DNA of 64,000 nt, taken from Rhizobium bangladeshense. Lineage in GTDB: Bacteria > Pseudomonadota > Alphaproteobacteria > Rhizobiales > Rhizobiaceae. How positions within the stretch are numbered: the stretch's first letter is position 1; the number at the start of each line of letters is the position of its first letter. The notes beneath the pieces are model-generated. The model searched no databases and had not been told where the DNA came from. It worked only from the letters and a program-made list of their open reading frames with translations. A program made the translations under genes and the position numbers. Positions 1 through 64,000 of this stretch are shown here, piece after piece. The DNA lies in NCBI RefSeq assembly GCF_017357245.1, contig NZ_CP071615.1, positions 62,001 to 126,000 on the forward strand. The letters run 5' to 3'.

Positions 1-424
1 CGTGGGGATAATTGCTTACCCGCCGTTCGGGGTCCGCAATGCGGACGAGGCGCAGCATATCGACGGCCTTTGCCAAGGCCTTAGAACGGGTGGCACCAGT
101 GTGAATTTCGACCGCCTCTGCAATCTGGCGACCGACAGTGTAGACCGGATTAAGGCTCGTCATAGGATCCTGGAAGATCATCGCGATTTTATCCCCCCGG
201 ATCTTACGCATCTCTCGGTCGGGCAGATCCAAGAGATTGCGACCGTGAAAGAGGACCTCACCGCCCATCGTTTTGGCGGAGAGCTTCGGCAGTAGCCGCA
301 TAATCGAAAGCGCCGTCACGCTCTTGCCACAACCGGACTCGCCGACTACGCCGAGCGTTTCGCCCTTCTTTACTTTAAAGCTAACGCCGCCGAGAGCGTG
401 CGTGACGATCTCCTCTCCGAAAAA
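1..424. repeat. Left arm of a long-range inverted repeat within dppD
   Basis: These bases match the reverse complement of 43574-43997 with no difference that I could see. The repeat lies inside dppD and reaches the window edge, so its true length is unknown. The two arms are about 43.6 kb apart and inverted. Confidence 0.85.
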
Positions 425-487
425 GTGGGTCTCGAGATCCCGGACATCAAGGAGGATGTCCCGACCAGAATTTTTCTGAATACCCAT
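1..487 (-). CDS. dppD: Peptide ABC transporter ATPase, DppD/OppD type (partial, runs off the left edge)
   Basis: This is the N-terminal part (about 162 residues) of an oligopeptide/dipeptide ABC transporter ATPase, which powers peptide uptake across the inner membrane. Translation shows Walker A GESGCGKS at residues 49-56 and the Q-loop IFQDP near residue 100; Walker B and the C-terminal Opp domain lie outside the window. I place the start at the ATG at 487, one base after the TGA of the upstream permease gene. From about 424 to the window edge the DNA matches the reverse complement of the second dppD copy at 43574-43997 without a visible difference, while the flanking permease genes differ clearly. 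It is the fourth gene of a minus-strand dppABCD operon. The family call is very sure, the peptide substrate is unknown. Confidence 0.92.
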
Positions 488-488
488 G

Positions 489-1370
489 TCATCTCCGCCT
501 TTTCGCACGAGGGTCGAACAAGTCGCGGAGACCGTCCCCAAACAGATTTACCGCCAGAACCGTGATCGCAAGAAAGATTCCCGGTGCGAATATGGTGAAA
601 GGAGCAATTGACAGGTACAGCCGAGAGCTGGAGATCATATTCCCCCAACTTGAGATTTCGGGGGGCACGCCAACGCCTAAGAAGCTCAGCCCGGCTTCGG
701 TCATGATCGCGTCCGCACAAACAACCGCAGTTTGGACCATGAGTGGCGGTAGAGTGCTCGGAAGAATATGGCGCCACAGAATCTTCGGCAGTCGTGCTCC
801 GCCGCAAACAGCGGCCTCGACATATGCGCGTTCACGCACACTTAGGACCACTGACCTTACCATTCTCGTCACGCTCGGAATTTGTGGGATGGCGATCGCT
901 ATAATCAGAATGCCAATTCCCGTCCCCGTGAGCGAGATGAGCGCGATTGCAAGCAAGAACGTCGGGATCGACATCAAAGCGTCCATCACGCGCATGATGA
1001 CATTGTCGAAGCTTCGAATGTAGCCGGCGAGTACACCGATCAGAAGCCCGGCGGAGGCGGCCAGTAGCGCCGATACCAATCCGACCGTGAGAGAGATCCG
1101 CGCGCCGCAAACGGTCCGAGCGAACACATCCCGACCCAGGTTATCTGTCCCCAACCAATATTCGGCGGAGGGGGGTTGCAGGCGGACAAACGGATCCATT
1201 TTCAACGGATCACCCGCATAAAGTGGAGCTGCGAGCGTCAGAGCGATCAGGATCACCAGGAGACCACCGCCGATCAGAACCAGCGGGTGTCTTCGAGCAT
1301 GGCGGGCGAGGTATGAGACTCGAAAGCGACCCCGTTGCCCGGGGTTTGGTAACGAAATAGCAAAAGACAT
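489..1370 (-). CDS. dppC: Peptide ABC transporter permease, DppC/OppC type
   Basis: This 293-residue inner-membrane permease is the second transmembrane subunit of a peptide importer. It has the short N-terminal cytoplasmic leader, a first membrane helix ([20 protein letters not shown]), the periplasmic [27 protein letters not shown] block typical of DppC in shorter pieces (for example [10 protein letters not shown]), and the cytoplasmic EAA loop near [19 protein letters not shown]. The length is normal for the family. It lies one base from dppD and two bases downstream of dppB, so the genes are surely cotranscribed. The product is roughly four-fifths identical by eye to the permease at 42586-43467. 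Confidence 0.95.
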
Positions 1371-1371
1371 A

Positions 1372-2322
1372 TCAGTACCGAATCCGGGGATCGATCAGCG
1401 TGTACGCAAGATCGACCGCCAAGTTGATCAGGACGTATATTCCTGAGATGACGATGAGTACGCTTTGAATGACCGGGTAATCTCGATTGTTGATCGCATC
1501 GACTACGAGACGGCCAATTCCGGGGATATTGAACACCGTTTCGGTGAGTACGACCCCGCCAATCATATAGGCGAAACTAAGACCGATCACAGTGACGATA
1601 GGTGCGCCCGCATTTTTCAAAGCATGACGAAAAAGCATCGAGTATGGCGATGCCCCCTTCGCAGCGGCCGTGCGCATGTAATCCTCCGACAACACCTCCA
1701 GCATGCTGGCCCGCGCGATCCGAGCGATGAAGGCGATATAGGGAAGACTTAGCGCAACAGTCGGGAGGATGAGATGAGCGAACCATGGCCCGAGGCCCTG
1801 GCCGATCGGCACGTAGCCTTGAACCGGGAGCAGTCGCGTCTGGATAGCAAACACATAAATGAGGAAATAACCGACCACGAAAACCGGAAGAGAGTAACCG
1901 AGTGCCGAAAATACGGTTAGCGCGCGATCGACGAAACCTCCCGCGCGCCAAGCAGCAAAAATGCCAAACGTCACTCCGCCGACTACTGAAACGAACAATG
2001 TCAAAAGTGACACTGATAACGTCGGTTCCATCCTCTGTTTCACGAGTTGAACGACCGGACGCCCGGCGAAGACCGACGTACCGAAATCGCCGCGCAGGGT
2101 GTTTTGTGCCCATTGTCCGAACTGTACTGGCAGCGGCTCGTTTAGCCCAAGTTGCTCTCGAACGCTGGCGACCATCTGCTCGCTAGCAGTCGGCCCGGCA
2201 ATGATGGCTGCTGGGTCTCCGGGCGTTAGCCTGATGAGAAGGAAGATGAATATCCCGACCATGGCCATGACGACGATGGCCGAGATCAGCCTGCGAAGGA
2301 TGTAGTAGACCAAAAGACTCAC
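1372..2322 (-). CDS. dppB: Peptide ABC transporter permease, DppB/OppB type
   Basis: This 316-residue inner-membrane permease pairs with the DppC subunit. It shows the DppB N-terminal helix (RRLISAIVVMAMVGIFIFLL), the RLTPGDPAAIIAG segment, the EAA-loop region DYMRTAAAKGASPYSMLF and the C-terminal NLAVDLAYTLIDPRIRY. I chose the GTG at 2322, which overlaps the TGA of dppA by four bases (GTGA) and gives MSLLVYYILRR, matching the start of the paralogue at 41643. An upstream in-frame ATG at 2340 would add six residues and overlap dppA by 22 bases, which is less likely. Confidence 0.94.
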   Translation of the reverse strand: MSLLVYYILRRLISAIVVMAMVGIFIFLLIRLTPGDPAAIIAGPTASEQMVASVREQLGLNEPLPVQFGQWAQNTLRGDFGTSVFAGRPVVQLVKQRMEPTLSVSLLTLFVSVVGGVTFGIFAAWRAGGFVDRALTVFSALGYSLPVFVVGYFLIYVFAIQTRLLPVQGYVPIGQGLGPWFAHLILPTVALSLPYIAFIARIARASMLEVLSEDYMRTAAAKGASPYSMLFRHALKNAGAPIVTVIGLSFAYMIGGVVLTETVFNIPGIGRLVVDAINNRDYPVIQSVLIVISGIYVLINLAVDLAYTLIDPRIRY

Positions 2323-3917
2323 CCCTTTTGCATATTCCACATTGGAACATTGCCGGTCTTCAGACCGACTAGGCCGGTCAAGTCCTTCCTGTGTGCAACG
2401 GGTGATACAACCTGGCCCAAGCTAACCAAGCTCGCGTAATTCCACCAAATCTGCTGCATCTCGCGAGCGAGGGCTTGGCGTTCTTCAAGCGTTTCGACGT
2501 CGGGCCATTTGGCGCGCAGCGCCTCGTATTCGGCTGATTCAGGCCAGCCGAACCAACTTTCCTCTCCGTTCATCGCCATCCAGGCCGCAGTTGTCGGATC
2601 GCCGAACTGGAAATCTGTGGCGGAGGAAATGAAGATGCTCCAGCCACCTTCGTCGACAGAAACCTTCTTGGCCCTTCTGGTAACAAGGCCAGCCCAGTCA
2701 GTCGATGCCAGCTCCGCATTGATCCCAATTTTGCGCATTTCCGATGCGAGTAACAGCGAAGCGTTGTGCGCTTCACCCCAGTCGGTGGGATCGAGGATAA
2801 CGACCTTTTCGCCAGCGTAGCCGGCCTCCGCAAAAAGCCGCTTGGCCGCCTCGAGGTCACCACCCTCCTTGTACCAATCTGTGTTCGCATCATTGATATA
2901 AGCTGTACCAGTGCCAAACAGAGATTTGACGGGACGACTGTATTGTGGCGATGGATTGATGACGCGAAGAAACGCCTCCTGGTTGATGAGATGCAGCATC
3001 GCCTGCCGCGCCTTAATGTTGTTAAACGGCTTTTGCAGGCAGTTCATGCGGAGGAAATAGTTGTAACCGGATTTGTACAGATCCTCGAGCACAAGGCTCG
3101 GATCACTCTCGATCACCGGGTAAAGATCGGCTGGAGGCGCGCCTAGGAAGTCGATCTCTCCGGCCTGCAAGGCCGAAACGGCCGTCTGCTGATCCGGAAA
3201 GTCGTTCCAGATGACACGACTGACTCTGGCGATCTTGCCACCTGCAAGTCCGTCGGGGGCCTCGCTGCGAGGAACATACTCTTCAAACTTGTCGAACGTA
3301 ATGTTAGCCCCGGGTACAAAAAGCTCCTCGTTGAACTTGAATGGCCCCGATCCGATGTGTGTGGTAACTGCCTCACTCGGTGGACGATCTGCGTCCTTTT
3401 CGCGCATGATGAACAGCGGGTAGGTGCTCACTTGCGCCAATTGATCAATCAGCAAACCCAGTGGCTCTTTGAGCGTGATGATAAAGGTTTTGTCGTCCTT
3501 TTTGGAAACATCATGCGCCCGCTGCTTCACCAAACTCCCGCCCGGTGTTTGGAACCAACGCCGAATTGAGGCGACACAATCCGCCGCCGTAACCGGCGTG
3601 TGATCGTGCCAGCTCAGTCCGTCTCGAAGCTGGAAAGTGTAAGTCCTCTTGTCGTCCGAAGCGCTCCAATCCCCGATCATTTGCGGCTGTGGCACGAGCT
3701 TTGAATCGAGGCCGAAGAGCATATCGTAGACACCAAAGGCGTAATCGCCGATATCTACGTCTGTCGTCGTGTAAGGATCGAAGGCCTGCGGCACGCCGTG
3801 GGACCATTTCACTGGTTCTCCTCCGGTCGATGCCTGTGCGCGGAGCAGGTAAGGGAACGACGCTGCCGCTCCCATCGCCATGCTCGCTTTGATTACGTTT
3901 CTCCGAGAGATCTTCAT
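2319..3917 (-). CDS. dppA: Periplasmic peptide-binding protein, family 5 (DppA/OppA type)
   Basis: This 532-residue solute-binding protein should capture the peptide substrate in the periplasm for the DppBC permease. The N terminus carries a twin-arginine-like export signal (KISRRNVIKASMAMGAA, cleavage near residue 27-29), an arrangement often seen in rhizobial family 5 binding proteins. Family features include the conserved LRDGLSWHDHTPVTAADCV block around residues 98-116 and the GSGPFKF and AGEIDF motifs. It is the first gene of the operon; 374 bases separate it from the convergent-looking end of the oligopeptidase gene upstream, which is transcribed in the same direction. The binding protein at 40057 is a diverged paralogue. 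Confidence 0.95.
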   Translation of the reverse strand: MKISRRNVIKASMAMGAAASFPYLLRAQASTGGEPVKWSHGVPQAFDPYTTTDVDIGDYAFGVYDMLFGLDSKLVPQPQMIGDWSASDDKRTYTFQLRDGLSWHDHTPVTAADCVASIRRWFQTPGGSLVKQRAHDVSKKDDKTFIITLKEPLGLLIDQLAQVSTYPLFIMREKDADRPPSEAVTTHIGSGPFKFNEELFVPGANITFDKFEEYVPRSEAPDGLAGGKIARVSRVIWNDFPDQQTAVSALQAGEIDFLGAPPADLYPVIESDPSLVLEDLYKSGYNYFLRMNCLQKPFNNIKARQAMLHLINQEAFLRVINPSPQYSRPVKSLFGTGTAYINDANTDWYKEGGDLEAAKRLFAEAGYAGEKVVILDPTDWGEAHNASLLLASEMRKIGINAELASTDWAGLVTRRAKKVSVDEGGWSIFISSATDFQFGDPTTAAWMAMNGEESWFGWPESAEYEALRAKWPDVETLEERQALAREMQQIWWNYASLVSLGQVVSPVAHRKDLTGLVGLKTGNVPMWNMQKG

Positions 3918-4291
3918 TGTCTAAGTTCCCCTACTTGTTTTTGATTTCATCTGGTCCGTGATGGAGTTGCGTTAGCTGTAACGACGCGGACAAAGTGTCC
4001 CTCAGCGATATTGGTGGCGCGTCTCTCTCTCCGGCGAGCAAACTGGCTACGCCGAATGGAATTGACAAATAGAGTTTCGATATGTGCTCATCTCGAAACC
4101 AGATTGTTGAGACCTGTCAAAGGCTTGTTAAGCAAATGTTCGCTGCATGCTGGAACGCATTGATCCCGACTTCGTCGGGCGACAAAGCTCTAGCCGTAGG
4201 CCTTAGTCTCCTAAGACGCGATAAAGCCGCTGCGGAGACCAGGATGGCAGTATCGCATGGCCCGTTAGACAGGCCCTGCTACGTTGTCGTT
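3918..4291. other. Intergenic region upstream of dppA
   Basis: I see no gene here; small reading frames have no recognisable features. A TGT-N10-ACA sequence (the NifA upstream-site pattern) lies at 3977-3992, 60 bases upstream of the dppA start, but no -24/-12 element follows it, so it may be a chance match. The region must hold the dppA promoter unless transcription enters from the oligopeptidase gene. Confidence 0.4.
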
Positions 4292-6418
4292 TCACCTCGA
4301 GCTCCCTAAACGATCGAGGTGATCAAGGATCCAAGCCTGCCGGAACGCGGCTTCTTCCACTACCGCGGGTCCGTGTGAATATCCGGAGTGACCGCCGAGC
4401 ATGCGGGTCCTAAGGACGAGCGCGGGGTCGCGATTAGGCGTGCATGAGCGGCGCTGTGCGACGTACCTTGCAGGCTGGTGAAAAAGTACCTGGCTGTCAT
4501 CGAGCGCGGCGTCAATGTAAGTGGGCGGAAGTGGTCTATCAGCCTCCAAATTGTAGTATGGGTCATAGGCGCGCATGTACCTGTACTCGTCCGGAACGCG
4601 CGGATCTCCATATTCTGCTGTCTCCGCCAATGCGAAAGGCATGTTGAAGTCCAGCTCGGTGTCGATGATGTCGGCAACTGGCACCTCCGCGATCACGGCC
4701 CGAAATAAATCAGGTCGCAATGCGGCCGTAGCCAACACGGTACCTCCGCCGGCACTTTTTCCTTCAATGACAATTTCGTCGCGCCCAGCATACCCCTGTT
4801 CAACCAGAGTCTCGGCACATCTGATCAGATCCGTGTAAGTGACCGTCTTTCGATCACGAATGGCCACATCATACCAGCGACGCCCGAACTCTCCGCCACC
4901 CCGTACATGCGCGATGCCGAAAGCGATTCCTCGATCAAGGAGGCTCAAACGCGCATCCAGACATGAGGGCGCGGAGAAGAAAGAGGGCCATCTCGTCGTG
5001 CCGTAACAGCCGTAGACGTTCAGGAGAACGGGGCCGCCGGGCTGCCGGTCCCGCCGAGCGATCAGCGAGATCGGCACTTGAACCCCGTCTTCGGCATCGG
5101 CCATTACGATCGTTGCAACGTATTGAGAGGGGTCGTAGCCGGGGACATCGGCTTGATAAACAATTTTCGATCGGCCGTTTGCCATATCGTACTCTGTGTA
5201 CGTGTCCGGCCTAATAAACGAAGTGACAGAGTAGACCAGCTGTGAGCTGTAGAAACGATGCCGCGCTACCGAGTAGGAGCCTCCTGCCGAAACTCCGACT
5301 TTCAACGTGCACGTGTTCTCCTCGTGAACGATGACGGATTTAACCTCTCCCTCTCGGCCATACACGACAAGCCGAGGTCTGAGGCTTTCGCGCTCAAATG
5401 AAACCAGATCCTGATCGAATACGTGTACCTCCTCCAGGGTCACTCCTGCTCGATGAGGAACGATCTCTTTCCAATGCGCCGGCGATGGGTCGGCTATCGG
5501 CGCGCTTACAATTCGCCAGTCCGGGCCGTTGTCGTCTACACGGAACAGGAATTTGTCGTTCCAGTGTTCAGCATAAACCTGATGTCCCAGATCACGTGTC
5601 ACGATCCGGCGCCACTTCCCTCTCGGATCGTTCGACGCGAGACACCACACTTCCGCGGCACCTCGTTGGACGCGTAGCGTGTTGTCGCATCCGGGGACCA
5701 CGTTGAGAAACAGCCAATCGCCGCTGTGCGATCGCCGAATAACTACTGCGAGCCGCTCGTTGGATTCTTCGAAGACTACCTCGGATTTGCTGGCTTCCAC
5801 ATCCAGACGAACGATCCGATCATGCTGACGCCTGTCACTGCGCTCCTGTGAGAAAAAGAGTGATCGGCTATCGGCGGCCCAGACTGCCTGGCCAATTCGC
5901 GCCGGGCCTCGCCAGACGTCCTGGCCGCTAGAGACATCCCGCACCCTAAGTTCGAAGCCCTCATTGCCGACGACATCAAAACTATACGCTAGATACCGCC
6001 CGTCATCGCTTGGTTCAAAAATGCCAAGTGTGAAGAAGACAGCCGCGCCCTGTAACGTGTTCGGGTCCAGTACAAGTTCCTTAGGGCCTCCTGCAATTGG
6101 TCGGCGCCACCATGCCAAATGAGGCAGGCCATCCTCCTGCACCCGAAAATACTCAAAGGGACCGACTGTCAAAACAGGATGACTGCCGCCACCGGCTTTA
6201 CGCCCGTCAATTTCGGCAACCAGTTGCTGTTTGATCTCCGCTAAGTGGGCTGTCGCCTGTTGCGCGTAAAGGTTCTCTGCTTCAAGATACTGGAGCACAT
6301 CGGGGTTTTCGCGATTACGAAGCCAGCCGAATTTGTCAGTCGTGACATCTTCATGAAGGACGCGGATTCGCTCCTCGGCGTGGGGAAGCGGCGGGTGCAA
6401 AATTTGCTCTCCCATCAT
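4292..6418 (-). CDS. Prolyl oligopeptidase / oligopeptidase B family serine peptidase (S9A)
   Basis: This 708-residue protein has the S9A two-domain plan: an N-terminal beta-propeller (about 1-430) and a C-terminal alpha/beta hydrolase domain. The nucleophile elbow GKSAGGG gives Ser about 555, the acid is in the ALDDSQV segment near 640, and the histidine is in LGGHSGYSHG near 677. The N terminus (PHAEERIRVLHEDVTTDKFGW) is typical of oligopeptidase B (protease II), which cuts short peptides after basic residues. No signal peptide is seen, so it should act in the cytoplasm on imported peptides. Its gene lies upstream of dppA on the same strand, which fits hydrolysis of Dpp cargo. A GGGAG ribosome site precedes the ATG at 6418. 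Such peptidases beside Dpp operons are known from rhizobial symbiotic plasmids. Confidence 0.93.
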   Translation of the reverse strand: MMGEQILHPPLPHAEERIRVLHEDVTTDKFGWLRNRENPDVLQYLEAENLYAQQATAHLAEIKQQLVAEIDGRKAGGGSHPVLTVGPFEYFRVQEDGLPHLAWWRRPIAGGPKELVLDPNTLQGAAVFFTLGIFEPSDDGRYLAYSFDVVGNEGFELRVRDVSSGQDVWRGPARIGQAVWAADSRSLFFSQERSDRRQHDRIVRLDVEASKSEVVFEESNERLAVVIRRSHSGDWLFLNVVPGCDNTLRVQRGAAEVWCLASNDPRGKWRRIVTRDLGHQVYAEHWNDKFLFRVDDNGPDWRIVSAPIADPSPAHWKEIVPHRAGVTLEEVHVFDQDLVSFERESLRPRLVVYGREGEVKSVIVHEENTCTLKVGVSAGGSYSVARHRFYSSQLVYSVTSFIRPDTYTEYDMANGRSKIVYQADVPGYDPSQYVATIVMADAEDGVQVPISLIARRDRQPGGPVLLNVYGCYGTTRWPSFFSAPSCLDARLSLLDRGIAFGIAHVRGGGEFGRRWYDVAIRDRKTVTYTDLIRCAETLVEQGYAGRDEIVIEGKSAGGGTVLATAALRPDLFRAVIAEVPVADIIDTELDFNMPFALAETAEYGDPRVPDEYRYMRAYDPYYNLEADRPLPPTYIDAALDDSQVLFHQPARYVAQRRSCTPNRDPALVLRTRMLGGHSGYSHGPAVVEEAAFRQAWILDHLDRLGSSR

Positions 6419-7181
6419 TCGTCTCCCGACACGAGACGTAGATCGACGATGACACCGGCATTACGCGAATAGTTCGCAGTTTTCATTGATGTGCCTTCCG
6501 TTGAGCCTTGAGTAGCCTAGCTCGCGCTCAGCATCTCCTGATGTCGTAGAGCTGGAAACAGTGCAGCTTGGTTCGTTGCTGAAAATTGGAGAGCTCTTTC
6601 AGACTTGGCAAATATCAAATCGATATTCCAGCCATCGAGAAGCAAGATGGGCTGTGTTGCTGACGAAGGGATCCATGTGAGCTTGCAACTCAAGTGCAGC
6701 GTAGGCGCGGGCTCAAGATGAATTGCGGCGCTCAGTGTGCGCCGAGAGGTATCGCGATCGGACATCAATATGCCCGGTGACCTCCGAGGAAGGCGCAGCG
6801 GACGGCTGGTAGTCTAGAAGCACGATCGGCCCGCCACTGTCCTCTCTGCTGCGATAGGCCAGAGCTCGCACATCCAATCGACAGGGCACCGCGACCGAAC
6901 ACTTCTTGGGAGTTAACGTGCTGGACCACGATGGATAGTTCCGCTGCGTCCGCGGGGCTCCTTGCCTGAAACAACGCCTGTGTGAAAGGCTCTCGTGCGT
7001 CTTCGAATTTGCCACCCATGGCCTGGAACAGGATCATGTTTGAGGGCCACGGCCGGCAGCCGAAAGTCAGCACAATCCTTGTGAGTCACTCAAGGGCCAC
7101 CATGCAACGTGGCAACAAGGCTTGTGTGGCGGCGGCGCTTAGCCAGGTCCGATCGACGTGCCGGTTGCTCCTCTTCGACTT
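6419..7181. other. Gene-poor region with a possible coding remnant on the minus strand
   Basis: No intact gene is convincing. On the minus strand at about 6720-7040 a protein-like stretch (FQAMGGKFEDAREPFTQAL, then AELSIVVQHVNSQEVFGR) runs out of frame near 6900 and seems to resume in another frame (CRLDVRALAYRSREDSGG, VLLDYQPSAAPSSEVTGHI). That pattern suggests a frameshifted remnant, but I do not recognise the family. The promoter of the oligopeptidase gene should lie near 6420-6520. Confidence 0.3.
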
Positions 7182-7197
7182 TGTGAGATTTAAGACA
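7182..7197 (+). promoter_or_regulatory. NifA upstream activator site (TGT-N10-ACA)
   Basis: TGT at 7182-7184 and ACA at 7195-7197 are separated by exactly ten bases. This is the consensus NifA binding site, and it lies about 100 bases upstream of a perfect sigma-54 promoter, the usual spacing for enhancer-dependent nif and fix promoters. Alone the pattern occurs often by chance; the pairing makes it credible. Confidence 0.75.
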
Positions 7198-7283
7198 TTT
7201 CGGTGCGAAAAGCGACAGCGCATTTACGGCGGCGACGCGGGACACACGTGGCTTTGGAGCCTCATTTCGCGGAACGTCATCGT

Positions 7284-7299
7284 TGGCACGCCGATTGCA
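7284..7299 (+). promoter_or_regulatory. Sigma-54 (RpoN) -24/-12 promoter
   Basis: The sequence TGGCACG, four bases, then TTGCA matches the RpoN consensus at all twelve conserved positions, with GG and GC ten bases apart. A match of this quality is expected less than once per hundred windows of this size. Transcription should start near 7311 and read into the ATP-grasp gene at 7419, leaving an untranslated leader of about 108 bases. With the NifA-type site at 7182 it predicts expression under low oxygen in symbiosis. Confidence 0.85.
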
Positions 7300-7418
7300 G
7301 CAGTCATGTGGCCCGGTCAGAGCGCTGGGCGTAAATGCCGATAGATACATAGCGAATCGAGGAAGGTTGCCAATTAAACGGCGTATTGCCCCTCGTCTTC
7401 TTTCGTTGGAGTATGACC

Positions 7419-8432
7419 ATGCTAATAGCAGTCGTGTGTAATAGCGAATTCACGGGCGTAATCAACCGATTCGGCCAGCCATATCCGCAACCGCCGCAAC
7501 CGTGGCCGCCGGAGGGACGAATAGTTGACAATGTGCTGGCGGCGCTGGGAGAAGGCGGTCACGAGACGCTGCTGTGTCAAGGGAATAAAACACTACTCGC
7601 TGCGCTTGAGCAGTTCATGCCACCCGATCCGCTAACCGGCCGCCCCTCGGGAATGGTCTTCAACTTGGCCGAAGGGATTCAGGGCGAGTACCGGTTCACC
7701 CACGTTCCAGGAATGCTCGAAATGGCTGGTGTTCCGTATACCGGATCTAGTCCGCTTGGGCATGGACTGACGGACGATAAAGTCATCAGCAAGATGCTTA
7801 TGCGCGATAGTGGCGTGCCAACGCCGAACTTTCGCGTCATGCGTCGCGGCACCGAGAGCACCGGCGATCTGCAATTTCCGTTAATAGTGAAGCCGCGTCA
7901 CGAGGACAACAGCTTCGGGCTGCGAGTCGTCCATGACGCAGCTGAACTTAGGCCGGCAATCGAAAGGATCGACGCTCAGTATGCACAAGATTCGCTCGTG
8001 GAAGAATACATCGAGGGGCGGGAAATCAACGTAGCGCTGCTTGGAAATGAAGATCTCGAGGTGTTTCCTCTCGTGGAGCACGATCTCGCCCAACTCGACG
8101 CTAAAATTTTAACCTGGGAAGCGAAGTACCTGGCGGCCGCTCAGCCGCCAAAGATTTGCCCGGCGAAGATCGGGAGCAGACTTGTGGCATTACTGAGGGA
8201 TATTTCGATTGCTACTTTCCATGCTTGCCAGTGCCGCGACTATGCCCGCGTAGATCTTCGGATCGATCGTTCCGGCAAACCTTTTGTTCTAGAAATCAAC
8301 TCAATGCCGGGTCTCAGCAGGAACTCCCCTTATGTGCTAGCCGCGATGGCTGCGGGACACAGCTACTCGAGTTCGATCAATGGCATCCTTGATGTCGCCC
8401 ACAAGCGGTATTTTGAAAAGGGAATCCAATAG
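7419..8432 (+). CDS. D-alanine-D-alanine ligase-like ATP-grasp enzyme
   Basis: This 337-residue protein has the Ddl architecture: an N-terminal preATP-grasp domain (MLIAVVCNSEFTG), the FNLAEG(IQGEYR) segment that replaces the Ddl NxxxG region, a central PYTGSSPLGHGLTDDK block, the ATP-grasp lysine segment FPLIVKPRHEDNSFG, the VEEYIEGREINVAL loop, and the Mg-binding C-terminal DLRIDRSGKPFVLEINSMPG. Such enzymes join a carboxylate to an amine using ATP; this one is too divergent from housekeeping Ddl to assume D-Ala. The ATG at 7419 is preceded by GGAG at 7408-7411; an ATG at 7413 is possible. It is the first gene behind the NifA/sigma-54 promoter and is followed by an MFS exporter, which suggests a ligase making an exported, symbiosis-specific compound. 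Confidence 0.88.
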   Translation: MLIAVVCNSEFTGVINRFGQPYPQPPQPWPPEGRIVDNVLAALGEGGHETLLCQGNKTLLAALEQFMPPDPLTGRPSGMVFNLAEGIQGEYRFTHVPGMLEMAGVPYTGSSPLGHGLTDDKVISKMLMRDSGVPTPNFRVMRRGTESTGDLQFPLIVKPRHEDNSFGLRVVHDAAELRPAIERIDAQYAQDSLVEEYIEGREINVALLGNEDLEVFPLVEHDLAQLDAKILTWEAKYLAAAQPPKICPAKIGSRLVALLRDISIATFHACQCRDYARVDLRIDRSGKPFVLEINSMPGLSRNSPYVLAAMAAGHSYSSSINGILDVAHKRYFEKGIQ

Positions 8433-8671
8433 GATTCAACCGCTGATCCAAAAGACGCCGACCGGCACCAGAGAAGGTGCACGCGCATCGATTGCAGCCG
8501 CTTGCGATACGGGCCTGGCGTCTCGCTAGCGCGGGCTTGATCCGGAAGGCTGGCGGAAACCTCCGCCAGCCTTCGCCCGTCACCAATGACATGCGAGCCC
8601 CCGCGTTTCGCACCGAATTTCCTGCTGCCTCGCAGCATCGCCGTTGGATTAGAGCTCAAGAGATATGCGGC

Positions 8672-10306
8672 ATGAAAAATTCGAGTTCAGTCACTTCGAC
8701 AGCATTCACCCCGCTCCGAAATAAGGTGTTCCGTTCAATCTGGACGGCCACACAAATCGCAAACCTCGGATGGCTCATTCAGACTACAGCAATCAGCTGG
8801 CTGATGGCTACGACCTCCGCTTCCGATGTGATGGTCGCGCTAGTGCCGGCCTCTTCCACTCTACCGGCGTTCCTCCTGTCAATCCTCGCAGGAGCTATTG
8901 CCGACAGTTTCAGCCGACGTTGCGTAATGCTCATCGGCCATTACTTGATCGCCTTTTCTTCGCTGATGCTGGCCATATCCGTTGCACTGGGATGCATCAG
9001 TCCTTGGCTGATATTAGCGCTAGGCTTCCTGGCGGGATGCGGTTTCGCGGTGAATGATCCCGCTTGGCACGCCTCTGTAGGCGACATCCTGGAGAAGCGT
9101 GACGTTCCGGCGGCGGTCACACTGATGTCGGTTGGGTATAACATTGTTCGAGCGGCAGGGCCGGCAATTGGGGGGCCAATTCTTGCTTTCTTGGGACCCC
9201 TTACCGCATTCGTGTTAGCGGCTCTCAGCGACTTAGTGCCGCTTGCTGCTGTATCGCGCTCAAAATGGCACGTGAACTCTTCCTCGCTGCCGTCTGAGCG
9301 TGTTCTAACAGCCATTCAAGATGGGCTGCGCTTTACCGCAATGTCGATCCAAATCAGAGCGGCGATTGCACGCGGCACGTTGTTCGGCTTTGCAGGCATT
9401 TCGATTCTCGCTCTGCTGCCTCTGATCGTCCGCAATCATTTCGCCGGAGGTCCTATCACTTATGGCGCCCTCTTGACTGCGTTTGGCATAGGCGCGTTCA
9501 GCGCCGGGCTTGCCGCCGGCCATCTCAGGCGCCTTCTATCCCAGACCCGTCTCATCGCTATCGCATCCGTCGCCTGTGCCGTATGCTGTTTAGTCCTACC
9601 CTTGACGTCCTCGATCTGGTGCGCGGCCCTTGCATTGGCTGTCGGTGGTGCAGGTTGGCTCCTCACTTGGACCGGAGTAGACATTTCAGTACAATTATCG
9701 AGCCCGAGATGGGTCGTCGGCCGCACGCTGTCAATCTATTATGCCCTTTCTTCCGGCGGGATGGCGGTAGGCAGTTGCGTCTGGGGCGCCATCGCCCAGA
9801 ATTTCGCACTGACGACCGCTTTCCTAGCCGCCGCCATGGTATTACTTCTCACTGCAGGGGTCGCATTCCTGCTGCCGATAAAATTGTGGGAAGAAATGGA
9901 TCATGAGGTCTCTTCGTTTGTAGCGCCGCCGCTCGCACTCGACCTCCAGCCGAGAAGCGGGCCCATCGTGGTCAAGGTCGACTACGTCATAGGAGAGCGG
10001 CATGTCGACACGTTTCTCGAATGCATGCGCGAGCAGCGGCGCATTCAAAGCCGAGCGGGGGCACGGAACTGGACTCTCCAACGAAACCTACAGATCCCTG
10101 CGCTATGGACAGAGGCGTTTAAAACGCCGACATGGACTGATTATCTACGTCTAAACCACAGACTAACGGCAGCAGACAAGGAATTGCGCGATCGCCTGAC
10201 TGCACTGCACGGCGGCGGCCGTCCTCCCGAGGCAGTCCTCTCGATTGAAAGAGCAACAGGGTCGGTTAACAGCTGCAGCCAACCAATCCGGTCTTCGCGT
10301 CCGTAA
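8672..10306 (+). CDS. MFS_3-family exporter with C-terminal ABM-like domain (copy 1)
   Basis: This 544-residue membrane protein belongs to the MFS_3 (transmembrane secretion effector) group. The N-terminal pattern PLRNKVFRSIWTATQIANLG, the first helices, and the loop GAIADSFSRR mark the fold; about ten to twelve membrane segments span residues 20-410. A soluble C-terminal domain (about 430-535, starting LDLQPRSGPIVVKVDYVI) resembles the ferredoxin-like ABM tail seen in this group. I chose the ATG at 8672 because paralogues at 59462 and 62038 start at the matching place; a longer frame to 8477 has no support. MFS_3 proteins often export siderophores or other small metabolites. The gene is 239 bases after the ATP-grasp gene and is probably read from the same NifA-type promoter. 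Confidence 0.9.
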   Translation: MKNSSSVTSTAFTPLRNKVFRSIWTATQIANLGWLIQTTAISWLMATTSASDVMVALVPASSTLPAFLLSILAGAIADSFSRRCVMLIGHYLIAFSSLMLAISVALGCISPWLILALGFLAGCGFAVNDPAWHASVGDILEKRDVPAAVTLMSVGYNIVRAAGPAIGGPILAFLGPLTAFVLAALSDLVPLAAVSRSKWHVNSSSLPSERVLTAIQDGLRFTAMSIQIRAAIARGTLFGFAGISILALLPLIVRNHFAGGPITYGALLTAFGIGAFSAGLAAGHLRRLLSQTRLIAIASVACAVCCLVLPLTSSIWCAALALAVGGAGWLLTWTGVDISVQLSSPRWVVGRTLSIYYALSSGGMAVGSCVWGAIAQNFALTTAFLAAAMVLLLTAGVAFLLPIKLWEEMDHEVSSFVAPPLALDLQPRSGPIVVKVDYVIGERHVDTFLECMREQRRIQSRAGARNWTLQRNLQIPALWTEAFKTPTWTDYLRLNHRLTAADKELRDRLTALHGGGRPPEAVLSIERATGSVNSCSQPIRSSRP

Positions 10307-10642
10307 CGATCTAACCTAAAGATGAGTTGCCGATTGATGACCTGCAATGTCTGCGACCGGTCCGCGAGAGGCGACAGCCAGCTTCTCCTCGTTTTGCAGC
10401 GCAGTCGAATGCCGGATTGCAAATCCTCCCCGACTGCCGTCAGCAAGTCTTCACTACGACGTTTGCTTTCCCGATCGAGTTCGCATTTAAGCAATTGCAA
10501 GGGGAAAACGTCCGTACGCAAAGGAGGACGGAAGGAGAGCTGGGCGATATAGTCGCTGTTCAAGGGCCGGCCTTCTGAAGTGAAGCACCAATTATCTGCG
10601 CTATTTGCCGCTGCGCTTGGCCCGACCACGCACGACCGCCCG
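10307..10642. other. Intergenic region between convergent genes
   Basis: The MFS gene and the methyltransferase gene converge here. I see no supported gene, and no clear terminator hairpin could be picked by eye. Confidence 0.4.
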
Positions 10643-11368
10643 CTACACCGCTGGCTTGCCGACGCTGGATATGCGCATCGATTCGCTGCGAGAAAAACTC
10701 ATACGACAGCATAGGAAGATCTGTTCCTCAGGCGGCACATCGACAGCGGCGGCATAGGCGTAGGAGGTTTCCTCCACTATTTGGAAGCCCGCCGTTCCGA
10801 TGACCGCCCGCAGATCTTCGCGCAGGTAGCCTGAGACTCGGATGTTGTTTCCGAGGAAGGGGATTGAGAAATCGTCGACATCGGCCTCTACCATGGACAG
10901 GGCGAACAAGCCACCAGGGACCAGCAGATTTCGAATCGTCATTAGTGCAAGAGGAATCTCTGCACGCGGCAACATTAGCAGCGAGAAGAAGGCTGTGACA
11001 GCGTCGAACTGGCCTAGGTCCCGCGGGCCACCTGGTCGCAAGTCAGCAATGTCCAGCTGGTGGAATGTCGCGCCAGGGACATACTCCCGCGCGAGCTTCA
11101 CCATCCCGCCCGACAGGTCGATGCCCACAACCTCTAATCCGGAGGCCGCTAACTGAAGCGCCGTTGGCACTCCGGTACCGCAGCCCAGATCCAGAACCCG
11201 AGAACCGGCCGGCAATGACTTGATCAGCCAATCACCCGCCGAGACTTGACCCTGTTTGTGTGGAAAGGTCTCATTATAGCGAGCGCCGATGGCATCAAAG
11301 GCTTCTGCCTGACCCTCGCGGTTGAGCTGAAGGCTGTTGTAGCCGCCCGCGCTGTATCGATTGTTCAT
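10643..11368 (-). CDS. Class I SAM-dependent methyltransferase
   Basis: This 241-residue protein has a class I methyltransferase fold. Motif I is VLDLGCGTG at about residues 58-66, followed by the acidic loop VVGIDLSGGMVKLA and by the DAVTAFFSLLMLP segment of motif IV. The N terminus (EAFDAIGARYNETFP) is like UbiE/MenG and small-molecule methyltransferases. It is cytoplasmic and its acceptor is unknown. The last 15 or so residues (SESMRISSVGKPAV) look less conserved. It is convergent with the MFS gene and stands alone, so a role in tailoring the product of the neighbouring ligase is only a guess. Confidence 0.85.
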   Translation of the reverse strand: MNNRYSAGGYNSLQLNREGQAEAFDAIGARYNETFPHKQGQVSAGDWLIKSLPAGSRVLDLGCGTGVPTALQLAASGLEVVGIDLSGGMVKLAREYVPGATFHQLDIADLRPGGPRDLGQFDAVTAFFSLLMLPRAEIPLALMTIRNLLVPGGLFALSMVEADVDDFSIPFLGNNIRVSGYLREDLRAVIGTAGFQIVEETSYAYAAAVDVPPEEQIFLCCRMSFSRSESMRISSVGKPAV

Positions 11369-11981
11369 GTGAATTAACCTTCCACAGAACGATTTGGATC
11401 GTATTACCGGCAGACATCAGAGAAATCAAGTGTTCAGACCGAAATCTGATCCCTGCGTGACCAGCACAGTAGATGCTACGTAAGGAAAGTCCGCTATGCC
11501 CCGCATGCGGCGGCGTGGATCGCCTGGCACATCGGGTTGATAACGCCGGCCGCGAGGACACTGCCACGGTTGTCATCCCGGTCAGGGCTCGTGACCTTGA
11601 TTTAGCCGGCCCGGCCATCTCCAACTGACCGTGACAGTGCGATTCCAGGATCGTTACTGTGAAGCAGCTGTCCACATTTGGCTTGTTGCTGCCACTGATC
11701 ATAGCACGTATTGAAGACAAGCTTCGGCGGGTAGAGCGCCTCCTGCGCGGCGGTGTTCACGCCACTGACAACGACCGCTTCCTGCCTTCGGTAGAAAAAG
11801 CCAGCAGAGGTCGTGAATTCAGGCGCACCAATGTCTTTTCCGAGGGAAGGCCAAAACAGCGGGGTCTGGGCTCCCGTTGCGATGATGGATGCCTCGAAGG
11901 AGGTGGAATATGTCGTACACCAAAGTGGTGACTACATTTTCTCGGCAGTTCTCCACATTCGTTGTGATGATGAGTTGGCCG
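11369..11981. other. Gene-poor stretch, no supported gene
   Basis: Short frames on both strands lack recognisable motifs. The methyltransferase promoter should lie just right of 11368. The stretch precedes a capA remnant and may be decayed DNA of the same lost gene, but I cannot align it. Confidence 0.35.
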
Positions 11982-12213
11982 CACGAGAGTGTTGTCGCAG
12001 TGAATAGGTACGAGGACAATCAATTCGCTGAAGTGCGATTATTTTCTATCCAAGTCGGCCATTCAAAAGGCCTTGCAATCTCGCCCTCCGGCGGCTTGCT
12101 CACGGACAGCAAGGAGGGGCGACTCCGCAACCAGTCCGGGACCGCGAGAGATACATGGCTCCAAAAAGACTATCGAGGACGACGTTGTCTCCCTAAGATC
12201 GAAGCGTAGAGCG
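11982..12213 (+). pseudogene. C-terminal remnant of a CapA-like gene
   Basis: The frame reads HESVVAVNRYEDNQFAEVRL and then FSIQVGHSKGLA, which lines up with the C-terminal region of the two intact CapA-like proteins of this window (YESVIAKSLYNENRLAEIRL and FPIDLGHSKRFANRG at 45661-47070). A shift of frame near 12150 is needed to reach a segment like KKTIEDDVVSLR that matches TKIAIENGVGVVR. The N-terminal three quarters are missing. It shows that a third copy of this gene family once existed next to the ligase/exporter pair. Confidence 0.7.
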
Positions 12214-12369
12214 AGAATGGCCGAGGTATCGCTCGCAACGTCTGGGGTGGTGCACACGGAATAGATTTCCTCCTTGCGTGAACGCCACTCATCGCCGGTA
12301 ACAGCCACATAAGACCAGCGGGGCCGGCAAAGTTCCATAAATCAACGATATGCCTGCCGAACGTGTAGC

Positions 12370-13300
12370 GGCTATTTAGTAATGCGACAGTTGGGCCAGT
12401 TAGAGATGCGACAGTCTCGCCTCTCGACGCACTGGTCAAAGCCAACGTTGGGAGCAAGGATGACGACCTTCAGCCTGGTCGAGACCATGAGCGGTCGGAG
12501 TCGTCATGTCCTTTATGATCACCATGTCGCAGAAAGAGTTGCATCGCCTCGAAGTCATCCAGAAGATCCGTGACGAACGCCTGAACGTTGTCCAGGCCGC
12601 CGAGTTGCTGGATCTCAGTCGAAGTCAGGTCCATCGGTTGTTGCAGGCCTATGCCCGTTTCGGTGAAGCCGGTCTGGCTTCGAAGAAGCGATCACGACCG
12701 AGCAATCGACGCCACAGCGAGGATTTTCCAATGCGGCGCTGGATCTGATCCGCGAACGGTATCTGGATTTCGGTCCGACGCTGGCGCGCGAGAAGCTGAT
12801 CGAGTTGCACCGGATCTCTGTTGCCAAGGAGACGCTGCGGCAATGGATGACCGAGGCCGGCATCTGGATCTCGCGTCGCGAGCGCAAGAAGCGGGTTTTC
12901 CAACCACGCGGCCGGCGCGATTGTTTCGGCGAGCTCGTCCAGATCGATGGATCGCATCACTGGTGGTTGTCTAATCGCATTCCATCCGTCAAGCTGGTTT
13001 GCGCATTCAGCCGCCCTGCCGGCTTGCGGGACAGGCAACCCGGCTGACCTGATTGGATGGATCGGAGCAGGGTTGTCTCCGCGGTCGACAAATGTCGCCG
13101 CACAATGGTTTTCGCAGGTGGGATCTTCCTAATGTTCGAGGCGCAGCCTCAACGAGCTGCAGCCACCAGATCTGATCTTGCAACCCGGACCAGCCGCTCA
13201 GATCGGGGCTGGTCGGCGTGCCGTGTGGCAGCCGCAAGTGACATTTCAACCTTGCGCAACCGCGGACATTTCAACTTGAATGCCACCGATGTTGTAGCAG
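12370..13300 (+). mobile_element. Degenerate ISNCY-type insertion sequence
   Basis: Pieces of a transposase related to the intact 459-residue enzymes at 47294 and 50086 are visible: an N-terminal helix-turn-helix part at 12515-12748 (LEVIQKIRDERLNVVQAAEL, then a frame break) and a central part at 12805-12970 (ISVAKETLRQWMTEAGIWIS, GELVQIDGSHHWW). The rest of the catalytic domain is deleted. Flanking bases at 12375-12420 and 13235-13290 resemble the ends of the intact elements. The piece at 13299-13325 matches the left inverted repeat of the IS30 element at 48904. Confidence 0.75.
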
Positions 13301-13611
13301 CTACCTTCTATTTCCAAGTGCGACATGCCAGTATTTTCAATGGCTTCACGCAAAACCCCGAGCATCAGGGCGGGCCATTCTGCAGCGGATCCAGGAAGAT
13401 ATATGGGACCGAGATCTTTATCGGCGAGGATGTCTGCGTCAAAACATTCAAGCGAAGCTCGAGAAATCCCGAAAGTACTTAGGGCTCGGGTGGCAATCTG
13501 GCTGCGACGGCCGCTCAGCTACCGACCGATGGTGCGAAGCACTGCGCTTACAGAAGCTATACCGTGACAAAAGGTATTATTTGCCGATATGCGTTTCATG
13601 ACATCGCGCAC
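13301..13611. other. IS-derived and unassigned sequence
   Basis: After an IS30-type end at 13299-13325 the DNA resembles the IS30 leader for a few bases, then becomes unrecognisable. I see no supported gene. Confidence 0.4.
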
Positions 13612-14568
13612 TTATGAATAGGTACGCTCCTTAAACGGCGTTGACGCAATCATCTCCCGAACCGCTGTAAGAAACGCGGATTCAGCTGGGTTAAGGCTTC
13701 TGCGGGGATTCACCACAACATGAATATCTATTTGGGGCAGTTCATCCCATGGCGGTAACTGCCAAAGAAGTCCCGCATCAACGTCTCGGCGTGCAATGTG
13801 AACGGGAAGGGCGCCGATACCCAACCCGTTCACAATCATACGCCGGACCTCCGGCAGGTTTGCTGAAACACCATGTGGCTCCGATTGCAAGTTGACCCGC
13901 TCGCGCAACTGACGCACTAGATAAAGAGGGCCATTTTCGATTTCGGTCTGGAACGAAACCGAGGGCTGACCCGATAAGGCCTCGGGGGTAATATCCTTAC
14001 GGCCGAAGAGTGGATGCCTCGGTCCGCAGAACAAGCCAAAAAACTCCCGAAAGAGAACGCTGCTTTCCATCAGCGGACCGCCCTCGCGCATCAGGCACAA
14101 GCCCAATGTAGTCTGGTTCTGCCTTACCCGGCTGAGAACCTCGGCACTGTCAGTGATTGCTATCGAATAGGTTACCTTGGGAAACGCACTGTTGAATTGG
14201 GCCAGCACCTCGTCGAAATGAGGGCAGATCACGTGGCTCGTCATCGCGATAGCAATGTGCCCAGTGACTATGGTTTCAGCCGCAGCCATCAACCCAGGAA
14301 GGCGTAAAACCGCCCCAAAAAGCAAGCAGCATTCCCGATAGAGCGTCTCGCCCGCCGGCGTCAGACCAAAATGTCCGGGTCGTCGATCTAGAAGTCTCTT
14401 CGCGAGGGTATCTTCTAGCCGCTTCAGGGCACTTGAAACCGTAGGCTGGCTTAGCGTCAAGAATTCCGCCGCGCGCGTAATACCACCCTTTTCCACGACC
14501 ACCGTGAAGGTGCGCAGCAGATTCCAGTCGAGCCGCCAAATGAATCGCTCTTCGTATGGACGCATCAT
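13612..14568 (-). CDS. LysR-family transcriptional regulator
   Basis: This 318-residue regulator has the LysR winged helix at about residues 10-70 (DWNLLRTFTVVVEKGGITRA, AAEFLTLSQPTVSSALKRLE) and a substrate-binding co-inducer domain after residue 90. It is transcribed divergently from the CoA-transferase operon, the classic arrangement for a LysR protein controlling its neighbour in response to a pathway intermediate. I prefer the ATG at 14568 (or 14565); a TTG at 14580 is also in frame. A perfect inverted repeat at 14570-14591 lies directly upstream of the start, so it probably also controls itself. The inducer is unknown. Confidence 0.92.
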   Translation of the reverse strand: MMRPYEERFIWRLDWNLLRTFTVVVEKGGITRAAEFLTLSQPTVSSALKRLEDTLAKRLLDRRPGHFGLTPAGETLYRECCLLFGAVLRLPGLMAAAETIVTGHIAIAMTSHVICPHFDEVLAQFNSAFPKVTYSIAITDSAEVLSRVRQNQTTLGLCLMREGGPLMESSVLFREFFGLFCGPRHPLFGRKDITPEALSGQPSVSFQTEIENGPLYLVRQLRERVNLQSEPHGVSANLPEVRRMIVNGLGIGALPVHIARRDVDAGLLWQLPPWDELPQIDIHVVVNPRRSLNPAESAFLTAVREMIASTPFKERTYS

Positions 14569-14569
14569 A

Positions 14570-14591
14570 AATTCCGTCAATGATCGGAATT
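14570..14591. promoter_or_regulatory. Inverted repeat, candidate LysR operator
   Basis: AATTCCG and CGGAATT form a perfect seven-base inverted repeat around an eight-base spacer. It sits between the divergent LysR and CoA-transferase genes, immediately upstream of the regulator start, where an autoregulatory LysR site is usual. No binding data exist here. Confidence 0.55.
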
Positions 14592-14734
14592 ATGGATATC
14601 TGTTTGCACTATGGCGCGCAAGTAGAGATGGTCGGGCTAAGAGAGCCCAATTGGCAAGAAGGGCAAATCCCGCGTCGGGTGCGCCCTCTTCGGCAAACGG
14701 ACGTCGATAACGACGGGGCAAAATTAGAGAAATC

Positions 14735-15472
14735 GTGACGGAGCGAGAACGCTCTGCGCTCATTAAGACTGGATATTTTGTGCCACTTCCCGACAAACGC
14801 AGTGAAATTGCGGAGGCAGTCTCCCAAATTGCCGACGGTGCCTCGGTCATGCTTGGCGGCTTTGGTGTGCCCGGAACGCCGTTCTGTCTGATTCGTGAAC
14901 TGGTCAGGCGAGGCCCTCGCAATCTGACTGTAATCAAGAATGACGCCAATGAAGCCGGCATGGGCGTCGATTGGCTCCTTGAAAATGGCCAAGTGGCGAA
15001 GTTGGTCACCAGCCACATCGGTCTCAACCCGACGGCCATGCGAATGATGAATGAGGGCGAGATAGAGGTGGAGTTCGTCCCGCAGGGGATTTTAGCCGAA
15101 CGCATCCGCGTGGCTGGAGCCGGAATGATGGGTTTCGTCTCCGATATAGGTCTAGGTACAGCTGTTGCAGAGGGCAAACAGCGGGTCGAGATAGCCGGCA
15201 AAACGGGCATCGTGGAGACTGCGTTGAGGGCAGACTTCGCGCTTATCCACGCCAACAAGGCCGACGCTTTCGGTAACCTCACGTTTTCAGCAACTGCGCA
15301 AAACTTCAATCCGCTAATGGCCATGGCAGCTGGTAGAACGATCGTGGAGGCCGAGGCCATCGTTCCATTCGGCGCCCTTGGCCCGGATAGCATCCATCTG
15401 ACCGGAGCCTTTGTCGACGCGGTGGTTGAACTCAACGAATTGCCGGAGATTTATGGTGTCGTCAAACGCTAA
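14735..15472 (+). CDS. 3-oxoacid CoA-transferase, alpha subunit
   Basis: This 245-residue protein is the A subunit of a two-subunit CoA-transferase of the succinyl-CoA:3-oxoacid / acetoacetate type. The glycine-rich CoA loop GGFGVPGTP is at residues 41-49, and TSHIGLNPTAMRMMNEGEIE and EFVPQGILAERIRVAGAG are typical of the family. It begins with GTG at 14735; no better ATG is in frame. It heads an operon with the beta subunit, an M20 hydrolase and a thiolase, so it likely activates an acyl or 3-oxo acid to the CoA ester in the cytoplasm for thiolytic cleavage. The exact acid (acetoacetate, 3-oxoadipate or another) cannot be read from sequence. Confidence 0.92.
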   Translation: MTERERSALIKTGYFVPLPDKRSEIAEAVSQIADGASVMLGGFGVPGTPFCLIRELVRRGPRNLTVIKNDANEAGMGVDWLLENGQVAKLVTSHIGLNPTAMRMMNEGEIEVEFVPQGILAERIRVAGAGMMGFVSDIGLGTAVAEGKQRVEIAGKTGIVETALRADFALIHANKADAFGNLTFSATAQNFNPLMAMAAGRTIVEAEAIVPFGALGPDSIHLTGAFVDAVVELNELPEIYGVVKR

Positions 15473-15981
15473 AGCGCGAATGTTGAAGCGCGCCGCCGCA
15501 GATATTTCAAGCGGCATGACTGTCAATCTGGGCATTGGCCTGCCGACCGAGGTTCTGCAATATGTATCGCCTGGCACCCCTGTCTGCCTGCATTCGGAAA
15601 ACGGCATCGCGGGGGTTGGCCCAGTCTTGTGTCCAGAGAACGCCGACCGCAATTTGATCGATGCGGGTGGCGCCTATGTCTCGATCATACCCGGCACCGC
15701 ATTTTTTAACAGTGCGGTAAGTTTCGCCATCGTCCGATCTGGGCGGCTAGACCTGAGCCTCCTCGGAGCCTTTCAGGTGGCGGCAAACGGCGATCTGGCG
15801 AACTGGAAGATACCCGGCAAATTCTCGCCAGGGATGGGGGGGGCGATAGAACTGGCACAGAAAGCTCGTCGGGTGGGGGTTGTCATGATGCACACCGACA
15901 GCAAGGGCAATCCGAAGATCCTTAGCCAATGCAATTTGCCGCTCACGGCCGCGGGTCGCGTGAACCGGATCTACACCGATA
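15403..15981. repeat. Inverted near-identical tract, arm 1 (CoA-transferase)
   Basis: This tract, covering the end of the alpha and most of the beta CoA-transferase gene, is repeated inverted at 22055-22626. By eye the arms differ only in a G run (eight here, nine in the other arm). Homology continues on one side but drops to the level of ordinary paralogues. Confidence 0.85.
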
Positions 15982-16112
15982 TGGCGGTCTTCGACGTCGC
16001 CGCCGACGGTTTGTACCTTCGCGAGATCGCTGCTGGTACCAGTATTGCCGCACTAGAGGCCGTCACCGGCACGGCCTTCCATGTTCCAAATCAAGATTTG
16101 CCGAGGTTTTAA
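15453..16112 (+). CDS. 3-oxoacid CoA-transferase, beta subunit
   Basis: This 219-residue B subunit carries the catalytic glutamate in the SENG signature at residues 48-51 (Glu 49), which forms the glutamyl-CoA intermediate in this family, and the GAFQV and GKFSPGMGGA loops. I chose the ATG at 15453, preceded by GCCGGAG at 15442-15448 and overlapping the alpha gene by 20 bases, which implies translational coupling. The next gene starts directly after its stop codon. Codons around 15836-15843 include a run of eight G that is intact here but has nine G in the decayed copy at 21918-22577. Confidence 0.93.
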   Translation: MVSSNAKARMLKRAAADISSGMTVNLGIGLPTEVLQYVSPGTPVCLHSENGIAGVGPVLCPENADRNLIDAGGAYVSIIPGTAFFNSAVSFAIVRSGRLDLSLLGAFQVAANGDLANWKIPGKFSPGMGGAIELAQKARRVGVVMMHTDSKGNPKILSQCNLPLTAAGRVNRIYTDMAVFDVAADGLYLREIAAGTSIAALEAVTGTAFHVPNQDLPRF

Positions 16113-17396
16113 ATGGACAGGACGACTATCCTCCATGCCGTCGATTCGGTCTTCGAGAGTGAACTGGAATTTTTAGCCGAACTGGTGCGCCAAACTTCGA
16201 CCCGAGGCCAAGAACAATCGGCACAGGATATTGTTGCCACAGATTTGTCTGATCGCGGCTTTGACGTCGATCGCTGGGAAATCGACGTGAATGACATATC
16301 AAACCTGCCCGGCTTCTCACCAGTCATAGGCAATTACGAGGATGCTGTGAACGTGGTGGGTAGCCTGCGTAGCCGAACCCGTAGCGGACGCAGCCTGATC
16401 CTCAACGGCCATATCGACGTCGTGCCCACCGGGCCACTAGATATGTGGAACCGCCCGCCCTTCGATCCTTACATCGATGGCGACTGGATGTACGGCCGCG
16501 GCGCGGGTGACATGAAAGCCGGATTGGCCTCGAATCTCTTTGCAATCGAGGCGTTGAAGCATCTCGGCCTGCGCCCTGCCGCCGACGTGTTCTTTCAGTC
16601 CGTTGTCGAGGAAGAATGTACTGGAAACGGTGCGCTCGCCTGCCTGCAGCGTGGCTATCGCGCCGATGCGGCGTTTCTCCCCGAGCCGTTTGCCGAAAAG
16701 CTCGTGTCCTCACAAGTTGGTGTTATCTGGTTTCAAGTGCACTTGAGGGGTTTGCCGACCCATGTCGCTTATGCCGGTTCTGGCGCAAACGCTATCGAAG
16801 CGGCTATCCCGTTGTTTGAGGCGCTGCACCGGCTGGAGCGGCAGATGAATGCAATGGAATGCCGCCATCACGACTATGTCGGCCACAGCCATGCTCTCAA
16901 CCTCAACATCGGCAAGATCGAGGGCGGCGACTGGGCCAGCTCCGTCCCTGCGTGGTGTGTTTTCGATGCGCGCATAGGGGTATTTCCAGGACATGCCGTT
17001 GAAGATGTGCGCCTAATGATCGAAGAGACCATTTCCGATGCGGCTCGAAACCATCCCTTGTTGGCAAGAAACCGACCGGAAATTGTTTATAGCGGCTTTG
17101 CGGCCGAAGGTTATTCTTTCAGGGACGACAAGAGTGAGGTAGCGCACGCAGCGCTGGCAACATTGGACCGTGCTCACGGCCTTGTCTCCGGCACGCCGTT
17201 GGAGTGCGAGGCCATTACCGCGACGACGGATGCCCGCTTCTTCGGTCTCTACGCAAACACGCCCGCGCTGGTCTATGGACCGCGCGCCGAAGCGATCCAT
17301 GGCTTCAACGAGTGTGTTGATCTGGCCTCGGTCCGCCGCGTGACCCAAGTGACCGCCTTATTCATTGCCGACTGGTGCGGCCTGGAGAAAGTGTAA
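16113..17396 (+). CDS. M20-family amidohydrolase (ArgE/DapE/carboxypeptidase G2 type)
   Basis: This 427-residue metalloenzyme has the M20 zinc ligands and catalytic residues: LNGHIDVVP with His 100 and Asp 102, GRGAGDMKAG with Asp 133, and EEECTGNG with Glu 167/168. The dimerisation domain lies between about 210 and 320. M20 enzymes remove an acyl group or residue from an N-acyl amino acid or dipeptide in the cytoplasm. Its start codon follows the TAA of the beta subunit with no gap, and the thiolase gene starts three bases after its stop. In this operon it may free an amino acid from an N-acylated substrate whose acyl part then goes to the CoA-transferase and thiolase; that is inference. Confidence 0.92.
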   Translation: MDRTTILHAVDSVFESELEFLAELVRQTSTRGQEQSAQDIVATDLSDRGFDVDRWEIDVNDISNLPGFSPVIGNYEDAVNVVGSLRSRTRSGRSLILNGHIDVVPTGPLDMWNRPPFDPYIDGDWMYGRGAGDMKAGLASNLFAIEALKHLGLRPAADVFFQSVVEEECTGNGALACLQRGYRADAAFLPEPFAEKLVSSQVGVIWFQVHLRGLPTHVAYAGSGANAIEAAIPLFEALHRLERQMNAMECRHHDYVGHSHALNLNIGKIEGGDWASSVPAWCVFDARIGVFPGHAVEDVRLMIEETISDAARNHPLLARNRPEIVYSGFAAEGYSFRDDKSEVAHAALATLDRAHGLVSGTPLECEAITATTDARFFGLYANTPALVYGPRAEAIHGFNECVDLASVRRVTQVTALFIADWCGLEKV

Positions 17397-17398
17397 CC

Positions 17399-18577
17399 AT
17401 GCGAGACGCCGTCATCGTTTCCACCGCCCGTACCCCGATCGGCAAGGCTTATCGCGGCGCTTTCAACGCGACGCAAGGGCCGGTCCTGGCAGCCCATGCC
17501 GTCCGCGCTGCCTTGGCGCGGGCCGGGCTGGAAGGCGGAGAAGTGCAGGATTTCACGCTCGGGTGTGCATTGACCCAGGGCACCAGCGGCATCAATGCTG
17601 CGCGGCACGCCATCTTTGCCGCAGGTCTTCCTGACGATGTGCCCGCCGCTACAATCGACCGGCAATGCGCATCCGGCCTATCCGCCATCGCGACGGCAGC
17701 AAACCAAATCCGGTCCGGCGACAGTGAGGTGGTCTTGGCCGGCGGTGTGGACAGCGTATCGCTGGTGCAGAACTCGAATTGGAACGCCACCAATTATCGT
17801 ATTCCGACAGTTCGGGACGGATACTATATGCCAATGCTCGCAACGGCGGACCTTGTTGCGCGCAAGTATCACGTCAGCCGAGCGGACCAAGATGAATATG
17901 CGCTAGTCAGCCAGAAGCGTACCGCCGCCGCGCAGGAAGCGGGACGATTCGCCGATGAGGTGATTCCAGTTGAAGCTAAGCAGCTTCTGAAAAACCGGGA
18001 GACGGGCGAGGAAAGTATCGCATCCGTGCACGTAAAGCGCGATGAATGCAACCGAGCGGGCACAACTCTAGAAGGCTTGGCCGCGCTCCCAGCCACTATC
18101 GGCGAGGGCTCGACGGTCACTGCTGGCAACTCCTCTCAACTCTCAGACGGCGCCTCCGCCTGCGTCCTGATGTCGGCCTCCCAAGCGGCCTCGCGAAACA
18201 TCACCCCGCTTGGTGTCTTCCGCGGCATGCTGACTGTTGGCTGCGCTCCTGAGGAAATGGGAATTGGGCCCGCATTAGCCATTCCGATCCTGCTCAACCG
18301 ACACGGGCTTTCGGTCGACGACATAGATCTGTTTGAGATCAACGAGGCTTTTGCCGCGCAGCTAGTTTATTGCCGAGACCGGCTGGGACTTGATCCGGCT
18401 AAGCTGAATGTTAATGGCGGCGCCATCTCGATCGGTCATCCTTATGGGATGAGCGGAGCGCGCCTTGTTGGCCATGCGCTGCTGGAAGGGCGTAGGCGCG
18501 GAGCGCGGTATGCCGTCGTTAGCATGTGCATTGGTTGGGGTATGGGAGCCGCGGCGCTGCTTGAGGTCATTTCCTGA
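17399..18577 (+). CDS. Thiolase (acetyl-CoA C-acyltransferase)
   Basis: This 392-residue cytoplasmic thiolase has all three catalytic residues: nucleophile Cys 90 in DRQCASG, His 347 in GHPYG, and Cys 377 in SMCIGWG. In most thiolases the last motif reads CxGxGxG; here it is CIGWGMG, acceptable. It cleaves or forms 3-ketoacyl-CoA. The ATG at 17399 follows the M20 stop by two bases. Together with the CoA-transferase it would convert a 3-oxo acid into acetyl-CoA plus a shortened acyl-CoA. Confidence 0.94.
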   Translation: MRDAVIVSTARTPIGKAYRGAFNATQGPVLAAHAVRAALARAGLEGGEVQDFTLGCALTQGTSGINAARHAIFAAGLPDDVPAATIDRQCASGLSAIATAANQIRSGDSEVVLAGGVDSVSLVQNSNWNATNYRIPTVRDGYYMPMLATADLVARKYHVSRADQDEYALVSQKRTAAAQEAGRFADEVIPVEAKQLLKNRETGEESIASVHVKRDECNRAGTTLEGLAALPATIGEGSTVTAGNSSQLSDGASACVLMSASQAASRNITPLGVFRGMLTVGCAPEEMGIGPALAIPILLNRHGLSVDDIDLFEINEAFAAQLVYCRDRLGLDPAKLNVNGGAISIGHPYGMSGARLVGHALLEGRRRGARYAVVSMCIGWGMGAAALLEVIS

Positions 18578-18626
18578 CCGCTAAACTGGCGTCGACAATC
18601 AGCCGTCGGTGCAGAAAGGGTAGTTT

Positions 18627-19148
18627 ATGTCGACTGTAGTGTCTTTTCGCGTAGCCGAACGTGGGGACAGCCAGGAGATTATGCGGGCACTACGTTTGCT
18701 CGCTGAATCACTTGGCGTTCCCGAGCACTTGAAATGCACCAAAGAAGATATCGAAACCGCTGGGTTCGGTCCCCGGCGCGAGTTTACAGTGATGCTCGCC
18801 GAGGTCGACGACACGATTGCTGGGATGTCTCTCTATTTTCCGATCTTTTCTACCTGGATGGGAAAGGCGGGGCTGTATATCCAAGACCTGTTTGTTCACG
18901 AGGAATTCCGCGATGATCGGGTCGGTGAAAAACTGCTGCGCCACGTCGGCCGGACCGCGTACCATGATGGTTACCGTTATCTTCGCCTGACAGTTGATAA
19001 TGGCAACGAGGCGGGTGCTCGTTTCTATCTTCGGCATGGATTTGAGGCGCTGAACAATGAGACCAGCTACGGTCTTTACGGCACGGCATTTGAGGAGTTT
19101 GCCGCAGTGGAAACTAAACGCCGCTCTTGCGGCCAAACCAACCCTTGA
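18627..19148 (+). CDS. GNAT-family N-acetyltransferase (copy 1)
   Basis: This 173-residue protein has the GNAT fold, with the acetyl-CoA loop around RDDRVGEKLLRHV (about residues 97-109) and the following YRYLRLTVDNGNEAGARFYL and RHGFEALN segments. The layout is like diamine/spermidine acetyltransferases (SSAT type), which fits an amine-bearing substrate. It is 50 bases after the thiolase gene and probably the last gene of the operon. A paralogue lies inverted at 21205-21696. The substrate is unknown. Confidence 0.9.
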   Translation: MSTVVSFRVAERGDSQEIMRALRLLAESLGVPEHLKCTKEDIETAGFGPRREFTVMLAEVDDTIAGMSLYFPIFSTWMGKAGLYIQDLFVHEEFRDDRVGEKLLRHVGRTAYHDGYRYLRLTVDNGNEAGARFYLRHGFEALNNETSYGLYGTAFEEFAAVETKRRSCGQTNP

Positions 19149-19262
19149 TCGTGTGTCATGCGCTCGCAATTCTTCCGTCCGGACGCGCTGTGTTTTAAGC
19201 CCTTAGTAGATCCAGAAGTGCAATTGCATGATCCTGTCCAGCCATAGTGAGACCAACGTGTG

Positions 19263-20570
19263 ATGCTTCAAAGCCCCGGCCACCAGAATTCTTCCCTCGA
19301 CGCCGCCTTGCTCGAAGCACGGGAGCGCTACACTGCAAAGCGCCCGAAGAGTGCGGCGCTGCATCGCGCGGCGGTAGAGGTTCTCCCTGGTGGCAACACC
19401 CGGACCGTGCTTGCCTACGCGCCTTTTCCAACCGCCATGGCGCGGGGCGAGGGCTGCCGTCTTCGGGACGTCGATGACAACATCTACCTGGACTTGTGTG
19501 GAGAATACACCGCTGGCCTTTTTGGCCACAGCGACAGCCGCATCCGTGCGGCTCTACACGGCGCTTTGGCGCGGGGACTGAGCCTAGCCGCTGTGGGGGA
19601 GGCCGAGCAGCGCTTTGCAAGAATTCTCTGCAGCCGCTTTCCGTCCATTGACATGATCCGCTTCACCAACAGTGGCACCGAGGCCAACCTGATCGCGCTC
19701 AGCGTCGCGCAGGTAGTGACAGGGCGCAGCCGCATCATTGCGTTTCGCGGCGGCTATCACGGCAGCCTCCTGTACTACCCCGCCACCGGTTTCAACCCAA
19801 TCAATGCGACGTTCCCGGTGACACTATGTAACTACAACGACATCGACGGCACCGTGGGCGCCATCCGCTCGGCAGCGGGGGAGCTTGCAGCTGTCATAGT
19901 GGAGCCAATGCTTGGTAGCGGGGGCTGCATCGCAGCCGATCCTTTCTTTCTGGCTGCCATCGCCGAGGCTGCACGCGGTGTCGGTGCGATCCTGATTTTT
20001 GACGAGGTAATGACCTCGCGCATGTCGGCAGGCGGTCTGCAGCAGCGTCTCGGTATCTTGCCTGACATGACCACGCTAGGAAAATATATCGGCGGCGGCA
20101 TGAGCTTCGGTGCGTTCGGTGGAAGGCACGACATCATGGACATCTTCGTCTCCAGTGTGCCCCATGCCGGCACATTCAACAACAACGTCATGTCCATGGC
20201 TGCAGGGATCGCCGCAATGGAAGAAGTGTTTACGGCCACAGCGGCCGCCGAGCTGTTTGCGCTAGGGGAGGGCCTACGCGAGCAACTCAACGCGATGTCT
20301 GACAGGGCCGGCGTACCGCTGCAGTTTAGTGGCCTCGGCTCGCTCGCCACGGTCCACTTTCGTCGCAACAAGATCGATCGCCCCTACGCCATCACCTCGA
20401 AGGAGGAGGCTCTCAAAGAGCTGTTCTTCTTCGACATGCTCGACTCGGGGGTCTACATCGCGCGCCGCGGCATGATGGCGCTGAGTTTGCCGACGACGGA
20501 ACAGGACCTTGCACAGTTCACAACTGCCGTCGGCGATTTCCTCGACGCACGGGCGCCGTTACTGCGGTAG
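19263..20570 (+). CDS. Class III PLP aminotransferase (glutamate-1-semialdehyde aminomutase-like)
   Basis: This 435-residue enzyme has the fold-type I class III signature: TNSGTEAN at about 136-143, GGYHGS near 164, the PLP-ring aspartate in IFDEV (Asp 247), and the Schiff-base lysine in TTLGKYIGGG (Lys 274). It resembles glutamate-1-semialdehyde aminomutase but is not the housekeeping HemL; relatives in accessory gene clusters act as transaminases or aminomutases on amino acids. It starts at the ATG at 19263 (a GTG directly before it is also in frame) and lies 114 bases after the GNAT gene. It may supply or interconvert an amino acid for the cluster. Confidence 0.9.
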   Translation: MLQSPGHQNSSLDAALLEARERYTAKRPKSAALHRAAVEVLPGGNTRTVLAYAPFPTAMARGEGCRLRDVDDNIYLDLCGEYTAGLFGHSDSRIRAALHGALARGLSLAAVGEAEQRFARILCSRFPSIDMIRFTNSGTEANLIALSVAQVVTGRSRIIAFRGGYHGSLLYYPATGFNPINATFPVTLCNYNDIDGTVGAIRSAAGELAAVIVEPMLGSGGCIAADPFFLAAIAEAARGVGAILIFDEVMTSRMSAGGLQQRLGILPDMTTLGKYIGGGMSFGAFGGRHDIMDIFVSSVPHAGTFNNNVMSMAAGIAAMEEVFTATAAAELFALGEGLREQLNAMSDRAGVPLQFSGLGSLATVHFRRNKIDRPYAITSKEEALKELFFFDMLDSGVYIARRGMMALSLPTTEQDLAQFTTAVGDFLDARAPLLR

Positions 20571-21204
20571 TCCGTCAAAGAGCTTTTGACCAATCTGGAT
20601 CTGTTCTCCCGCCGTGTGGTTGGCTGATCGATGAATGCAAGTATGACTCCCATCTAGTAGCCGACGCGCTGATCATGGCCGTCCGGCACAGGAGGAGCTG
20701 GATCCGCTGCTGTACCATTCGGACCAGGGTAACCCAATACACTTGCTAGCACTCCCAGCGCCTCTGGCGATCAACTCATCACCTGCTCGATGCGCCGGTC
20801 TGGAAATGCCTGGGACAATGCCGCTTTGGAAAGCTTTTCCAACAACCTTGCTCGTTCGGCCGCCGGTGGCGTGATCCGCGCTGGATTTGACCCTATGGTG
20901 GCGGATGTCTGCTTGGCAAGGTTGGCCCCGTAGTCGCTCGTGAGGTATCGCGCTTCGCCCGCCTCGGACACGGACCTGTAGGCGTGGAGGTAGACTTCCT
21001 CGTATTTGATCGAACGCCAGAACCGCTCGAGGGCTCGACGGCTCGACGGCTCGACGAAGACATTGTCCAGGCACGCACCGTTGCCGTCAATCCAAATTGG
21101 AATTCAACCGCCTCTATGCAAAAAGCGGCTTCCATCGTGATCGACAGTCGCCATGACAGAAGCCTCCGGCTTGGTAAAATGCCGTTTGTGTAGTCCCGGA
21201 AGCA
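20571..21204. mobile_element. Mosaic of dead transposon fragments
   Basis: No intact gene is present. At 20590-20750 (plus) an IS3 OrfB piece reads DLFSRRVVG, MNASMT and WPSGTGGAGSAAV with stops. At 20843-20965 (plus) the DNA closely matches the serine recombinase gene at 35190-35310. At 20975-21090 (minus) a second IS3 OrfB piece reads ERFWRSIKYEEVYLHAY, preceded by a three-fold repeat of GCTCGACG. These scraps separate the two inverted halves of the operon duplication. Confidence 0.7.
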
Positions 21205-21696
21205 TCATTTCCCGCTGTCACAAAAATTGTCGAATGCTATACCATGGAGTTGGTAGCTCGTCTCATCGTTCACCGGCTCGAATCCATGCCGGATGTAGAA
21301 GCGCTCACCTCCCAAGTTGCCATGATTAACGGTCAGGCGAAGATAACGGTAGCCACTACTACCCGCGATCCGGGCGACGTGTCGCAACAGCTTTTCACCA
21401 ACCCTGGCGCTGCGGAATTCCTTGTGAACGAACAGATCTTGAATATATAGGCCCGGCTTGCCCATCCAAGTAGAAAACACCGGGAAGTAGAGGCAGATGG
21501 CTGCGATCTTGCCCTCGAGCTCGGCCAGCATCACGGTGAACTCGCATCGAGGACCGAAGCCGGCGATTTCGATATCGTCCCGAGTGCATTTGAAGCACCC
21601 GATAACGCCGAGGGATTCGGCCAGCAGCCGAAGCATCAACAGGATCTCATCGAGATCCTCAAACTCGGCTACCCGAAATGACAATCCTGATGTCAT
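21205..21696 (-). CDS. GNAT-family N-acetyltransferase (copy 2)
   Basis: This 163-residue protein is an intact diverged paralogue of the acetyltransferase at 18627 (both share FSTWMGK, GLYIQDLFVH and RYLRLTV). The acetyl-CoA loop is at RSARVGEKLLRHV. It is the only surviving gene of an inverted operon copy: directly upstream on the same strand lie scraps of thiolase, M20 and CoA-transferase genes in the original order. The start at 21696 is at the same place as in copy 1. Because it kept its frame while its neighbours decayed, it may still be functional. Confidence 0.88.
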   Translation of the reverse strand: MTSGLSFRVAEFEDLDEILLMLRLLAESLGVIGCFKCTRDDIEIAGFGPRCEFTVMLAELEGKIAAICLYFPVFSTWMGKPGLYIQDLFVHKEFRSARVGEKLLRHVARIAGSSGYRYLRLTVNHGNLGGERFYIRHGFEPVNDETSYQLHGIAFDNFCDSGK

Positions 21697-21749
21697 GAAT
21701 GATCCTTTCTATCCAATGGCAAGGAGCGCGTTTGTGAGATGTGGATGTA

Positions 21750-21834
21750 GGACGCAGCGCCGCAGCTCTCATACTCAAGCCAATGCACATGCTAACCTGC
21801 AAATCGCGCACCTCGTCGGCGCCATTCCAGCAGC
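21750..21834 (-). pseudogene. Thiolase C-terminal remnant
   Basis: The translation LLEWRRRGARFA, then SMCIGLSMRAAAL after a small frame change, matches LLEGRRRGARYAVVSMCIG of the thiolase at 17399. Only the last 28 or so codons remain. It is joined directly to an M20 N-terminal remnant by deletion. Confidence 0.85.
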
Positions 21835-21839
21835 CCGGG

Positions 21840-21917
21840 CGCAAACAGTTCTGTCAGAAATTCCAACTCGTGATCGACGCATGCATCAACAGCACGAAGT
21901 ATTGAAGTCCTTTCCAC
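21840..21917 (-). pseudogene. M20 amidohydrolase N-terminal remnant
   Basis: Starting with GTG at 21917, directly after the stop codon of the broken CoA-transferase gene, the translation VERTSILRAVDACVDHELEF matches the start of the M20 enzyme (MDRTTILHAVDSVFESELEF). About 26 codons survive before the deletion joint near 21838. Confidence 0.85.
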
Positions 21918-22577
21918 TTAGAACCTCGGCAAATGCTGATCCGGGATTTGGAAAGGGCGCCGGCGGCTGCACGAAGCTCGGCAAAGGCGATACCTTCGGC
22001 CATTTCGCGCGGATCCAGGCATTCGACGCTGACGTCGAAGACTGCCATATCGGTGTAGATCCGGTTCACGCGACCCGCGGCCGTGAGCGGCAAATTGCAT
22101 TGGCTAAGGATCTTCGGATTGCCCTTGCTGTCGGTGTGCATCATGACAACCCCCACCCGACGAGCTTTCTGTGCCAGTTCTATCGCCCCCCCCCATCCCT
22201 GGCGAGAATTTGCCGGGTATCTTCCAGTTCGCCAGATCGCCGTTTGCCGCCACCTGAAAGGCTCCGAGGAGGCTCAGGTCTAGCCGCCCAGATCGGACGA
22301 TGGCGAAACTTACCGCACTGTTAAAAAATGCGGTGCCGGGTATGATCGAGACATAGGCGCCACCCGCATCGATCAAATTGCGGTCGGCGTTCTCTGGACA
22401 CAAGACTGGGCCAACCCCCGCGATGCCGTTTTCCGAATGCAGGCAGACAGGGGTGCCAGGCGATACATATTGCAGAACCTCGGTCGGCAGGCCAATGCCC
22501 AGATTGACAGTCATGCCGCTTGAAATATCTGCGGCGGCGCGCTTCAACATTCGCGCTTTAGCGTTTGACGACACCAT
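21918..22577 (-). pseudogene. CoA-transferase beta subunit, frameshifted inverted copy
   Basis: The first 175 or so codons are nearly identical in DNA to the intact beta gene (15453-15981). A run of nine C at 22186-22194 (eight G in the intact gene) shifts the frame after PGMGG. A second frame change near 21960 is needed to reach the original C terminus (FQIPDQHLPRF, compare FHVPNQDLPRF). The last third is a clearly diverged paralogue (CLDPREMAEGIAFAEL). Identical front and diverged tail point to gene conversion by the intact copy after the duplication. Confidence 0.85.
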
Positions 22578-22626
22578 AAATCTCCGGCAATTCGTTGAGT
22601 TCAACCACCGCGTCGACAAAGGCTCC
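22055..22626. repeat. Inverted near-identical tract, arm 2 (CoA-transferase)
   Basis: This is the reverse complement of 15403-15981 with one extra base in the homopolymer run. Sequence on both sides diverges abruptly, to paralogue level on one side and to unrelated DNA beyond 22626. Confidence 0.85.
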
Positions 22627-22665
22627 CATCTTCACTGGTCCGTGGAGGAAGCAGTGCCAGATTGT

Positions 22666-23883
22666 CTATTCGCCAGTTGTCGGAAATGGCGTGACCGACC
22701 AACTGATCAAGTCAACGGCACTTTGAAGAATCGCCGCGGTCTGAGTAGGGCTCGGTGAAGCGGCGATGACATATCCTATGCAGTCTTCGGAATCGCCTTT
22801 CCTAATGATCGGCATTTTTGGCTGAGCATACAATTTTACCTCCGCGATACCGGGTATGGCCGCGGCCTGAGTGCCGCCGTCGATCCAATCGAGGGTGCCA
22901 TCGAGATCAGGAATTAGGTACCGCCACGCCGCCGTATGCGAACGCTTTTTCAGCAGAGCGCATTTGCCACCGGTGGCAAGTTTAATGTGCTCGGTCACGA
23001 GATCGATACCATAAGCCAGGTTCACTAGTTGGGGACCGGCACCCAAACGAGGATTGACTTCAATGACCACTGGGCCACGCTTCGTCCACCGGAGTTCGAT
23101 GTTCGCAGGCCCCCAGCCAAGGCCGAGAGCTTGCAAACAGCTCAACGACAGATCAACGATACGCTCATGCTCGTCTTTACCCAGCGGGGCTGGAAAGGTG
23201 ACCTCCCGGAAGACGAAATGCGGCGGGCAGTCGAACTCAGCGGTACCAACTCCGACAACCTGATGTCCCATGGTGTCAACGTTATAATATTGGCCCTGCG
23301 CGAACTCTTCGATCAATATCTTGGGCGTGGATTGAGTTATGCGCGTTCCACCCAACAGATAAGCCGCATGTTTGGCTAACTCTTCCGCCGTGCGGCACAA
23401 TCGGACACCGCTGCTGCCGATGCCGACGACGGGCTTTATCACCACCGGCAGGCCGATTTCAGCGGCTGCGCTTTCTACGTCTGTCGCACTCTCCGCCAGT
23501 TGATAAGAAGGTACGGGAACGTTGGCCCCCGCGAGAAGCTGACGTTGAGTGAATTTATCGCAGCATCGTTCGATTGATGAGGGATTCGGTCCGGGTAGAT
23601 CGAAATGCTGGCAGAGCTTCCCAACTGTCGCGTAGAACGCTTCTTGAGCGCTCGTAATGCCAGCAATATCATAGGTCTGGCGGAGCCGGGAACACTCACT
23701 GATCAGCGCCTCGAGATCAGTGGTATCGAGCCGGATGGCCTCGGTGCCTTCCGCCGCAATGTAGTCGTATTGGGCCGGATCAGCCGAGAGGGTGATTGGA
23801 TGAAGGTCACGCTGACGGGCTGCTCGGACGTAGAGCGGACCGTTGCTTGCACCCTCAACCAGGATGAGTGCTCTTCTTGGCAT
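22666..23883 (-). CDS. ATP-grasp carboxylate-amine ligase (copy A)
   Basis: This 405-residue protein is an ATP-grasp ligase of the carboxylase-like type that includes L-amino acid ligases. The N-terminal domain (MPRRALILVEGASNGPLYVR) is followed by CDKFTQRQLL, the ATP-binding LPVVIKPVVGIGSSGVRL, the KILIEEFAQGQYYNVDTMG loop and the metal-binding PANIELRWTKRGPVVIEVNPRLGAG. The C-terminal domain ends with GIAEVKLYAQPKMPIIRKG. It should join a carboxylic acid, via acyl phosphate, to an amine such as an amino acid. The ATG is at 23883. The second half of the gene shares a near-identical tract of about 710 bases with copy B (inverted), while the N-terminal third is only paralogous, so the two may differ in one substrate. 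Confidence 0.9.
   Translation of the reverse strand: MPRRALILVEGASNGPLYVRAARQRDLHPITLSADPAQYDYIAAEGTEAIRLDTTDLEALISECSRLRQTYDIAGITSAQEAFYATVGKLCQHFDLPGPNPSSIERCCDKFTQRQLLAGANVPVPSYQLAESATDVESAAAEIGLPVVIKPVVGIGSSGVRLCRTAEELAKHAAYLLGGTRITQSTPKILIEEFAQGQYYNVDTMGHQVVGVGTAEFDCPPHFVFREVTFPAPLGKDEHERIVDLSLSCLQALGLGWGPANIELRWTKRGPVVIEVNPRLGAGPQLVNLAYGIDLVTEHIKLATGGKCALLKKRSHTAAWRYLIPDLDGTLDWIDGGTQAAAIPGIAEVKLYAQPKMPIIRKGDSEDCIGYVIAASPSPTQTAAILQSAVDLISWSVTPFPTTGE
22749..23461. repeat. Inverted near-identical tract, arm 1 (ATP-grasp genes)
   Basis: This tract matches the reverse complement of 26287-26998. Only two differences were noted, both near the 23400 end (S versus I codon and a silent or R/H change in GLCR/H). 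Outside it, the two ATP-grasp genes diverge strongly. Confidence 0.88.
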
Positions 23884-25850
23884 TGACGATTGACCTTCCC
23901 TATGTGCGATATCGCGGTTTGATTGTAGGCGGGCATCAGCCGGTCCTCCGAACTAGTGCGCGCGATAACATGAGGTCTAGGATTTTTCGGGCAGCGCGGA
24001 TACTATCGCATCTGGTAGTTGATCGCGCCTGTTCGCAGGCCCATGAACACCTTTCCAGCTAGTGAGGATTTGAGAGCATGCGGCGCCTCATGCGTGGTAA
24101 AAACCTCCACCCATGCAGCATGGCCTGCTGGAGGTGCTCAGCGTGACATTTCGTGAACGCGCCGCAACACCGCCACCAGGGATCCGAGTAGATTGGTGAC
24201 TTCCGTAACGGCGTAGTTGTGGAGGACGTCACCACATGCGGATTAATTCACTGCTTACGCCTCCACAACAATACCCTCGGATTGCATGGAAACTGACTTC
24301 CGGAGACAGCGAGAATCGCAAAAGCCGCAATGGCGCAGGCGGCCACAATGGTGAGCATGCATTGAACGCTACCCGTGAACCTCCAAAAAACAAGCAGATA
24401 GTGCGATCGATCGATCCGAATGCGTGGAAAGCGGTGAGATCCATTGCCAGCAGAAGGCCCAAATTGCCTATTCGGAACTCAAGCCGTGTAAACCATCTGA
24501 CCAGTGTGAAAATCCCGAGGTAATCCGTCCCCTGGTTCCGAAATAATCTCGCCCCCAATTCCGGGAAATGGTCGAAACCCTGGTTGCAAAGCCGGCGCGC
24601 TTTCTGAAACCGCAGTCCGGCCAGCCGGCAACCCCGTCACTCGCGCCGATCAGACAGCTGATCCCTTCGCCTTCTTAAAGTACTGCTTTCCTCAGCGAAA
24701 GATGCTCCGCAATGTAGTCAAAGGAATGTTTTATACTTGCCGCCGGCCCTGTTGGGGCGAATTCATGAGCTGGGCCTTATCGGAGATGGAATGCAGGCCG
24801 TTATCTTGCGTGGGGCCAAGGCGTCTCGAAACCAGTCGGCGTCATAGCCCTTGTCGGCCCATAGGCTCTTGGCCTTGGAAAGGCGGCGAGCATTTCGCTG
24901 CCCCTTTGTAGTCGCTCATCTGTTATTTTGGTCACTCCTGCGACCTGGTCCAAATTTTGCTCGATTACTCCGGCGCCCGCATTCTGTTGCGTATCCATTT
25001 TTCCGAACAACCCACATGGTCTCAGACACCAAGGAAACAAGATGACACCCAGAGGGAAGAGATCGTTCTCCGCCAACAGAGGCAGGGCAGAGTTCGGCAA
25101 AGGGGTCGGCACGGGGGCATCGGCAAGGCAAGCGGAGGCAAACCCGGGTCCATCGAAACAGAAGCCTCGGCTTCCCGTCAGAAAAACGAAATGCCCTTCC
25201 ATAGCCGCACGAACCTCACGTCGAGCATGCGCGGTGGCGAAGGTTCCGCGTTCCGCCCGACGCTTCCCACAGTGTAGAGGAGGGCGCCCCACGGCGAGTG
25301 GAAAGGGAAGGCGCCTCTTGCCGCTAGTCCCAGAGTTTCGGAAGTGCCCTACCTCCCGATGCAGCTCGGCACATCGCCCGCTCCTGAACCAGGCAGTCGA
25401 CGGATGAGACCGGACCACGAGCTCTCCTCCCTCAACCTGGCGACCGGCATTTCCGCCGTTCGCCAGATGACTGAGACTGCGCTAGGCGGCACCTATTGGA
25501 GCGCTGTCGGTATTTGGGCGCTCTGAAAGTTTGAGAGTGAGGCCGCGATTGGATGAAGTCGTCAGCGCCGCGGACGTTAGCTTTGGCTCGCGCCCAGGCG
25601 TGGCACAACCTCATGAAAAATCCGTTCTGGGCCGGTCGATGCGGGCCACGGTCTTCCGGGTCGCGAGCAAACGGTTGCCGCCGAGATCACCGATTTCACA
25701 CCCGCTTTGCCTTTGGGGCGACGCCTTGGTGCGCTGTGGGCCGCAAGCTGATACGTCAAACTACCCAGTGCAGTAGGTTTCGAGACTGACGCCGCCCATG
25801 CTAGACACGCTCAGACTACAGCATTGGACAAAGAAAAAAGGTCAACGCTA
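23884..25850. other. Long gene-poor region between the two ATP-grasp genes
   Basis: About 2 kb separates the divergent ATP-grasp genes. Apart from an IS5-family scrap at 24780-24945 I recognise nothing. Several long frames exist (for example 24928-25407 plus and 24801-25418 minus), but composition is unlike protein and one of them overlies the IS5 scrap in the wrong frame. Promoters for both ATP-grasp genes should lie near the edges; no sigma-54 consensus was seen. Confidence 0.4.
24780..24945 (-). mobile_element. IS5-family transposase remnant
   Basis: On the minus strand the reading QMSDYKGAA, then after a shift AKSLWADKGYDADWFRDALA and PRKITACIP, is the conserved region around the second catalytic aspartate of IS5/IS427-type transposases (DKGYDADW). 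The rest of the element cannot be traced. Confidence 0.72.
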
Positions 25851-27080
25851 ATGGCATCAAAAGCGCTTATCCTGATCGAAGGCCATCGGAGCATCGGTCC
25901 GCTATACGTGCGAGCAGCTCAGCGTCGGGGTCTCTATCCAATCACGATGTCTATTGATCCCACTCAGTACGGCTATCTAGCGGCTGAAGGCACCGAGGCC
26001 GTCCAGGTCGATACCAATGACCTCGATGCGATGAAGAGCGTCTATTCACGGCTCAGACTGACCCATGCCATTGCGGGCCTTACTGGCTTTTCCGGCCTTG
26101 ATGAGTCGGTCTATGTGACAGTTGGCAAGCTCTGCCGCCATTTCAGTCTACCGGGCCCCGACCCCGCGTCCATTGAACAATGCCATGATAAGTTCGTTCA
26201 GCGTCAGCTTCTTGCGCAAGCCGGCATTCCCCTACCTGACTATCGCGTGGCAATGAATGCGACGGAGGTAGAATGCGCTGCCGCAGAAATCGGCCTGCCG
26301 GTGGTGATAAAGCCCGTCGTCGGCAGCGGCAGCAGCGGTGTCCGATTGTGCCACACGGCGGAAGAGTTAGCCAAACATGCGGCTTATCTGTTGGGTGGAA
26401 CGCGCATAACTCAATCCACGCCCAAGATATTGATCGAAGAGTTCGCGCAGGGCCAATATTATAACGTTGACACCATGGGACATCAGGTTGTCGGAGTTGG
26501 TACCGCTGAGTTCGACTGCCCGCCGCATTTCGTCTTCCGGGAGGTCACCTTTCCAGCCCCGCTGGGTAAAGACGAGCATGAGCGTATCGTTGATCTGTCG
26601 TTGAGCTGTTTGCAAGCTCTCGGCCTTGGCTGGGGGCCTGCGAACATCGAACTCCGGTGGACGAAGCGTGGCCCAGTGGTCATTGAAGTCAATCCTCGTT
26701 TGGGTGCCGGTCCCCAACTAGTGAACCTGGCTTATGGTATCGATCTCGTGACCGAGCACATTAAACTTGCCACCGGTGGCAAATGCGCTCTGCTGAAAAA
26801 GCGTTCGCATACGGCGGCGTGGCGGTACCTAATTCCTGATCTCGATGGCACCCTCGATTGGATCGACGGCGGCACTCAGGCCGCGGCCATACCCGGTATC
26901 GCGGAGGTAAAATTGTATGCTCAGCCAAAAATGCCGATCATTAGGAAAGGCGATTCCGAAGACTGCATAGGATATGTCATCGCCGCTTCACCGAGCCGTG
27001 ATCAAACGGCGACGCTACTTCAGCAAGCCGTCGACCTGGTGAATTGGACGATAACGCCATTTAGGGATGGTCACTGCTGA
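25851..27080 (+). CDS. ATP-grasp carboxylate-amine ligase (copy B)
   Basis: This 409-residue paralogue of copy A has the same domain order. Its ATP-binding segment reads LPVVIKPVVGSGSSGVRL, and the metal-binding PANIELRWTKRGPVVIEVNP is shared exactly. The N-terminal third differs (GHRSIGPLYVRAAQRRGLYP, TGFSGLDESVYVTVGKLC). I chose the ATG at 25851, which fits the start of copy A; an upstream TTG at 25824 is in frame. Transcription is toward kamA, 243 bases downstream. It probably uses the same nucleotide chemistry as copy A but may accept a different carboxylate or amine. Confidence 0.9.
   Translation: MASKALILIEGHRSIGPLYVRAAQRRGLYPITMSIDPTQYGYLAAEGTEAVQVDTNDLDAMKSVYSRLRLTHAIAGLTGFSGLDESVYVTVGKLCRHFSLPGPDPASIEQCHDKFVQRQLLAQAGIPLPDYRVAMNATEVECAAAEIGLPVVIKPVVGSGSSGVRLCHTAEELAKHAAYLLGGTRITQSTPKILIEEFAQGQYYNVDTMGHQVVGVGTAEFDCPPHFVFREVTFPAPLGKDEHERIVDLSLSCLQALGLGWGPANIELRWTKRGPVVIEVNPRLGAGPQLVNLAYGIDLVTEHIKLATGGKCALLKKRSHTAAWRYLIPDLDGTLDWIDGGTQAAAIPGIAEVKLYAQPKMPIIRKGDSEDCIGYVIAASPSRDQTATLLQQAVDLVNWTITPFRDGHC
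26287..26998. repeat. Inverted near-identical tract, arm 2 (ATP-grasp genes)
   Basis: Reverse complement of 22749-23461. The tract covers the ATP-binding and metal-binding half of the gene and stops in the C-terminal tail, shortly after the GYVIAASPS codons. Confidence 0.88.
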
Positions 27081-27322
27081 ACGACCACCACCGTGGTGGG
27101 GGAAGGGGTGGTTTCAAGTCAATATCGATGCGAATCCAAAGTAGAAGAGGGATCAGGCCGATGACAATACCAATCGCCGATATGAGACCCGATGTTGCCG
27201 GGTATCGACTTGATCCACGAGATTGGCACGAACAACGCCGTTCTAGAACGGTAGCAGCCGCCGCCATCCGGCAGTCATCGCGTAGCCAATAGCGCGTCAG
27301 CCAAAAAAGGAGAGGAGAGCAA
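27081..27322. promoter_or_regulatory. Leader of kamA with a half-match to a sigma-54 promoter
   Basis: TGGCACG at 27224-27230 is a perfect -24 element, but the -12 part (ACGCC after four bases) keeps only the GC. No TGT-N10-ACA site was seen upstream. A strong ribosome site (AAAGGAGAGGAG) precedes the kamA start. Treat the promoter as a weak candidate. Confidence 0.3.
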
Positions 27323-28402
27323 ATGTCAGGACAACGCCCTCAAGTCAAACTGACCAACACCCGCCCCATCCGCACGCCTGCGGAGCTGGTCGAGACTGGC
27401 CTCGTTAAGGCTGAAGACCTTGCAGGTATCGAGGCCGTAGCCCAGCGCTATGCCATAGCTATCAGCCCTGCCATGGCCGCGCTGATCGACCGGGACGATC
27501 CGAACGACCCCGTCGCACGTCAATTCGTGCCGGATGCGGCTGAGCTGAACACGAGGCCCGAGGAGCGCGACGACCCAATCGGGGACCTTGCGCATAGCCC
27601 CGTTGAAGGCATCGTCCACCGCTATCCTGACCGGGTGCTGCTCAAGGCCGTCCATGTCTGCCCGGTTTATTGCCGCTTCTGCTTCCGTCGCGAAATGGTG
27701 GGTCCCCAGGGGCTCGGCACCCTATCACCTGAGGCCATGGACAGGGCCCTGGGCTATATCGCCAATCACCTAGATATCTCGGAGGTCATCCTCACCGGCG
27801 GGGAACCATTCATGATCTCGCCCCGCCCCCTCGCGAAAATCATGCAGCGGCTGGCTACTTTCGACCACGTGAAGATCGTGCGCTTCCACACCCGCGTTCC
27901 TGTGATCGAGCCGGAGCGGATTGATCCGGCTTTGATTGCGGCCGTGAAGTCATGCGGGAAAGCGGTCTATGTGGCTCTCCACGCCAATCATCCGCGCGAG
28001 CTTACGCCCGCGGCTCGGGCGGCCTGCGGCCGGCTCGTCGACTCAGGCATTGTGATGATCAGTCAATCGGTTCTGCTGAAGGGCGTCAACGCCGACTGCG
28101 ACACGCTTGCGGCCCTCATGCGCGCCTTCGTGGAAGCGAGAGTAAAGCCGTATTACCTCCACCATCCGGACCTTGCTCTCGGCACAGGCCATTTCCGCCT
28201 GACCATCGAGCAAGGCAGGGCTCTAGTCGAAGGCTTGAGAGGCCGGATTTCGGGGCTGTGCCAGCCAACCTACATCCTCGACATTCCCGGTGGGCACGGG
28301 AAGGCGGTGATCGGTCCAGATGCCATCCGCCAGGACGATGCAGGTTGCTTTACGGTCTCGGATTTTAAGGGTCGCGGGCATGCCTATCCACCTGCGGATT
28401 GA
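27323..28402 (+). CDS. kamA: KamA/EpmB-type radical SAM lysine 2,3-aminomutase family protein
   Basis: This 359-residue enzyme has the radical SAM cluster CPVYCRFC (Cys 113, 117, 120), the SAM-binding ILTGGEPFM motif, and the PLP lysine in PGGHGK (Lys 327). These are the hallmarks of lysine 2,3-aminomutase, which moves an alpha-amino group to the beta position. The length is nearer to EpmB (the elongation factor P enzyme, about 340) than to clostridial KamA (about 415), so it could act on free lysine, another amino acid, or EF-P. No epmA or efp gene is nearby; ATP-grasp ligases and GNATs are, so a free beta-amino acid building block is plausible. Oxygen sensitivity of the [4Fe-4S] cluster would fit microaerobic expression. 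Confidence 0.9.
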   Translation: MSGQRPQVKLTNTRPIRTPAELVETGLVKAEDLAGIEAVAQRYAIAISPAMAALIDRDDPNDPVARQFVPDAAELNTRPEERDDPIGDLAHSPVEGIVHRYPDRVLLKAVHVCPVYCRFCFRREMVGPQGLGTLSPEAMDRALGYIANHLDISEVILTGGEPFMISPRPLAKIMQRLATFDHVKIVRFHTRVPVIEPERIDPALIAAVKSCGKAVYVALHANHPRELTPAARAACGRLVDSGIVMISQSVLLKGVNADCDTLAALMRAFVEARVKPYYLHHPDLALGTGHFRLTIEQGRALVEGLRGRISGLCQPTYILDIPGGHGKAVIGPDAIRQDDAGCFTVSDFKGRGHAYPPAD

Positions 28403-28644
28403 GTAGAAAATAGCTACGTGTTTTACACGGAGAGCGCCACGACGACAGACGAAATCCGAACACGTCATGCCCTACGGCCACAGACGGCCACGGCGTGGCT
28501 TGTAATGTGCATACTGCCGGAACCGGCGTATCCGTTCCGCGACCTCAGCTGCTAAGTCTCCTCTCAGTGCTGCGGTTTGACCCCGCTTCGCTGACACGGA
28601 GACCAAGTATCATTCCAAATCGCTGACAAGAAGAGAAGAGGACA
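28403..28644. promoter_or_regulatory. capA1 leader with a weak sigma-54-like element
   Basis: TGGCTTG, four bases, then GTGCA at 28496-28511 keeps GG and GC ten bases apart and matches nine of twelve consensus positions. No NifA site accompanies it. It may be chance. Confidence 0.25.
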
Positions 28645-30060
28645 ATGGAAAAGCACTCCCACGAGCTCGACGGTCATCTAACGCACCGAGATGGTGGATA
28701 TGACAATGTCGGATCTACCGAAACCAACGTTGCGGACGGCTTCACAATGGTGGCGGTTGGCGATCTCATCCTGTCGCGGCCGCTAACCAAAGGTAACACG
28801 GTGGGCTTGCAGGGCATAGTTGAGATCCTTAGTAAGGCGGATGCAACTTTCGGGAACATGGAGACGCTCATTTTCGATATCCGGTCATTCAAAGGAAGTC
28901 CGCAGGCTGAGTACGGTGGCGCTTACCACATCAGTGTGCCGGATCTAGGCCGGGATTTGAAGTCGATGGGATTCAATTTGATGAGTCGTGCGAATAACCA
29001 CTCGCTTGACTGGGGTGTCGAAGGTATGCGGGAAACGAGCCGTCTGCTCGACGAGAATGGGATCACACATGCGGGTGTTGGAGAGACTCTTTCACAAGCG
29101 GGTGCCGCTCGCTTTTTGGAGACCGCTAAGGGCCGGGTGGCGTTGGTTTCATTTGCCACTACTTTCATGCCAATGTCTCGGGCTTGCGATCCTGCGGGAG
29201 AGGCACCCGGTCGACCGGGTGTGAACGCGCTTCGTTTGATGCGAAACATAACTCTTCCGCCGGATGCGCTTGAGCGCTTGAGGCGGGTGCGGAATGTTTT
29301 GCCAGGATATGCCTCGCCTGAACGCGACCCAGGCCGAGTCGTGCTCCTTGGGGAGGCTTTCGTAGCAGGCGACAAGCCGAGTTTTAGCTATCAAGCAGAT
29401 CCGAGTGACGAGGCCAGAGTCCTGCGAAACGTTCGCCGCGGTAAACAGTTTTCCGACTTCTGCATCGTCACGAATCACGGTCATGAGCCCGACTGGAGCG
29501 AGCTGGTTAGCGAGGAACCGGCGGATTTCGAGCAACCTTTTGCGCGAAAAATGATCGATGCCGGAGCGGACGCATACATTGCACACGGACCGCACCTGCT
29601 GCGAGGTATAGAAATTTATAAGGGCAGACCGATATTTTATGGCGTTGGCAATTTCTTCTTTGACGATCTGCGGACGCCGGTCGGGGCTGACATGTTTGAT
29701 GTTTACGGCAAAGACCCTCGGCTCGACACGGACGCCGAGGTAACAGTCGATGAGCAGGCCAAGGGATACCCTTCGATTGACGGCTTCGTCGGGGCGCTAG
29801 GAAAGCCCATCCACTACGAGAGTGTTATCGCCGTGAGTCTATTCCAGGAGAACCAGCTTTCCGAGGTGTTGCTTTATCCTATTGAACTTGGTTTCCAGAA
29901 GCGATTCGCCAACCGCGGTACTCCTAGTTTGGCATCTGGACCACAGGCAAAGTCTATCCTCTTGCGTCTTCAAGCACTCTCGCAGCCTTTTGGGACCCGA
30001 ATTGCTATCGAAAGCGGCGTGGGAGTCATCAGGCTCAAGCGTGGCTCGGTGATGGGGTGA
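28645..30060 (+). CDS. CapA-like metallophosphatase-fold protein (poly-gamma-glutamate synthesis family), copy 1
   Basis: This 471-residue protein belongs to the CapA/PgsA (PGA_cap) family. The metal-site motifs of the calcineurin-like fold are visible: VAVGD (Asp 40), FGNMET (Asn 71), SRANNHSLDWG (Asn 117/118, His 119), the NHGHEPDW segment, and AHGPHLLRGIEIYKG. No signal peptide or membrane helix is evident, unlike Bacillus CapA, so it may be cytoplasmic. Family members take part in making or handling gamma-linked polyglutamate or related amides; many in gene clusters with ATP-grasp ligases have unknown chemistry. A purine-rich ribosome site (AGAGAAGAGG) precedes the ATG. A paralogue is at 45661 and a broken one at 11982. 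Confidence 0.85.
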   Translation: MEKHSHELDGHLTHRDGGYDNVGSTETNVADGFTMVAVGDLILSRPLTKGNTVGLQGIVEILSKADATFGNMETLIFDIRSFKGSPQAEYGGAYHISVPDLGRDLKSMGFNLMSRANNHSLDWGVEGMRETSRLLDENGITHAGVGETLSQAGAARFLETAKGRVALVSFATTFMPMSRACDPAGEAPGRPGVNALRLMRNITLPPDALERLRRVRNVLPGYASPERDPGRVVLLGEAFVAGDKPSFSYQADPSDEARVLRNVRRGKQFSDFCIVTNHGHEPDWSELVSEEPADFEQPFARKMIDAGADAYIAHGPHLLRGIEIYKGRPIFYGVGNFFFDDLRTPVGADMFDVYGKDPRLDTDAEVTVDEQAKGYPSIDGFVGALGKPIHYESVIAVSLFQENQLSEVLLYPIELGFQKRFANRGTPSLASGPQAKSILLRLQALSQPFGTRIAIESGVGVIRLKRGSVMG

Positions 30061-30980
30061 CTGATTGCCGGGGAGGCGTCCGAAGGAGTTCTGCGGTTCA
30101 GCGGTCGGCTCTAACGGACCATCAAGCTCATGTTCCAGGCAGTTGTTTCTTGCAATAGGTCAGGGAGACCGTAGGGCTGGGTCGTCGGCTCTGCAGCTGC
30201 CAAGAAAGTCTCCGAGGCGAAGCGGCTGAAGGCGCTTGAGGACGAGAATACCAGGCTGAAGAAGCTGCTGGCCGAACAGATGCTTGATGCAGCCGCGCTC
30301 CGCGAGCTTCTTGCAAAAAAATGGTAGGGCCTGCCGCCAAGCGTGAAGCCGTCACGCATCTGAAGGCCGTCATGGGTCTTTCGGAACGGCGGGCCTGCCA
30401 GATCGTATCCGCCGACCGCAAGACGATCCGTTATCGGTCCAGTCGACCGCCGGAGGTCGATCTGCGAGCGAAGCTGCGTGACCTCGCTAATGAGCGACGG
30501 CGTTTCGGCTACCGGCGGCTATTCATCCTGCTTCGGCGAGACGGAGAGCCGTCCGGGGTCAATCGCATATACCGTCTTTATCGCGAGGAAGGGCTTTCTG
30601 TTCGCAAGCGAAAGGCCCGTCGGCGTGCTGTCGGCACGCGTGCGCCGATCCTGGTCGAAGCGAAGGCCAATGCCCGCTGGTCGCTGGATTTCGTCCACGA
30701 CCAGTTTGCCTGCGGTAGACGCTTCCGGGTGCTAAACGTTGTCGATGATGTGACGCGCGAATGCCTGGCGGCAATCCCCGACACGTCGATCTCCGGTCGC
30801 CGTGTTGCTCGGGAACTGACGACGCTGATCGAACGACGCGGCAGGCCTGACATGTTTGTCTCCGACAACGGCACCGAATTCACCTCGAATGCCATTCTTG
30901 CCTGGTCGAAGGATCACAAGGTCGAGTGGCACTACATCGCGCCGGGAAAGCCAATGCAGAACGGCTATGTCGAGAGTTTC

Positions 30981-31234
30981 ATGTATAGACGGCCCCGCGG
31001 GCGCAAGAGGCTTTCTGCAAGTTTAGTCATCACTCGGGTGCGTTCATGTATTCGGCCTTTGTCTGCGACCGAGACCATGGTCGCTGGCCCTGATGGAGTA
31101 CGCGGATCGAGGCCTCATCAACGGGTCGCGCTTGAATGCGGCGCCTAAAACTCTTCGGGTTTGCTCGATCCCCAGCTCCGCTGGATGACCATCTGTTGCT
31201 TCTGCACCTTACGCCAGTTCGTTGGGCTTCCTGT
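30981..31234 (-). ncRNA. Candidate IS110 guide (bridge/seeker) RNA region
   Basis: The non-coding 3' end of the element is conserved in the copy at 37498-37748 and recognisably in the other element at 32619-32869 (shared start ATGTAT.GACGGCC, GCGTTCATG, CTGGCCCTGATG). IS110 elements are known to encode a structured RNA in the long non-coding end that selects the target. No structure was computed here. Confidence 0.45.
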
Positions 31235-32263
31235 CTACGCTGTCTTGACGCGCGCCTCCCTGAACATCTCTCCACTTGTCATCATCGCCCAGATAATTCG
31301 GGCAAGTTTGTTAGCCACAGCGACGGCCACGATCATAGGACGTCGTCGTTGTAATAAAGCGTCGATCCAAGCTCCCCCGACCTTTGCCCGAGCTTTGGGA
31401 TACCGAACTATGTTCCTGGCACCGATGACGAGCAGATGACGCAGGTATGCATCTCCCTGTTTCGTAATCCCTCCCAATCGAGTGGCGCCGCCGCTGGAAT
31501 TTTGACGCGGGGTCAGGCCCAGCCAGGCGGCAAACTCTCGGCCGGAGCGGAACATCCTCGCGTCCGGAATGGTTGCGGCGATGGCTGTAGATGTGATTGG
31601 GCCGACACCTGGAATCGACGACAGCAGATTTGAGACCGGATCTGAGCTCCCGATTTCCGCTAGCTTCGTCTCAATTCCGTCAATCTGCTTGTTGAGCTCT
31701 CCAACAGAGCTGATCAAACTGGTCAAAGCATACCGAGCATGTTCTGGCAACGAGGCCGCAACTTCCTCTATCATCGGCATCATGGTCTCTATGCATTGTC
31801 GACCTTGGCCAAAAATAATTCCGAATTCGGCAAGATGAGCGCGGATTGCACATATCGTCATGGTCCGTTGCCGTACCAGCAGACCTCTCGCTCGATGTAG
31901 CATCAGAAAGCTCTGGTTAGCCTCGGATTTTATCGAAACGAAGCGCATGTCGGGTCGCCTGACAGCCTCACAAATAGCTGCAGCGTCCGCAGCATCATTC
32001 TTCGCGCCGCGCCGCACAAACGGCTTCACATACGAAGGCGGTATCAACCTAACCTCGTGACCGAGCTTAATCAGTTCCCGAGCCCAATAGTGCGCGGTGG
32101 CGCAAGCTTCCACGCCGACAAGGCAGGGCCTTGCACCCCGGAAGAATTTGATCATCTCGCTTCGGCGGAGCGCCGCGGTTTTGATCACTGAACCGTCGGC
32201 ATCCACCGCATGGACGTGAAAATTATGTTTGGCCAGATCAAGGCCTATCGTGCTGGCGATCAT
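31235..32263 (-). CDS. IS110-family transposase (DEDD recombinase), copy 1
   Basis: This 342-residue protein has the RuvC-like N-terminal DEDD domain (TIGLDLAKHNFHVHAVD, VGVEACATAHYWAREL, KNDAADAAAI) and the C-terminal Tnp20 domain with SIPGVGPITSTAIAATI and the serine segment LTPRQNSSGG. I chose the ATG at 32263, behind a CAGGAG ribosome site; the frame stays open to 32365, which crosses into the IS3 flank. It looks intact and may be active. Confidence 0.9.
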   Translation of the reverse strand: MIASTIGLDLAKHNFHVHAVDADGSVIKTAALRRSEMIKFFRGARPCLVGVEACATAHYWARELIKLGHEVRLIPPSYVKPFVRRGAKNDAADAAAICEAVRRPDMRFVSIKSEANQSFLMLHRARGLLVRQRTMTICAIRAHLAEFGIIFGQGRQCIETMMPMIEEVAASLPEHARYALTSLISSVGELNKQIDGIETKLAEIGSSDPVSNLLSSIPGVGPITSTAIAATIPDARMFRSGREFAAWLGLTPRQNSSGGATRLGGITKQGDAYLRHLLVIGARNIVRYPKARAKVGGAWIDALLQRRRPMIVAVAVANKLARIIWAMMTSGEMFREARVKTA

Positions 32264-32618
32264 ATCAGTGGCTCCTGTTTGAGTTGGCGCATCATCATAC
32301 GACCAACCGGTTCGGAGCGGGGCCGTCTTCCCCATCAACGGTCGCATGCGCGACGAGTTGCTCAACGAGAGCCTCTTCTTCGGCCTCGATCATGCCCGCA
32401 GCGCCATCGCTGAATGGGCTGAGGATTATAACCATTTCCGGCCGCACTCATCGCTCGGATATCAGGCCCCGGCAGACTATGCCGGGACCATCGCCGCAAC
32501 CGGCTCCAACGCTGCGCAAGATGAAAGCTTCGCGTTTCCGCCGGTTGCTCACACCGCGCCATTTGGCGTATTCAAAGCCGCCGAGGCTCTAACCGCCGCT
32601 GGATGAAAGTTCAGTGGC

Positions 32619-33976
32619 ATGTATGGACGGCCTCCGCGTGGCAAGGGGCAGTGTGGTGTTTCCGGCAGATTGGTCGGGTGCAGGCATGTATACGGCCTTT
32701 GATTGCGGCGCGTTCATGCCGCTGGCCCTGATGTAGTCCGCTGATCGGATCCCAGACAGGTCAACGCGCTTTCAAGCGGCACCCACTGATCGGGTTTGTC
32801 CGATCCCGGCTCGACCGTTCGCCATCACGCCATCAGCACCTCACCAATTTCTGCATTCTCTGTGAGCATTCAAAGGGCGGCGGTCGCCTCAAAGCGCCTG
32901 CCCGTCGTCATCAACGCCCAGACGATCCGCGCCATCTTGTTGGCCAAAGCAACAGCGACGACGTTGTACGGCTTCTTCACCAGAAGTTCGGCGGCCCAAC
33001 GCGTCGGTGCAACTTTAGCTTTGCCGCTGAAACGAAGCACCGCGTGCGCGCCCACAACGAGAAGCCGGCGGAGATAGGGATCGCCTTGTTTGCTGATCCT
33101 TCCGAGGCGGTCCTTGCCACCCGATGAGTTCTGCCGCGGCACCAGGCCTATCCATGCCGCCAATTGTCGGCCGGATTTGAAGAGCGACGCGTCGGTCACC
33201 GTCGCGGCAATTGCGCTGGCAGTGATCGGGCCAATTCCAGGGATCGTCTCAAGGCGGCGGCTCAGTTCGTTCGAGCGATGCCAAGCATGAATTTGGCGAT
33301 CCAGCTCGCTGACCTTCTCGTGCACCTCCCGCAACTGCCCGATCAGCGGAAGAAGCGCGGACCGCGCAAGCGGCGGGATTAGATCGTGATCATCGTCGTC
33401 GACCAACGCGATCAGCATTCCGACGCCGGCAATGCCCTGTCGCGTTACGATGCCGAACTCCGCCAAGTGGCCACGCAAGGCGTTCACCAGCATTGTCCGC
33501 TGCCGGATCAAAAGCTCGCGGACCCGATGCAGCATCAGCACGCCCTGTTGCTCCTCGCTCTTCACTGGAACGAAGCGCATCGTCGGCCGCGTCACCGCCT
33601 CGCAAATCGCCTCGGCATCTGTCGCGTCGTTCTTCTGCCGCTTCACGTATGGCTTGACGTAAGACGCCGGCATCAGCCGAACCTCGTGACCCAGCGCCAT
33701 AAGAACCCGAGCCCAGTGGTGTCCAGTCGCGCATGCCTCGATTCCGATCAGGCATGGCGGCAATGCCTTGAAGAATCCAACGACATCGTCGCGGCGCAGC
33801 TTGCGGCGGCTCACCGTCGCGCCGGCACCATTGATCCCGTGAACCTGAAATACATGCTTGGCGATATCCAGACCAATTGTGGTAATCTTCTCCATGGACG
33901 GCTCTCCCTTATGTGACTTTCGACAGCCACACTTTGGCACATTGCGATGCCGGGAGCGGAGGCCGTCCACCACATC
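32619..33976 (-). mobile_element. IS110-family element, IS1111-like layout (second type)
   Basis: The element lies exactly in the right terminal repeat of the IS3 element: joining 32618 to 33977 gives TTCAGTGGCAGGTCA, the expected IS3 end. Like copy 1 it starts ATGTAT and ends CATC, and has about 250 bases of non-coding DNA after the transposase stop. The transposase is only moderately similar to copy 1. Confidence 0.85.
32870..33895 (-). CDS. IS110-family transposase (second type)
   Basis: The protein starts MEKITTIGLDIAKHVFQVHG at 33895 (341 residues; the frame is open to 33973) and has the DEDD motifs (GLDIAKH, IGIEACATGHHWARVL, KNDATDAEAI) and the C-terminal IPGIGPITASAIAATV and LVPRQNSSGG motifs. 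It looks intact. Confidence 0.9.
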   Translation of the reverse strand: MEKITTIGLDIAKHVFQVHGINGAGATVSRRKLRRDDVVGFFKALPPCLIGIEACATGHHWARVLMALGHEVRLMPASYVKPYVKRQKNDATDAEAICEAVTRPTMRFVPVKSEEQQGVLMLHRVRELLIRQRTMLVNALRGHLAEFGIVTRQGIAGVGMLIALVDDDDHDLIPPLARSALLPLIGQLREVHEKVSELDRQIHAWHRSNELSRRLETIPGIGPITASAIAATVTDASLFKSGRQLAAWIGLVPRQNSSGGKDRLGRISKQGDPYLRRLLVVGAHAVLRFSGKAKVAPTRWAAELLVKKPYNVVAVALANKMARIVWALMTTGRRFEATAAL

Positions 33977-33982
33977 AGGTCA

Positions 33983-34270
33983 TCATGTCGCGCCAATCAG
34001 GCGGGCTTGAAGAAGATCAAGCTTTCCGCGTCCGTACATCTGGCGCTTTACCAGCTTGAGCTTGGTGATCTGCCCCTCGGTTTGTCCATTGGACCATGGT
34101 GAGACGATCGCTGCCCGGACTGCTTGCATGTCTTTCGCCACGCCATTGCCAAAGGAGGAAAGCAGACTGTTGCGAGCGCGGTCGATCCACGGCGCGAGCT
34201 GGTTTTCCTCCTTGGACCGGATCATGTGATGGAAGTCGGCGATGATATCGCGAGCCGTAACGAGCAAGGG
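33983..34270 (-). pseudogene. ISL3-family transposase, C-terminal fragment
   Basis: About 94 residues of the C terminus remain (DIIADFHHMIRSKEE, SPWSNGQTEGQITKLKLVKR, QMYGRGKLDLLQARLIGA). The N-terminal part is missing, cut by IS3-derived DNA near 34272. The same 60 bases that end this gene appear again at 63941-64000. Confidence 0.85.
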
Positions 34271-34289
34271 AACACCACTTTCGATAGCG

Positions 34290-34492
34290 GTGACCTTGCC
34301 CCCAAGTTTTATCCAGTTTTGAGTTCGCTCCGGCGGTTTTTTGAAGTGCTCCCCGATTTTGGGCCAGCGGGAGTTGGAATTTTCCGGGGTTAAAGCTCAG
34401 CTCGGCGGGGGTGCCGATGAGCCGTTCATCAGCGAAATCGGCACCTTGTCGCCGATCGCGCTGTGTGGCCGGAACTCGTTGTACAACACGAC
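34290..34492 (-). pseudogene. IS3-family OrfB C-terminal fragment and end
   Basis: On the minus strand from 34492 the reading VLYNEFRPHSAIGDKVPISL and NGSSAPPPS then stop is the C terminus of an IS3-group OrfB, followed by its non-coding end to about 34290. Confidence 0.75.
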
Positions 34493-34499
34493 GACAGAA

Positions 34500-34819
34500 C
34501 ACCCACGGGACCGAGGTTCGCGAGCTTATGTATCCGTGGCATCCCTGGTCCGGACGGCTCGTTCACGTGCATGATGCGGTGTCCAAAGGGACGCATATTT
34601 TCCGCTGCAGCCTTTCTGGTTCTTCTTCTGGTCGACTTCTTGAGGTCCCGTCGTGGATGTTCGACCGATCGGTGAGTGGTTGTTGGCGCAGCTTGGCGGT
34701 CCCGCACGTCGATCTCGCAAGCCTGCATACTTTGGCAAGATTGCTGAAGGACGCTGATGCGTCATCGCAATCTTCGGTAATGGGCGCAGCATTGGTCTCT
34801 CACGAAACGAGTCGGAGAG
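34500..34819 (+). other. Protein-like leader of the recombinase element
   Basis: A frame reads VRELMYPWHPWSGRLVHVHD, then LLEVPSWMFDRSVSG and VDLASLHTLARLLKDA. This looks like the small accessory protein often found before large serine recombinases in rhizobial transposon-like units. Its start was probably removed by the IS3 fragment to the left; the frame stays open to 35016, beyond the likely end of similarity. Functional status uncertain. Confidence 0.5.
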
Positions 34820-34825
34820 ATGTTC

Positions 34826-35023
34826 ATGCCTCGCCAGCCCATGACATGCCAGTTCGATCTGTTCTCGGCCCCGCAGCGGGGGAAGACGGCAGGGACGCCG
34901 CAATGGTCGGTGTTGCCGGAGGAGACTCGCCAAGCGTTGACGGTGCTCATCGTGCGGCTGTTCGTCGATCACGCAAAGTGCGGACATGCCTCCCAACAGA
35001 AGGAGGCCGGTCATGATGCATGA
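34826..35023 (+). CDS. Small accessory protein of a serine recombinase unit
   Basis: This 65-residue protein ([20 protein letters not shown], then [20 protein letters not shown]) resembles short proteins encoded directly before large serine recombinases in rhizobia. The ATG at 34826 has GGAGAG at 34815-34820 upstream; an ATG at 34820 is also possible. It overlaps the recombinase start by eleven bases, which suggests translational coupling. Function is unknown. Confidence 0.65.
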
Positions 35024-37049
35024 GAAGATCGGGCCGCATCATCTGGAGCGGAAGGCCATCCTCTATGTTCGGCAGTCCTCGGCTCACCAGGTTCTGCACA
35101 ATCGAGAGAGCAGCGCCCTCCAGTACGCCATGCGCGACCGTCTGGCAGCGCTTGGATGGTCACAGATAGAGACGGTGGATGACGACCTTGGTCGTTCGGC
35201 CGCCGGCGGCGTGACCCGCGCTGGATTTGATCGGATGGTGGCGGAAGTCTGCCTTGGCAAGGTTGGCGCCGTGGCCGCGCGTGAGGTATCGCGGCTCGCC
35301 CGGAACAGCCGCGATTGGCAGCAACTCATCGAGATGTGCCGCGTTGTCGATACCGTCCTGGTCGACCAGGAAGCAATTTATGCGCCCCGCCAGGGCAACG
35401 ACCGCCTGCTCCTGGGTTTGAAGGGCAGCCTCAACGAATATGAACTCGATCTCTTGCGTCAGCGTTCCCTTTCCGCCCGCTATGAGAAGGCTCGCCGCGG
35501 TGAACTCGTCGTCACTGTTCCGGCCGGCTTCGTAAAGGCCGGTGATAGGATCGAGAAGGATCCAGACCGACGCATCCAGGAAGCCATCGCACTCGTCTTC
35601 AACAAGGTCACCGAACTCGGGAGTGCCCGGCAGGCCTTGCTATGGTTCCTTGAGCAGGGGTTGGACCTGCCCGTCAGGTGCGCCAACGGTGACGTCATCT
35701 GGCGCAGGCCAAATTATGCCACCATCCACCGGATGATTGCGAACCCGATCTACGGCGGCGCTTATGCTTATGGTAAGAGTCGTTCCGTACCGGGATACGA
35801 TGGCCGATCTGGAATTCGCCGCAAGGCGCGTGATGAATGGCTTGCCCTGATCCCGGACGCGCACGAAGGTTACATCAGTTGGGAACGGGCGGAGGAGATC
35901 CGCAAGATGGTCAGCGACAATGTACCGGCCAGTCGCCATCATGGAGCGCCGAAGCATGGCGACGCTCTGCTTGCCGGCCTGTTCCGCTGCAAAAGGTGCG
36001 GCCGGAAGCTGACGGTTCGTTACACAGGAGCCAACCATAACATCCCGCGCTATTCCTGTTGGCGTGGTCTACTCGATAGTGGCGAACCACGTTGCATCGC
36101 CTTCGGCGGTCTGCGGGTCGATGATGCGATCGAGGAGGCGCTGCTCGGCGTGGTCGAACCGGGAGCCATCGCGGCCGCCGTTGAGGCGGAACGCAATATG
36201 GCCAGCCAACGCGATCAGGTTCAGGATGCCCTGCTGCGCGACCTCGAGGCAGCACGCTATGTAGCCGACCGGGCATTCCGGCAATATGACGCGGCCGATC
36301 CGGAAAACAGACTTGTAACGTCGGAGCTGGAGGCGCGCTGGAACAAGGCGCTGACTGGCGTCGGTGAGATCGAGGCCAAGATTGCCAAACATCGGACAGT
36401 TACGCCGCAGCCGTTCCCCATGTCCGCATCACAGGTAACCGCACTTGCGGCAAACCTTCGCACCGTCTGGACGGCGCCGACAACCGATGCAAGGCTGAAG
36501 AAGCGCATCGTGCGCACGCTCATCAATGAAGTGGTCGCCGATCTCGATGATGGAACCTCTGAGATCGTCCTCGTCATTCATTGGGTTGGCGGCGTCCACA
36601 CCGAGCTGCGCCTGCCGAAGCGACGCCGTGGCCAAAGAAACGCAACCCCTGACGACATTGTCGACGCTGTGAGACAGCTTATCTTGATCGCCAATGATGA
36701 TGTGATTGCCGGTGTCCTCAATCGCAACGGACTGACGACCGGCAATGGCAATCGCTGGACACGGGAGCGGGTCACCGCGCTGCGGTCATATCGCAAGATT
36801 CCGGTCTTCCGTCCGCAGATCGACGAGGTCGAGCCCTGGCTTAATCTGGGCGGTGCGGCGAAGTTACTCGGGATAACGCCAAAGACGCTGCGTCTGGCGG
36901 CCGAGCTCGCGAGCGGCTTCGCTATCCCTCAGCTACACCACGCGGTGGGACACGATCATAGAGGAAGTTGCGGCCTCGTTGCCAGAACATGCTCGGTATG
37001 CTTTGACCAGTTTGATCAGCTCTGTTGGAGAGCTCAACAAGCAGATTGA
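35013..37049 (+). CDS. Large serine recombinase, 3' end replaced by IS110 DNA
   Basis: The catalytic resolvase domain (about 1-160) has the serine in YVRQSS (Ser 22), the [16 protein letters not shown] loop and EVSRLARN. A recombinase domain (about 190-300) and a zinc-ribbon/coiled-coil part ([14 protein letters not shown], then the segment around 410-480) follow. The true sequence ends near residue 642 ([20 protein letters not shown]); the last 36 or so codons after 36940 are out-of-frame IS110 DNA. The lost tail is short, so activity cannot be excluded. I start at the ATG at 35013; the frame is open from 34986. Confidence 0.85.
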
Positions 37050-37748
37050 CGGAATTGAGACGAAGCTAGCGGAAATCGGGAGCTCAGATCCGGTCTCAAA
37101 TCTGCTGTCGTCGATTCCAGGTGTCGGCCCAATCACATCTACAGCCATCGCCGCAACCATTCCGGACGCGAGGATGTTCCGCTCCGGCCGAGAGTTTGCC
37201 GCCTGGCTGGGCCTGACCCCGCGTCAAAATTCCAGCGGCGGCGCCACTCGATTGGGAGGGATTACGAAACAGGGAGATGCATACCTGCGTCATCTGCTCG
37301 TCATCGGTGCCAGGAACATAGTTCGGTATCCCAAAGCTCGGGCAAAGGTCGGGGGAGCTTGGATCGACGCTTTATTACAACGACGACGTCCTATGATCGT
37401 GGCCGTCGCTGTGGCTAACAAACTTGCCCGAATTATCTGGGCGATGATGACAAGTGGAGAGATGTTCAGGGAGGCGCGCGTCAAGACAGCGTAGACAGGA
37501 AGCCCAACGAACTGGCGTAAGGTGCAGAAGCAACAGATGGTCATCCAGCGGAGCTGGGGATCGAGCAAACCCGAAGAGTTTTAGGCGCCGCATTCAAGCG
37601 CGACCCGTTGATGAGGCCTCGATCCGCGTACTCCATCAGGGCCAGCGACCATGGTCTCGGTCGCAGACAAAGGCCGAATACATGAACGCACCCGAGTGAT
37701 GACTAAACTTGCAGAAAGCCTCTTGCGCCCGCGGGGCCGTCTATACAT
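36955..37748 (+). mobile_element. IS110-family element, 5' truncated (copy 2, inverted to copy 1)
   Basis: From GATCATAGAGG to the end the DNA is almost identical to copy 1 in reverse orientation. It encodes the last 171 residues of the transposase (36979-37494) and the complete 3' non-coding end. The outer end abuts GAAACTCTCGATGTAG, the codons for YIESF of an IS3 OrfB read on the minus strand, the same target as copy 1. The 5' half is missing at the joint with the recombinase gene. Confidence 0.88.
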
Positions 37749-37845
37749 GAAACTCTCGATGTAGCTGTTGTCGGTCGGCTTGCCAGGCCGGGAGAAGTCG
37801 AGCACCACGCCCTTATGGTAGGCCCACAAGTCGAGGTCGCGCGGA
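37749..37845 (-). pseudogene. IS3-family OrfB fragment
   Basis: The minus strand reads RDLDLWAYHKGVVLDFSRPG then KPTDNSYIESF, the conserved region before the catalytic glutamate of IS3-group transposases. It is cut by IS110 copy 2 exactly after the ESF codons. Confidence 0.8.
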
Positions 37846-37995
37846 GTTCTGCGGCATGGATCTTGCGACAATCCAGTCAGGAATGTTTCGAGGCCAGACC
37901 AATATGGAAATGCACGGCTGAGGCGGACCTTATGGATGGCAGCTCAAGTCGCGATATTGCAGCGCGCCAACAGCTCCTGCCCTTATTGGCTAGGG

Positions 37996-38225
37996 ATTCC
38001 AGTTCGCTCATTGGCAGGGCGATCTTCTCTTCTTTCACCGGAGAATGCGTCCCGCGCCACGTCGCTGATAGAGCGCGAGAGCAGCGATACCGTGACGATC
38101 AAGAAAGAGCCACCACTCGCATTCGATCATAGCCAAGATCATCGAAACGTTCTCACCTTTCCTTCTTAATGCAATTGGCTTCACCTTTGACCGCAGCACG
38201 GAGCTGCCGGAGCTCGCGAGATATG
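37996..38225 (+). pseudogene. IS30-family transposase remnant
   Basis: The DNA lines up with 49490-49710 of the intact IS30 (FAHWQGDLLFF, KPIALT-like then the SFTFDRGTE region), with stops and small indels. Only part of the catalytic domain remains. Confidence 0.75.
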
Positions 38226-38712
38226 CGGCACGGTCACCGAGCGTGCCGATGCTGGGGAAGCTAGCCGGGCGGAGATAAAATGCCAACACCGCCCGTGGCG
38301 CGAACATTAGCCAAATTAATATTCCACATTGAAAGTACCTATTTGGGCAATGCAATTTTATGTTCTATTGCTCACAAAACAATATTGGGGACCATCGTGC
38401 TCTTATACAGCGAAATGATCAGGCGACGGCTTGCCCCGTTTGCTACACATCCGGCGTCGGGTTGCAAGTCAACTGCCGATGAGGTGTCTTTTTCGGTGTT
38501 GGCATTACTGACCGGATGGCCGACCGGCTTGGCCTCGCGAAAGCCGAAGCCCTCACCGACGACGGAATAGCTGCAATTCGGAGCTTCCGGAGAGGAATGG
38601 CGTCGCGAGTTCGCTGCCTTGACTGTCCTTTACCGTGAGAAGACGTCGCGGCCGTTGGGAGTGTCATCTAATGCGGACTTCGCTGTTCGATGGACAAAAT
38701 GGGGAGGGAAAA
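38226..38712. other. Intergenic region upstream of the S12 hydrolase
   Basis: A short frame at 38490-38620 (MADRLGLAKAEALTDDGIAA) looks protein-like but has no recognised family. A TGT-N10-ACA site lies at 38361-38376; the nearest TTGCA (38459) has GG at nine rather than ten bases, so a sigma-54 promoter is doubtful. The promoter of the second peptide operon should be in this region. Confidence 0.35.
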
Positions 38713-39957
38713 ATGGCCATCAATAAGGAATGGTTTCCTGCTTCTACGGGCGCAGAGCTTAGCGGTGCTTCGGGGCTGATTGGCGCAAAATCGGAGCAGC
38801 CAACGCCCGTTCAGTCGGAGTTTGGCGCCGTGGAGGCATGCTGTGCCATTGACGATCGCCGTGAGAAGGCGACGATGCTGCAGGCAAAGGCGCAAATTCT
38901 AGTCTCCCATCTCGTTCGTGCCGATGGGGCGCCTGGAGCTACAGCGTATATCATAGCGCCGAAACTGGATCTGGAGATCGGGGTGGTGGCGGGCGTGACC
39001 GAAAGGTCGGGAAGCGAGCCATTGACAACTGCGCACCCCGTTCGAATCTCAAGTGTCACCAAACCCTTCGTTGCCGCCGCTATATTGAGGCTATGGGAAA
39101 TGGGCCAAATCGAGTTGGCCGGATCAATTGATTCCTATCTGCCCATCGAGCATACCTCGATTCTTACGAACGCCGGATACGACGCGAAGGCAATTACTGT
39201 ACGCCACCTCCTCTCGCATACTGCGGGCCTCCGCGATGTGTTCCACACAGATGCTTTCGCACAGATGTTGCCAGGACTGATGTCTGGGCAAGTGAGACAC
39301 TGCTTTACCCTCGAAGAGCAACTGCAAATGGCAATGGAGGGGGGCCGTCGCTTCCCACCGGGAGAGGCGTTTGAGTACAGCGACACAGGGTACCTCCTGC
39401 TAGGCGCGATCCTTGGGAAGGTAACAGGAAAATCGATGGCCGCGGCAACGCGGCAACTCGTCCGGTTTGATCGTCTAGGCCTCGAGAGTACATGGTGGGA
39501 AGTGCTCGAACTGGAGCGCGAGGGGGTCCTCACACGGGCTCACCAATATGAATACGCGTGCGGCTGGGACAGCTACGACGAAGACCCCCCTCATGATCTT
39601 TTTGGCGGCGGTGGGATGATTTCAACGCCGAGAGACCTAGCCACGTTTTTCCATGCGCTATTTCATGGAAAGGTTTTTGAACGGCCAGAAACGATCCACG
39701 TGATGATATCCGTCGCCAAAACGACGACCTTCAGAAATCACGAGGACGACCTTTATGGGCATGGGCCGCAGATCCATAACGTCGGAGACTTAACCGTCTA
39801 TGCCCACGGCGGCTGGTGGGGGCTCGATGTCGGATACGTGCCCGAATTAGACATGACGCTTAGCGTCGTGGGACTGAGACGAGATATCCGCCCACGGTAC
39901 TCCGCAGTCTTCGATGAACTAATTTTGGAAGCCGCGCGCCTTCATACCAAACGGTAG
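38713..39957 (+). CDS. Beta-lactamase-family serine hydrolase (S12, D-aminopeptidase/esterase-like)
   Basis: This 414-residue protein has the class C beta-lactamase / S12 motifs: SVTK (Ser 114, Lys 117), the tyrosine motif in EYSDTGYLLLG, and HGGWWG as the third motif in place of KTG. The sequence HLLSHTAGL is typical of S12 hydrolases. No signal peptide is apparent, so it probably works in the cytoplasm on an imported substrate, for example a D-amino-acid peptide, amide or ester. A strong ribosome site (GGGGAGGG) precedes the ATG at 38713; upstream in-frame starts at 38635 and 38671 are less likely. It is the first gene of a peptide-transport operon and takes the place that the S9 oligopeptidase has in the first one. 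Confidence 0.9.
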   Translation: MAINKEWFPASTGAELSGASGLIGAKSEQPTPVQSEFGAVEACCAIDDRREKATMLQAKAQILVSHLVRADGAPGATAYIIAPKLDLEIGVVAGVTERSGSEPLTTAHPVRISSVTKPFVAAAILRLWEMGQIELAGSIDSYLPIEHTSILTNAGYDAKAITVRHLLSHTAGLRDVFHTDAFAQMLPGLMSGQVRHCFTLEEQLQMAMEGGRRFPPGEAFEYSDTGYLLLGAILGKVTGKSMAAATRQLVRFDRLGLESTWWEVLELEREGVLTRAHQYEYACGWDSYDEDPPHDLFGGGGMISTPRDLATFFHALFHGKVFERPETIHVMISVAKTTTFRNHEDDLYGHGPQIHNVGDLTVYAHGGWWGLDVGYVPELDMTLSVVGLRRDIRPRYSAVFDELILEAARLHTKR

Positions 39958-40056
39958 GTCCAGACAGGAGTTCGCCGCCATTCGTCCGGCCATGTGGGCC
40001 TATGGTCGCAGCAGAAACATGGCAAACCTATCATATTAAAAACAAGGGGAACTGAC

Positions 40057-41643
40057 ATGACAATTACGCGACGGACATTGATGCAATCAGTCTTGGCTGC
40101 CGGGGCAGTACTGGCTGCTCCCTCGATTTTGCGAGCGCAAGATAAGCAAGCAATTCGTATGATCATGGGTGATATCCAGATCTTCGATCCCGTTTTCACC
40201 ACCTCGCAAAACACTTTCAACCACGCGATGGCGGTCTACGACACGCTGTTTGCGCTGGACGCTGATCTTGTGCCGCAGCCACAAATGGTGGGCAACTGGA
40301 GCGCATCGGATGACAAGAAGGCCTATACGTTTGAACTTCGTGATGGCTTAAGCTGGCATGATCGTACGCCGGTAACGGCAGCTGACTGTGTGGCTTCGAT
40401 TCGTCGCTGGGGTCAGGTGGAGCCATCTGGGCAACTGTTGCTAAAACATGCCGCAAATATTGTGGCGACCAACGACAGGACATTTGTCATCACGCTTAAT
40501 GAAGCGGTGGGATCGCTGACCGACATCTTGGCGAAGCCGCTCTTCATGATGCGCGAGCAGGATGCGAAGCTACCGGCAACCGAGCAGGTCACGACAAACA
40601 TCGGTTCTGGCCCGTACAAGTTCAACGCAGAGCTTACCAGGCCTGGCTCGCGCGTTGTATATGATCGCAACGAGCAATATGTCCCAAGGAACGAGCCATC
40701 CAGCGGGTTTGCCGGTGCCAAAATTGCGAAAGCCGAGCAGGTCATTTGGGAAAACATTTCGGATCCTCAGACTGCGCTTGCAGCACTGCAGGCAGGTGAG
40801 GTGGATTTCTGGGCGGAGCCCGTGGCCGATCTTTTTTCTGTGATTGAAAGCAGCGATAACCTTGTCCTTGACACGCTCGGTGGAAATGGGTCGGACTGGG
40901 TGGTGCGCATGAACTTTCTCCAGCCGCCGTTTAACAACGTTAAGATGCGCCAGGCATTGCTGTATCTGATCGACCAGAAAGCCTTCCTGAGCTTGATGGC
41001 TCCCGACGAGAAGTTTGGTCGCCCTGTCGCCTCGACGTTTGGAACCGGATCGCCGTACTCGAATGACGTGAATATCGAGTGGTTTAAGGAGGGCGGCGAT
41101 CTCGAGAAGGCAAAACAACTGATCGCCGAGTCCGGATATGCCGGCGAAAAGGTTGTTATACTTGATCCGACGGATTGGCGTGACGGCGATGTCGCCTCGC
41201 AGCTATTTGCCAGCGTGCTACAGAAGGCGGGAATCAACGCCGAGCTTGCTCCGATGACCTGGAGTGAATTGGCTGTGCGTAGAGGCAACAAGGGGCCAGT
41301 GGAAGACGGCGGCTGGAACTTCTTCATCACCACTTTCTCCGACTACGAGATGCGCGACCCGATGGCAACGTCACTCTTTGTAATGAACAGCGAAGAGGCC
41401 TGGTACGGTTGGCCGCAGAATGATGAATTCGAAGTTCTGCGTGGCAAATGGCCCCGTACGGAGACAAAGACGGAGCGTCAGGCGTTGGCCCGCGAGATGC
41501 AGCGTATCTGGTGGGACTACGTCCCAATAGTTTTCCTTTGTCAGACAAAAGCACCATCGGCACGCAATAAGCATCTAGTGGACATAATCAGCACTCCGGC
41601 CCCGGAGCGAGCAATCTGGAATATGCGGAAAGTGGAAGGCTGA
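40057..41643 (+). CDS. dppA: Periplasmic peptide-binding protein, family 5 (second copy)
   Basis: This 528-residue binding protein has a twin-arginine-like signal (TITRRTLMQSVLAAGAVLAA, cleavage after LRAQ) and the family 5 block LRDGLSWHDRTPVTAADCV. It is a clear paralogue of the protein at 2319-3917, with the same overall length and many shared segments. The ATG at 40057 follows AAGGGGA. It ends within the start of dppB (TGATG overlap), showing one operon with the S12 hydrolase 99 bases upstream. Divergence from copy 1 suggests a related but different ligand. Confidence 0.95.
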   Translation: MTITRRTLMQSVLAAGAVLAAPSILRAQDKQAIRMIMGDIQIFDPVFTTSQNTFNHAMAVYDTLFALDADLVPQPQMVGNWSASDDKKAYTFELRDGLSWHDRTPVTAADCVASIRRWGQVEPSGQLLLKHAANIVATNDRTFVITLNEAVGSLTDILAKPLFMMREQDAKLPATEQVTTNIGSGPYKFNAELTRPGSRVVYDRNEQYVPRNEPSSGFAGAKIAKAEQVIWENISDPQTALAALQAGEVDFWAEPVADLFSVIESSDNLVLDTLGGNGSDWVVRMNFLQPPFNNVKMRQALLYLIDQKAFLSLMAPDEKFGRPVASTFGTGSPYSNDVNIEWFKEGGDLEKAKQLIAESGYAGEKVVILDPTDWRDGDVASQLFASVLQKAGINAELAPMTWSELAVRRGNKGPVEDGGWNFFITTFSDYEMRDPMATSLFVMNSEEAWYGWPQNDEFEVLRGKWPRTETKTERQALAREMQRIWWDYVPIVFLCQTKAPSARNKHLVDIISTPAPERAIWNMRKVEG

Positions 41644-42584
41644 TGGCCAGCTATATCTATCGCAGGTTGTTTTCGGCCATCGCCGTTATGGCGATGGTCG
41701 GGATTTTCATCTTTCTCCTGGTCAGGTTAGCTCCGGGCGATCCAGCTGTGGTGATGGCCGGACGAAACGCGACTGAACAAATCGTCAACGGCATCCGCGA
41801 GCATCTGGGATTGAACCAGCCTCTGCCGGTACAGTTCATCCACTGGCTCTCCGCAATGCTGCACGGGGACTTCGGCACCTCCATTTTCTCTGGCCGTCCG
41901 GTATTTGAACTTCTTGCACAGCGGCTGGCACCAACCGTTTCGCTGTCGGTACTGACCTTGGCTCTTTCGGTCTCAGTTGGGGTGTTTTTTGGTATCCTCG
42001 CTGCGTGGCGTGACGGCGGTTTTGTCGATCGCCTTTTAACAGTGTTCTCGGCGTTTGGATATTCTGTTCCCGTGTTCGTAATCGGTTACTTTCTCGTATA
42101 TGTACTGGCTATAAGCGTCGCATGGCTGCCCGTACAAGGCTACGCACCCATGGACGAGGGGGTGGGGGATTGGTTCGCGCACTTAATCCTACCGACGGTA
42201 GCGTTGAGCCTGCCCTTTATCGCGTTCGTCGCCCGTGTCACTCGTGCCAGCATGCTTGAGGTCCTATCTGAAGACTACATGCGCACGGCAGCCGCCAAGG
42301 GTGCTTCTTCCTGTGCAATGCTGTTTCATCATGCGCTCAGAAACGCGGGTGTTCCCATCCTGACTGTGATTGGCATCAGCTTCGCCTACCTTATCGGCGG
42401 AGTCGTGCTCACTGAAACGGTATTCAATATCCCCGGCGTCGGGCGCCTGGTGGTGGATGCGATCAACAACCGTGACTACCCGATCATCCAGAGTGTGTTG
42501 ATCCTCACTTCGGGCCTGTATGTCCTCATCAATCTTGCAGTCGATCTAACCTACACGCTGATCGACCCCCGCATCAGGTACTGA
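41643..42584 (+). CDS. dppB: Peptide ABC transporter permease, DppB type (second copy)
   Basis: This 313-residue inner-membrane permease starts MASYIYRRLFSAIAVMAMVG and has the LAPGDPAVVMAG segment and the EAA loop DYMRTAAAKGASSCAMLFHH. Its ATG overlaps the stop of dppA. The paralogue at 1372-2322 is highly similar throughout, and here the normal six-helix length is complete. Confidence 0.95.
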   Translation: MASYIYRRLFSAIAVMAMVGIFIFLLVRLAPGDPAVVMAGRNATEQIVNGIREHLGLNQPLPVQFIHWLSAMLHGDFGTSIFSGRPVFELLAQRLAPTVSLSVLTLALSVSVGVFFGILAAWRDGGFVDRLLTVFSAFGYSVPVFVIGYFLVYVLAISVAWLPVQGYAPMDEGVGDWFAHLILPTVALSLPFIAFVARVTRASMLEVLSEDYMRTAAAKGASSCAMLFHHALRNAGVPILTVIGISFAYLIGGVVLTETVFNIPGVGRLVVDAINNRDYPIIQSVLILTSGLYVLINLAVDLTYTLIDPRIRY

Positions 42585-42585
42585 T

Positions 42586-43467
42586 ATGAGAACCTCCTCT
42601 GCTAATATAGTTTCCGTGTCCACCGCTAGAGTAGGACAATCGAGCCTCTCCCGGCTCGCAGGGCGGCATCCACTAGTCCTGATCGGCGGTGGCCTTCTTA
42701 TGGTCCTAATTATCCTCGCGCTAGCAGCACCGTTTTACGCTGCCGATCCCCGGAGCATGGATCCTTTTGTTCGCCTCAAGCCTCCCTCTGCCGAGCACTG
42801 GTTTGGGACTGACAATCTTGGTCGCGACGTGTTCGCACGTACTATCTACGGGGCGCGTATCTCGCTGATGGTGGGCCTAATATCGGCTCTATTGGCAGCC
42901 TGTGTTGGCTTGCTGCTCGGCGTCCTCGCAGGCTACGTTCGCGTATTGGACAACGTGATCATGCGCGTGATGGATGCTCTAATGTCGATCCCGACCATTC
43001 TGCTGGCTATCGCCCTTATCTCCTTGATAGGGCCCAATATCAGCATACTCATCGTCGCCGTCACGCTTCCCCAGACGCCAAGCGTCGCTCGGCTTGTGCG
43101 CTCGGTGGTACTGAGCGTGCGCGAACGTCCTTACGTTGAGGCTGCAGTCTGCGGCGGAGCACGGCTGCCGAAACTTCTGTGGCGACACATTCTTCCGAGC
43201 ACTATCCCCCCGCTCATGGTTCAGAGTGCCATAGTTTGCGCAGATGCGATCATGACCGAAGCCGGTCTTAGCTTTCTAGGCGTTGGAGTACCGCCGGAGA
43301 TCCCGAGCTGGGGCAACATGATCTCCAGCTCGCGTGTTTATTTGGCTTCCGCGCCGCTGACGATTTTCGCTCCCGGGGTTTTTCTCGCCGTCACCGTTTT
43401 AGCGGTCAATCTCCTGGGCGATGGTCTTCGAGATCTGTTCGATCCTCGTGCAAAGAGGAGGCGCTAA
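42586..43467 (+). CDS. dppC: Peptide ABC transporter permease, DppC type (second copy)
   Basis: This 293-residue permease has the [12 protein letters not shown] segment and the EAA loop [19 protein letters not shown]. It lies one base after the dppB stop and one base before the dppD start. It is the same length as the copy at 489-1370, with differences spread evenly, in contrast to the identical dppD tract that follows. Confidence 0.95.
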
Positions 43468-43468
43468 A

Positions 43469-44518
43469 ATGCTAATGCAAGTCTCCAGCGATGAAAGACA
43501 AACTGAGTTTTCTAAGGAGGATAGGACCATCAACAACGAGGTGCTTCTGGATGTGCGGGGCCTCGAAACGCATTTTTTCGGAGAGGAGATCGTCACGCAC
43601 GCTCTCGGCGGCGTTAGCTTTAAAGTAAAGAAGGGCGAAACGCTCGGCGTAGTCGGCGAGTCCGGTTGTGGCAAGAGCGTGACGGCGCTTTCGATTATGC
43701 GGCTACTGCCGAAGCTCTCCGCCAAAACGATGGGCGGTGAGGTCCTCTTTCACGGTCGCAATCTCTTGGATCTGCCCGACCGAGAGATGCGTAAGATCCG
43801 GGGGGATAAAATCGCGATGATCTTCCAGGATCCTATGACGAGCCTTAATCCGGTCTACACTGTCGGTCGCCAGATTGCAGAGGCGGTCGAAATTCACACT
43901 GGTGCCACCCGTTCTAAGGCCTTGGCAAAGGCCGTCGATATGCTGCGCCTCGTCCGCATTGCGGACCCCGAACGGCGGGTAAGCAATTATCCCCACGAGA
44001 TGTCCGGCGGCATGCGCCAGCGTGCCATGATTGCCATGGCACTTGCGTGCTCACCTGAACTCTTGATTGCCGACGAGCCGACGACGGCGCTCGACGTCAC
44101 CATTCAGGCGCAGATCCTGCGGCTGATCGTCGATCTGAAAGAGCGCATGGGAACCTCGGTTATGTTCATCACCCATGACCTAGGCGTCGTGGCCGAGACC
44201 TGCCAGCGCGTCATAGTGATGTATGCCGGCCGTATCGTCGAGCAGGCAACGGTCACGGATCTCTTCGCGCGGCCGATGCATCCGTACACAAAAGCTCTCA
44301 TGCGCTCGGTCCCAGATAGGCGGCGGGGGAAAGAGCGCCGTCTGCCGGAAATCCCAGGCATTGTGCCGAGCCTGCGGGAGCCTATCGTCGGGTGCAGCTT
44401 TGCGCCGCGTTGTCCGTTCGCGACCGAGGTCTGCCGGGAGAAAACGCCAGCTGTCAAAGAATACGGCGTGGATCACGCGGCCGCCTGCTGGCATGCAGAA
44501 GAGGTATTGAGCGCATGA
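43469..44518 (+). CDS. dppD: Peptide ABC transporter ATPase, DppD type (second copy)
   Basis: This 349-residue ATPase has Walker A GESGCGKS, the signature region [15 protein letters not shown], Walker [13 protein letters not shown] and the C-terminal oligopeptide-transporter domain with the cysteine pattern [14 protein letters not shown], which may bind an iron-sulfur cluster as in other DppD proteins. The ATG at 43469 follows the dppC stop directly. The first 35 codons differ from the copy at the left edge; from 43574 to 43997 the DNA is identical to it. Confidence 0.95.
43574..43997. repeat. Right arm of the long-range inverted repeat within dppD
   Basis: Reverse complement of 1-424. The identity starts sharply at the codons for FFGEEIVTH and continues at least to the position matching the left window edge. 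Confidence 0.85.
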
Positions 44519-45489
44519 GTGGCCCTTTGTTGCAAGTCGAAAAACTGGTCAAACACTATCCGGTCGGTGGCGGAATCTTCAATAAAGTTCCACCAGTCGT
44601 GCGGGCGGTCGAGGATGTGTCCTTTACTGTCAACGCAGGCGAGACACTTTGCATTGTTGGCGAATCAGGATGCGGAAAGTCGACAATCGCACGGCTCTTG
44701 ATGCGGCTTGTTGACCCGACAGGTGGCCGCGTCCTGCTGGAGGGAAACGATATTGCCAGTCTCAACAAGAACGAACTTCGGGACTGGCGCCGACGCATGC
44801 AGATGGTCTTCCAGGATCCCTACTCGTCGCTGAACCCACGGCTAACGGCCGGTCAGATTATCACAGAACCGGTCGAGAATTTTGAGCGTCTGAACCGCAG
44901 AAAGCGCGAAGACCTTGCGGCGGAGCTCCTGCGAAAGGTGGGCCTTGCGCCCGAGATCATGCACAGGCTCCCCTCGGAATTGTCGGGCGGTCAGCGCCAG
45001 CGGCTCGGAATTGCGCGCGCATTGTCGCTGAAACCCTCAATCATCATCGCCGACGAGGCAGTTTCCGCTCTCGACGTCTCCGTGCAGGCACAAATCCTCA
45101 ATCTTCTCATGGACCTCCAGGAGGAAACGGGGATCGCCTTCGTGTTTATCTCGCACGATCTTGGTGTTGTGGAGCATATTGGTCATCGAGTAGCGGTCAT
45201 GTATCTCGGGCGGATTGTCGAATTGGCAACTTGCGAAGCGCTATTTGCCAACCCAATACATCCTTACACCGAGGCGCTCATAGCGGCCGCCCCTATACCA
45301 GATCCCACAAGGGTTCAGTTGGAGGCGCTGGTCGAGGGTGAAGTGCCGAGCCCGGTCAACCCACCGAGCGGGTGTGCATTCCACCCGCGCTGCCCGCTCG
45401 TACAAGACCGCTGTCGCATTGACGTGCCCCCGCTGGTGTCAATGCCCGATGGCCGCGCTGTCGCGTGTCACGTCCGCGCTCCGGTTTAA
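44515..45489 (+). CDS. dppF: Peptide ABC transporter ATPase, DppF/OppF type
   Basis: This 324-residue ATPase is the second nucleotide-binding subunit. It has Walker A GESGCGKS near residue 55, the signature [15 protein letters not shown], Walker [13 protein letters not shown] and the C-terminal [14 protein letters not shown] motif. The ATG overlaps the dppD stop (ATGA). An upstream frame to 44392 is only an open extension. It completes the transporter; the matching gene of the first operon would lie left of the window. Confidence 0.95.
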
Positions 45490-45660
45490 GGGTAATCGCT
45501 GCTCTCAAAGATTGCAGCGCGATATCCATTGGGCGCCCATTTCCGTGCCTGCCGGTTGCGGCAGCGAGAGAGTCTGGCCTGCCGGCGGCAGATCCCGTCA
45601 TCCAAAAACAGAGCTGGCTGGGCCAATAGACCTCAGAAGCTAATATGGGAGTCATGAATT

Positions 45661-47070
45661 ATGGCTAATGAGAGCCCCGAGCGGGAAATCGAAAGTGAGT
45701 TCGCCGAGCAAGTGGGTTCATACGACATTATCGGTTCGCTCGACACCAATGTTGCAGACGGATTTACTCTGGTAGCCGTCGGCGACCTAATCGTAACACG
45801 AGCTCTGACCAAGGGAAATCATGCCGGCTTTCGTAACGTAGTCGAGACCCTGCGGGGAGCGGACGTTACTTTCGGCAATATGGAAACCAATATCTTTGAT
45901 GTCCGCTCGTTTAAGGGGAGCCCGCAGGGGGAACACGGCGGTGCCTATCATGTTAGCCTTCCGGAACTCGGTCCCGACTTAAAGGCGATGGGTTTCAATC
46001 TGGTAAGCTACGCCAACAATCACACATTCGAATGGGGTGCCGAGGGAATGCGCGAGACTTGCCGGGCTCTCGACGAAACTGGGATCGTCTACGCCGGTGT
46101 TGGGGAAAACCTCTCTCAGGCCAGCGCTGCCCGCTTTTTGGAAACGCCCCGTGGGAGAGTCTCTCTAGTATCGTTTGCATCCACGTTTACACCGATGTCG
46201 CGTGCTTGCGATCCGGCCGGTCAGGCGCCGGGTAGGCCAGGTCTTAACGCACTCCGACTGCGTGAGGAGATCATCGTCTGCCAGCCGATGATAGAAAATT
46301 TGAGGCAAGTACGGAATGCTTTGCCGTATTACAATCCCGAACTTGACGATCATTGCGTCACGATTGCAGGCGCCAGGTTCAAGATGGGCAACAAGGTAGG
46401 CTACAGCTATCTTCCGGACCCGGTCGATGTCGCCCGAATTCTCCGCGATGTACGCCAGGGCAAGCAGTTCTCAGATTTTTGTATCGTCACCAATCATGGG
46501 CACGAGCCGGGAAATTGGTCTCAGCAGACCCCCGATTATGAGCAAGCCTTCGCGCGCAATATGATCGATGCCGGAGCGGACGCGTATATCGTGCACGGAC
46601 CACACCAGCTTCGCGGCATCGAAATCTACAAAGGCCGCCCGATTTTCTACAGCATCGGTAACTTTATTATGGACGACCTTCGCACCCCAGTAGGCGCAGA
46701 CATGTATGCTGAATATGGACGAGACCCACGAGAGCATACCGATGGCGAAGTCACCCTCAGCGAGATGTCGAGAGGCTATTCAACTGACCCAGGTTTCGAC
46801 GATCCGATTTTCTACGAAAGCGTGATAGCCAAGAGCTTGTATAACGAAAATCGGCTTGCAGAAATCCGCCTATTTCCGATTGATTTGGGCCACTCCAAGA
46901 GGTTTGCCAATCGAGGCGTTCCAAGCCCCGCCGATCTTTTAAAGGCGAGGCTGATTCTCGAGCGCTTGCAGAGACTGTCAGAGCCGTTTGGAACAAAGAT
47001 AGCCATCGAAAACGGGGTTGGCGTCGTGCGACCCGATTTGCCTGTGCCCAACCAGAATGATGCGAAGTAG
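45661..47070 (+). CDS. CapA-like metallophosphatase-fold protein, copy 2
   Basis: This 469-residue protein is a full-length paralogue of the protein at 28645. It has the same metal-site motifs (VAVGD, FGNMETNIFD, YANNHTFEWG, NHGHEPGNW, VHGPHQLRGIEIYKG) and no visible signal peptide. It is 171 bases downstream of dppF on the same strand, with GGGAG before the ATG, and is probably the last gene of the peptide operon. Its presence beside a peptide importer and an S12 hydrolase suggests a role in handling an amide or gamma-linked peptide, but the family reaction is not settled. Confidence 0.86.
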   Translation: MANESPEREIESEFAEQVGSYDIIGSLDTNVADGFTLVAVGDLIVTRALTKGNHAGFRNVVETLRGADVTFGNMETNIFDVRSFKGSPQGEHGGAYHVSLPELGPDLKAMGFNLVSYANNHTFEWGAEGMRETCRALDETGIVYAGVGENLSQASAARFLETPRGRVSLVSFASTFTPMSRACDPAGQAPGRPGLNALRLREEIIVCQPMIENLRQVRNALPYYNPELDDHCVTIAGARFKMGNKVGYSYLPDPVDVARILRDVRQGKQFSDFCIVTNHGHEPGNWSQQTPDYEQAFARNMIDAGADAYIVHGPHQLRGIEIYKGRPIFYSIGNFIMDDLRTPVGADMYAEYGRDPREHTDGEVTLSEMSRGYSTDPGFDDPIFYESVIAKSLYNENRLAEIRLFPIDLGHSKRFANRGVPSPADLLKARLILERLQRLSEPFGTKIAIENGVGVVRPDLPVPNQNDAK

Positions 47071-47220
47071 TGGAACAAATTCAAACTGTGAGGAGGGTTC
47101 CAGATAAAGGCGTGCTGGCTGAGCTGCGCCGAGGGTGAAATTGCTGTTGCAAGAGCATCGCGCCAATTCGGCCATCTACCAGGCAGTTCCATAAGGTATG
47201 TTATGCGATATGTTATTGTA

Positions 47221-48887
47221 GCCGCAAAGTTAAAGTGTCCTGTTTCTGCAAAGTAAGAATGTCACTCTCCCCGGGTTTTGATGACCTGGGAGATTGCGGA
47301 TGGGACTGATAGCGATGAGCGAGCGTGATGTGCAGCGGATCGAGATTTTGTCGAAGGTGATTGCCGGCCGCATGACGCTGGTGTCGGCGGCACATGTGCT
47401 TGATCTGAGCACACGTCAGGTGCGTCGTCTGCTGGAGCGGATCAAGACTGACGGCGCAGCGTCGATCCGGCACAAGGCGATCGGCCGGCCGTCGAACAAC
47501 CGGATCAGTGATGGTGTGCGCGATTACGCGGTGACGCTGGTTCGCGAAGGCTATGCAGACTTCGGCCCGACGCTGGCGGCCGAGAAGCTTGCCGAGCGAG
47601 ATGGATTGCGTGTGTCGCGCGAGACGTTGCGCAGCTGGATGGTTGATGCCGGGCTGTGGCTGTCGCGCAAGCAGCGCCGAACGTTTCATCAGCCGCGGTT
47701 GCGGCGCGAAGCCTGTGGCGAGCTGGTGCAGATCGACGGCTCCGAGCACCGCTGGTTTGAGGGCCGCGGTGATCCGTGTTCGCTGCTGGTGTTCGTCGAC
47801 GATGCGACCGGCAGATTGATGCAGTTGCGCTTTGTCCGCTCGGAAAGCGCCTTCAGCTATTTCGAGGCATTGGCGCTCTATCTGAAGGCGCATGGTGCTC
47901 CGGTTGCCTTCTATTCCGACAAGCATTCGGTGTTCCGGGTGGCGAAGAAGGACGCCAGAGGCGGCCAGGGCATGACCCAGTTCGGGCGTGCACTCTCGGA
48001 ACTAAATATCGAGATTCTTTGCGCAAATTCGAGTCAGGCCAAAGGCCGTGTCGAGCGGATGAACCGGACGCTGCAGGATCGGTTGGTCAAGGAACTGCGA
48101 CTGGCCGGTATCGACACCATGGAGGCGGGCAACGCGTTTCTGCCTGGCTTCATGGCGGATTACAATGCGCGGTTTGCGATTGCCCCTGCCCGGTGCGATG
48201 ACCTGCATCGGCCAATGAATCTGGCGCCGGATCGATTGCAAGAGATCCTGTGCAAGCGCGAGCAGCGCTATGTGGGATCGCAGCTGACGTTTTCGTTTGA
48301 ACGCAAGCGGATCATGCTGGAGGAGACTGAGGTGACGCGCGGTCTGGCCGGTCGCTATGTTGAGACCTACGCCTATGCCGATGGCCGCCTGGATGTGCGC
48401 TGGAAGGGGCACTCCCTGCCCTACAAGACCTTCGACAAGGACCAGCGGGTGACGCATGCGGCGATTATCGAGAACAAGCGATTGGGGGATGTTCTGGCCT
48501 ATATCAAGGAGCGCCAGGAGCAGCAGTCGAAGCCGGCTGTGAAGACCAACAGCGAGAAGAACGGCTATGTGCGACGTGCTCACGGACCGGGACGGCGGAA
48601 GGATTTCATGAACGATCCGGCGGTCCTTGCGCGGCGCCAGAAGGCACTGTCGCGGCTTGATGCTGCGGAGTGAATGGTCGATTGAAGAGACTCAAAGCTA
48701 AAGCCGAAGAGGTGTGCTTCACCCGCCCCCTCCTTCCCTTGCAACCCGGCCCAGCCGGTCCGGTCGGGGGCTTGCCTCAGTGCAAGTGGAGATGTCGAGT
48801 GTCGCATTTCTAAATGGCTGAAGACGCCCCAAAGTGACATTTCTACTTTGCGCAACAGCGGACATTTCAACCTAGCCGCCACAGTTA
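47221..48887 (+). mobile_element. ISNCY-type insertion sequence (copy 1)
   Basis: The left end has CGCAAAGTTAAAGTGTCC and CAAAGTAAGAATGTCAC; the right end at about 48825-48885 carries the matching inverted motifs (AGTGACATTTCTACTTTGC and GGACATTTCAACC). The single transposase gene fills the element. An IS30 lies directly to the right. Confidence 0.82.
47294..48673 (+). CDS. ISNCY-family transposase (copy 1)
   Basis: This 459-residue transposase starts near the element's left end (MRMGLIAMSERDVQRIEILS; the start may be the inner ATG at 47315). It has an N-terminal helix-turn-helix (AHVLDLSTRQVRRLLERI), a DDE integrase core (GELVQIDGSEHRWF, FYSDKHSVFR, and the KGRVERMNRTLQDRLVKEL glutamate) and a basic C terminus. 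Close relatives occur in many alphaproteobacteria. It is about 90 percent identical to the copy at 50086. Confidence 0.92.
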   Translation: MRMGLIAMSERDVQRIEILSKVIAGRMTLVSAAHVLDLSTRQVRRLLERIKTDGAASIRHKAIGRPSNNRISDGVRDYAVTLVREGYADFGPTLAAEKLAERDGLRVSRETLRSWMVDAGLWLSRKQRRTFHQPRLRREACGELVQIDGSEHRWFEGRGDPCSLLVFVDDATGRLMQLRFVRSESAFSYFEALALYLKAHGAPVAFYSDKHSVFRVAKKDARGGQGMTQFGRALSELNIEILCANSSQAKGRVERMNRTLQDRLVKELRLAGIDTMEAGNAFLPGFMADYNARFAIAPARCDDLHRPMNLAPDRLQEILCKREQRYVGSQLTFSFERKRIMLEETEVTRGLAGRYVETYAYADGRLDVRWKGHSLPYKTFDKDQRVTHAAIIENKRLGDVLAYIKERQEQQSKPAVKTNSEKNGYVRRAHGPGRRKDFMNDPAVLARRQKALSRLDAAE

Positions 48888-48903
48888 TTGTAAGGGGGGT
48901 ACA

Positions 48904-50012
48904 TTCTATTTCCAAGTGCGACATGCTTATAAAAACAATGGCTTCGCCTTGGAGATATATGCATGTCCCTTTGCTATTCGCAGCTCACCCTGCCTGATCG
49001 CAAGCGTCTTTTTCATCTTAGAGAACGCAAGGTTTCCGTCTCGGAGATTGCCCGCCAACTCGGTCGTCATCGTTCGACGATCTATCGCGAGCTTAAACGC
49101 AATACGTTCCAGGATCACGAATTTCCGGAATACAGCGGCTATTACAGCGGTATCGCCAACGACATGAGCAAGGAGCGCCGACGACGGCTGCGCAAACTCA
49201 GACGCCATCCGCATCTGCGCGATCTCGTCATCGACCGGCTGAAGGCGCATTGGTCACCTGAGCAGATCGCTGGCCGGCTTCTCGCCGATGGCGTCAGTCC
49301 TGTGCGCATTTGCCCGGAAACGATTTATCGTTTCATCTATTGCAAGGAAGATTATCCGCTCGGGCTGTATCAGCACCCGCCGGAACGACGGCGCAGGCGT
49401 CGGCGCCGCGGCGCACGCAAACCGCGCGACGGCTTAATCCCGCTCGACTACAGAATCTCCCAACGACCTGATTTTATTGATGATCGATCACAGTTCGGGC
49501 ATTGGGAGGGCGATCTCCTGATCTTCCGGCGTGAACTCGGAGAGACCAACGTCACCTCTCTCGTCGAGCGCAAGAGCCGCTATACGGTGATGATCAAGAA
49601 CCGCAGCCGTCACTCGCGACCGATCATGGACAAGATCATCCATGCCTTCTCACCATTGCCGTCTTTTGCACGCCGAAGCTTCACCTTTGATCGCGGCACG
49701 GAGTTCTCCGCTTTCAGGGCTTTGGAAGATGGGATCGGCGCCAGGAGCTGGTTCTGCGATCCCAATTCGCCTTGGCAGAAAGGCGCTGTCGAGAACACCA
49801 ACAAGCGCATTCGACGCTTCATGCCTGGCGATACGGATCTGTCCAACGTCGCTCAGAAGCAACTTGTCGACCTCGCCCATCACCTGAATTCGCTGCCAAG
49901 AAAGTGCTTGGGCTACAAAACACCGGCCGAGGTCTTCATGGCGCATTTGCGTGAATGCGGCTGATCCCCTACCCTTCAAACGCCCATGTTGCACTTGGTG
50001 TAGATTCTCCAC
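48904..50012 (+). mobile_element. IS30-family insertion sequence
   Basis: Inverted ends TCTATTTCCAAGTGCGACATG (shortened here to its core CCAAGTGCGACATG) at about 48907-48927 and CATGTTGCACTTGG at about 49985-49998 bracket one transposase gene. The element sits exactly between two ISNCY-type copies. Its left end also occurs alone at 13299-13325 and 51637-51662, each time right of an ISNCY end. Confidence 0.82.
48963..49964 (+). CDS. IS30-family transposase
   Basis: This 333-residue transposase has the N-terminal helix-turn-helix (KVSVSEIARQLGRHRSTIYR), the DDE motifs in HWEGDLLIF, TFDRGTEFS and AVENTNKRIRRFMP, and the HLNSLPRKCLGYKTPAEVF tail diagnostic of IS30. Length and motifs are complete, so it may be active. 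Confidence 0.93.
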   Translation: MSLCYSQLTLPDRKRLFHLRERKVSVSEIARQLGRHRSTIYRELKRNTFQDHEFPEYSGYYSGIANDMSKERRRRLRKLRRHPHLRDLVIDRLKAHWSPEQIAGRLLADGVSPVRICPETIYRFIYCKEDYPLGLYQHPPERRRRRRRRGARKPRDGLIPLDYRISQRPDFIDDRSQFGHWEGDLLIFRRELGETNVTSLVERKSRYTVMIKNRSRHSRPIMDKIIHAFSPLPSFARRSFTFDRGTEFSAFRALEDGIGARSWFCDPNSPWQKGAVENTNKRIRRFMPGDTDLSNVAQKQLVDLAHHLNSLPRKCLGYKTPAEVFMAHLRECG

Positions 50013-51636
50013 CGCAAAGTTAAAGTGTCCTGTTTCTGCAAAGTTGGAATGTCACACTCCCCGCGTCTGAACGACGTCTGGGAGATTGCGGATGGGATTG
50101 ATAGCGATGAGCGAGCGCGATCTGCAGCGGATCGAGATTTTGTCGAAAGTCGTCGCCGGCCGCATGACGTTGGTGTCGGCGGCGCATGTGCTTGATCTGA
50201 GCGAGCGCCAGGTGCGTCGGCTGCTGGAGCGGATCCGCACTGGTGGTGCGGCGTCGATCCGGCACAAGGCGATCGGCCGGCCGTCGAACAACCGGATCAG
50301 CGACGGTGTTCGGGATTATGCGGTGACGCTGGTTCGCGAACGCTATGCGGACTTCGGGCCGACGCTAGCGGCCGAGAAGCTTGCCGAGCGCGATGGATTG
50401 CGGGTGTCGCGCGAGACGTTGCGCAGCTGGATGACGGAGGCCGGACTTTGGCTGTCGCGCAAGCAGCGCCGGACGTTTCATCAGCCGCGGCTACGGCGCG
50501 AAGCCTATGGCGAGCTGGTGCAGATCGACGGATCCGAACATCGCTGGTTTGAAGATCGCGGACCGCCGTGCTCGCTCTTGGTGTTTGTCGATGATGCGAC
50601 GGGCAGATTGATGCAGTTGCGCTTTGTACGATCGGAGAGCACGTTCACCTATTTCGACGCACTCGAACTTTACTTGAAGGAGCATGGCGCTCCGATCGCC
50701 TTTTATTCCGACAAGCATACGGTGTTCCGGGTGGCGAAGAAGGACGCCAAGGGTGGCCAGGGCATGACCCAGTTCGGCCGTGCACTAGCGGAACTAAGTA
50801 TCGAGATTCTTTGCGCAAATTCGAGTCAGGCCAAGGGTCGTGTGGAGCGGATGAACCGGACGCTGCAGGATCGGCTGGTCAAGGAATTACGACTGGCTCA
50901 GATCTGCGACATGGAGACGGGCAACGCGTTTTTGCCTGGCTTCATGGACGACTACAATGCCCGGTTTGCGATTGTCCCTGCCCGGTCCGATGACTTGCAC
51001 CGGCCGATGAATCTGGCGCCGGAACGGCTGGGCGAGATTCTGTGCAAACGCGAGCAGCGTTATGTCGGATCGCAGTTGACGGTTTCGTTCGAGCGCAAGC
51101 GGATCATGCTGGAGGAGACCGAGGTGACGCGCGGATTGGCGGGTCGCTATGTCGAGACCTATGCCTATGCGGATGGTCGATTGGATGTGCGGTGGAAGGG
51201 GTATTCCCTGCCCTACAGGACGTTCGACAAGGACCAGCGGGTGACGCATGCGGCGATCACCGAGAACAAGCGGCTCGGCGATGTCCTGGCTTACATCAAG
51301 GAGCGCCAGGAGCAGCAGACGAAGCCGGATGTGAAGACCAACAGCGAGAAGAATGGCTACAAACCGCGGGGCCGCAAGCCGGGTCGAAAGACGGATTTCA
51401 TGAACGATCCGGTGGTGATTGCGCGGCGTGAGAAGGCACTGTTGCGGCTCGACGCTGCAGAGTGAGGCGTCTCAAAGCTAAAGCCGAGAGGTGTTCCTCA
51501 GCCGCCCCCGCTCCTCCCTTGCAGCCCGGCCCAGCCGCTCGGATCGGTGGCTAATCCGAAGCGCAAGTGTCGCGTTTCTAACTGGCTGACAGCGTCGCGC
51601 ATCTAACCAGCTTTGACAGTTATTGTGGGGGGGGTG
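50013..51636 (+). mobile_element. ISNCY-type insertion sequence (copy 2)
   Basis: The left end is of the same type as copy 1 (CGCAAAGTTAAAGTGTCC). The right end (51560-51615, TGTCGCGTTTCTAACTGGC and GTCGCGCATCTAACCAGC) is of a different type, which instead matches the left end of the dead element at 12375. A further IS30-type end follows at 51637-51662. Confidence 0.78.
50086..51465 (+). CDS. ISNCY-family transposase (copy 2)
   Basis: This 459-residue transposase matches copy 1 in length and motifs (GELVQIDGSEHRWFEDRG, FYSDKHTVFRVAKKD, KGRVERMNRTLQDRLVKEL). The C terminus differs slightly (KPRGRKPGRKTDFMNDPVVI). Same orientation as copy 1, so the pair could act as direct repeats. Confidence 0.92.
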   Translation: MRMGLIAMSERDLQRIEILSKVVAGRMTLVSAAHVLDLSERQVRRLLERIRTGGAASIRHKAIGRPSNNRISDGVRDYAVTLVRERYADFGPTLAAEKLAERDGLRVSRETLRSWMTEAGLWLSRKQRRTFHQPRLRREAYGELVQIDGSEHRWFEDRGPPCSLLVFVDDATGRLMQLRFVRSESTFTYFDALELYLKEHGAPIAFYSDKHTVFRVAKKDAKGGQGMTQFGRALAELSIEILCANSSQAKGRVERMNRTLQDRLVKELRLAQICDMETGNAFLPGFMDDYNARFAIVPARSDDLHRPMNLAPERLGEILCKREQRYVGSQLTVSFERKRIMLEETEVTRGLAGRYVETYAYADGRLDVRWKGYSLPYRTFDKDQRVTHAAITENKRLGDVLAYIKERQEQQTKPDVKTNSEKNGYKPRGRKPGRKTDFMNDPVVIARREKALLRLDAAE

Positions 51637-51662
51637 CATTCTATTTCCAAGTGCGACATGCC

Positions 51663-51812
51663 TCAGCGCCTTCACTTTGCAGATTTTAGCAATGTCTCAA
51701 TGCTAACCGCAGATCGCCCTCGCCGGTCGGCGACGCCTGCATCATCTGGTGGCGCGGTTGCCGACAGTATTACCAAGGCTTTCGAAGATGAAGTGGTTAC
51801 CTTCGGCAGGTC
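51663..51812. other. Short stretch between IS DNA and the broken ectC-like gene
   Basis: Downstream of the ectC-like stop codon I see no recognisable gene before the IS ends begin. Confidence 0.35.
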
Positions 51813-52023
51813 TCACTTCGCTGCTTCTTGGTCCGGCGCATAAGCACCGTCGGCATCGTGGTCTTCTCGGCCGGTAAGGGGAGGATTAAACACACATATC
51901 GCGCGAAACTTGGTTTTCGGTCGCAAGGTGTGGCGATCATGTTGGTCAAGCAGATACATATCACCAACGCGGATGGTGTGAACTTCGCCGGTTTCCCGAT
52001 TGGTAAGCTCGCATTCACCCTCA

Positions 52024-52940
52024 GAGTCTATTCAAGAAAGGGGATATCGAGCGAGCCTTCTGGTCATGAGCTTGATCATTGCGGTTTGGATGAAGGCGAG
52101 GCTTGTGGCTGAGAAGCGCTCGAAATCCTTTGCCATTCGGCGGTTTATGCCGAGCCAAGCCAGCGTTCGTTCGACGATCCATCGCTTCGGCAGCACCTGG
52201 AAACCGGCTTGATTGCGTTTGATAATCTCCATCGGTCGCGGGCTTGTCTCTTCGACCGTTGGGCCCTGATAGCCGCCATCGCCGCAGATTTTTTCGATGA
52301 ATGGAAAGCGGTTGGCCAGCTTGTCGAAGACAAGTGCCGCTCCGTCGCGATCCTGAATGCTCGCCGAGTGGACCTCTGCTTTCAGAAGCATGCCCAGGGT
52401 ATCGACCAGAATGTGCCGCTTGCGACCCTTGATCTTTTTGCCCGCGTCATAGCCGATATCAGAACGGGCGTCCGGGCCTGTCTTCACCGACTGACTATCG
52501 ATGATGGCAAATGATGGCTGCTCTTCGCGCCCCTCAAGCTGCCGCGTTCGGCAATAGAGCGCGTCATGAATACGACGCCACGTCCCGTCCCGGCAGAACC
52601 GCTTGAAATAATGATAGACCGTACTCTTCGGTGGAAAATCATGCGGTAGCAATGCCCATTGGCAGCCCGACTGCAGCAGATAAAAAATCGCGTCCATCAC
52701 CGCCCGAAGGGACGTCTTGCGTCTGCGGCCAAGTCGGGGCTGCCTTGGCATGAAGGGGTCGATCAAGCTCCACTCACGGTCAGTCAGATCGCTTGCGTAG
52801 CGCATGCGGCTTCTGTCATGATGACGCCGGGTGAAGGGTGTCCAGGCCATTCGATGTCTCCGTATTTGTCGCAAAATACAAAGAATCTGATTGCCGCCCT
52901 TCACTCAACCCCGCGCCCGGCCGCCATTCTTGAACAGACA
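52024..52940 (-). mobile_element. IS5-family insertion sequence inside the ectC-like gene
   Basis: The ends GTCTATTCAAGAAAGG (left) and the complement of CCATTCTTGAACAGAC (right) are inverted repeats. CTCA occurs on both sides (52020-52023 and 52941-52944), consistent with a short target duplication. Removing the element restores the ectC-like reading frame. Confidence 0.88.
52032..52805 (-). CDS. IS5-family transposase
   Basis: The protein (257 residues from the ATG at 52805, MRYASDLTDREWSLIDPFMP) carries the IS5 DDE motifs: IIDSQSVKT, GDGGYQGP and IVERTLAWLGINRR. The frame is open to 52904, but the upstream part has no family similarity. It looks intact. Confidence 0.9.
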   Translation of the reverse strand: MRYASDLTDREWSLIDPFMPRQPRLGRRRKTSLRAVMDAIFYLLQSGCQWALLPHDFPPKSTVYHYFKRFCRDGTWRRIHDALYCRTRQLEGREEQPSFAIIDSQSVKTGPDARSDIGYDAGKKIKGRKRHILVDTLGMLLKAEVHSASIQDRDGAALVFDKLANRFPFIEKICGDGGYQGPTVEETSPRPMEIIKRNQAGFQVLPKRWIVERTLAWLGINRRMAKDFERFSATSLAFIQTAMIKLMTRRLARYPLS

Positions 52941-53181
52941 CTCAACACACAATACAGCCTCAACATGATGCTTGTACCAGAGATCCGTTACTGTCCCTGG
53001 ATACACCGTCGTCTCGTGCAGGGAAAATCCCGCCCTATCGTCGGCGAGGATCAAACGTTTGCTCCGCCAGGTGCCGAGCGCACCCGCAACGTCCCGTTCG
53101 GTATCGGTGATTCCATCGAGCGAGCGAATAATCATCGGGGTCTATCTCCTGTGTTGGTTTTTCCGATATTGCGACGATTGG

Positions 53182-53451
53182 CTAAGCCGCGGCTGCAGTC
53201 ATTACGAGAAAGTCCGTGTAACCACCGACAGTCTCGAAATCTTTGACATCAAGTTCTTCAGGATCCACGCTGAATCCAAGCATCTCCTCCAGTTCGATGA
53301 GCGTCTCAAGCATGCTCATGGAGTCCAGCTGGAATTTCTCAAATAAAACGATGTTGTCGGTAAGCGGCGGAATTTCTTCCTCAAGGACCGCGTGTAATGC
53401 TTTTCGGAGGGCGTCACGGGCTTCGTCTTTAGAAAGAACTTTCTTAAGCAT
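53182..53451 (-). CDS. Acyl carrier protein
   Basis: This 89-residue protein has the four-helix carrier-protein pattern. The phosphopantetheine serine is in FQLDSMSMLE (Ser 44), followed by LEEMLGFSVDPEELDVKDFETVG. It is unlike the housekeeping AcpP in sequence. Its ATG at 53451 overlaps the end of the adenylating-enzyme remnant by eight bases, so the two were translationally coupled, and the ectC-like gene follows 46 bases on. The set suggests a carrier-bound amino or acyl group that feeds an EctC-type cyclisation, which I know from no described pathway. The gene itself is intact but its partners are broken. Confidence 0.9.
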   Translation of the reverse strand: MLKKVLSKDEARDALRKALHAVLEEEIPPLTDNIVLFEKFQLDSMSMLETLIELEEMLGFSVDPEELDVKDFETVGGYTDFLVMTAAAA

Positions 53452-53625
53452 AGGGTATCTCCACGCTAGTGTTTTGGGGCACCTGCGCCACACCTTCTTC
53501 CAGCAGGCGCATGAGCGCCCTCCTGTCAAACTTGTTGTTTGCAGTTCTGGGTATTTCGGAAATTGGCCAAACCCTCTCTGGAACCTTATACGGCTCAAGT
53601 CGGGTTCTGAGTTGTCAACCGGGCA
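53444..53625 (-). pseudogene. AMP-dependent ligase / adenylation domain, C-terminal remnant
   Basis: The translation RTRLEPYKVPERVWPISEIP then RTANNKFDRRALMRLLEEG is the C-terminal subdomain of an ANL-superfamily enzyme; NNK holds the A10 lysine that takes part in adenylation. About 58 residues remain before a stop and the edge of the IS3 element at 53635. The remaining 400 or more residues are gone; the other side of the IS3 carries an ectA-like gene, so a deletion accompanied the insertion. It would have loaded the neighbouring carrier protein. Confidence 0.82.
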
Positions 53626-53687
53626 GATGCTGACTGAACCGCGCCGGGTTTGCCGGAGGCTCCAACTTCTGAGAAAGTGGAGCCGAT

Positions 53688-54014
53688 ATGAGCAAGACAA
53701 CGAACAAGTTTTCACCGGAAGTCCGCGCCCGAGCCGTGCGGATGGTTTTGGATCACGAAGGCGAGCATTCCTCGCGATGGGCGGCGGTGTCCTCAATCGC
53801 CGCCAAGATCGGCTGCACTGCGCAGACGCTCAATGAGTGGGTGAAGAAGGCCGAAGTGGACAATGGTTCCCGGCCTGGGCTCCCAAGCGACGTCGCCGAG
53901 AGGATGAAGGCGCTGGAGCGAGAGAACCGTGAGCTTCGGCAGGCCAACGAGATTTTGCGCAAGGCGTCAGCATATTTCGCGATGGCGGAGCTCGACCGCC
54001 CATTGAAGCGATGA
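53688..54014 (+). CDS. IS3-family transposase OrfA
   Basis: This 108-residue protein has the OrfA helix-turn-helix ([37 protein letters not shown]) and the leucine-zipper part ([20 protein letters not shown]). It ends with an ATGA overlap with OrfB at 54011. Confidence 0.92.
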
Positions 54015-54916
54015 TCTCGTTCATCGACGAACACCGCGCAGTGTTCGGGGTCGAGCCGATCTGCAGGCTGCTGCCGATTGCCCCATCAACCTACTACGAG
54101 AACGTGGCCAAGCGTGTGGATGTGGATCGTCTATCGATCCGCGCCCGCAGGGATATAAGCCTGAAGATCGAGATACGTCGTGTCTTCGAGCAGAACTACC
54201 GCGTCTATGGCGTTCGGAAGGTCTGGCGGCAGTTGAAGCGAGAAGGCTTCGATGTCGCCCGCTGCACCGTCACTCGGCTTATGAGGTCGATGAGCCTGCA
54301 AGGTATCATTCGGGGAAAGCCGATCCGCACGACGTTCCCCGACAGAACGGCTCCGAGCCCACTGGACCGCGTGAACCGACAGTTCAAGGCTCCTGCGCCC
54401 AACAGGCTGTGGGTTTCAGATTTCACCTATGTCGCTACCTGGCAAGGCTTCGTTTACGTGGCCTTCGTGATCGACGCTTTCGCTCGGCGCATCGTCGGTT
54501 GGCGCGTAAGCCGAACGGCACATGCCGGGTTTGTCCTCGATGCTCTCGAACAGGCACTTCATGATCGGCGTCCCGTTCATGGCGGCGGCCTCGTGCATCA
54601 CTCGGACAGGGGCGTTCAATACGTGTCGATCAGGTATTCGGAGCGGCTGGCGGAGGCAGGGATCGAGCCTTCCGTCGGAAGTGTGGGCGACAGCTACGAC
54701 AATGCGCTCGCCGAAACGATCAACGGTCTCTACAAGGCCGAGGTCATCCATCGGCGCGGACCATGGCGGAGCTTCGAAGCGGTGGAGTTCGCCACACTGG
54801 AATGGGTCGACTGGTTCAACCATCGAAGGCTTCTGGAACCCATCGGAAACATGCCGCCAGCCGAAGCTGAAGAGCAATATTACGCCATGCTAGACGAACC
54901 AGCCATGGCCGCATAA
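54011..54916 (+). CDS. IS3-family transposase OrfB
   Basis: This 301-residue integrase has HTH_21, the DDE motifs ([24 protein letters not shown], and the glutamate in [13 protein letters not shown]) and the [15 protein letters not shown] tail. It is complete and may be active with OrfA. Confidence 0.93.
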
Positions 54917-54955
54917 CTTAAACGCAATAGCCTCCGGCAAACCCGGCGCGGTTCA

Positions 54956-55421
54956 GCGTCTCATCGTGATGTTCTGCGTCCTTGCTCGAGAGAAATTCGG
55001 AGGAATAGAGGAGTTCTTCAGTGAGATGGCCGCCCAATCGCTTGCAAAGGGTCTTCATCACCAATCGGATCGGCTTGTTGTCTTTATCGACAGAGGCCTC
55101 TACAAAACGTGCACCATGTGAGACCTCTCGTTTGACCGCAAATTCAAGCAATTCGAGGCCCAGCGCCGCAATTCCATGGCGAGGTTTTGTGGCTGTCTGC
55201 CATAAGAAGTATGAATCCGGCCTCTCCGGGGAGCGAAACGCCGTGAGAAACGCAATCACTTCATCATCGCGGAGAGCCACTGCAGATTGTCAAGAGAAGT
55301 GTGTGCACCAGAGAGCATACGTGTAGTTGCTATTCTTATCCAGATGAGTAGTGCCTTGAACGAGGCTGGCAATTTCTTTGGCATGCGCGAGCTTGGGACT
55401 TTCGAAACGAACATCGTTCAT
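54956..55421 (-). pseudogene. ectA: Diaminobutyrate acetyltransferase-like gene (ectA family) with an internal stop
   Basis: From the ATG at 55421 the frame reads MNDVRFESPKLAHAKEIASL, then HLDKNSNYTYALWCTHFS and a TGA at 55290-55292 (codon 44). After it the same frame continues QSAVALRDDEVIAFLTAFRS, PERPDSYFLWQTATKP and ETSVDK-like GNAT sequence to HHDETL, where the IS3 begins. The order (NSxY.Y.LxCxHFS, then PERPD.xFxWQ) is that of EctA, which acetylates L-2,4-diaminobutyrate. A single nonsense change plus loss of the last residues inactivates it. It lies between the MFS gene and the carrier-protein genes on the same strand. Confidence 0.8.
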
Positions 55422-55462
55422 GGCTTTAATTCCCAGAGTGAGAGTACGATAGGATGATACGA

Positions 55463-56716
55463 TCAGCTGGTCGCGATCACGTTCCGCGCTTTGTACTTAC
55501 TTGCGAAGACGATACCGGTAGCTATCAGGCAGAGAACACCAGAGGCGTACCAGAGAGGGTTGTAGCTGCCGTGCTCGAGCCATAGGATGCTCCCGTAATA
55601 GGCCATGGCGCCAGCGCCAATCTGATGGAACGCGTTCACCCATCCGAAAACTGCTGGACCGTCGTCATTGTAAACGCGGTTGCAAATGGCAATAACCGGG
55701 GGAACGGTGGCAACATCCATGATGCCAAAAACAATGGCGAAGGTTATAATCTCCGCACCAAAGTCTCCCGTAAGGACGAACGGCAGAGAAAGGAGCGTGA
55801 GTGCCCTGACAGCAAACGCTACTGCCAGGATAATTTGAACACTAACTCGGTCAGTGAGCCATCCAGATATTGTCGTTCCCAATACGTTGAAAACGCCTAC
55901 GAGGAGTAAGACCGAAGAGGCTGCTGTAACAGTCAACCCGCAGATACTGGCGGCAAGAGTAAAGTGGCTCCACATGATGCCGTTGGTCGTGGCGCCGCAA
56001 ATCATAAACAGAGCAGCGAGAACCCAAAAAATCCAGGTCTTTGCGGCGCCCGACAATCCGCTGAACAGAGCCGGGCCGATTGGGCCACAATATCGGGCGT
56101 TGGGGGCTTCAGCATGGCCACGAAGAAGAAATACATTTGCAAGAATTGCCAGTGCCGCAATGCCAGCCGAGCCGATGAGCGGTGCACGCCAGCCAAAAAT
56201 GCTCATGACCTCGGACCAAAACGGAAGGAGAGCAAACTGCCCAAATACGCTTGAGGCAACTAGGCAACCTGAAATTGCTCCTTGCTGGCGTGGAAACCAG
56301 ATGCTGACGATGAGGCTACCATATGCCATCGTCAGGCATCCCGTCCCAATGCCAATGATGATGCCCCATGCAAAATTAAACATAAGCGGATTTGGGACTA
56401 GAGCCATACCGCTTCCAGTGACAAGCATAAGGAGCGCGATGTTTGCCACCTTAGCAATACCGAAGCGACGCATCGCGTAGATCGCAAATGGAGCCGTTAA
56501 CCCATACAGGATCATATTGAGCGCAATTCCCGGCGAAATGGATGATACGCTCCACCCTAGCTGCTTTACGAAATTGGTCGTTAGCAGCCCTGCAAGAGTT
56601 GTATAGGAGCCGGCCGAGACAATGCTGGTAATCCCCGCTATCAATATGCCCAGTTGCCCTCCACAAGTGGAGACATTGTTATCGACAGGTGGATGTGTTG
56701 GGTGAATGCAGGACAT
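55463..56716 (-). CDS. MFS transporter (OFA/monocarboxylate-like)
   Basis: This 417-residue membrane protein has about twelve helices and loops typical of the oxalate/formate antiporter and monocarboxylate group (GIGTGCLTMAYGSLIVSIWFP, then the second-half GWLTDRVS motif). I start at the ATG at 56716; the frame to 56785 crosses into the neighbouring IS3. It is the first gene of the minus-strand ectA/ligase/carrier/ectC-like set and could export the product or import a precursor. It is intact. Confidence 0.88.
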   Translation of the reverse strand: MSCIHPTHPPVDNNVSTCGGQLGILIAGITSIVSAGSYTTLAGLLTTNFVKQLGWSVSSISPGIALNMILYGLTAPFAIYAMRRFGIAKVANIALLMLVTGSGMALVPNPLMFNFAWGIIIGIGTGCLTMAYGSLIVSIWFPRQQGAISGCLVASSVFGQFALLPFWSEVMSIFGWRAPLIGSAGIAALAILANVFLLRGHAEAPNARYCGPIGPALFSGLSGAAKTWIFWVLAALFMICGATTNGIMWSHFTLAASICGLTVTAASSVLLLVGVFNVLGTTISGWLTDRVSVQIILAVAFAVRALTLLSLPFVLTGDFGAEIITFAIVFGIMDVATVPPVIAICNRVYNDDGPAVFGWVNAFHQIGAGAMAYYGSILWLEHGSYNPLWYASGVLCLIATGIVFASKYKARNVIATS

Positions 56717-56815
56717 TGAGGATTGATCCGGGCTCGACGTAGCATACTGTAGTGGCCCCCTAAATCCCCGGACACGATCTCCCACTTGTTAAGTGTTAGG
56801 AGTAATGTGCCCATT

Positions 56816-57208
56816 ATGACCAGTCACATACCTAAGATAGAAGTGCTGTCCGGCCCGGAGCGCCGCCGTCGCTGGTCGACAGCGGAAAAGCTCGCGATAG
56901 TCCAGGAGACCTACGAGCCTGACGTCACGGTCAGCATCGTTGCCCGACGGCATGGCATTCAGCCGAACCAGTTGTTCGCCTGGCGCAAACTAGCGGCGCA
57001 GGGTGCGCTGACGGCGACGGCATCACAGGAAGAGGTCGTCCCGGCATCCGAATACAGGGCACTTCAAAACCAGGTGAAAGAGCTGCAGCGCCTCCTCGGC
57101 AAAAAGACGATGGAAGGCGAAATCCTCAAGGAAGCGCTTGAGATAGCATCAGGGTCAAAAAAACACCTGTTGCGCTCGCTCTCGTTGCCGAAGGACGGTT
57201 CGCGATGA
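56816..57208 (+). CDS. IS3-family transposase OrfA
   Basis: This 130-residue OrfA starts MTSHIPKIEVLSGPERRRRW at 56816 and has the helix-turn-helix EKLAIVQETYEPDVTVSIVA (RRHGIQPNQLFAWRK). A coiled-coil (NQVKELQRLLGKKTMEGEIL) follows. The ATGA overlap with OrfB at 57205 allows coupling. Confidence 0.9.
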   Translation: MTSHIPKIEVLSGPERRRRWSTAEKLAIVQETYEPDVTVSIVARRHGIQPNQLFAWRKLAAQGALTATASQEEVVPASEYRALQNQVKELQRLLGKKTMEGEILKEALEIASGSKKHLLRSLSLPKDGSR

Positions 57209-58035
57209 CGGCGGTGTGCGAAACCCTGGGTGTCGCCCGATCCAACATCGCCGAACGTGTGAAGCAACGCCCTTCAAAATCCCGAGGGCGGCCGCCGCTC
57301 GCCGATCAGGAACTGCTGGATGAGATCAAGACGATCATCGACGACATGCCGACCTACGGATATCGGCGGGTTCACGCGATCCTTTGCCGTAAAGCCCGCA
57401 GCGAAAACCGCACATGGCCAAATGCCAAACGCGTCTACCGGGTGATGAAGGTTCACGGCATGCTTCTTCAGCGCCACACCGGTGCAATTGACACCCGTCG
57501 CCACGATGGCCGCGTCGCCGTCGAGCAATCCAATCTGCGTTGGTGTTCAGACGGCTTCGAAATCGGCTGCGACAACAAGGAGAAGGTCCGCGTTGCCTTC
57601 GCTCTCGACTGCTGTGATCGCGAGGCCATTGCCCATGTCGCGACAACCGAGGGCATTAAGAGCGAGGACGTCCAGGACCTTGTCATCACCGCCGTTGAGA
57701 ACCGCTTCGGTCTCATCAACACCCTTCCAAAGCCAATCGAATGGCTGACTGACAACGGCTCCTGCTTCATCGCAAAGGACACCAGATCGCTGCTCATCGA
57801 TATCGGCATGGAGCCGTGTTCAACGCCCGTTCGCAGCCCTCAGTCCAACGGAATGGCCGAGGCCTTCGTCAAAACCTTTAAGCGCGATTACGTCTCGGTG
57901 AACCCCTTACCGGACGCTATAACCGTCATCGCGCAACTGCCCTCATGGTTCGAACACTACAATACCCTTCACCCGCATAAGGCATTGGGGTATCGCTCGC
58001 CTCGTGAGTTCTTAAACCGTCAAACAGAAACCTGA
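57205..58035 (+). CDS. IS3-family transposase OrfB
   Basis: This 276-residue integrase has the DDE motifs (WCSDGFEIGCDNKEKVRVAF, WLTDNGSCFIA, and the glutamate in NGMAEAFVKTFKRDYV) and the HYNTLHPHKALGYRSPREF tail. It appears intact. Confidence 0.92.
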   Translation: MTAVCETLGVARSNIAERVKQRPSKSRGRPPLADQELLDEIKTIIDDMPTYGYRRVHAILCRKARSENRTWPNAKRVYRVMKVHGMLLQRHTGAIDTRRHDGRVAVEQSNLRWCSDGFEIGCDNKEKVRVAFALDCCDREAIAHVATTEGIKSEDVQDLVITAVENRFGLINTLPKPIEWLTDNGSCFIAKDTRSLLIDIGMEPCSTPVRSPQSNGMAEAFVKTFKRDYVSVNPLPDAITVIAQLPSWFEHYNTLHPHKALGYRSPREFLNRQTET

Positions 58036-58151
58036 TCCTGTCCGGTTTTTAAGGGGCAACTCCACATACTTCGTTCATAAATTCGTTGGCTCCTGAATGC
58101 TATTTGGAGTAGAGCGATTCACAAACGATATTAACTAAAGCGAGGCTAAGC

Positions 58152-59129
58152 GTGCCTAACGTATCGAAAGCTCCGCGCGGCATTCCCCCCTTAAACTGGC
58201 TTCGCGCCTTTGAAACTGTTTCGCGGCATATGAGCTTCAAAAAGGCAGCCGAAGAACTCAACGTGACACCTGCGGCAATCAGCCAGCAGGTGCGCCAACT
58301 CGAAGATTATTTTGAGATAAGGTTGTTCGATCGTAACCCGCGAGCGCTTGCGTTGACGAGAGTTGGAGAACTTGCAGTGCCGTTATTGGCGGCAGGAATG
58401 AACAACATTTCTGGCGCGTGTGATGCAATGCAGAACGCACGGCCCAAAGATTATATTGTGGTTACGGCACCGCCTTCGTTCAGCATGAAATGGCTAGTTC
58501 CTCGACTGGAGGATTTTAGGCAGGCGCACCCGGAAGTCGAAGTGAGAATAGACGCGCGCGATGATTTAGTGGATTTAAAAAAAGGCTCGGCCGATGTAGG
58601 GATCCGTTACGGCACTGGCAAATATTCTGACCTGCAGGTTGAAAAGCTTTTCCAAGACGTTTATTTCCCGGTTTCTAGCGCGAAACTTTTTCAAACGAAC
58701 GGACGAGCGCTTAAGCTGGCTGATCTGAAGCATCATCGTTTGTTGCATGTGGATTGGCCCGCGCTGGCATCAGCTGCTCCCAATTGGCAAATGTGGTTAA
58801 AAGCGGCGAATATCTCGCACCCTGATGCTTTTCAAGGTCATAGGTTTCCAAGCGAGATGATGGCATTAGATGCCGCTATCTCTGGATTCGGTATCGCCTT
58901 GGTTAGCAGCAAAATTGCTGCAATTGACATAGAGGCCGGTCGGTTGGTTAGGCTATTCTCAGATCAGGCCCCTATCCAAACGGGGTTTCAATACTATTTC
59001 GTTCGACTAAATGACACAAAGCCCCGTAAGGAAGTGGCAACGTTTTGCAATTGGCTGCGTGCAAATAGCGCCGCCGAAAATCGATTTCCTTTAAACCGTA
59101 ACATTAGCCGCACTTTGCCTCACGAATAA
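58152..59129 (+). CDS. LysR-family transcriptional regulator (GcvA-like)
   Basis: This 325-residue LysR protein starts with GTG or the downstream reading MPNVSKAPRGIPPLNWLRAF. The winged helix (SFKKAAEELNVTPAAISQQV) and the binding domain beginning ARPKDYIVVTAPPSFSMKWL are of the GcvA/AmpR branch. It is transcribed toward the MFS_3 gene 332 bases downstream and might control it; no operator was found by eye. Base composition is a little more AT-rich than its neighbours, perhaps a sign of separate origin. Confidence 0.92.
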   Translation: MPNVSKAPRGIPPLNWLRAFETVSRHMSFKKAAEELNVTPAAISQQVRQLEDYFEIRLFDRNPRALALTRVGELAVPLLAAGMNNISGACDAMQNARPKDYIVVTAPPSFSMKWLVPRLEDFRQAHPEVEVRIDARDDLVDLKKGSADVGIRYGTGKYSDLQVEKLFQDVYFPVSSAKLFQTNGRALKLADLKHHRLLHVDWPALASAAPNWQMWLKAANISHPDAFQGHRFPSEMMALDAAISGFGIALVSSKIAAIDIEAGRLVRLFSDQAPIQTGFQYYFVRLNDTKPRKEVATFCNWLRANSAAENRFPLNRNISRTLPHE

Positions 59130-59461
59130 GCTAGCACAGCTCCCACGGTAGGCGCCGAAGTTTAGGCTGCTCGAAAGCTCAACCCTTTGGCGTTAATTCA
59201 ATGGAGCGACGCTTCACGCTCGCGTCGACTGATCAGAGACGGTAGCGAGGCGCTAGCGCTCCTGATCAATATCGCTATCAAGGCCGGATGATCAGCGCCG
59301 CGATGGGCCAGGAAAGAGCCGTGGCTGCTATCGTGCCTTTTCGAGCCTTTAACGCAGCGTTCCTGCAGCGACACGCTCAAAACGGCGAAATCCGCCCTGC
59401 GGTGACGGGTACTCTGTTGCGTCCCAGGGACATTTTAGGAGTCTGAAAGAGACACGACGAA
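59130..59461. other. Intergenic region before MFS_3 copy 2
   Basis: No gene is supported. A GG-N10-GC element (TGGCTGC, four bases, GTGCC at about 59320) is too weak to call a sigma-54 promoter. Confidence 0.35.
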
Positions 59462-61105
59462 ATGCAGCATGCCGATCCCCAATCCGGTGTTTCGACCACC
59501 TTGGCTCCTCTCCGGAATCCCGCATTTCGCGCGATCTGGACGGCCTCGCAAATATCCAGTCTCGGATGGCTCGTGCAAACCGTGGCCATCAGTTGGCTGA
59601 TGGTGACCATTTCGGCGTCCGACCTGATGGTCGCCCTGGTGCAGGCTGCCTCGACATTGCCGGTATTTTTCCTGTCGATCCTCGCCGGCGCCATTGCCGA
59701 CAATTTTAGCCGCCGATGGGTGATGTTTGCAGGACACTGCCTGTTGGCGCTGGCGTCAACGACGCTGGTGATTTCTGTGGGACTGGGATTTATCAGTCCC
59801 TGGCTCATCCTCGGACTGGGGTTCCTCGCCGGCTGCGGGTTCGCTTTGAATGATCCTGCCTGGCACGCTTCCATTGGCGATATCCTGCACAAGCGCGACA
59901 TTCCGGCCGCGGTGACGCTGACGTCTGTCGGATACAACATCGTGCGCAGCGTTGGTCCGGCCTTGGGCGGCGTAATCCTGGCTTTCTTCGGACCGCTCAC
60001 CGCTTTCGCCATAGCCGCGCTGTGCGATCTGACGCCGCTTGGTGCCATCTGGCGCACCAAATGGCACGTGCGCGCTTCGCCTCTCCCCCGTGAAAGAATG
60101 TCCACGGCGATCCACGACGGTCTGCGCTTCACGGCAATGTCCTTCGAGATCAGATCAGCGGTCGTCCGGGCGACTCTGTTCGGCTTGGCCAGTATCTCTA
60201 TCCTTGCACTGCTGCCTCTCGTCGTCCGCGACCGTTTGCAAAGCGGGCCGATCGTCTACGGTATTCTGTTGGCCGGCTTTGGCGGCGGGGCTTTCGCCGC
60301 CGGCATGTGCAACAGCTTCCTCCGGCGGATCATGTCTCAAAACAAGCTGGTGGCGGTCGCCTCTGTTGCCTGTGCGGCATGCTGCCTTTCCCTTGCTCTG
60401 ACATCGTCAGTCGCCGTGGCGGCTTTGGCGCTGGCACTCGGGGGTGCCGGATGGCTGATTACGTGGACTGGCATCGACGTCGCGGTGCAGCTGGCCAGTC
60501 CAAGATGGGTTGTCGGCCGCACGCTCTCGATCTATTACGCCTTGAGTGCCGGCGGCATGGCGGCTGGCAGCTGGGTCTGGGGAACCGTCGCCCAGAACTA
60601 CTCCTTGACCTGGGCTCTGGAGGGCGCGTCAGGAGCTCTGCTGCTGGTCGCGGCAACGGGACTACTGTTCCCCGTGCGTCCATGGGAAGAAGCGGACCAG
60701 GAGAGTTCGGATTTCCATCCGCCCGACTTGGCACTCGATCTGAAGCCCAGAAGTGGTCCGATCGGCGTCAAAATCGAGTATTCCATATCCGAAGAGAACA
60801 TTGAGGCGTTTCTGGGTTGCATGCGCGCAAGACGGCATGTTCAAAGCCGGGCCGGTGCCCGAAACTGGACGCTGCAGCGCAACCTGCAAACGCCGTCAGT
60901 TTGGACGGAGACATTCCGCACGCCAACCTGGATGGATTTTCTTCGCCTCAACCATCGGCTTACGGCCGCGGACAAGGACCTCGGCGAGCAGCTCCAGGCC
61001 CTGCATGATGGAGAGCGTCCGCCGCAAACGGTGCTTTCGGTCGAGCGTACGACAGAGGCCGCCAGGACCCGGCCCATCGAAGTCGTTTCGCGGCTTCTGA
61101 GATGA
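59462..61105 (+). CDS. MFS_3-family exporter with C-terminal ABM-like domain (copy 2)
   Basis: This 547-residue protein is a close paralogue of the exporter at 8672 (PLRNPAFRAIWTASQISSLG, GAIADNFSRRWVMF, AGCGFALNDPAWHASIGDIL). The C-terminal soluble domain starts at LDLKPRSGPIGVKIEYSI and includes RNWTLQRNLQTPSVWTETFR. It is intact. It stands before a UPF0262 gene and MFS_3 copy 3, giving an exporter pair with a small protein between. Confidence 0.9.
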   Translation: MQHADPQSGVSTTLAPLRNPAFRAIWTASQISSLGWLVQTVAISWLMVTISASDLMVALVQAASTLPVFFLSILAGAIADNFSRRWVMFAGHCLLALASTTLVISVGLGFISPWLILGLGFLAGCGFALNDPAWHASIGDILHKRDIPAAVTLTSVGYNIVRSVGPALGGVILAFFGPLTAFAIAALCDLTPLGAIWRTKWHVRASPLPRERMSTAIHDGLRFTAMSFEIRSAVVRATLFGLASISILALLPLVVRDRLQSGPIVYGILLAGFGGGAFAAGMCNSFLRRIMSQNKLVAVASVACAACCLSLALTSSVAVAALALALGGAGWLITWTGIDVAVQLASPRWVVGRTLSIYYALSAGGMAAGSWVWGTVAQNYSLTWALEGASGALLLVAATGLLFPVRPWEEADQESSDFHPPDLALDLKPRSGPIGVKIEYSISEENIEAFLGCMRARRHVQSRAGARNWTLQRNLQTPSVWTETFRTPTWMDFLRLNHRLTAADKDLGEQLQALHDGERPPQTVLSVERTTEAARTRPIEVVSRLLR

Positions 61106-61464
61106 TGACGACATGATCCCATCAAAGAATGAACAGGTGTGTTTGCAATGGGCTTCCTTCCCCGGCAGTCTGGCGGACATCACTTCGACCAAAGCCAAAT
61201 CAAATTCGCCTGCTTCAGCTCCTGACCTGCAATTGGCACTACTCCGTGCCACGCAGGTCCACTCGGCTGCCGTTGATCCTTCTTCAGCGGCTGCCGCTTT
61301 TTCTCGGTGCGTTCAGGCAGCTCAACCAAATGTTCTTTCCCGTCCGCCTCCCAAGGCAACGTGGCTGTCGTCGGACCTGTTTCGACGGCAGCCACATCTC
61401 ACTGTATTGCCGGACGGTTTCGCGAAGTGGCGAAGGCAAACGATGTACCGAAGCGGAGCCTGCT
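61106..61464. other. Spacer between MFS_3 copy 2 and the UPF0262 gene
   Basis: Open frames at 61113 and 61129 cover this spacer but have no recognisable features and seem to be extensions of the real gene to the right. The purpose of this long leader is not evident. Confidence 0.35.
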
Positions 61465-62010
61465 ATGACGACCGCGACCACCTCTTCGTCCAGCTTTCGA
61501 CTTTGTGCGGTTTCTCTCGACGGGTCGTTCGGAAGGCAGACGGACAAAGACCATAAGCGCGAACAGGCAGTCGCGATTTTTGACCTCCTGGACAACAATA
61601 GCTTTGCACCCGTTGGTCACGACGGTGGACCCTATCGGCTGTGCCTAGCAGTGGCCGACAGGCGGCTGGTCATGACCGTCACCACCGAGACCGGGGCGCC
61701 AGTCCTTTGTCACCATTTGTTGCTCACCTCGTTCCGCCGGCTTCTTAGGGATTACAGCCTTGTCTGCGACAGTTACTCGGATGCAATGGTCGGCTCGGTG
61801 CCCCACAGGCTCGAGGCCATCGACATGGGACGCCGGGCCATTCACAACGAAGCATCCGAGCTGCTCAGAGAACGCCTCAGATCCAGGATCGATGTCGATC
61901 TGGAGACCGCCCGTCGGCTGTTCACCCTTCTCCATATCCTGATTGAGCCGGACGCTCCCTGTCGGCGCATTGAACACGAACCGAAGCCATATTGCAGTCC
62001 CGGAAGCTGA
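61465..62010 (+). CDS. UPF0262 family protein
   Basis: This 181-residue protein matches the alphaproteobacterial UPF0262 family: RLCAVSLDGSF, REQAVAIFDLLDNNSFAPVG, GGPYRLCLAVADRRLVMTV, LTSFRRLLRDYSLVCDSYSD, EAIDMGRRAIHNEASELLRE and DVDLETARRLFTLLHIL. The usual length is about 160; here the C terminus is about 20 residues longer. The chromosomal gene is normally near hisD and has no known function. I chose the ATG at 61465 from the family start. Lying 27 bases before MFS_3 copy 3, it is likely cotranscribed with it. Confidence 0.88.
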   Translation: MTTATTSSSSFRLCAVSLDGSFGRQTDKDHKREQAVAIFDLLDNNSFAPVGHDGGPYRLCLAVADRRLVMTVTTETGAPVLCHHLLLTSFRRLLRDYSLVCDSYSDAMVGSVPHRLEAIDMGRRAIHNEASELLRERLRSRIDVDLETARRLFTLLHILIEPDAPCRRIEHEPKPYCSPGS

Positions 62011-62037
62011 ACGAATAGAGCATGAGATGACCGGCAG

Positions 62038-63666
62038 ATGACCAGCACAGCCACCGAACATACCAGCCTGTTTGCGCCCCTTGAGAATCGCACCTTTCGA
62101 TCAATCTTCCTCGGATCTCAGCTTTCGAGCCTCGGCTGGCTGATGCAGACGGTAGCGCTTGGCTGGCTGATGGCCACGGTTTCAACCTCGGACGTGATGG
62201 TTGCCCTCGTTCAGGCTTCGTCGACCTTGCCAGCGTTCTTTCTGGCCGTCTTCGTCGGAGCGATTGCCGATAACTACAGCCGCCGCATGGTCATGATTGT
62301 CGGCCGGAGCCTGATGATGGCTGCTGCAGCGATGCTGACGATCATCATGGCGTTTGGCATTACTGATCCTTGGCTGATCCTCGCGTTCAGTTTTCTGGAC
62401 GGCTGCGGCATCGCTTTGAGCGATCCCGCGTGGCGAGCCTCGCTCGGAGATATTTTGGAACGTCGCCATCTGCCGGCTGCCGTCACTCTCCTCAATGTCG
62501 GGTTCAATACGGTTCGCAGCGTCGGTCCCGCTCTTGGGGGAATAATCGTTGCCGCTTTTGGTCCGCTTGTGACATTTGCACTCACCACGCTCAGCTTTAT
62601 CGCTCCCCTCACCGCTTTGTGGCGTAACAACTGGAAGGTCCAACGCTCGACTCTGCCGCGCGAAGCACTTAGGACGGCGATCTACGACGGTCTGCGCTTT
62701 ACGGCCATATCCTCGGAAATCAAGTCAACGATTGTGCGCGGGACGCTGTTCGGGTTCGCAGCCACTTCCACCTTGGCATTGCTGCCGCTTGTTGCACGCG
62801 ATGTCGTGAAGGGCGGACCGATCGGCTACGGCATCATGATGGGCGGTTTTGGCGCCGGCGCGCTTCTAGCCGGGCTGATCAATCCCAAACTTCGCAGACT
62901 GCTCACGCAGGAATGGATGGTGGTGCTCGCCTGTATTGGCTGTGCTGTCTGCGAGATATCCCTTTCATTCACGTCTTCGCTCGCCGTTGCAACGTTTTGC
63001 CTTGCCTTTGGCGGCGCCGGCTGGGTAACGGCATGGTCCGGGCTTGGCGTCAATGTGCAACTGGCAAGTCCGCGCTGGATCGTTGGCCGCACAATATCGA
63101 TCTACAGCGCCTTTACCTATGGCGGCATCGCTGCTGGGAGTTGGTTTTGGGGCACGATCGTTCAAAACCACTCGCTGCCGATGGCGCTCGGTTGGTCCGG
63201 TGTTGCGACCCTCTTGGTCGCAGCACTTGGGCTCAAACTGCCGATCAGCAATCGTTCTGAATCGGAACTGGAACCCTCAGGCAGCTTTAGCGCACCTGAG
63301 GTCGCGCTCGATCTGAAGCCAAGAAGCGGCCCCATCCTCGTCACGACGGAATATGTGATCGCTGACGAGAACGTGGACCGGTTCCTCGAGATCATGCAGA
63401 AGCGAAGATACGCCCAAAGCCGAGTGGGCGCACGGCAATGGACGCTGACCCGCGATGTGCAGGAGCCGTTACGCTGGTTGGAAACATTTCGAACGCCAAC
63501 CTGGACGGATTATCATCGACTGCACCATCGCCTGACGCAGGCGGATAAGGAACTGGATAATCAAGTTTTCGATCTAAGCAGTTGCCCCCCGCGAACGAGC
63601 ATTCTTGTCGAGCGAACCACTGCAGGCAAATCATCACCGCCGGTGCCTTATGTTTCGCAGAAATAA
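62038..63666 (+). CDS. MFS_3-family exporter with C-terminal ABM-like domain (copy 3)
   Basis: This 542-residue protein is the third paralogue (PLENRTFRSIFLGSQLSSLG, GAIADNYSRRMVMIVG, DGCGIALSDPAWRASLGDIL). The C-terminal domain starts LDLKPRSGPILVTTEYVI and ends near residue 520. Copies 2 and 3 share more with each other's context than with copy 1. Export of a small metabolite is the likely role; the substrate is unknown. Confidence 0.9.
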   Translation: MTSTATEHTSLFAPLENRTFRSIFLGSQLSSLGWLMQTVALGWLMATVSTSDVMVALVQASSTLPAFFLAVFVGAIADNYSRRMVMIVGRSLMMAAAAMLTIIMAFGITDPWLILAFSFLDGCGIALSDPAWRASLGDILERRHLPAAVTLLNVGFNTVRSVGPALGGIIVAAFGPLVTFALTTLSFIAPLTALWRNNWKVQRSTLPREALRTAIYDGLRFTAISSEIKSTIVRGTLFGFAATSTLALLPLVARDVVKGGPIGYGIMMGGFGAGALLAGLINPKLRRLLTQEWMVVLACIGCAVCEISLSFTSSLAVATFCLAFGGAGWVTAWSGLGVNVQLASPRWIVGRTISIYSAFTYGGIAAGSWFWGTIVQNHSLPMALGWSGVATLLVAALGLKLPISNRSESELEPSGSFSAPEVALDLKPRSGPILVTTEYVIADENVDRFLEIMQKRRYAQSRVGARQWTLTRDVQEPLRWLETFRTPTWTDYHRLHHRLTQADKELDNQVFDLSSCPPRTSILVERTTAGKSSPPVPYVSQK

Positions 63667-63909
63667 CCGGCTGCGGTTCGCCGTTGATCGAGGCACAAAG
63701 CCTAAGCGAGGCTGGAGATATGCCTCGATGGCGCGATGGCTCATTCGAAGCCAGAAGGATTGACGCGGCGGAAGGCTGGCATTCGGACGTTGACGGATAG
63801 ACGTGCGGAATAAGCCGACAACACACCATTGACGCTCGTTAAACCGCCGTGGGGATGTTTAGCCTGTCAATCGGCGTCCAAAATTCACCCCTTATCGGCA
63901 TCCAAATAT
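63667..63909. other. Intergenic region after MFS_3 copy 3
   Basis: Nothing recognisable was found in the 240 bases before the ISL3 end. Confidence 0.4.
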
Positions 63910-64000
63910 GGCTCTGACGCAGATTTGGTGCAATTTCTCTCATGTCGCGCCAATCAGGCGGGCTTGAAGAAGATCAAGCTTTCCGCGTCCGTACATCTGG
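63910..64000 (-). mobile_element. ISL3-family element, partial (runs off the right edge)
   Basis: A candidate terminal repeat (GGCTCTGACGCAGATTTGG at 63910) precedes the last codons of an ISL3 transposase (minus strand, stop at 63940-63942, reading QMYGRGKLDLLQARLIGA). Bases 63941-64000 match 33984-34043 exactly by eye, in the same orientation. Confidence 0.85.

Follow-up and report, generated by a model that had tools for sequence, protein, structure and literature searches.

Remains of an ectoine-like gene cluster that included an adenylating enzyme and an acyl carrier protein on a rhizobial symbiosis plasmid, and the pathway proposed from its intact relatives

A rhizobial symbiosis plasmid of Rhizobium bangladeshense carries, in the 64,000-nucleotide stretch of DNA that was analysed (the window), the wrecked remains of a biosynthetic gene cluster (Table 1). 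The initial annotation had described an MFS transporter, an EctA-like gene, the tail of an ANL adenylating enzyme, an acyl carrier protein (ACP) and an EctC-like gene on one strand, and all of these were found, on the minus strand, by profile searches and by comparison with the cluster of R. gallicum. That list did not contain the LysR gene, with which the cluster extends to position 59129, or a third insertion sequence. The MFS transporter has a putative role in export of the product.

Table 1. Remains of the cluster and the insertion sequences within it (positions in the window).
Feature	Position	Strand	Evidence
LysR-type regulator	58152..59129	+	72.8% identity to R. gallicum cluster LysR, 1e-154; frame complete, divergent from cluster
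Insertion sequence, LysR/MFS interval	56757..58056 (ends approximate)	+	two transposase frames, ORFs 56786-57208 and 57205-58035; terminal repeats 15/20 alike
MFS transporter	55463..56785	-	PF07690 (MFS_1) 7.3e-28; 73.5% identity to R. gallicum cluster MFS
EctA-like GNAT	54957..55421	-	TIGR02406 on both pieces; 77% identity to R. gallicum residues 1-158
IS3-family element at deletion	53635..54956	+	100% identity to R. binae copy
VinN-like adenylating (ANL) enzyme tail, ~56 residues	53447..53614	-	73% identity to R. gallicum ANL residues 454-510, 1.7e-18
Stand-alone acyl carrier protein (ACP)	53182..53451	-	PF00550 6.1e-6; LDSMSM phosphopantetheine site
EctC-like ectoine synthase, N-terminal half	52942..53135	-	PF06339 1.7e-21, profile 1-63
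IS5-family element within EctC	52024..52941 (approximate)	-	PF13340, PF01609; TCA flanking both sides
EctC-like ectoine synthase, C-terminal half	51816..52023	-	PF06339 2.6e-23, profile 63-126, searched from 52031

The damage that had been described, namely inactivation by an IS5, an IS3 with a deletion, and a stop codon, is all present. The IS5 element splits EctC, whose N-terminal frame continues into the element to 52905. The EctA-like gene has its start codon at 55421 and an in-frame TGA at 55290-55292, and it is truncated near its end by the IS3 element, similarity reaching 54948 and the frame running on into the element to 54918; the two pieces (55418-55293 and 55289-54921) give TIGR02406 matches of 1.5e-7 and 1.2e-16, each under the cut-off. 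Gaps in tblastn against R. gallicum indicate that the IS3 element, around which no target duplication was seen, takes the place of the last EctA residues, of a complete decarboxylase/ammonia-lyase gene and of the ANL enzyme up to about residue 453. The ANL tail alone gives a weak match to PF13193 (E 0.0066, under the cut-off). The ANL frame runs past the start of the ACP, and the carrier protein is 78-81% identical to the R. gallicum ACP (81% over residues 1-83). The pathway is dead in this R. bangladeshense genome.

Seventeen relatives of the cluster were found in alphaproteobacteria and Streptomyces, that is, in two phyla, with varied gene orders and fusions. They keep the set together, and they have what the window lacks, namely a complete VinN-like ANL enzyme, a decarboxylase resembling BtrK and VinO, and a hotdog domain that belongs to the aminoacyl-CoA ammonia-lyase family. 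Chance juxtaposition can be ruled out because the set recurs in 17 clusters, and the suggestion that ectoine-type enzymes, an adenylating enzyme and a carrier protein belong to one real cluster is upheld; homologues of the ACP and ligase are not confined to unrelated contexts. The initial annotation had set the cluster against ordinary ectoine clusters, which have EctB and no carrier protein, but EctB adjoins it in 12 of the 17 relatives (it is absent from the fetched stretch of the other five), and the window's own replicon has an EctB gene ~97 kb away. In four of the five alphaproteobacterial relatives a LysR gene diverges from the first gene of the cluster, which is MFS in L005 and L008 and EctA in L007 and L098. 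Several copies are plasmid-borne, the R. gallicum cluster lying on pRgalIE4872a, and Streptomyces NBC_01208 has a minimal set. Transfer of the cluster between actinobacteria and alphaproteobacteria seems to have occurred.

The eight Streptomyces genomes of the genome search, and L098, were retrieved with the hotdog domain as query, so its presence in them is by construction, while the plasmid clusters were retrieved with the ACP or the ANL enzyme. Of 22 ammonia-lyase places, 19 neighbourhoods were fetched; two with internal stops were omitted and the third, in genome G918, is the cluster L007. One type A cluster in a frame-shifted assembly (L091) is counted among the 17 and was omitted from the EctA, EctC, ANL and hotdog alignments, and the relative in S. 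meliloti is represented by proteins only (P0010 and, probably, the ACP P0002). A search with the ACP at 1e-12 in a class sample of 385 matched only its own genome, no relative of the cluster was found in the viral contigs searched, and a hotdog search of the window's own genome was empty, a result that is uninformative without a positive in that genome. Pairs of ANL and ACP related to those of the cluster exist in other contexts as well. Three related ANL loci with no annotated EctA or EctC were set aside, in Mesorhizobium (L042, where the neighbours are an ACP, asnB and nadE), Paenibacillus (L043) and Streptomyces (L039, an NRPS-type cluster). A connection with petrobactin was also rejected: the best NCBIfam match of the ACP is AsbD at 37.1 bits, against a cut-off of 100, and no asb-annotated gene occurs in L005.

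As had been anticipated, the intact relatives supply the adenylation domain that is deleted in the window, and its specificity residues were read in them. The best solved relative of the cluster ANL enzyme is VinN (9e-105), whose D230, K330 and R331 are kept in all 16 cluster enzymes aligned; F231 is replaced by Y and S299 by T (VinN numbering) in all 16. For the decarboxylase the best solved relative is BtrK (3e-82 for R. gallicum), an enzyme whose substrate is an amino acid carried by an ACP; homologues of the decarboxylase are present in 17/17 clusters, partly from annotation. The Asp-Ser site of the ACP is invariant in the 12 proteins aligned.

Four of five alphaproteobacteria have the hotdog domain as part of a fusion with the decarboxylase; some Streptomyces have it joined to a PPTase, and in others it is free. 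Its best NCBIfam family is NF052388 (3.6e-30 in R. gallicum and 1.6e-40 in Streptomyces), with scores of 104.8 and 138.2 bits that lie under the curated ammonia-lyase cut-off of 160. The family motifs are largely kept in the Streptomyces copies, and those of type A are 45-50% identical to a Fusobacterium protein, to which Act2 is 47% identical. All 15 Streptomyces cassette copies aligned have a Glu that is also present in Act2 and in the proteins from fusobacteria and Acetoanaerobium. In 5/5 alphaproteobacterial domains aligned Gly occupies this position, and the DAHY motif of the R. gallicum domain has no Asp either; these changes make deamination in the alphaproteobacterial lineage doubtful. 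The open literature searched did not yield the catalytic residues of Act and Kal, and the predicted structure of the domain (mean pLDDT 43.6) was too poor to be used.

The EctA-like proteins of the cluster differ from ordinary EctA in a way that bears on the acyl donor. The GNAT P-loop, which is the CoA-binding motif, is present in 16/16 ordinary EctAs and absent in 17/17 cluster EctAs, including the window fragment, which has RHG (for L040, L044 and L083 the region was read from the alignment). The 17 form one clade with support of 100/99, in a tree where gnat_L133, on a very long branch, was given no weight. The R. gallicum protein scores 105.4 bits against a cut-off of 120.6, the structure of the cluster EctA (a GNAT fold) is most like that of EctA, and the LDxNSxYxY residues are common to both kinds. 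The EctC of R. gallicum scores 185.3 bits, above the cut-off of 128. As judged from the residues listed in PMC6344544, the Fe ligands E57, Y84 and H92 are kept in 12/16 cluster EctCs, as are most of the substrate contacts; Y84 is His in the four P450-subtype proteins. The EctC tree does not set cluster EctC apart from ordinary EctC, and apart from the P450 subtype the main difference is at a single position next to the conserved Cys, so EctC alone does not point to a new substrate. A two-residue shift of Trp-21, reported for some orphan EctCs, occurs in ordinary Streptomyces EctCs aligned too and is thus no marker.

The pathway that we propose, with somewhat better than even confidence, is based on the protein families, the conservation of gene context, the specificity residues and the loss of the CoA motif: where intact, the cluster would use an ACP-tethered acyl group to make an ectoine analogue. 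The VinN-like ANL enzyme would adenylate the beta-carboxyl of L-aspartate and load it onto the ACP, and the BtrK/VinO-like PLP enzyme would decarboxylate it to beta-alanyl-ACP, from which the hotdog domain would probably remove ammonia to give acryloyl-ACP. The acceptor of this C3 acyl group would be L-2,4-diaminobutyrate supplied by EctB, which the EctA-like GNAT would acylate at the 4-amino position with the ACP instead of acetyl-CoA as donor. Ring closure by EctC with loss of water would yield a 2-substituted tetrahydropyrimidine carboxylate, a reactive cyclic amidine whose substituent would be 2-vinyl if the deamination works. The product would be exported by the MFS transporter, and in most alphaproteobacteria control by LysR may be expected. 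A cyclic amidine had been suggested from the outset, and we likewise consider it the most likely product, as far as the chemistry can be deduced. The same suggestion had made a carrier-tethered amino acid the substrate of acetylation or cyclisation, but the carrier-bound unit is more likely an acyl donor made from aspartate. The decarboxylase and the ammonia-lyase-like domain, which are decisive for the chemistry, could not be seen from the window.

Whether the hotdog domain deaminates is the step on which the nature of the substituent turns. If it instead edited or released chains, EctA would transfer beta-alanyl and EctC would close a 2-(2-aminoethyl) ectoine analogue; the loss of the family Glu in alphaproteobacteria and the scores under the family cut-off fit this reading, which we nevertheless regard as unlikely. 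The domain also occurs in clusters that the ACP or the ANL query retrieved by itself (L005, L006, L040 and L041), with two fusion partners or free, the type A copies stand about as close to the Fusobacterium protein as Act2 does, and editing alone requires no relative of an ammonia lyase. A different fate of the acryloyl group, an intramolecular Michael addition that would turn acryloyl-diaminobutyrate into a seven-membered ring without an amidine, is conceivable on chemical grounds for an acryloyl amide next to a free alpha-amine; against it, the Fe ligands and most of the amidine-forming contacts known from PMC6344544 are retained in most cluster EctCs, and we give it very little credence.

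The remaining alternatives concern what EctA and EctC act upon. Conserved Fe ligands in EctC, the frequent presence of EctB and the finding that two alphaproteobacterial genomes (G918 and G1614) have no other EctC would suit production of ordinary ectoine as an osmolyte, with the ANL, ACP and decarboxylase genes as unrelated neighbours. However, an ordinary ectABC set exists apart from the cluster in all eight type A genomes that the genome search gave for Streptomyces, linkage of the genes persists across phyla in several arrangements, and the cluster EctA has lost the CoA motif, which makes this explanation highly improbable. Nearly as improbable, and close to the initial annotation, is N-acylation of the ACP-bound amino acid itself by EctA and its cyclisation on the ACP by EctC. 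The ACP, GNAT and EctC are indeed co-conserved, but the adjacency of EctB, which supplies diaminobutyrate, and the LDxNSxYxY residues of cluster EctA point to free diaminobutyrate as the acceptor, and the VinN/BtrK pair would yield beta-alanyl-ACP, which has a single amino group and so cannot form the ring alone.

No description of such a cluster was found in the open literature searched, though each half of the proposed pathway has known counterparts. With the ectoine pathway it shares EctA-like and EctC proteins, usually EctB, diaminobutyrate as the likely acceptor and ring closure by EctC; it differs in the added ANL, ACP, PLP decarboxylase and ammonia-lyase-like domain, in an EctA devoid of the P-loop, and in coexisting with ordinary ectABC in the eight Streptomyces genomes checked. 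The donor genes resemble the beta-aminoacyl starter modules VinN/VinL/VinO of vicenistatin, FlvN of fluvirucin and BolO/BolC/BolN of bolagladin, which likewise have a VinN-like ANL enzyme, a free-standing ACP, a BtrK/VinO-like decarboxylase and aspartate-type specificity residues. Unlike those modules, the cluster includes an ammonia-lyase-family domain, and its acyl group apparently goes to a GNAT; no PKS or NRPS was found among the annotated features of five annotated neighbourhoods, and none of the 17 fetched stretches has an open frame of more than 1040 residues (the genes of 12 unannotated stretches are partly identified). The hotdog domain shares the fold family and the DAHYxG, VDGA and LFGD motifs of the beta-alanyl-CoA and 3-aminobutyryl-CoA ammonia lyases (Act and Kal), but is often fused to the decarboxylase or PPTase, has Gly for Glu in alphaproteobacteria, and presumably acts on an ACP-bound rather than a CoA-bound substrate.

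In two of four Streptomyces clusters tested that lack EctA and EctC, the donor cassette lies beside KAS III, an acyl-consuming enzyme. We suggest, tentatively and with somewhat less than even confidence, an undescribed class of natural products, the acryl-ectoines, in which EctA and EctC would use acryloyl-ACP to form a 2-vinyl cyclic amidine, the modular cassette, from Asp to acryloyl-ACP, also being coupled to KAS III in Streptomyces. Such an amidine would be an electrophile, and could serve as an antimetabolite or a warhead.

Solitary EctC accounted for 145 of 582 EctC proteins in a 2018 review (PMC5924519), where its properties and function were called unresolved. In some of the clusters, as with solitary EctC, no ordinary ectAB pair adjoins EctC, but here the pathway context is explicit, and it offers EctC proteins that stand apart from ordinary ectABC a definite role that can be tested. 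With intact relatives in Streptomyces and on plasmids, tests can bypass the broken copy. If the proposed pathway is true, it would show how enzymes can convert aspartate to acryloyl-ACP, it would include an EctA whose acyl donor is a carrier protein, and its products would be small cyclic amidines of a new family.

We are sure of the cluster itself, of its wreckage in the window and of its intact relatives. The minus strand carries, in order from 56785 down to 51816, genes for an MFS transporter and an EctA-like GNAT, an IS3, the tail of an ANL adenylating enzyme, an acyl carrier protein (ACP) gene and an EctC gene with an IS5 inside it, so that all the genes placed on one strand in the initial annotation are present. 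Its claim of inactivation was likewise borne out: EctC is split, the IS3 lies at a gap and the EctA-like GNAT has a stop codon in frame. The IS3, which is 100% identical to an R. binae copy, takes the place of the end of EctA, of the entire decarboxylase/ammonia-lyase gene and of some 453 N-terminal residues of the ANL; no target duplication was seen at this element, which fits a deletion adjoining it. Beyond the extent first proposed for the cluster there is also a LysR gene, similar to the divergent LysR of the intact cluster, and a third insertion sequence sits between it and the MFS gene. The two split halves are the only EctC matches in the strain's own genome. Downstream of the wreck, insertion sequences are dense (47294-51465); the transposase frames at 47294-48673 and 50086-51465 are long, very similar and flank a transposase-like frame at 48963-49964.

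Genes of the cluster in the window and their identity to an intact relative cluster, whose genes served as tblastn queries
Gene	Position	Strand	Identity
MFS		minus	73.5% (tblastn)
EctA-like GNAT		minus	77% over residues 1-158 of the relative (tblastn)
ANL tail		minus	73%, residues 454-510 only (tblastn)
ACP		minus	81% over residues 1-83 (tblastn)
EctC halves		minus	81% and 85% (tblastn)
LysR	58152-59129		72.8% to the divergent LysR

The contig, C4 (369,739 bases, the window being its bases 62001-126000), is probably a symbiosis plasmid, because nifHDK-like frames, read by eye, lie on it. It also carries EctB at C4:15631-16860, about 97 kb from the cluster (651.7 bits, above the cut-off of 552.2). 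Outside the window, C4:15598-20151 (L034:11598-16151) holds this EctB, then GNAT-like and ATP-grasp-like genes recognised by eye, near nifHDK; this stretch of the symbiosis plasmid may form a cluster of its own that uses diaminobutyrate.

The search proposed earlier for adjoining ectC-like, ACP and ANL genes led to intact relatives, 17 clusters in all that combine the six functions; for the 9 that came from the hotdog query, the presence of this ammonia-lyase-type domain is by construction. The ACP query reached an R. gallicum plasmid with the order LysR (divergent), MFS, EctA, a 574-residue PLP enzyme annotated "alanine racemase", ANL, ACP and EctC. Clusters in Tateyamaria (L007), Pseudovibrio exalbescens (L008) and Ferruginivarius sediminum (L009) came from a genome scan. 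One more (L098) emerged when the family to which the Tateyamaria genome belongs was searched, and four Streptomyces plasmids carry the cluster (L006, L040, L041, L044). The hotdog query matched 20 of 392 Streptomyces genomes. Decarboxylase, ANL and ACP adjoin all 12 strong matches (E 3.5e-37 or better), joined by EctA and EctC in 8 of these, and neither EctA nor EctC stood beside the weak matches in the six neighbourhoods fetched out of eight. EctB is not foreign to this cluster type: it adjoins 12 of the 17.

The cluster type is rare. Beyond the own genome, the ACP query found two weak matches in 148 genomes of the genus, one in 394 genomes of the family (1e-6) and none in 385 genomes sampled from the class (1e-12). 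In the Tateyamaria family the hotdog query matched 2 of 394 genomes, one of them Tateyamaria itself. Half of the ten plasmid records with a hotdog relative are clusters of this type; two of the other five were read, each with a CoA-ligase-type neighbour.

Residues for iron and substrate/product binding are named in Paenibacillus lautus EctC, and a shift of Trp-21 is reported for some orphan EctCs (PMC6344544). The P450 subtype excepted, the cluster EctCs and 12 ordinary Streptomyces EctCs keep the same set of these named residues, with His at the Asn-38 position in both. The Trp-21 shift marks nothing here, since ordinary Streptomyces EctCs show the same two-residue displacement of Trp-21 as the cluster EctCs. 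The position two residues before Cys-104 does differ, being Cys in the 12 ordinary enzymes and Phe, Tyr or Ala in 16 cluster EctCs; on the strand it is expected to point to the same side as Cys-104, and we infer that it lines the acyl pocket. A subtype with P450, ferredoxin and reductase genes was observed (L006, L041, L080, L081, L091). In the first four (L091 was left out of the alignment) the Asn-38 position is Ser. They also have His in place of Tyr-84, an iron ligand, so that their last reaction may be a different one. The alphaproteobacterial EctCs nest within those of Streptomyces (fork 95/92), which suggests transfer from actinobacteria. A second EctC on the R. gallicum plasmid (L132:4438-4827) directly precedes a type I PKS gene. 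A Sinorhizobium mexicanum plasmid (L133:2501-4908) has a "purD"-annotated gene, EctC and GNAT in a row, flanked at the opposite end by a type I PKS; this is another ectoine-type cluster.

The nearest solved relative of the R. gallicum PLP enzyme is BtrK (3e-82), a decarboxylase acting on ACP-bound glutamate. The C-terminal hotdog domain of the PLP enzyme and the hotdog domain of Streptomyces L006, which is fused to a PPTase, match the 3-aminobutyryl-CoA ammonia lyase family best (3.6e-30 and 1.6e-40), both under the curated cut-off. Hotdog copies of the Streptomyces clusters with EctA and EctC (type A) are 45-50% identical to a Fusobacterium protein, to which solved Act2 is 47% identical; alphaproteobacterial copies reach 35-38% and have Gly where the others share a Glu. 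Deamination to acryloyl is uncertain, above all in the alphaproteobacterial lineage, to which the window belongs, and the product may accordingly bear either a vinyl or an aminoethyl group.

The intact relatives also supplied the missing adenylation domain, as had been anticipated. The nearest solved structure to the R. gallicum ANL is VinN (9e-105), whose D230, F231, S299, K330 and R331 are discussed for beta-amino acid recognition in a review (PMC11253843); the substrate of FlvN is aspartate (PMC11284099). All 16 cluster ANLs aligned retain D230, K330 and R331 and have Tyr for F231 and Thr for S299. The same residues occur in four ANLs from Streptomyces sets without EctA/EctC (type B) and in the set-aside L039 and L043, and the pattern is absent from a Lonsdalea ANL (L012). 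Aspartate is more likely the substrate than 3-methylaspartate, because no glutamate mutase is annotated in five annotated neighbourhoods (the gene table being incomplete). A Mesorhizobium plasmid (L042:3681-8483) has asnB, ACP, a VinN-related ANL and nadE in a row, and ANL matches with 35-38% identity are common on Sinorhizobium plasmids, which account for 75 of the 125 matching records.

The cluster is unlikely to serve ordinary ectoine synthesis. Each of the eight type-A Streptomyces genomes that the genome search yielded has, elsewhere, a further EctC with EctA and EctB adjoining, but two alphaproteobacterial genomes (G918, G1614) have no other EctC, which counts against a separate role. 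The four type-B sets (L087-L090) contain decarboxylase, PPTase, hotdog, ANL and ACP genes without EctA/EctC in the 19 kb fetched, and a KAS III gene adjoins in both tested (L089, L090). The pairing of these same five genes with two kinds of acyl-consuming enzyme supports the view that they serve as a donor cassette. No description of such a cluster was found in the open literature by title and start of abstract, subscription papers being mostly outside this scope; the cluster is undescribed within the literature searched, though not for certain new. It is likely that an ACP-bound C3 acyl donor made from aspartate is passed to diaminobutyrate as acceptor, with ring closure by EctC.
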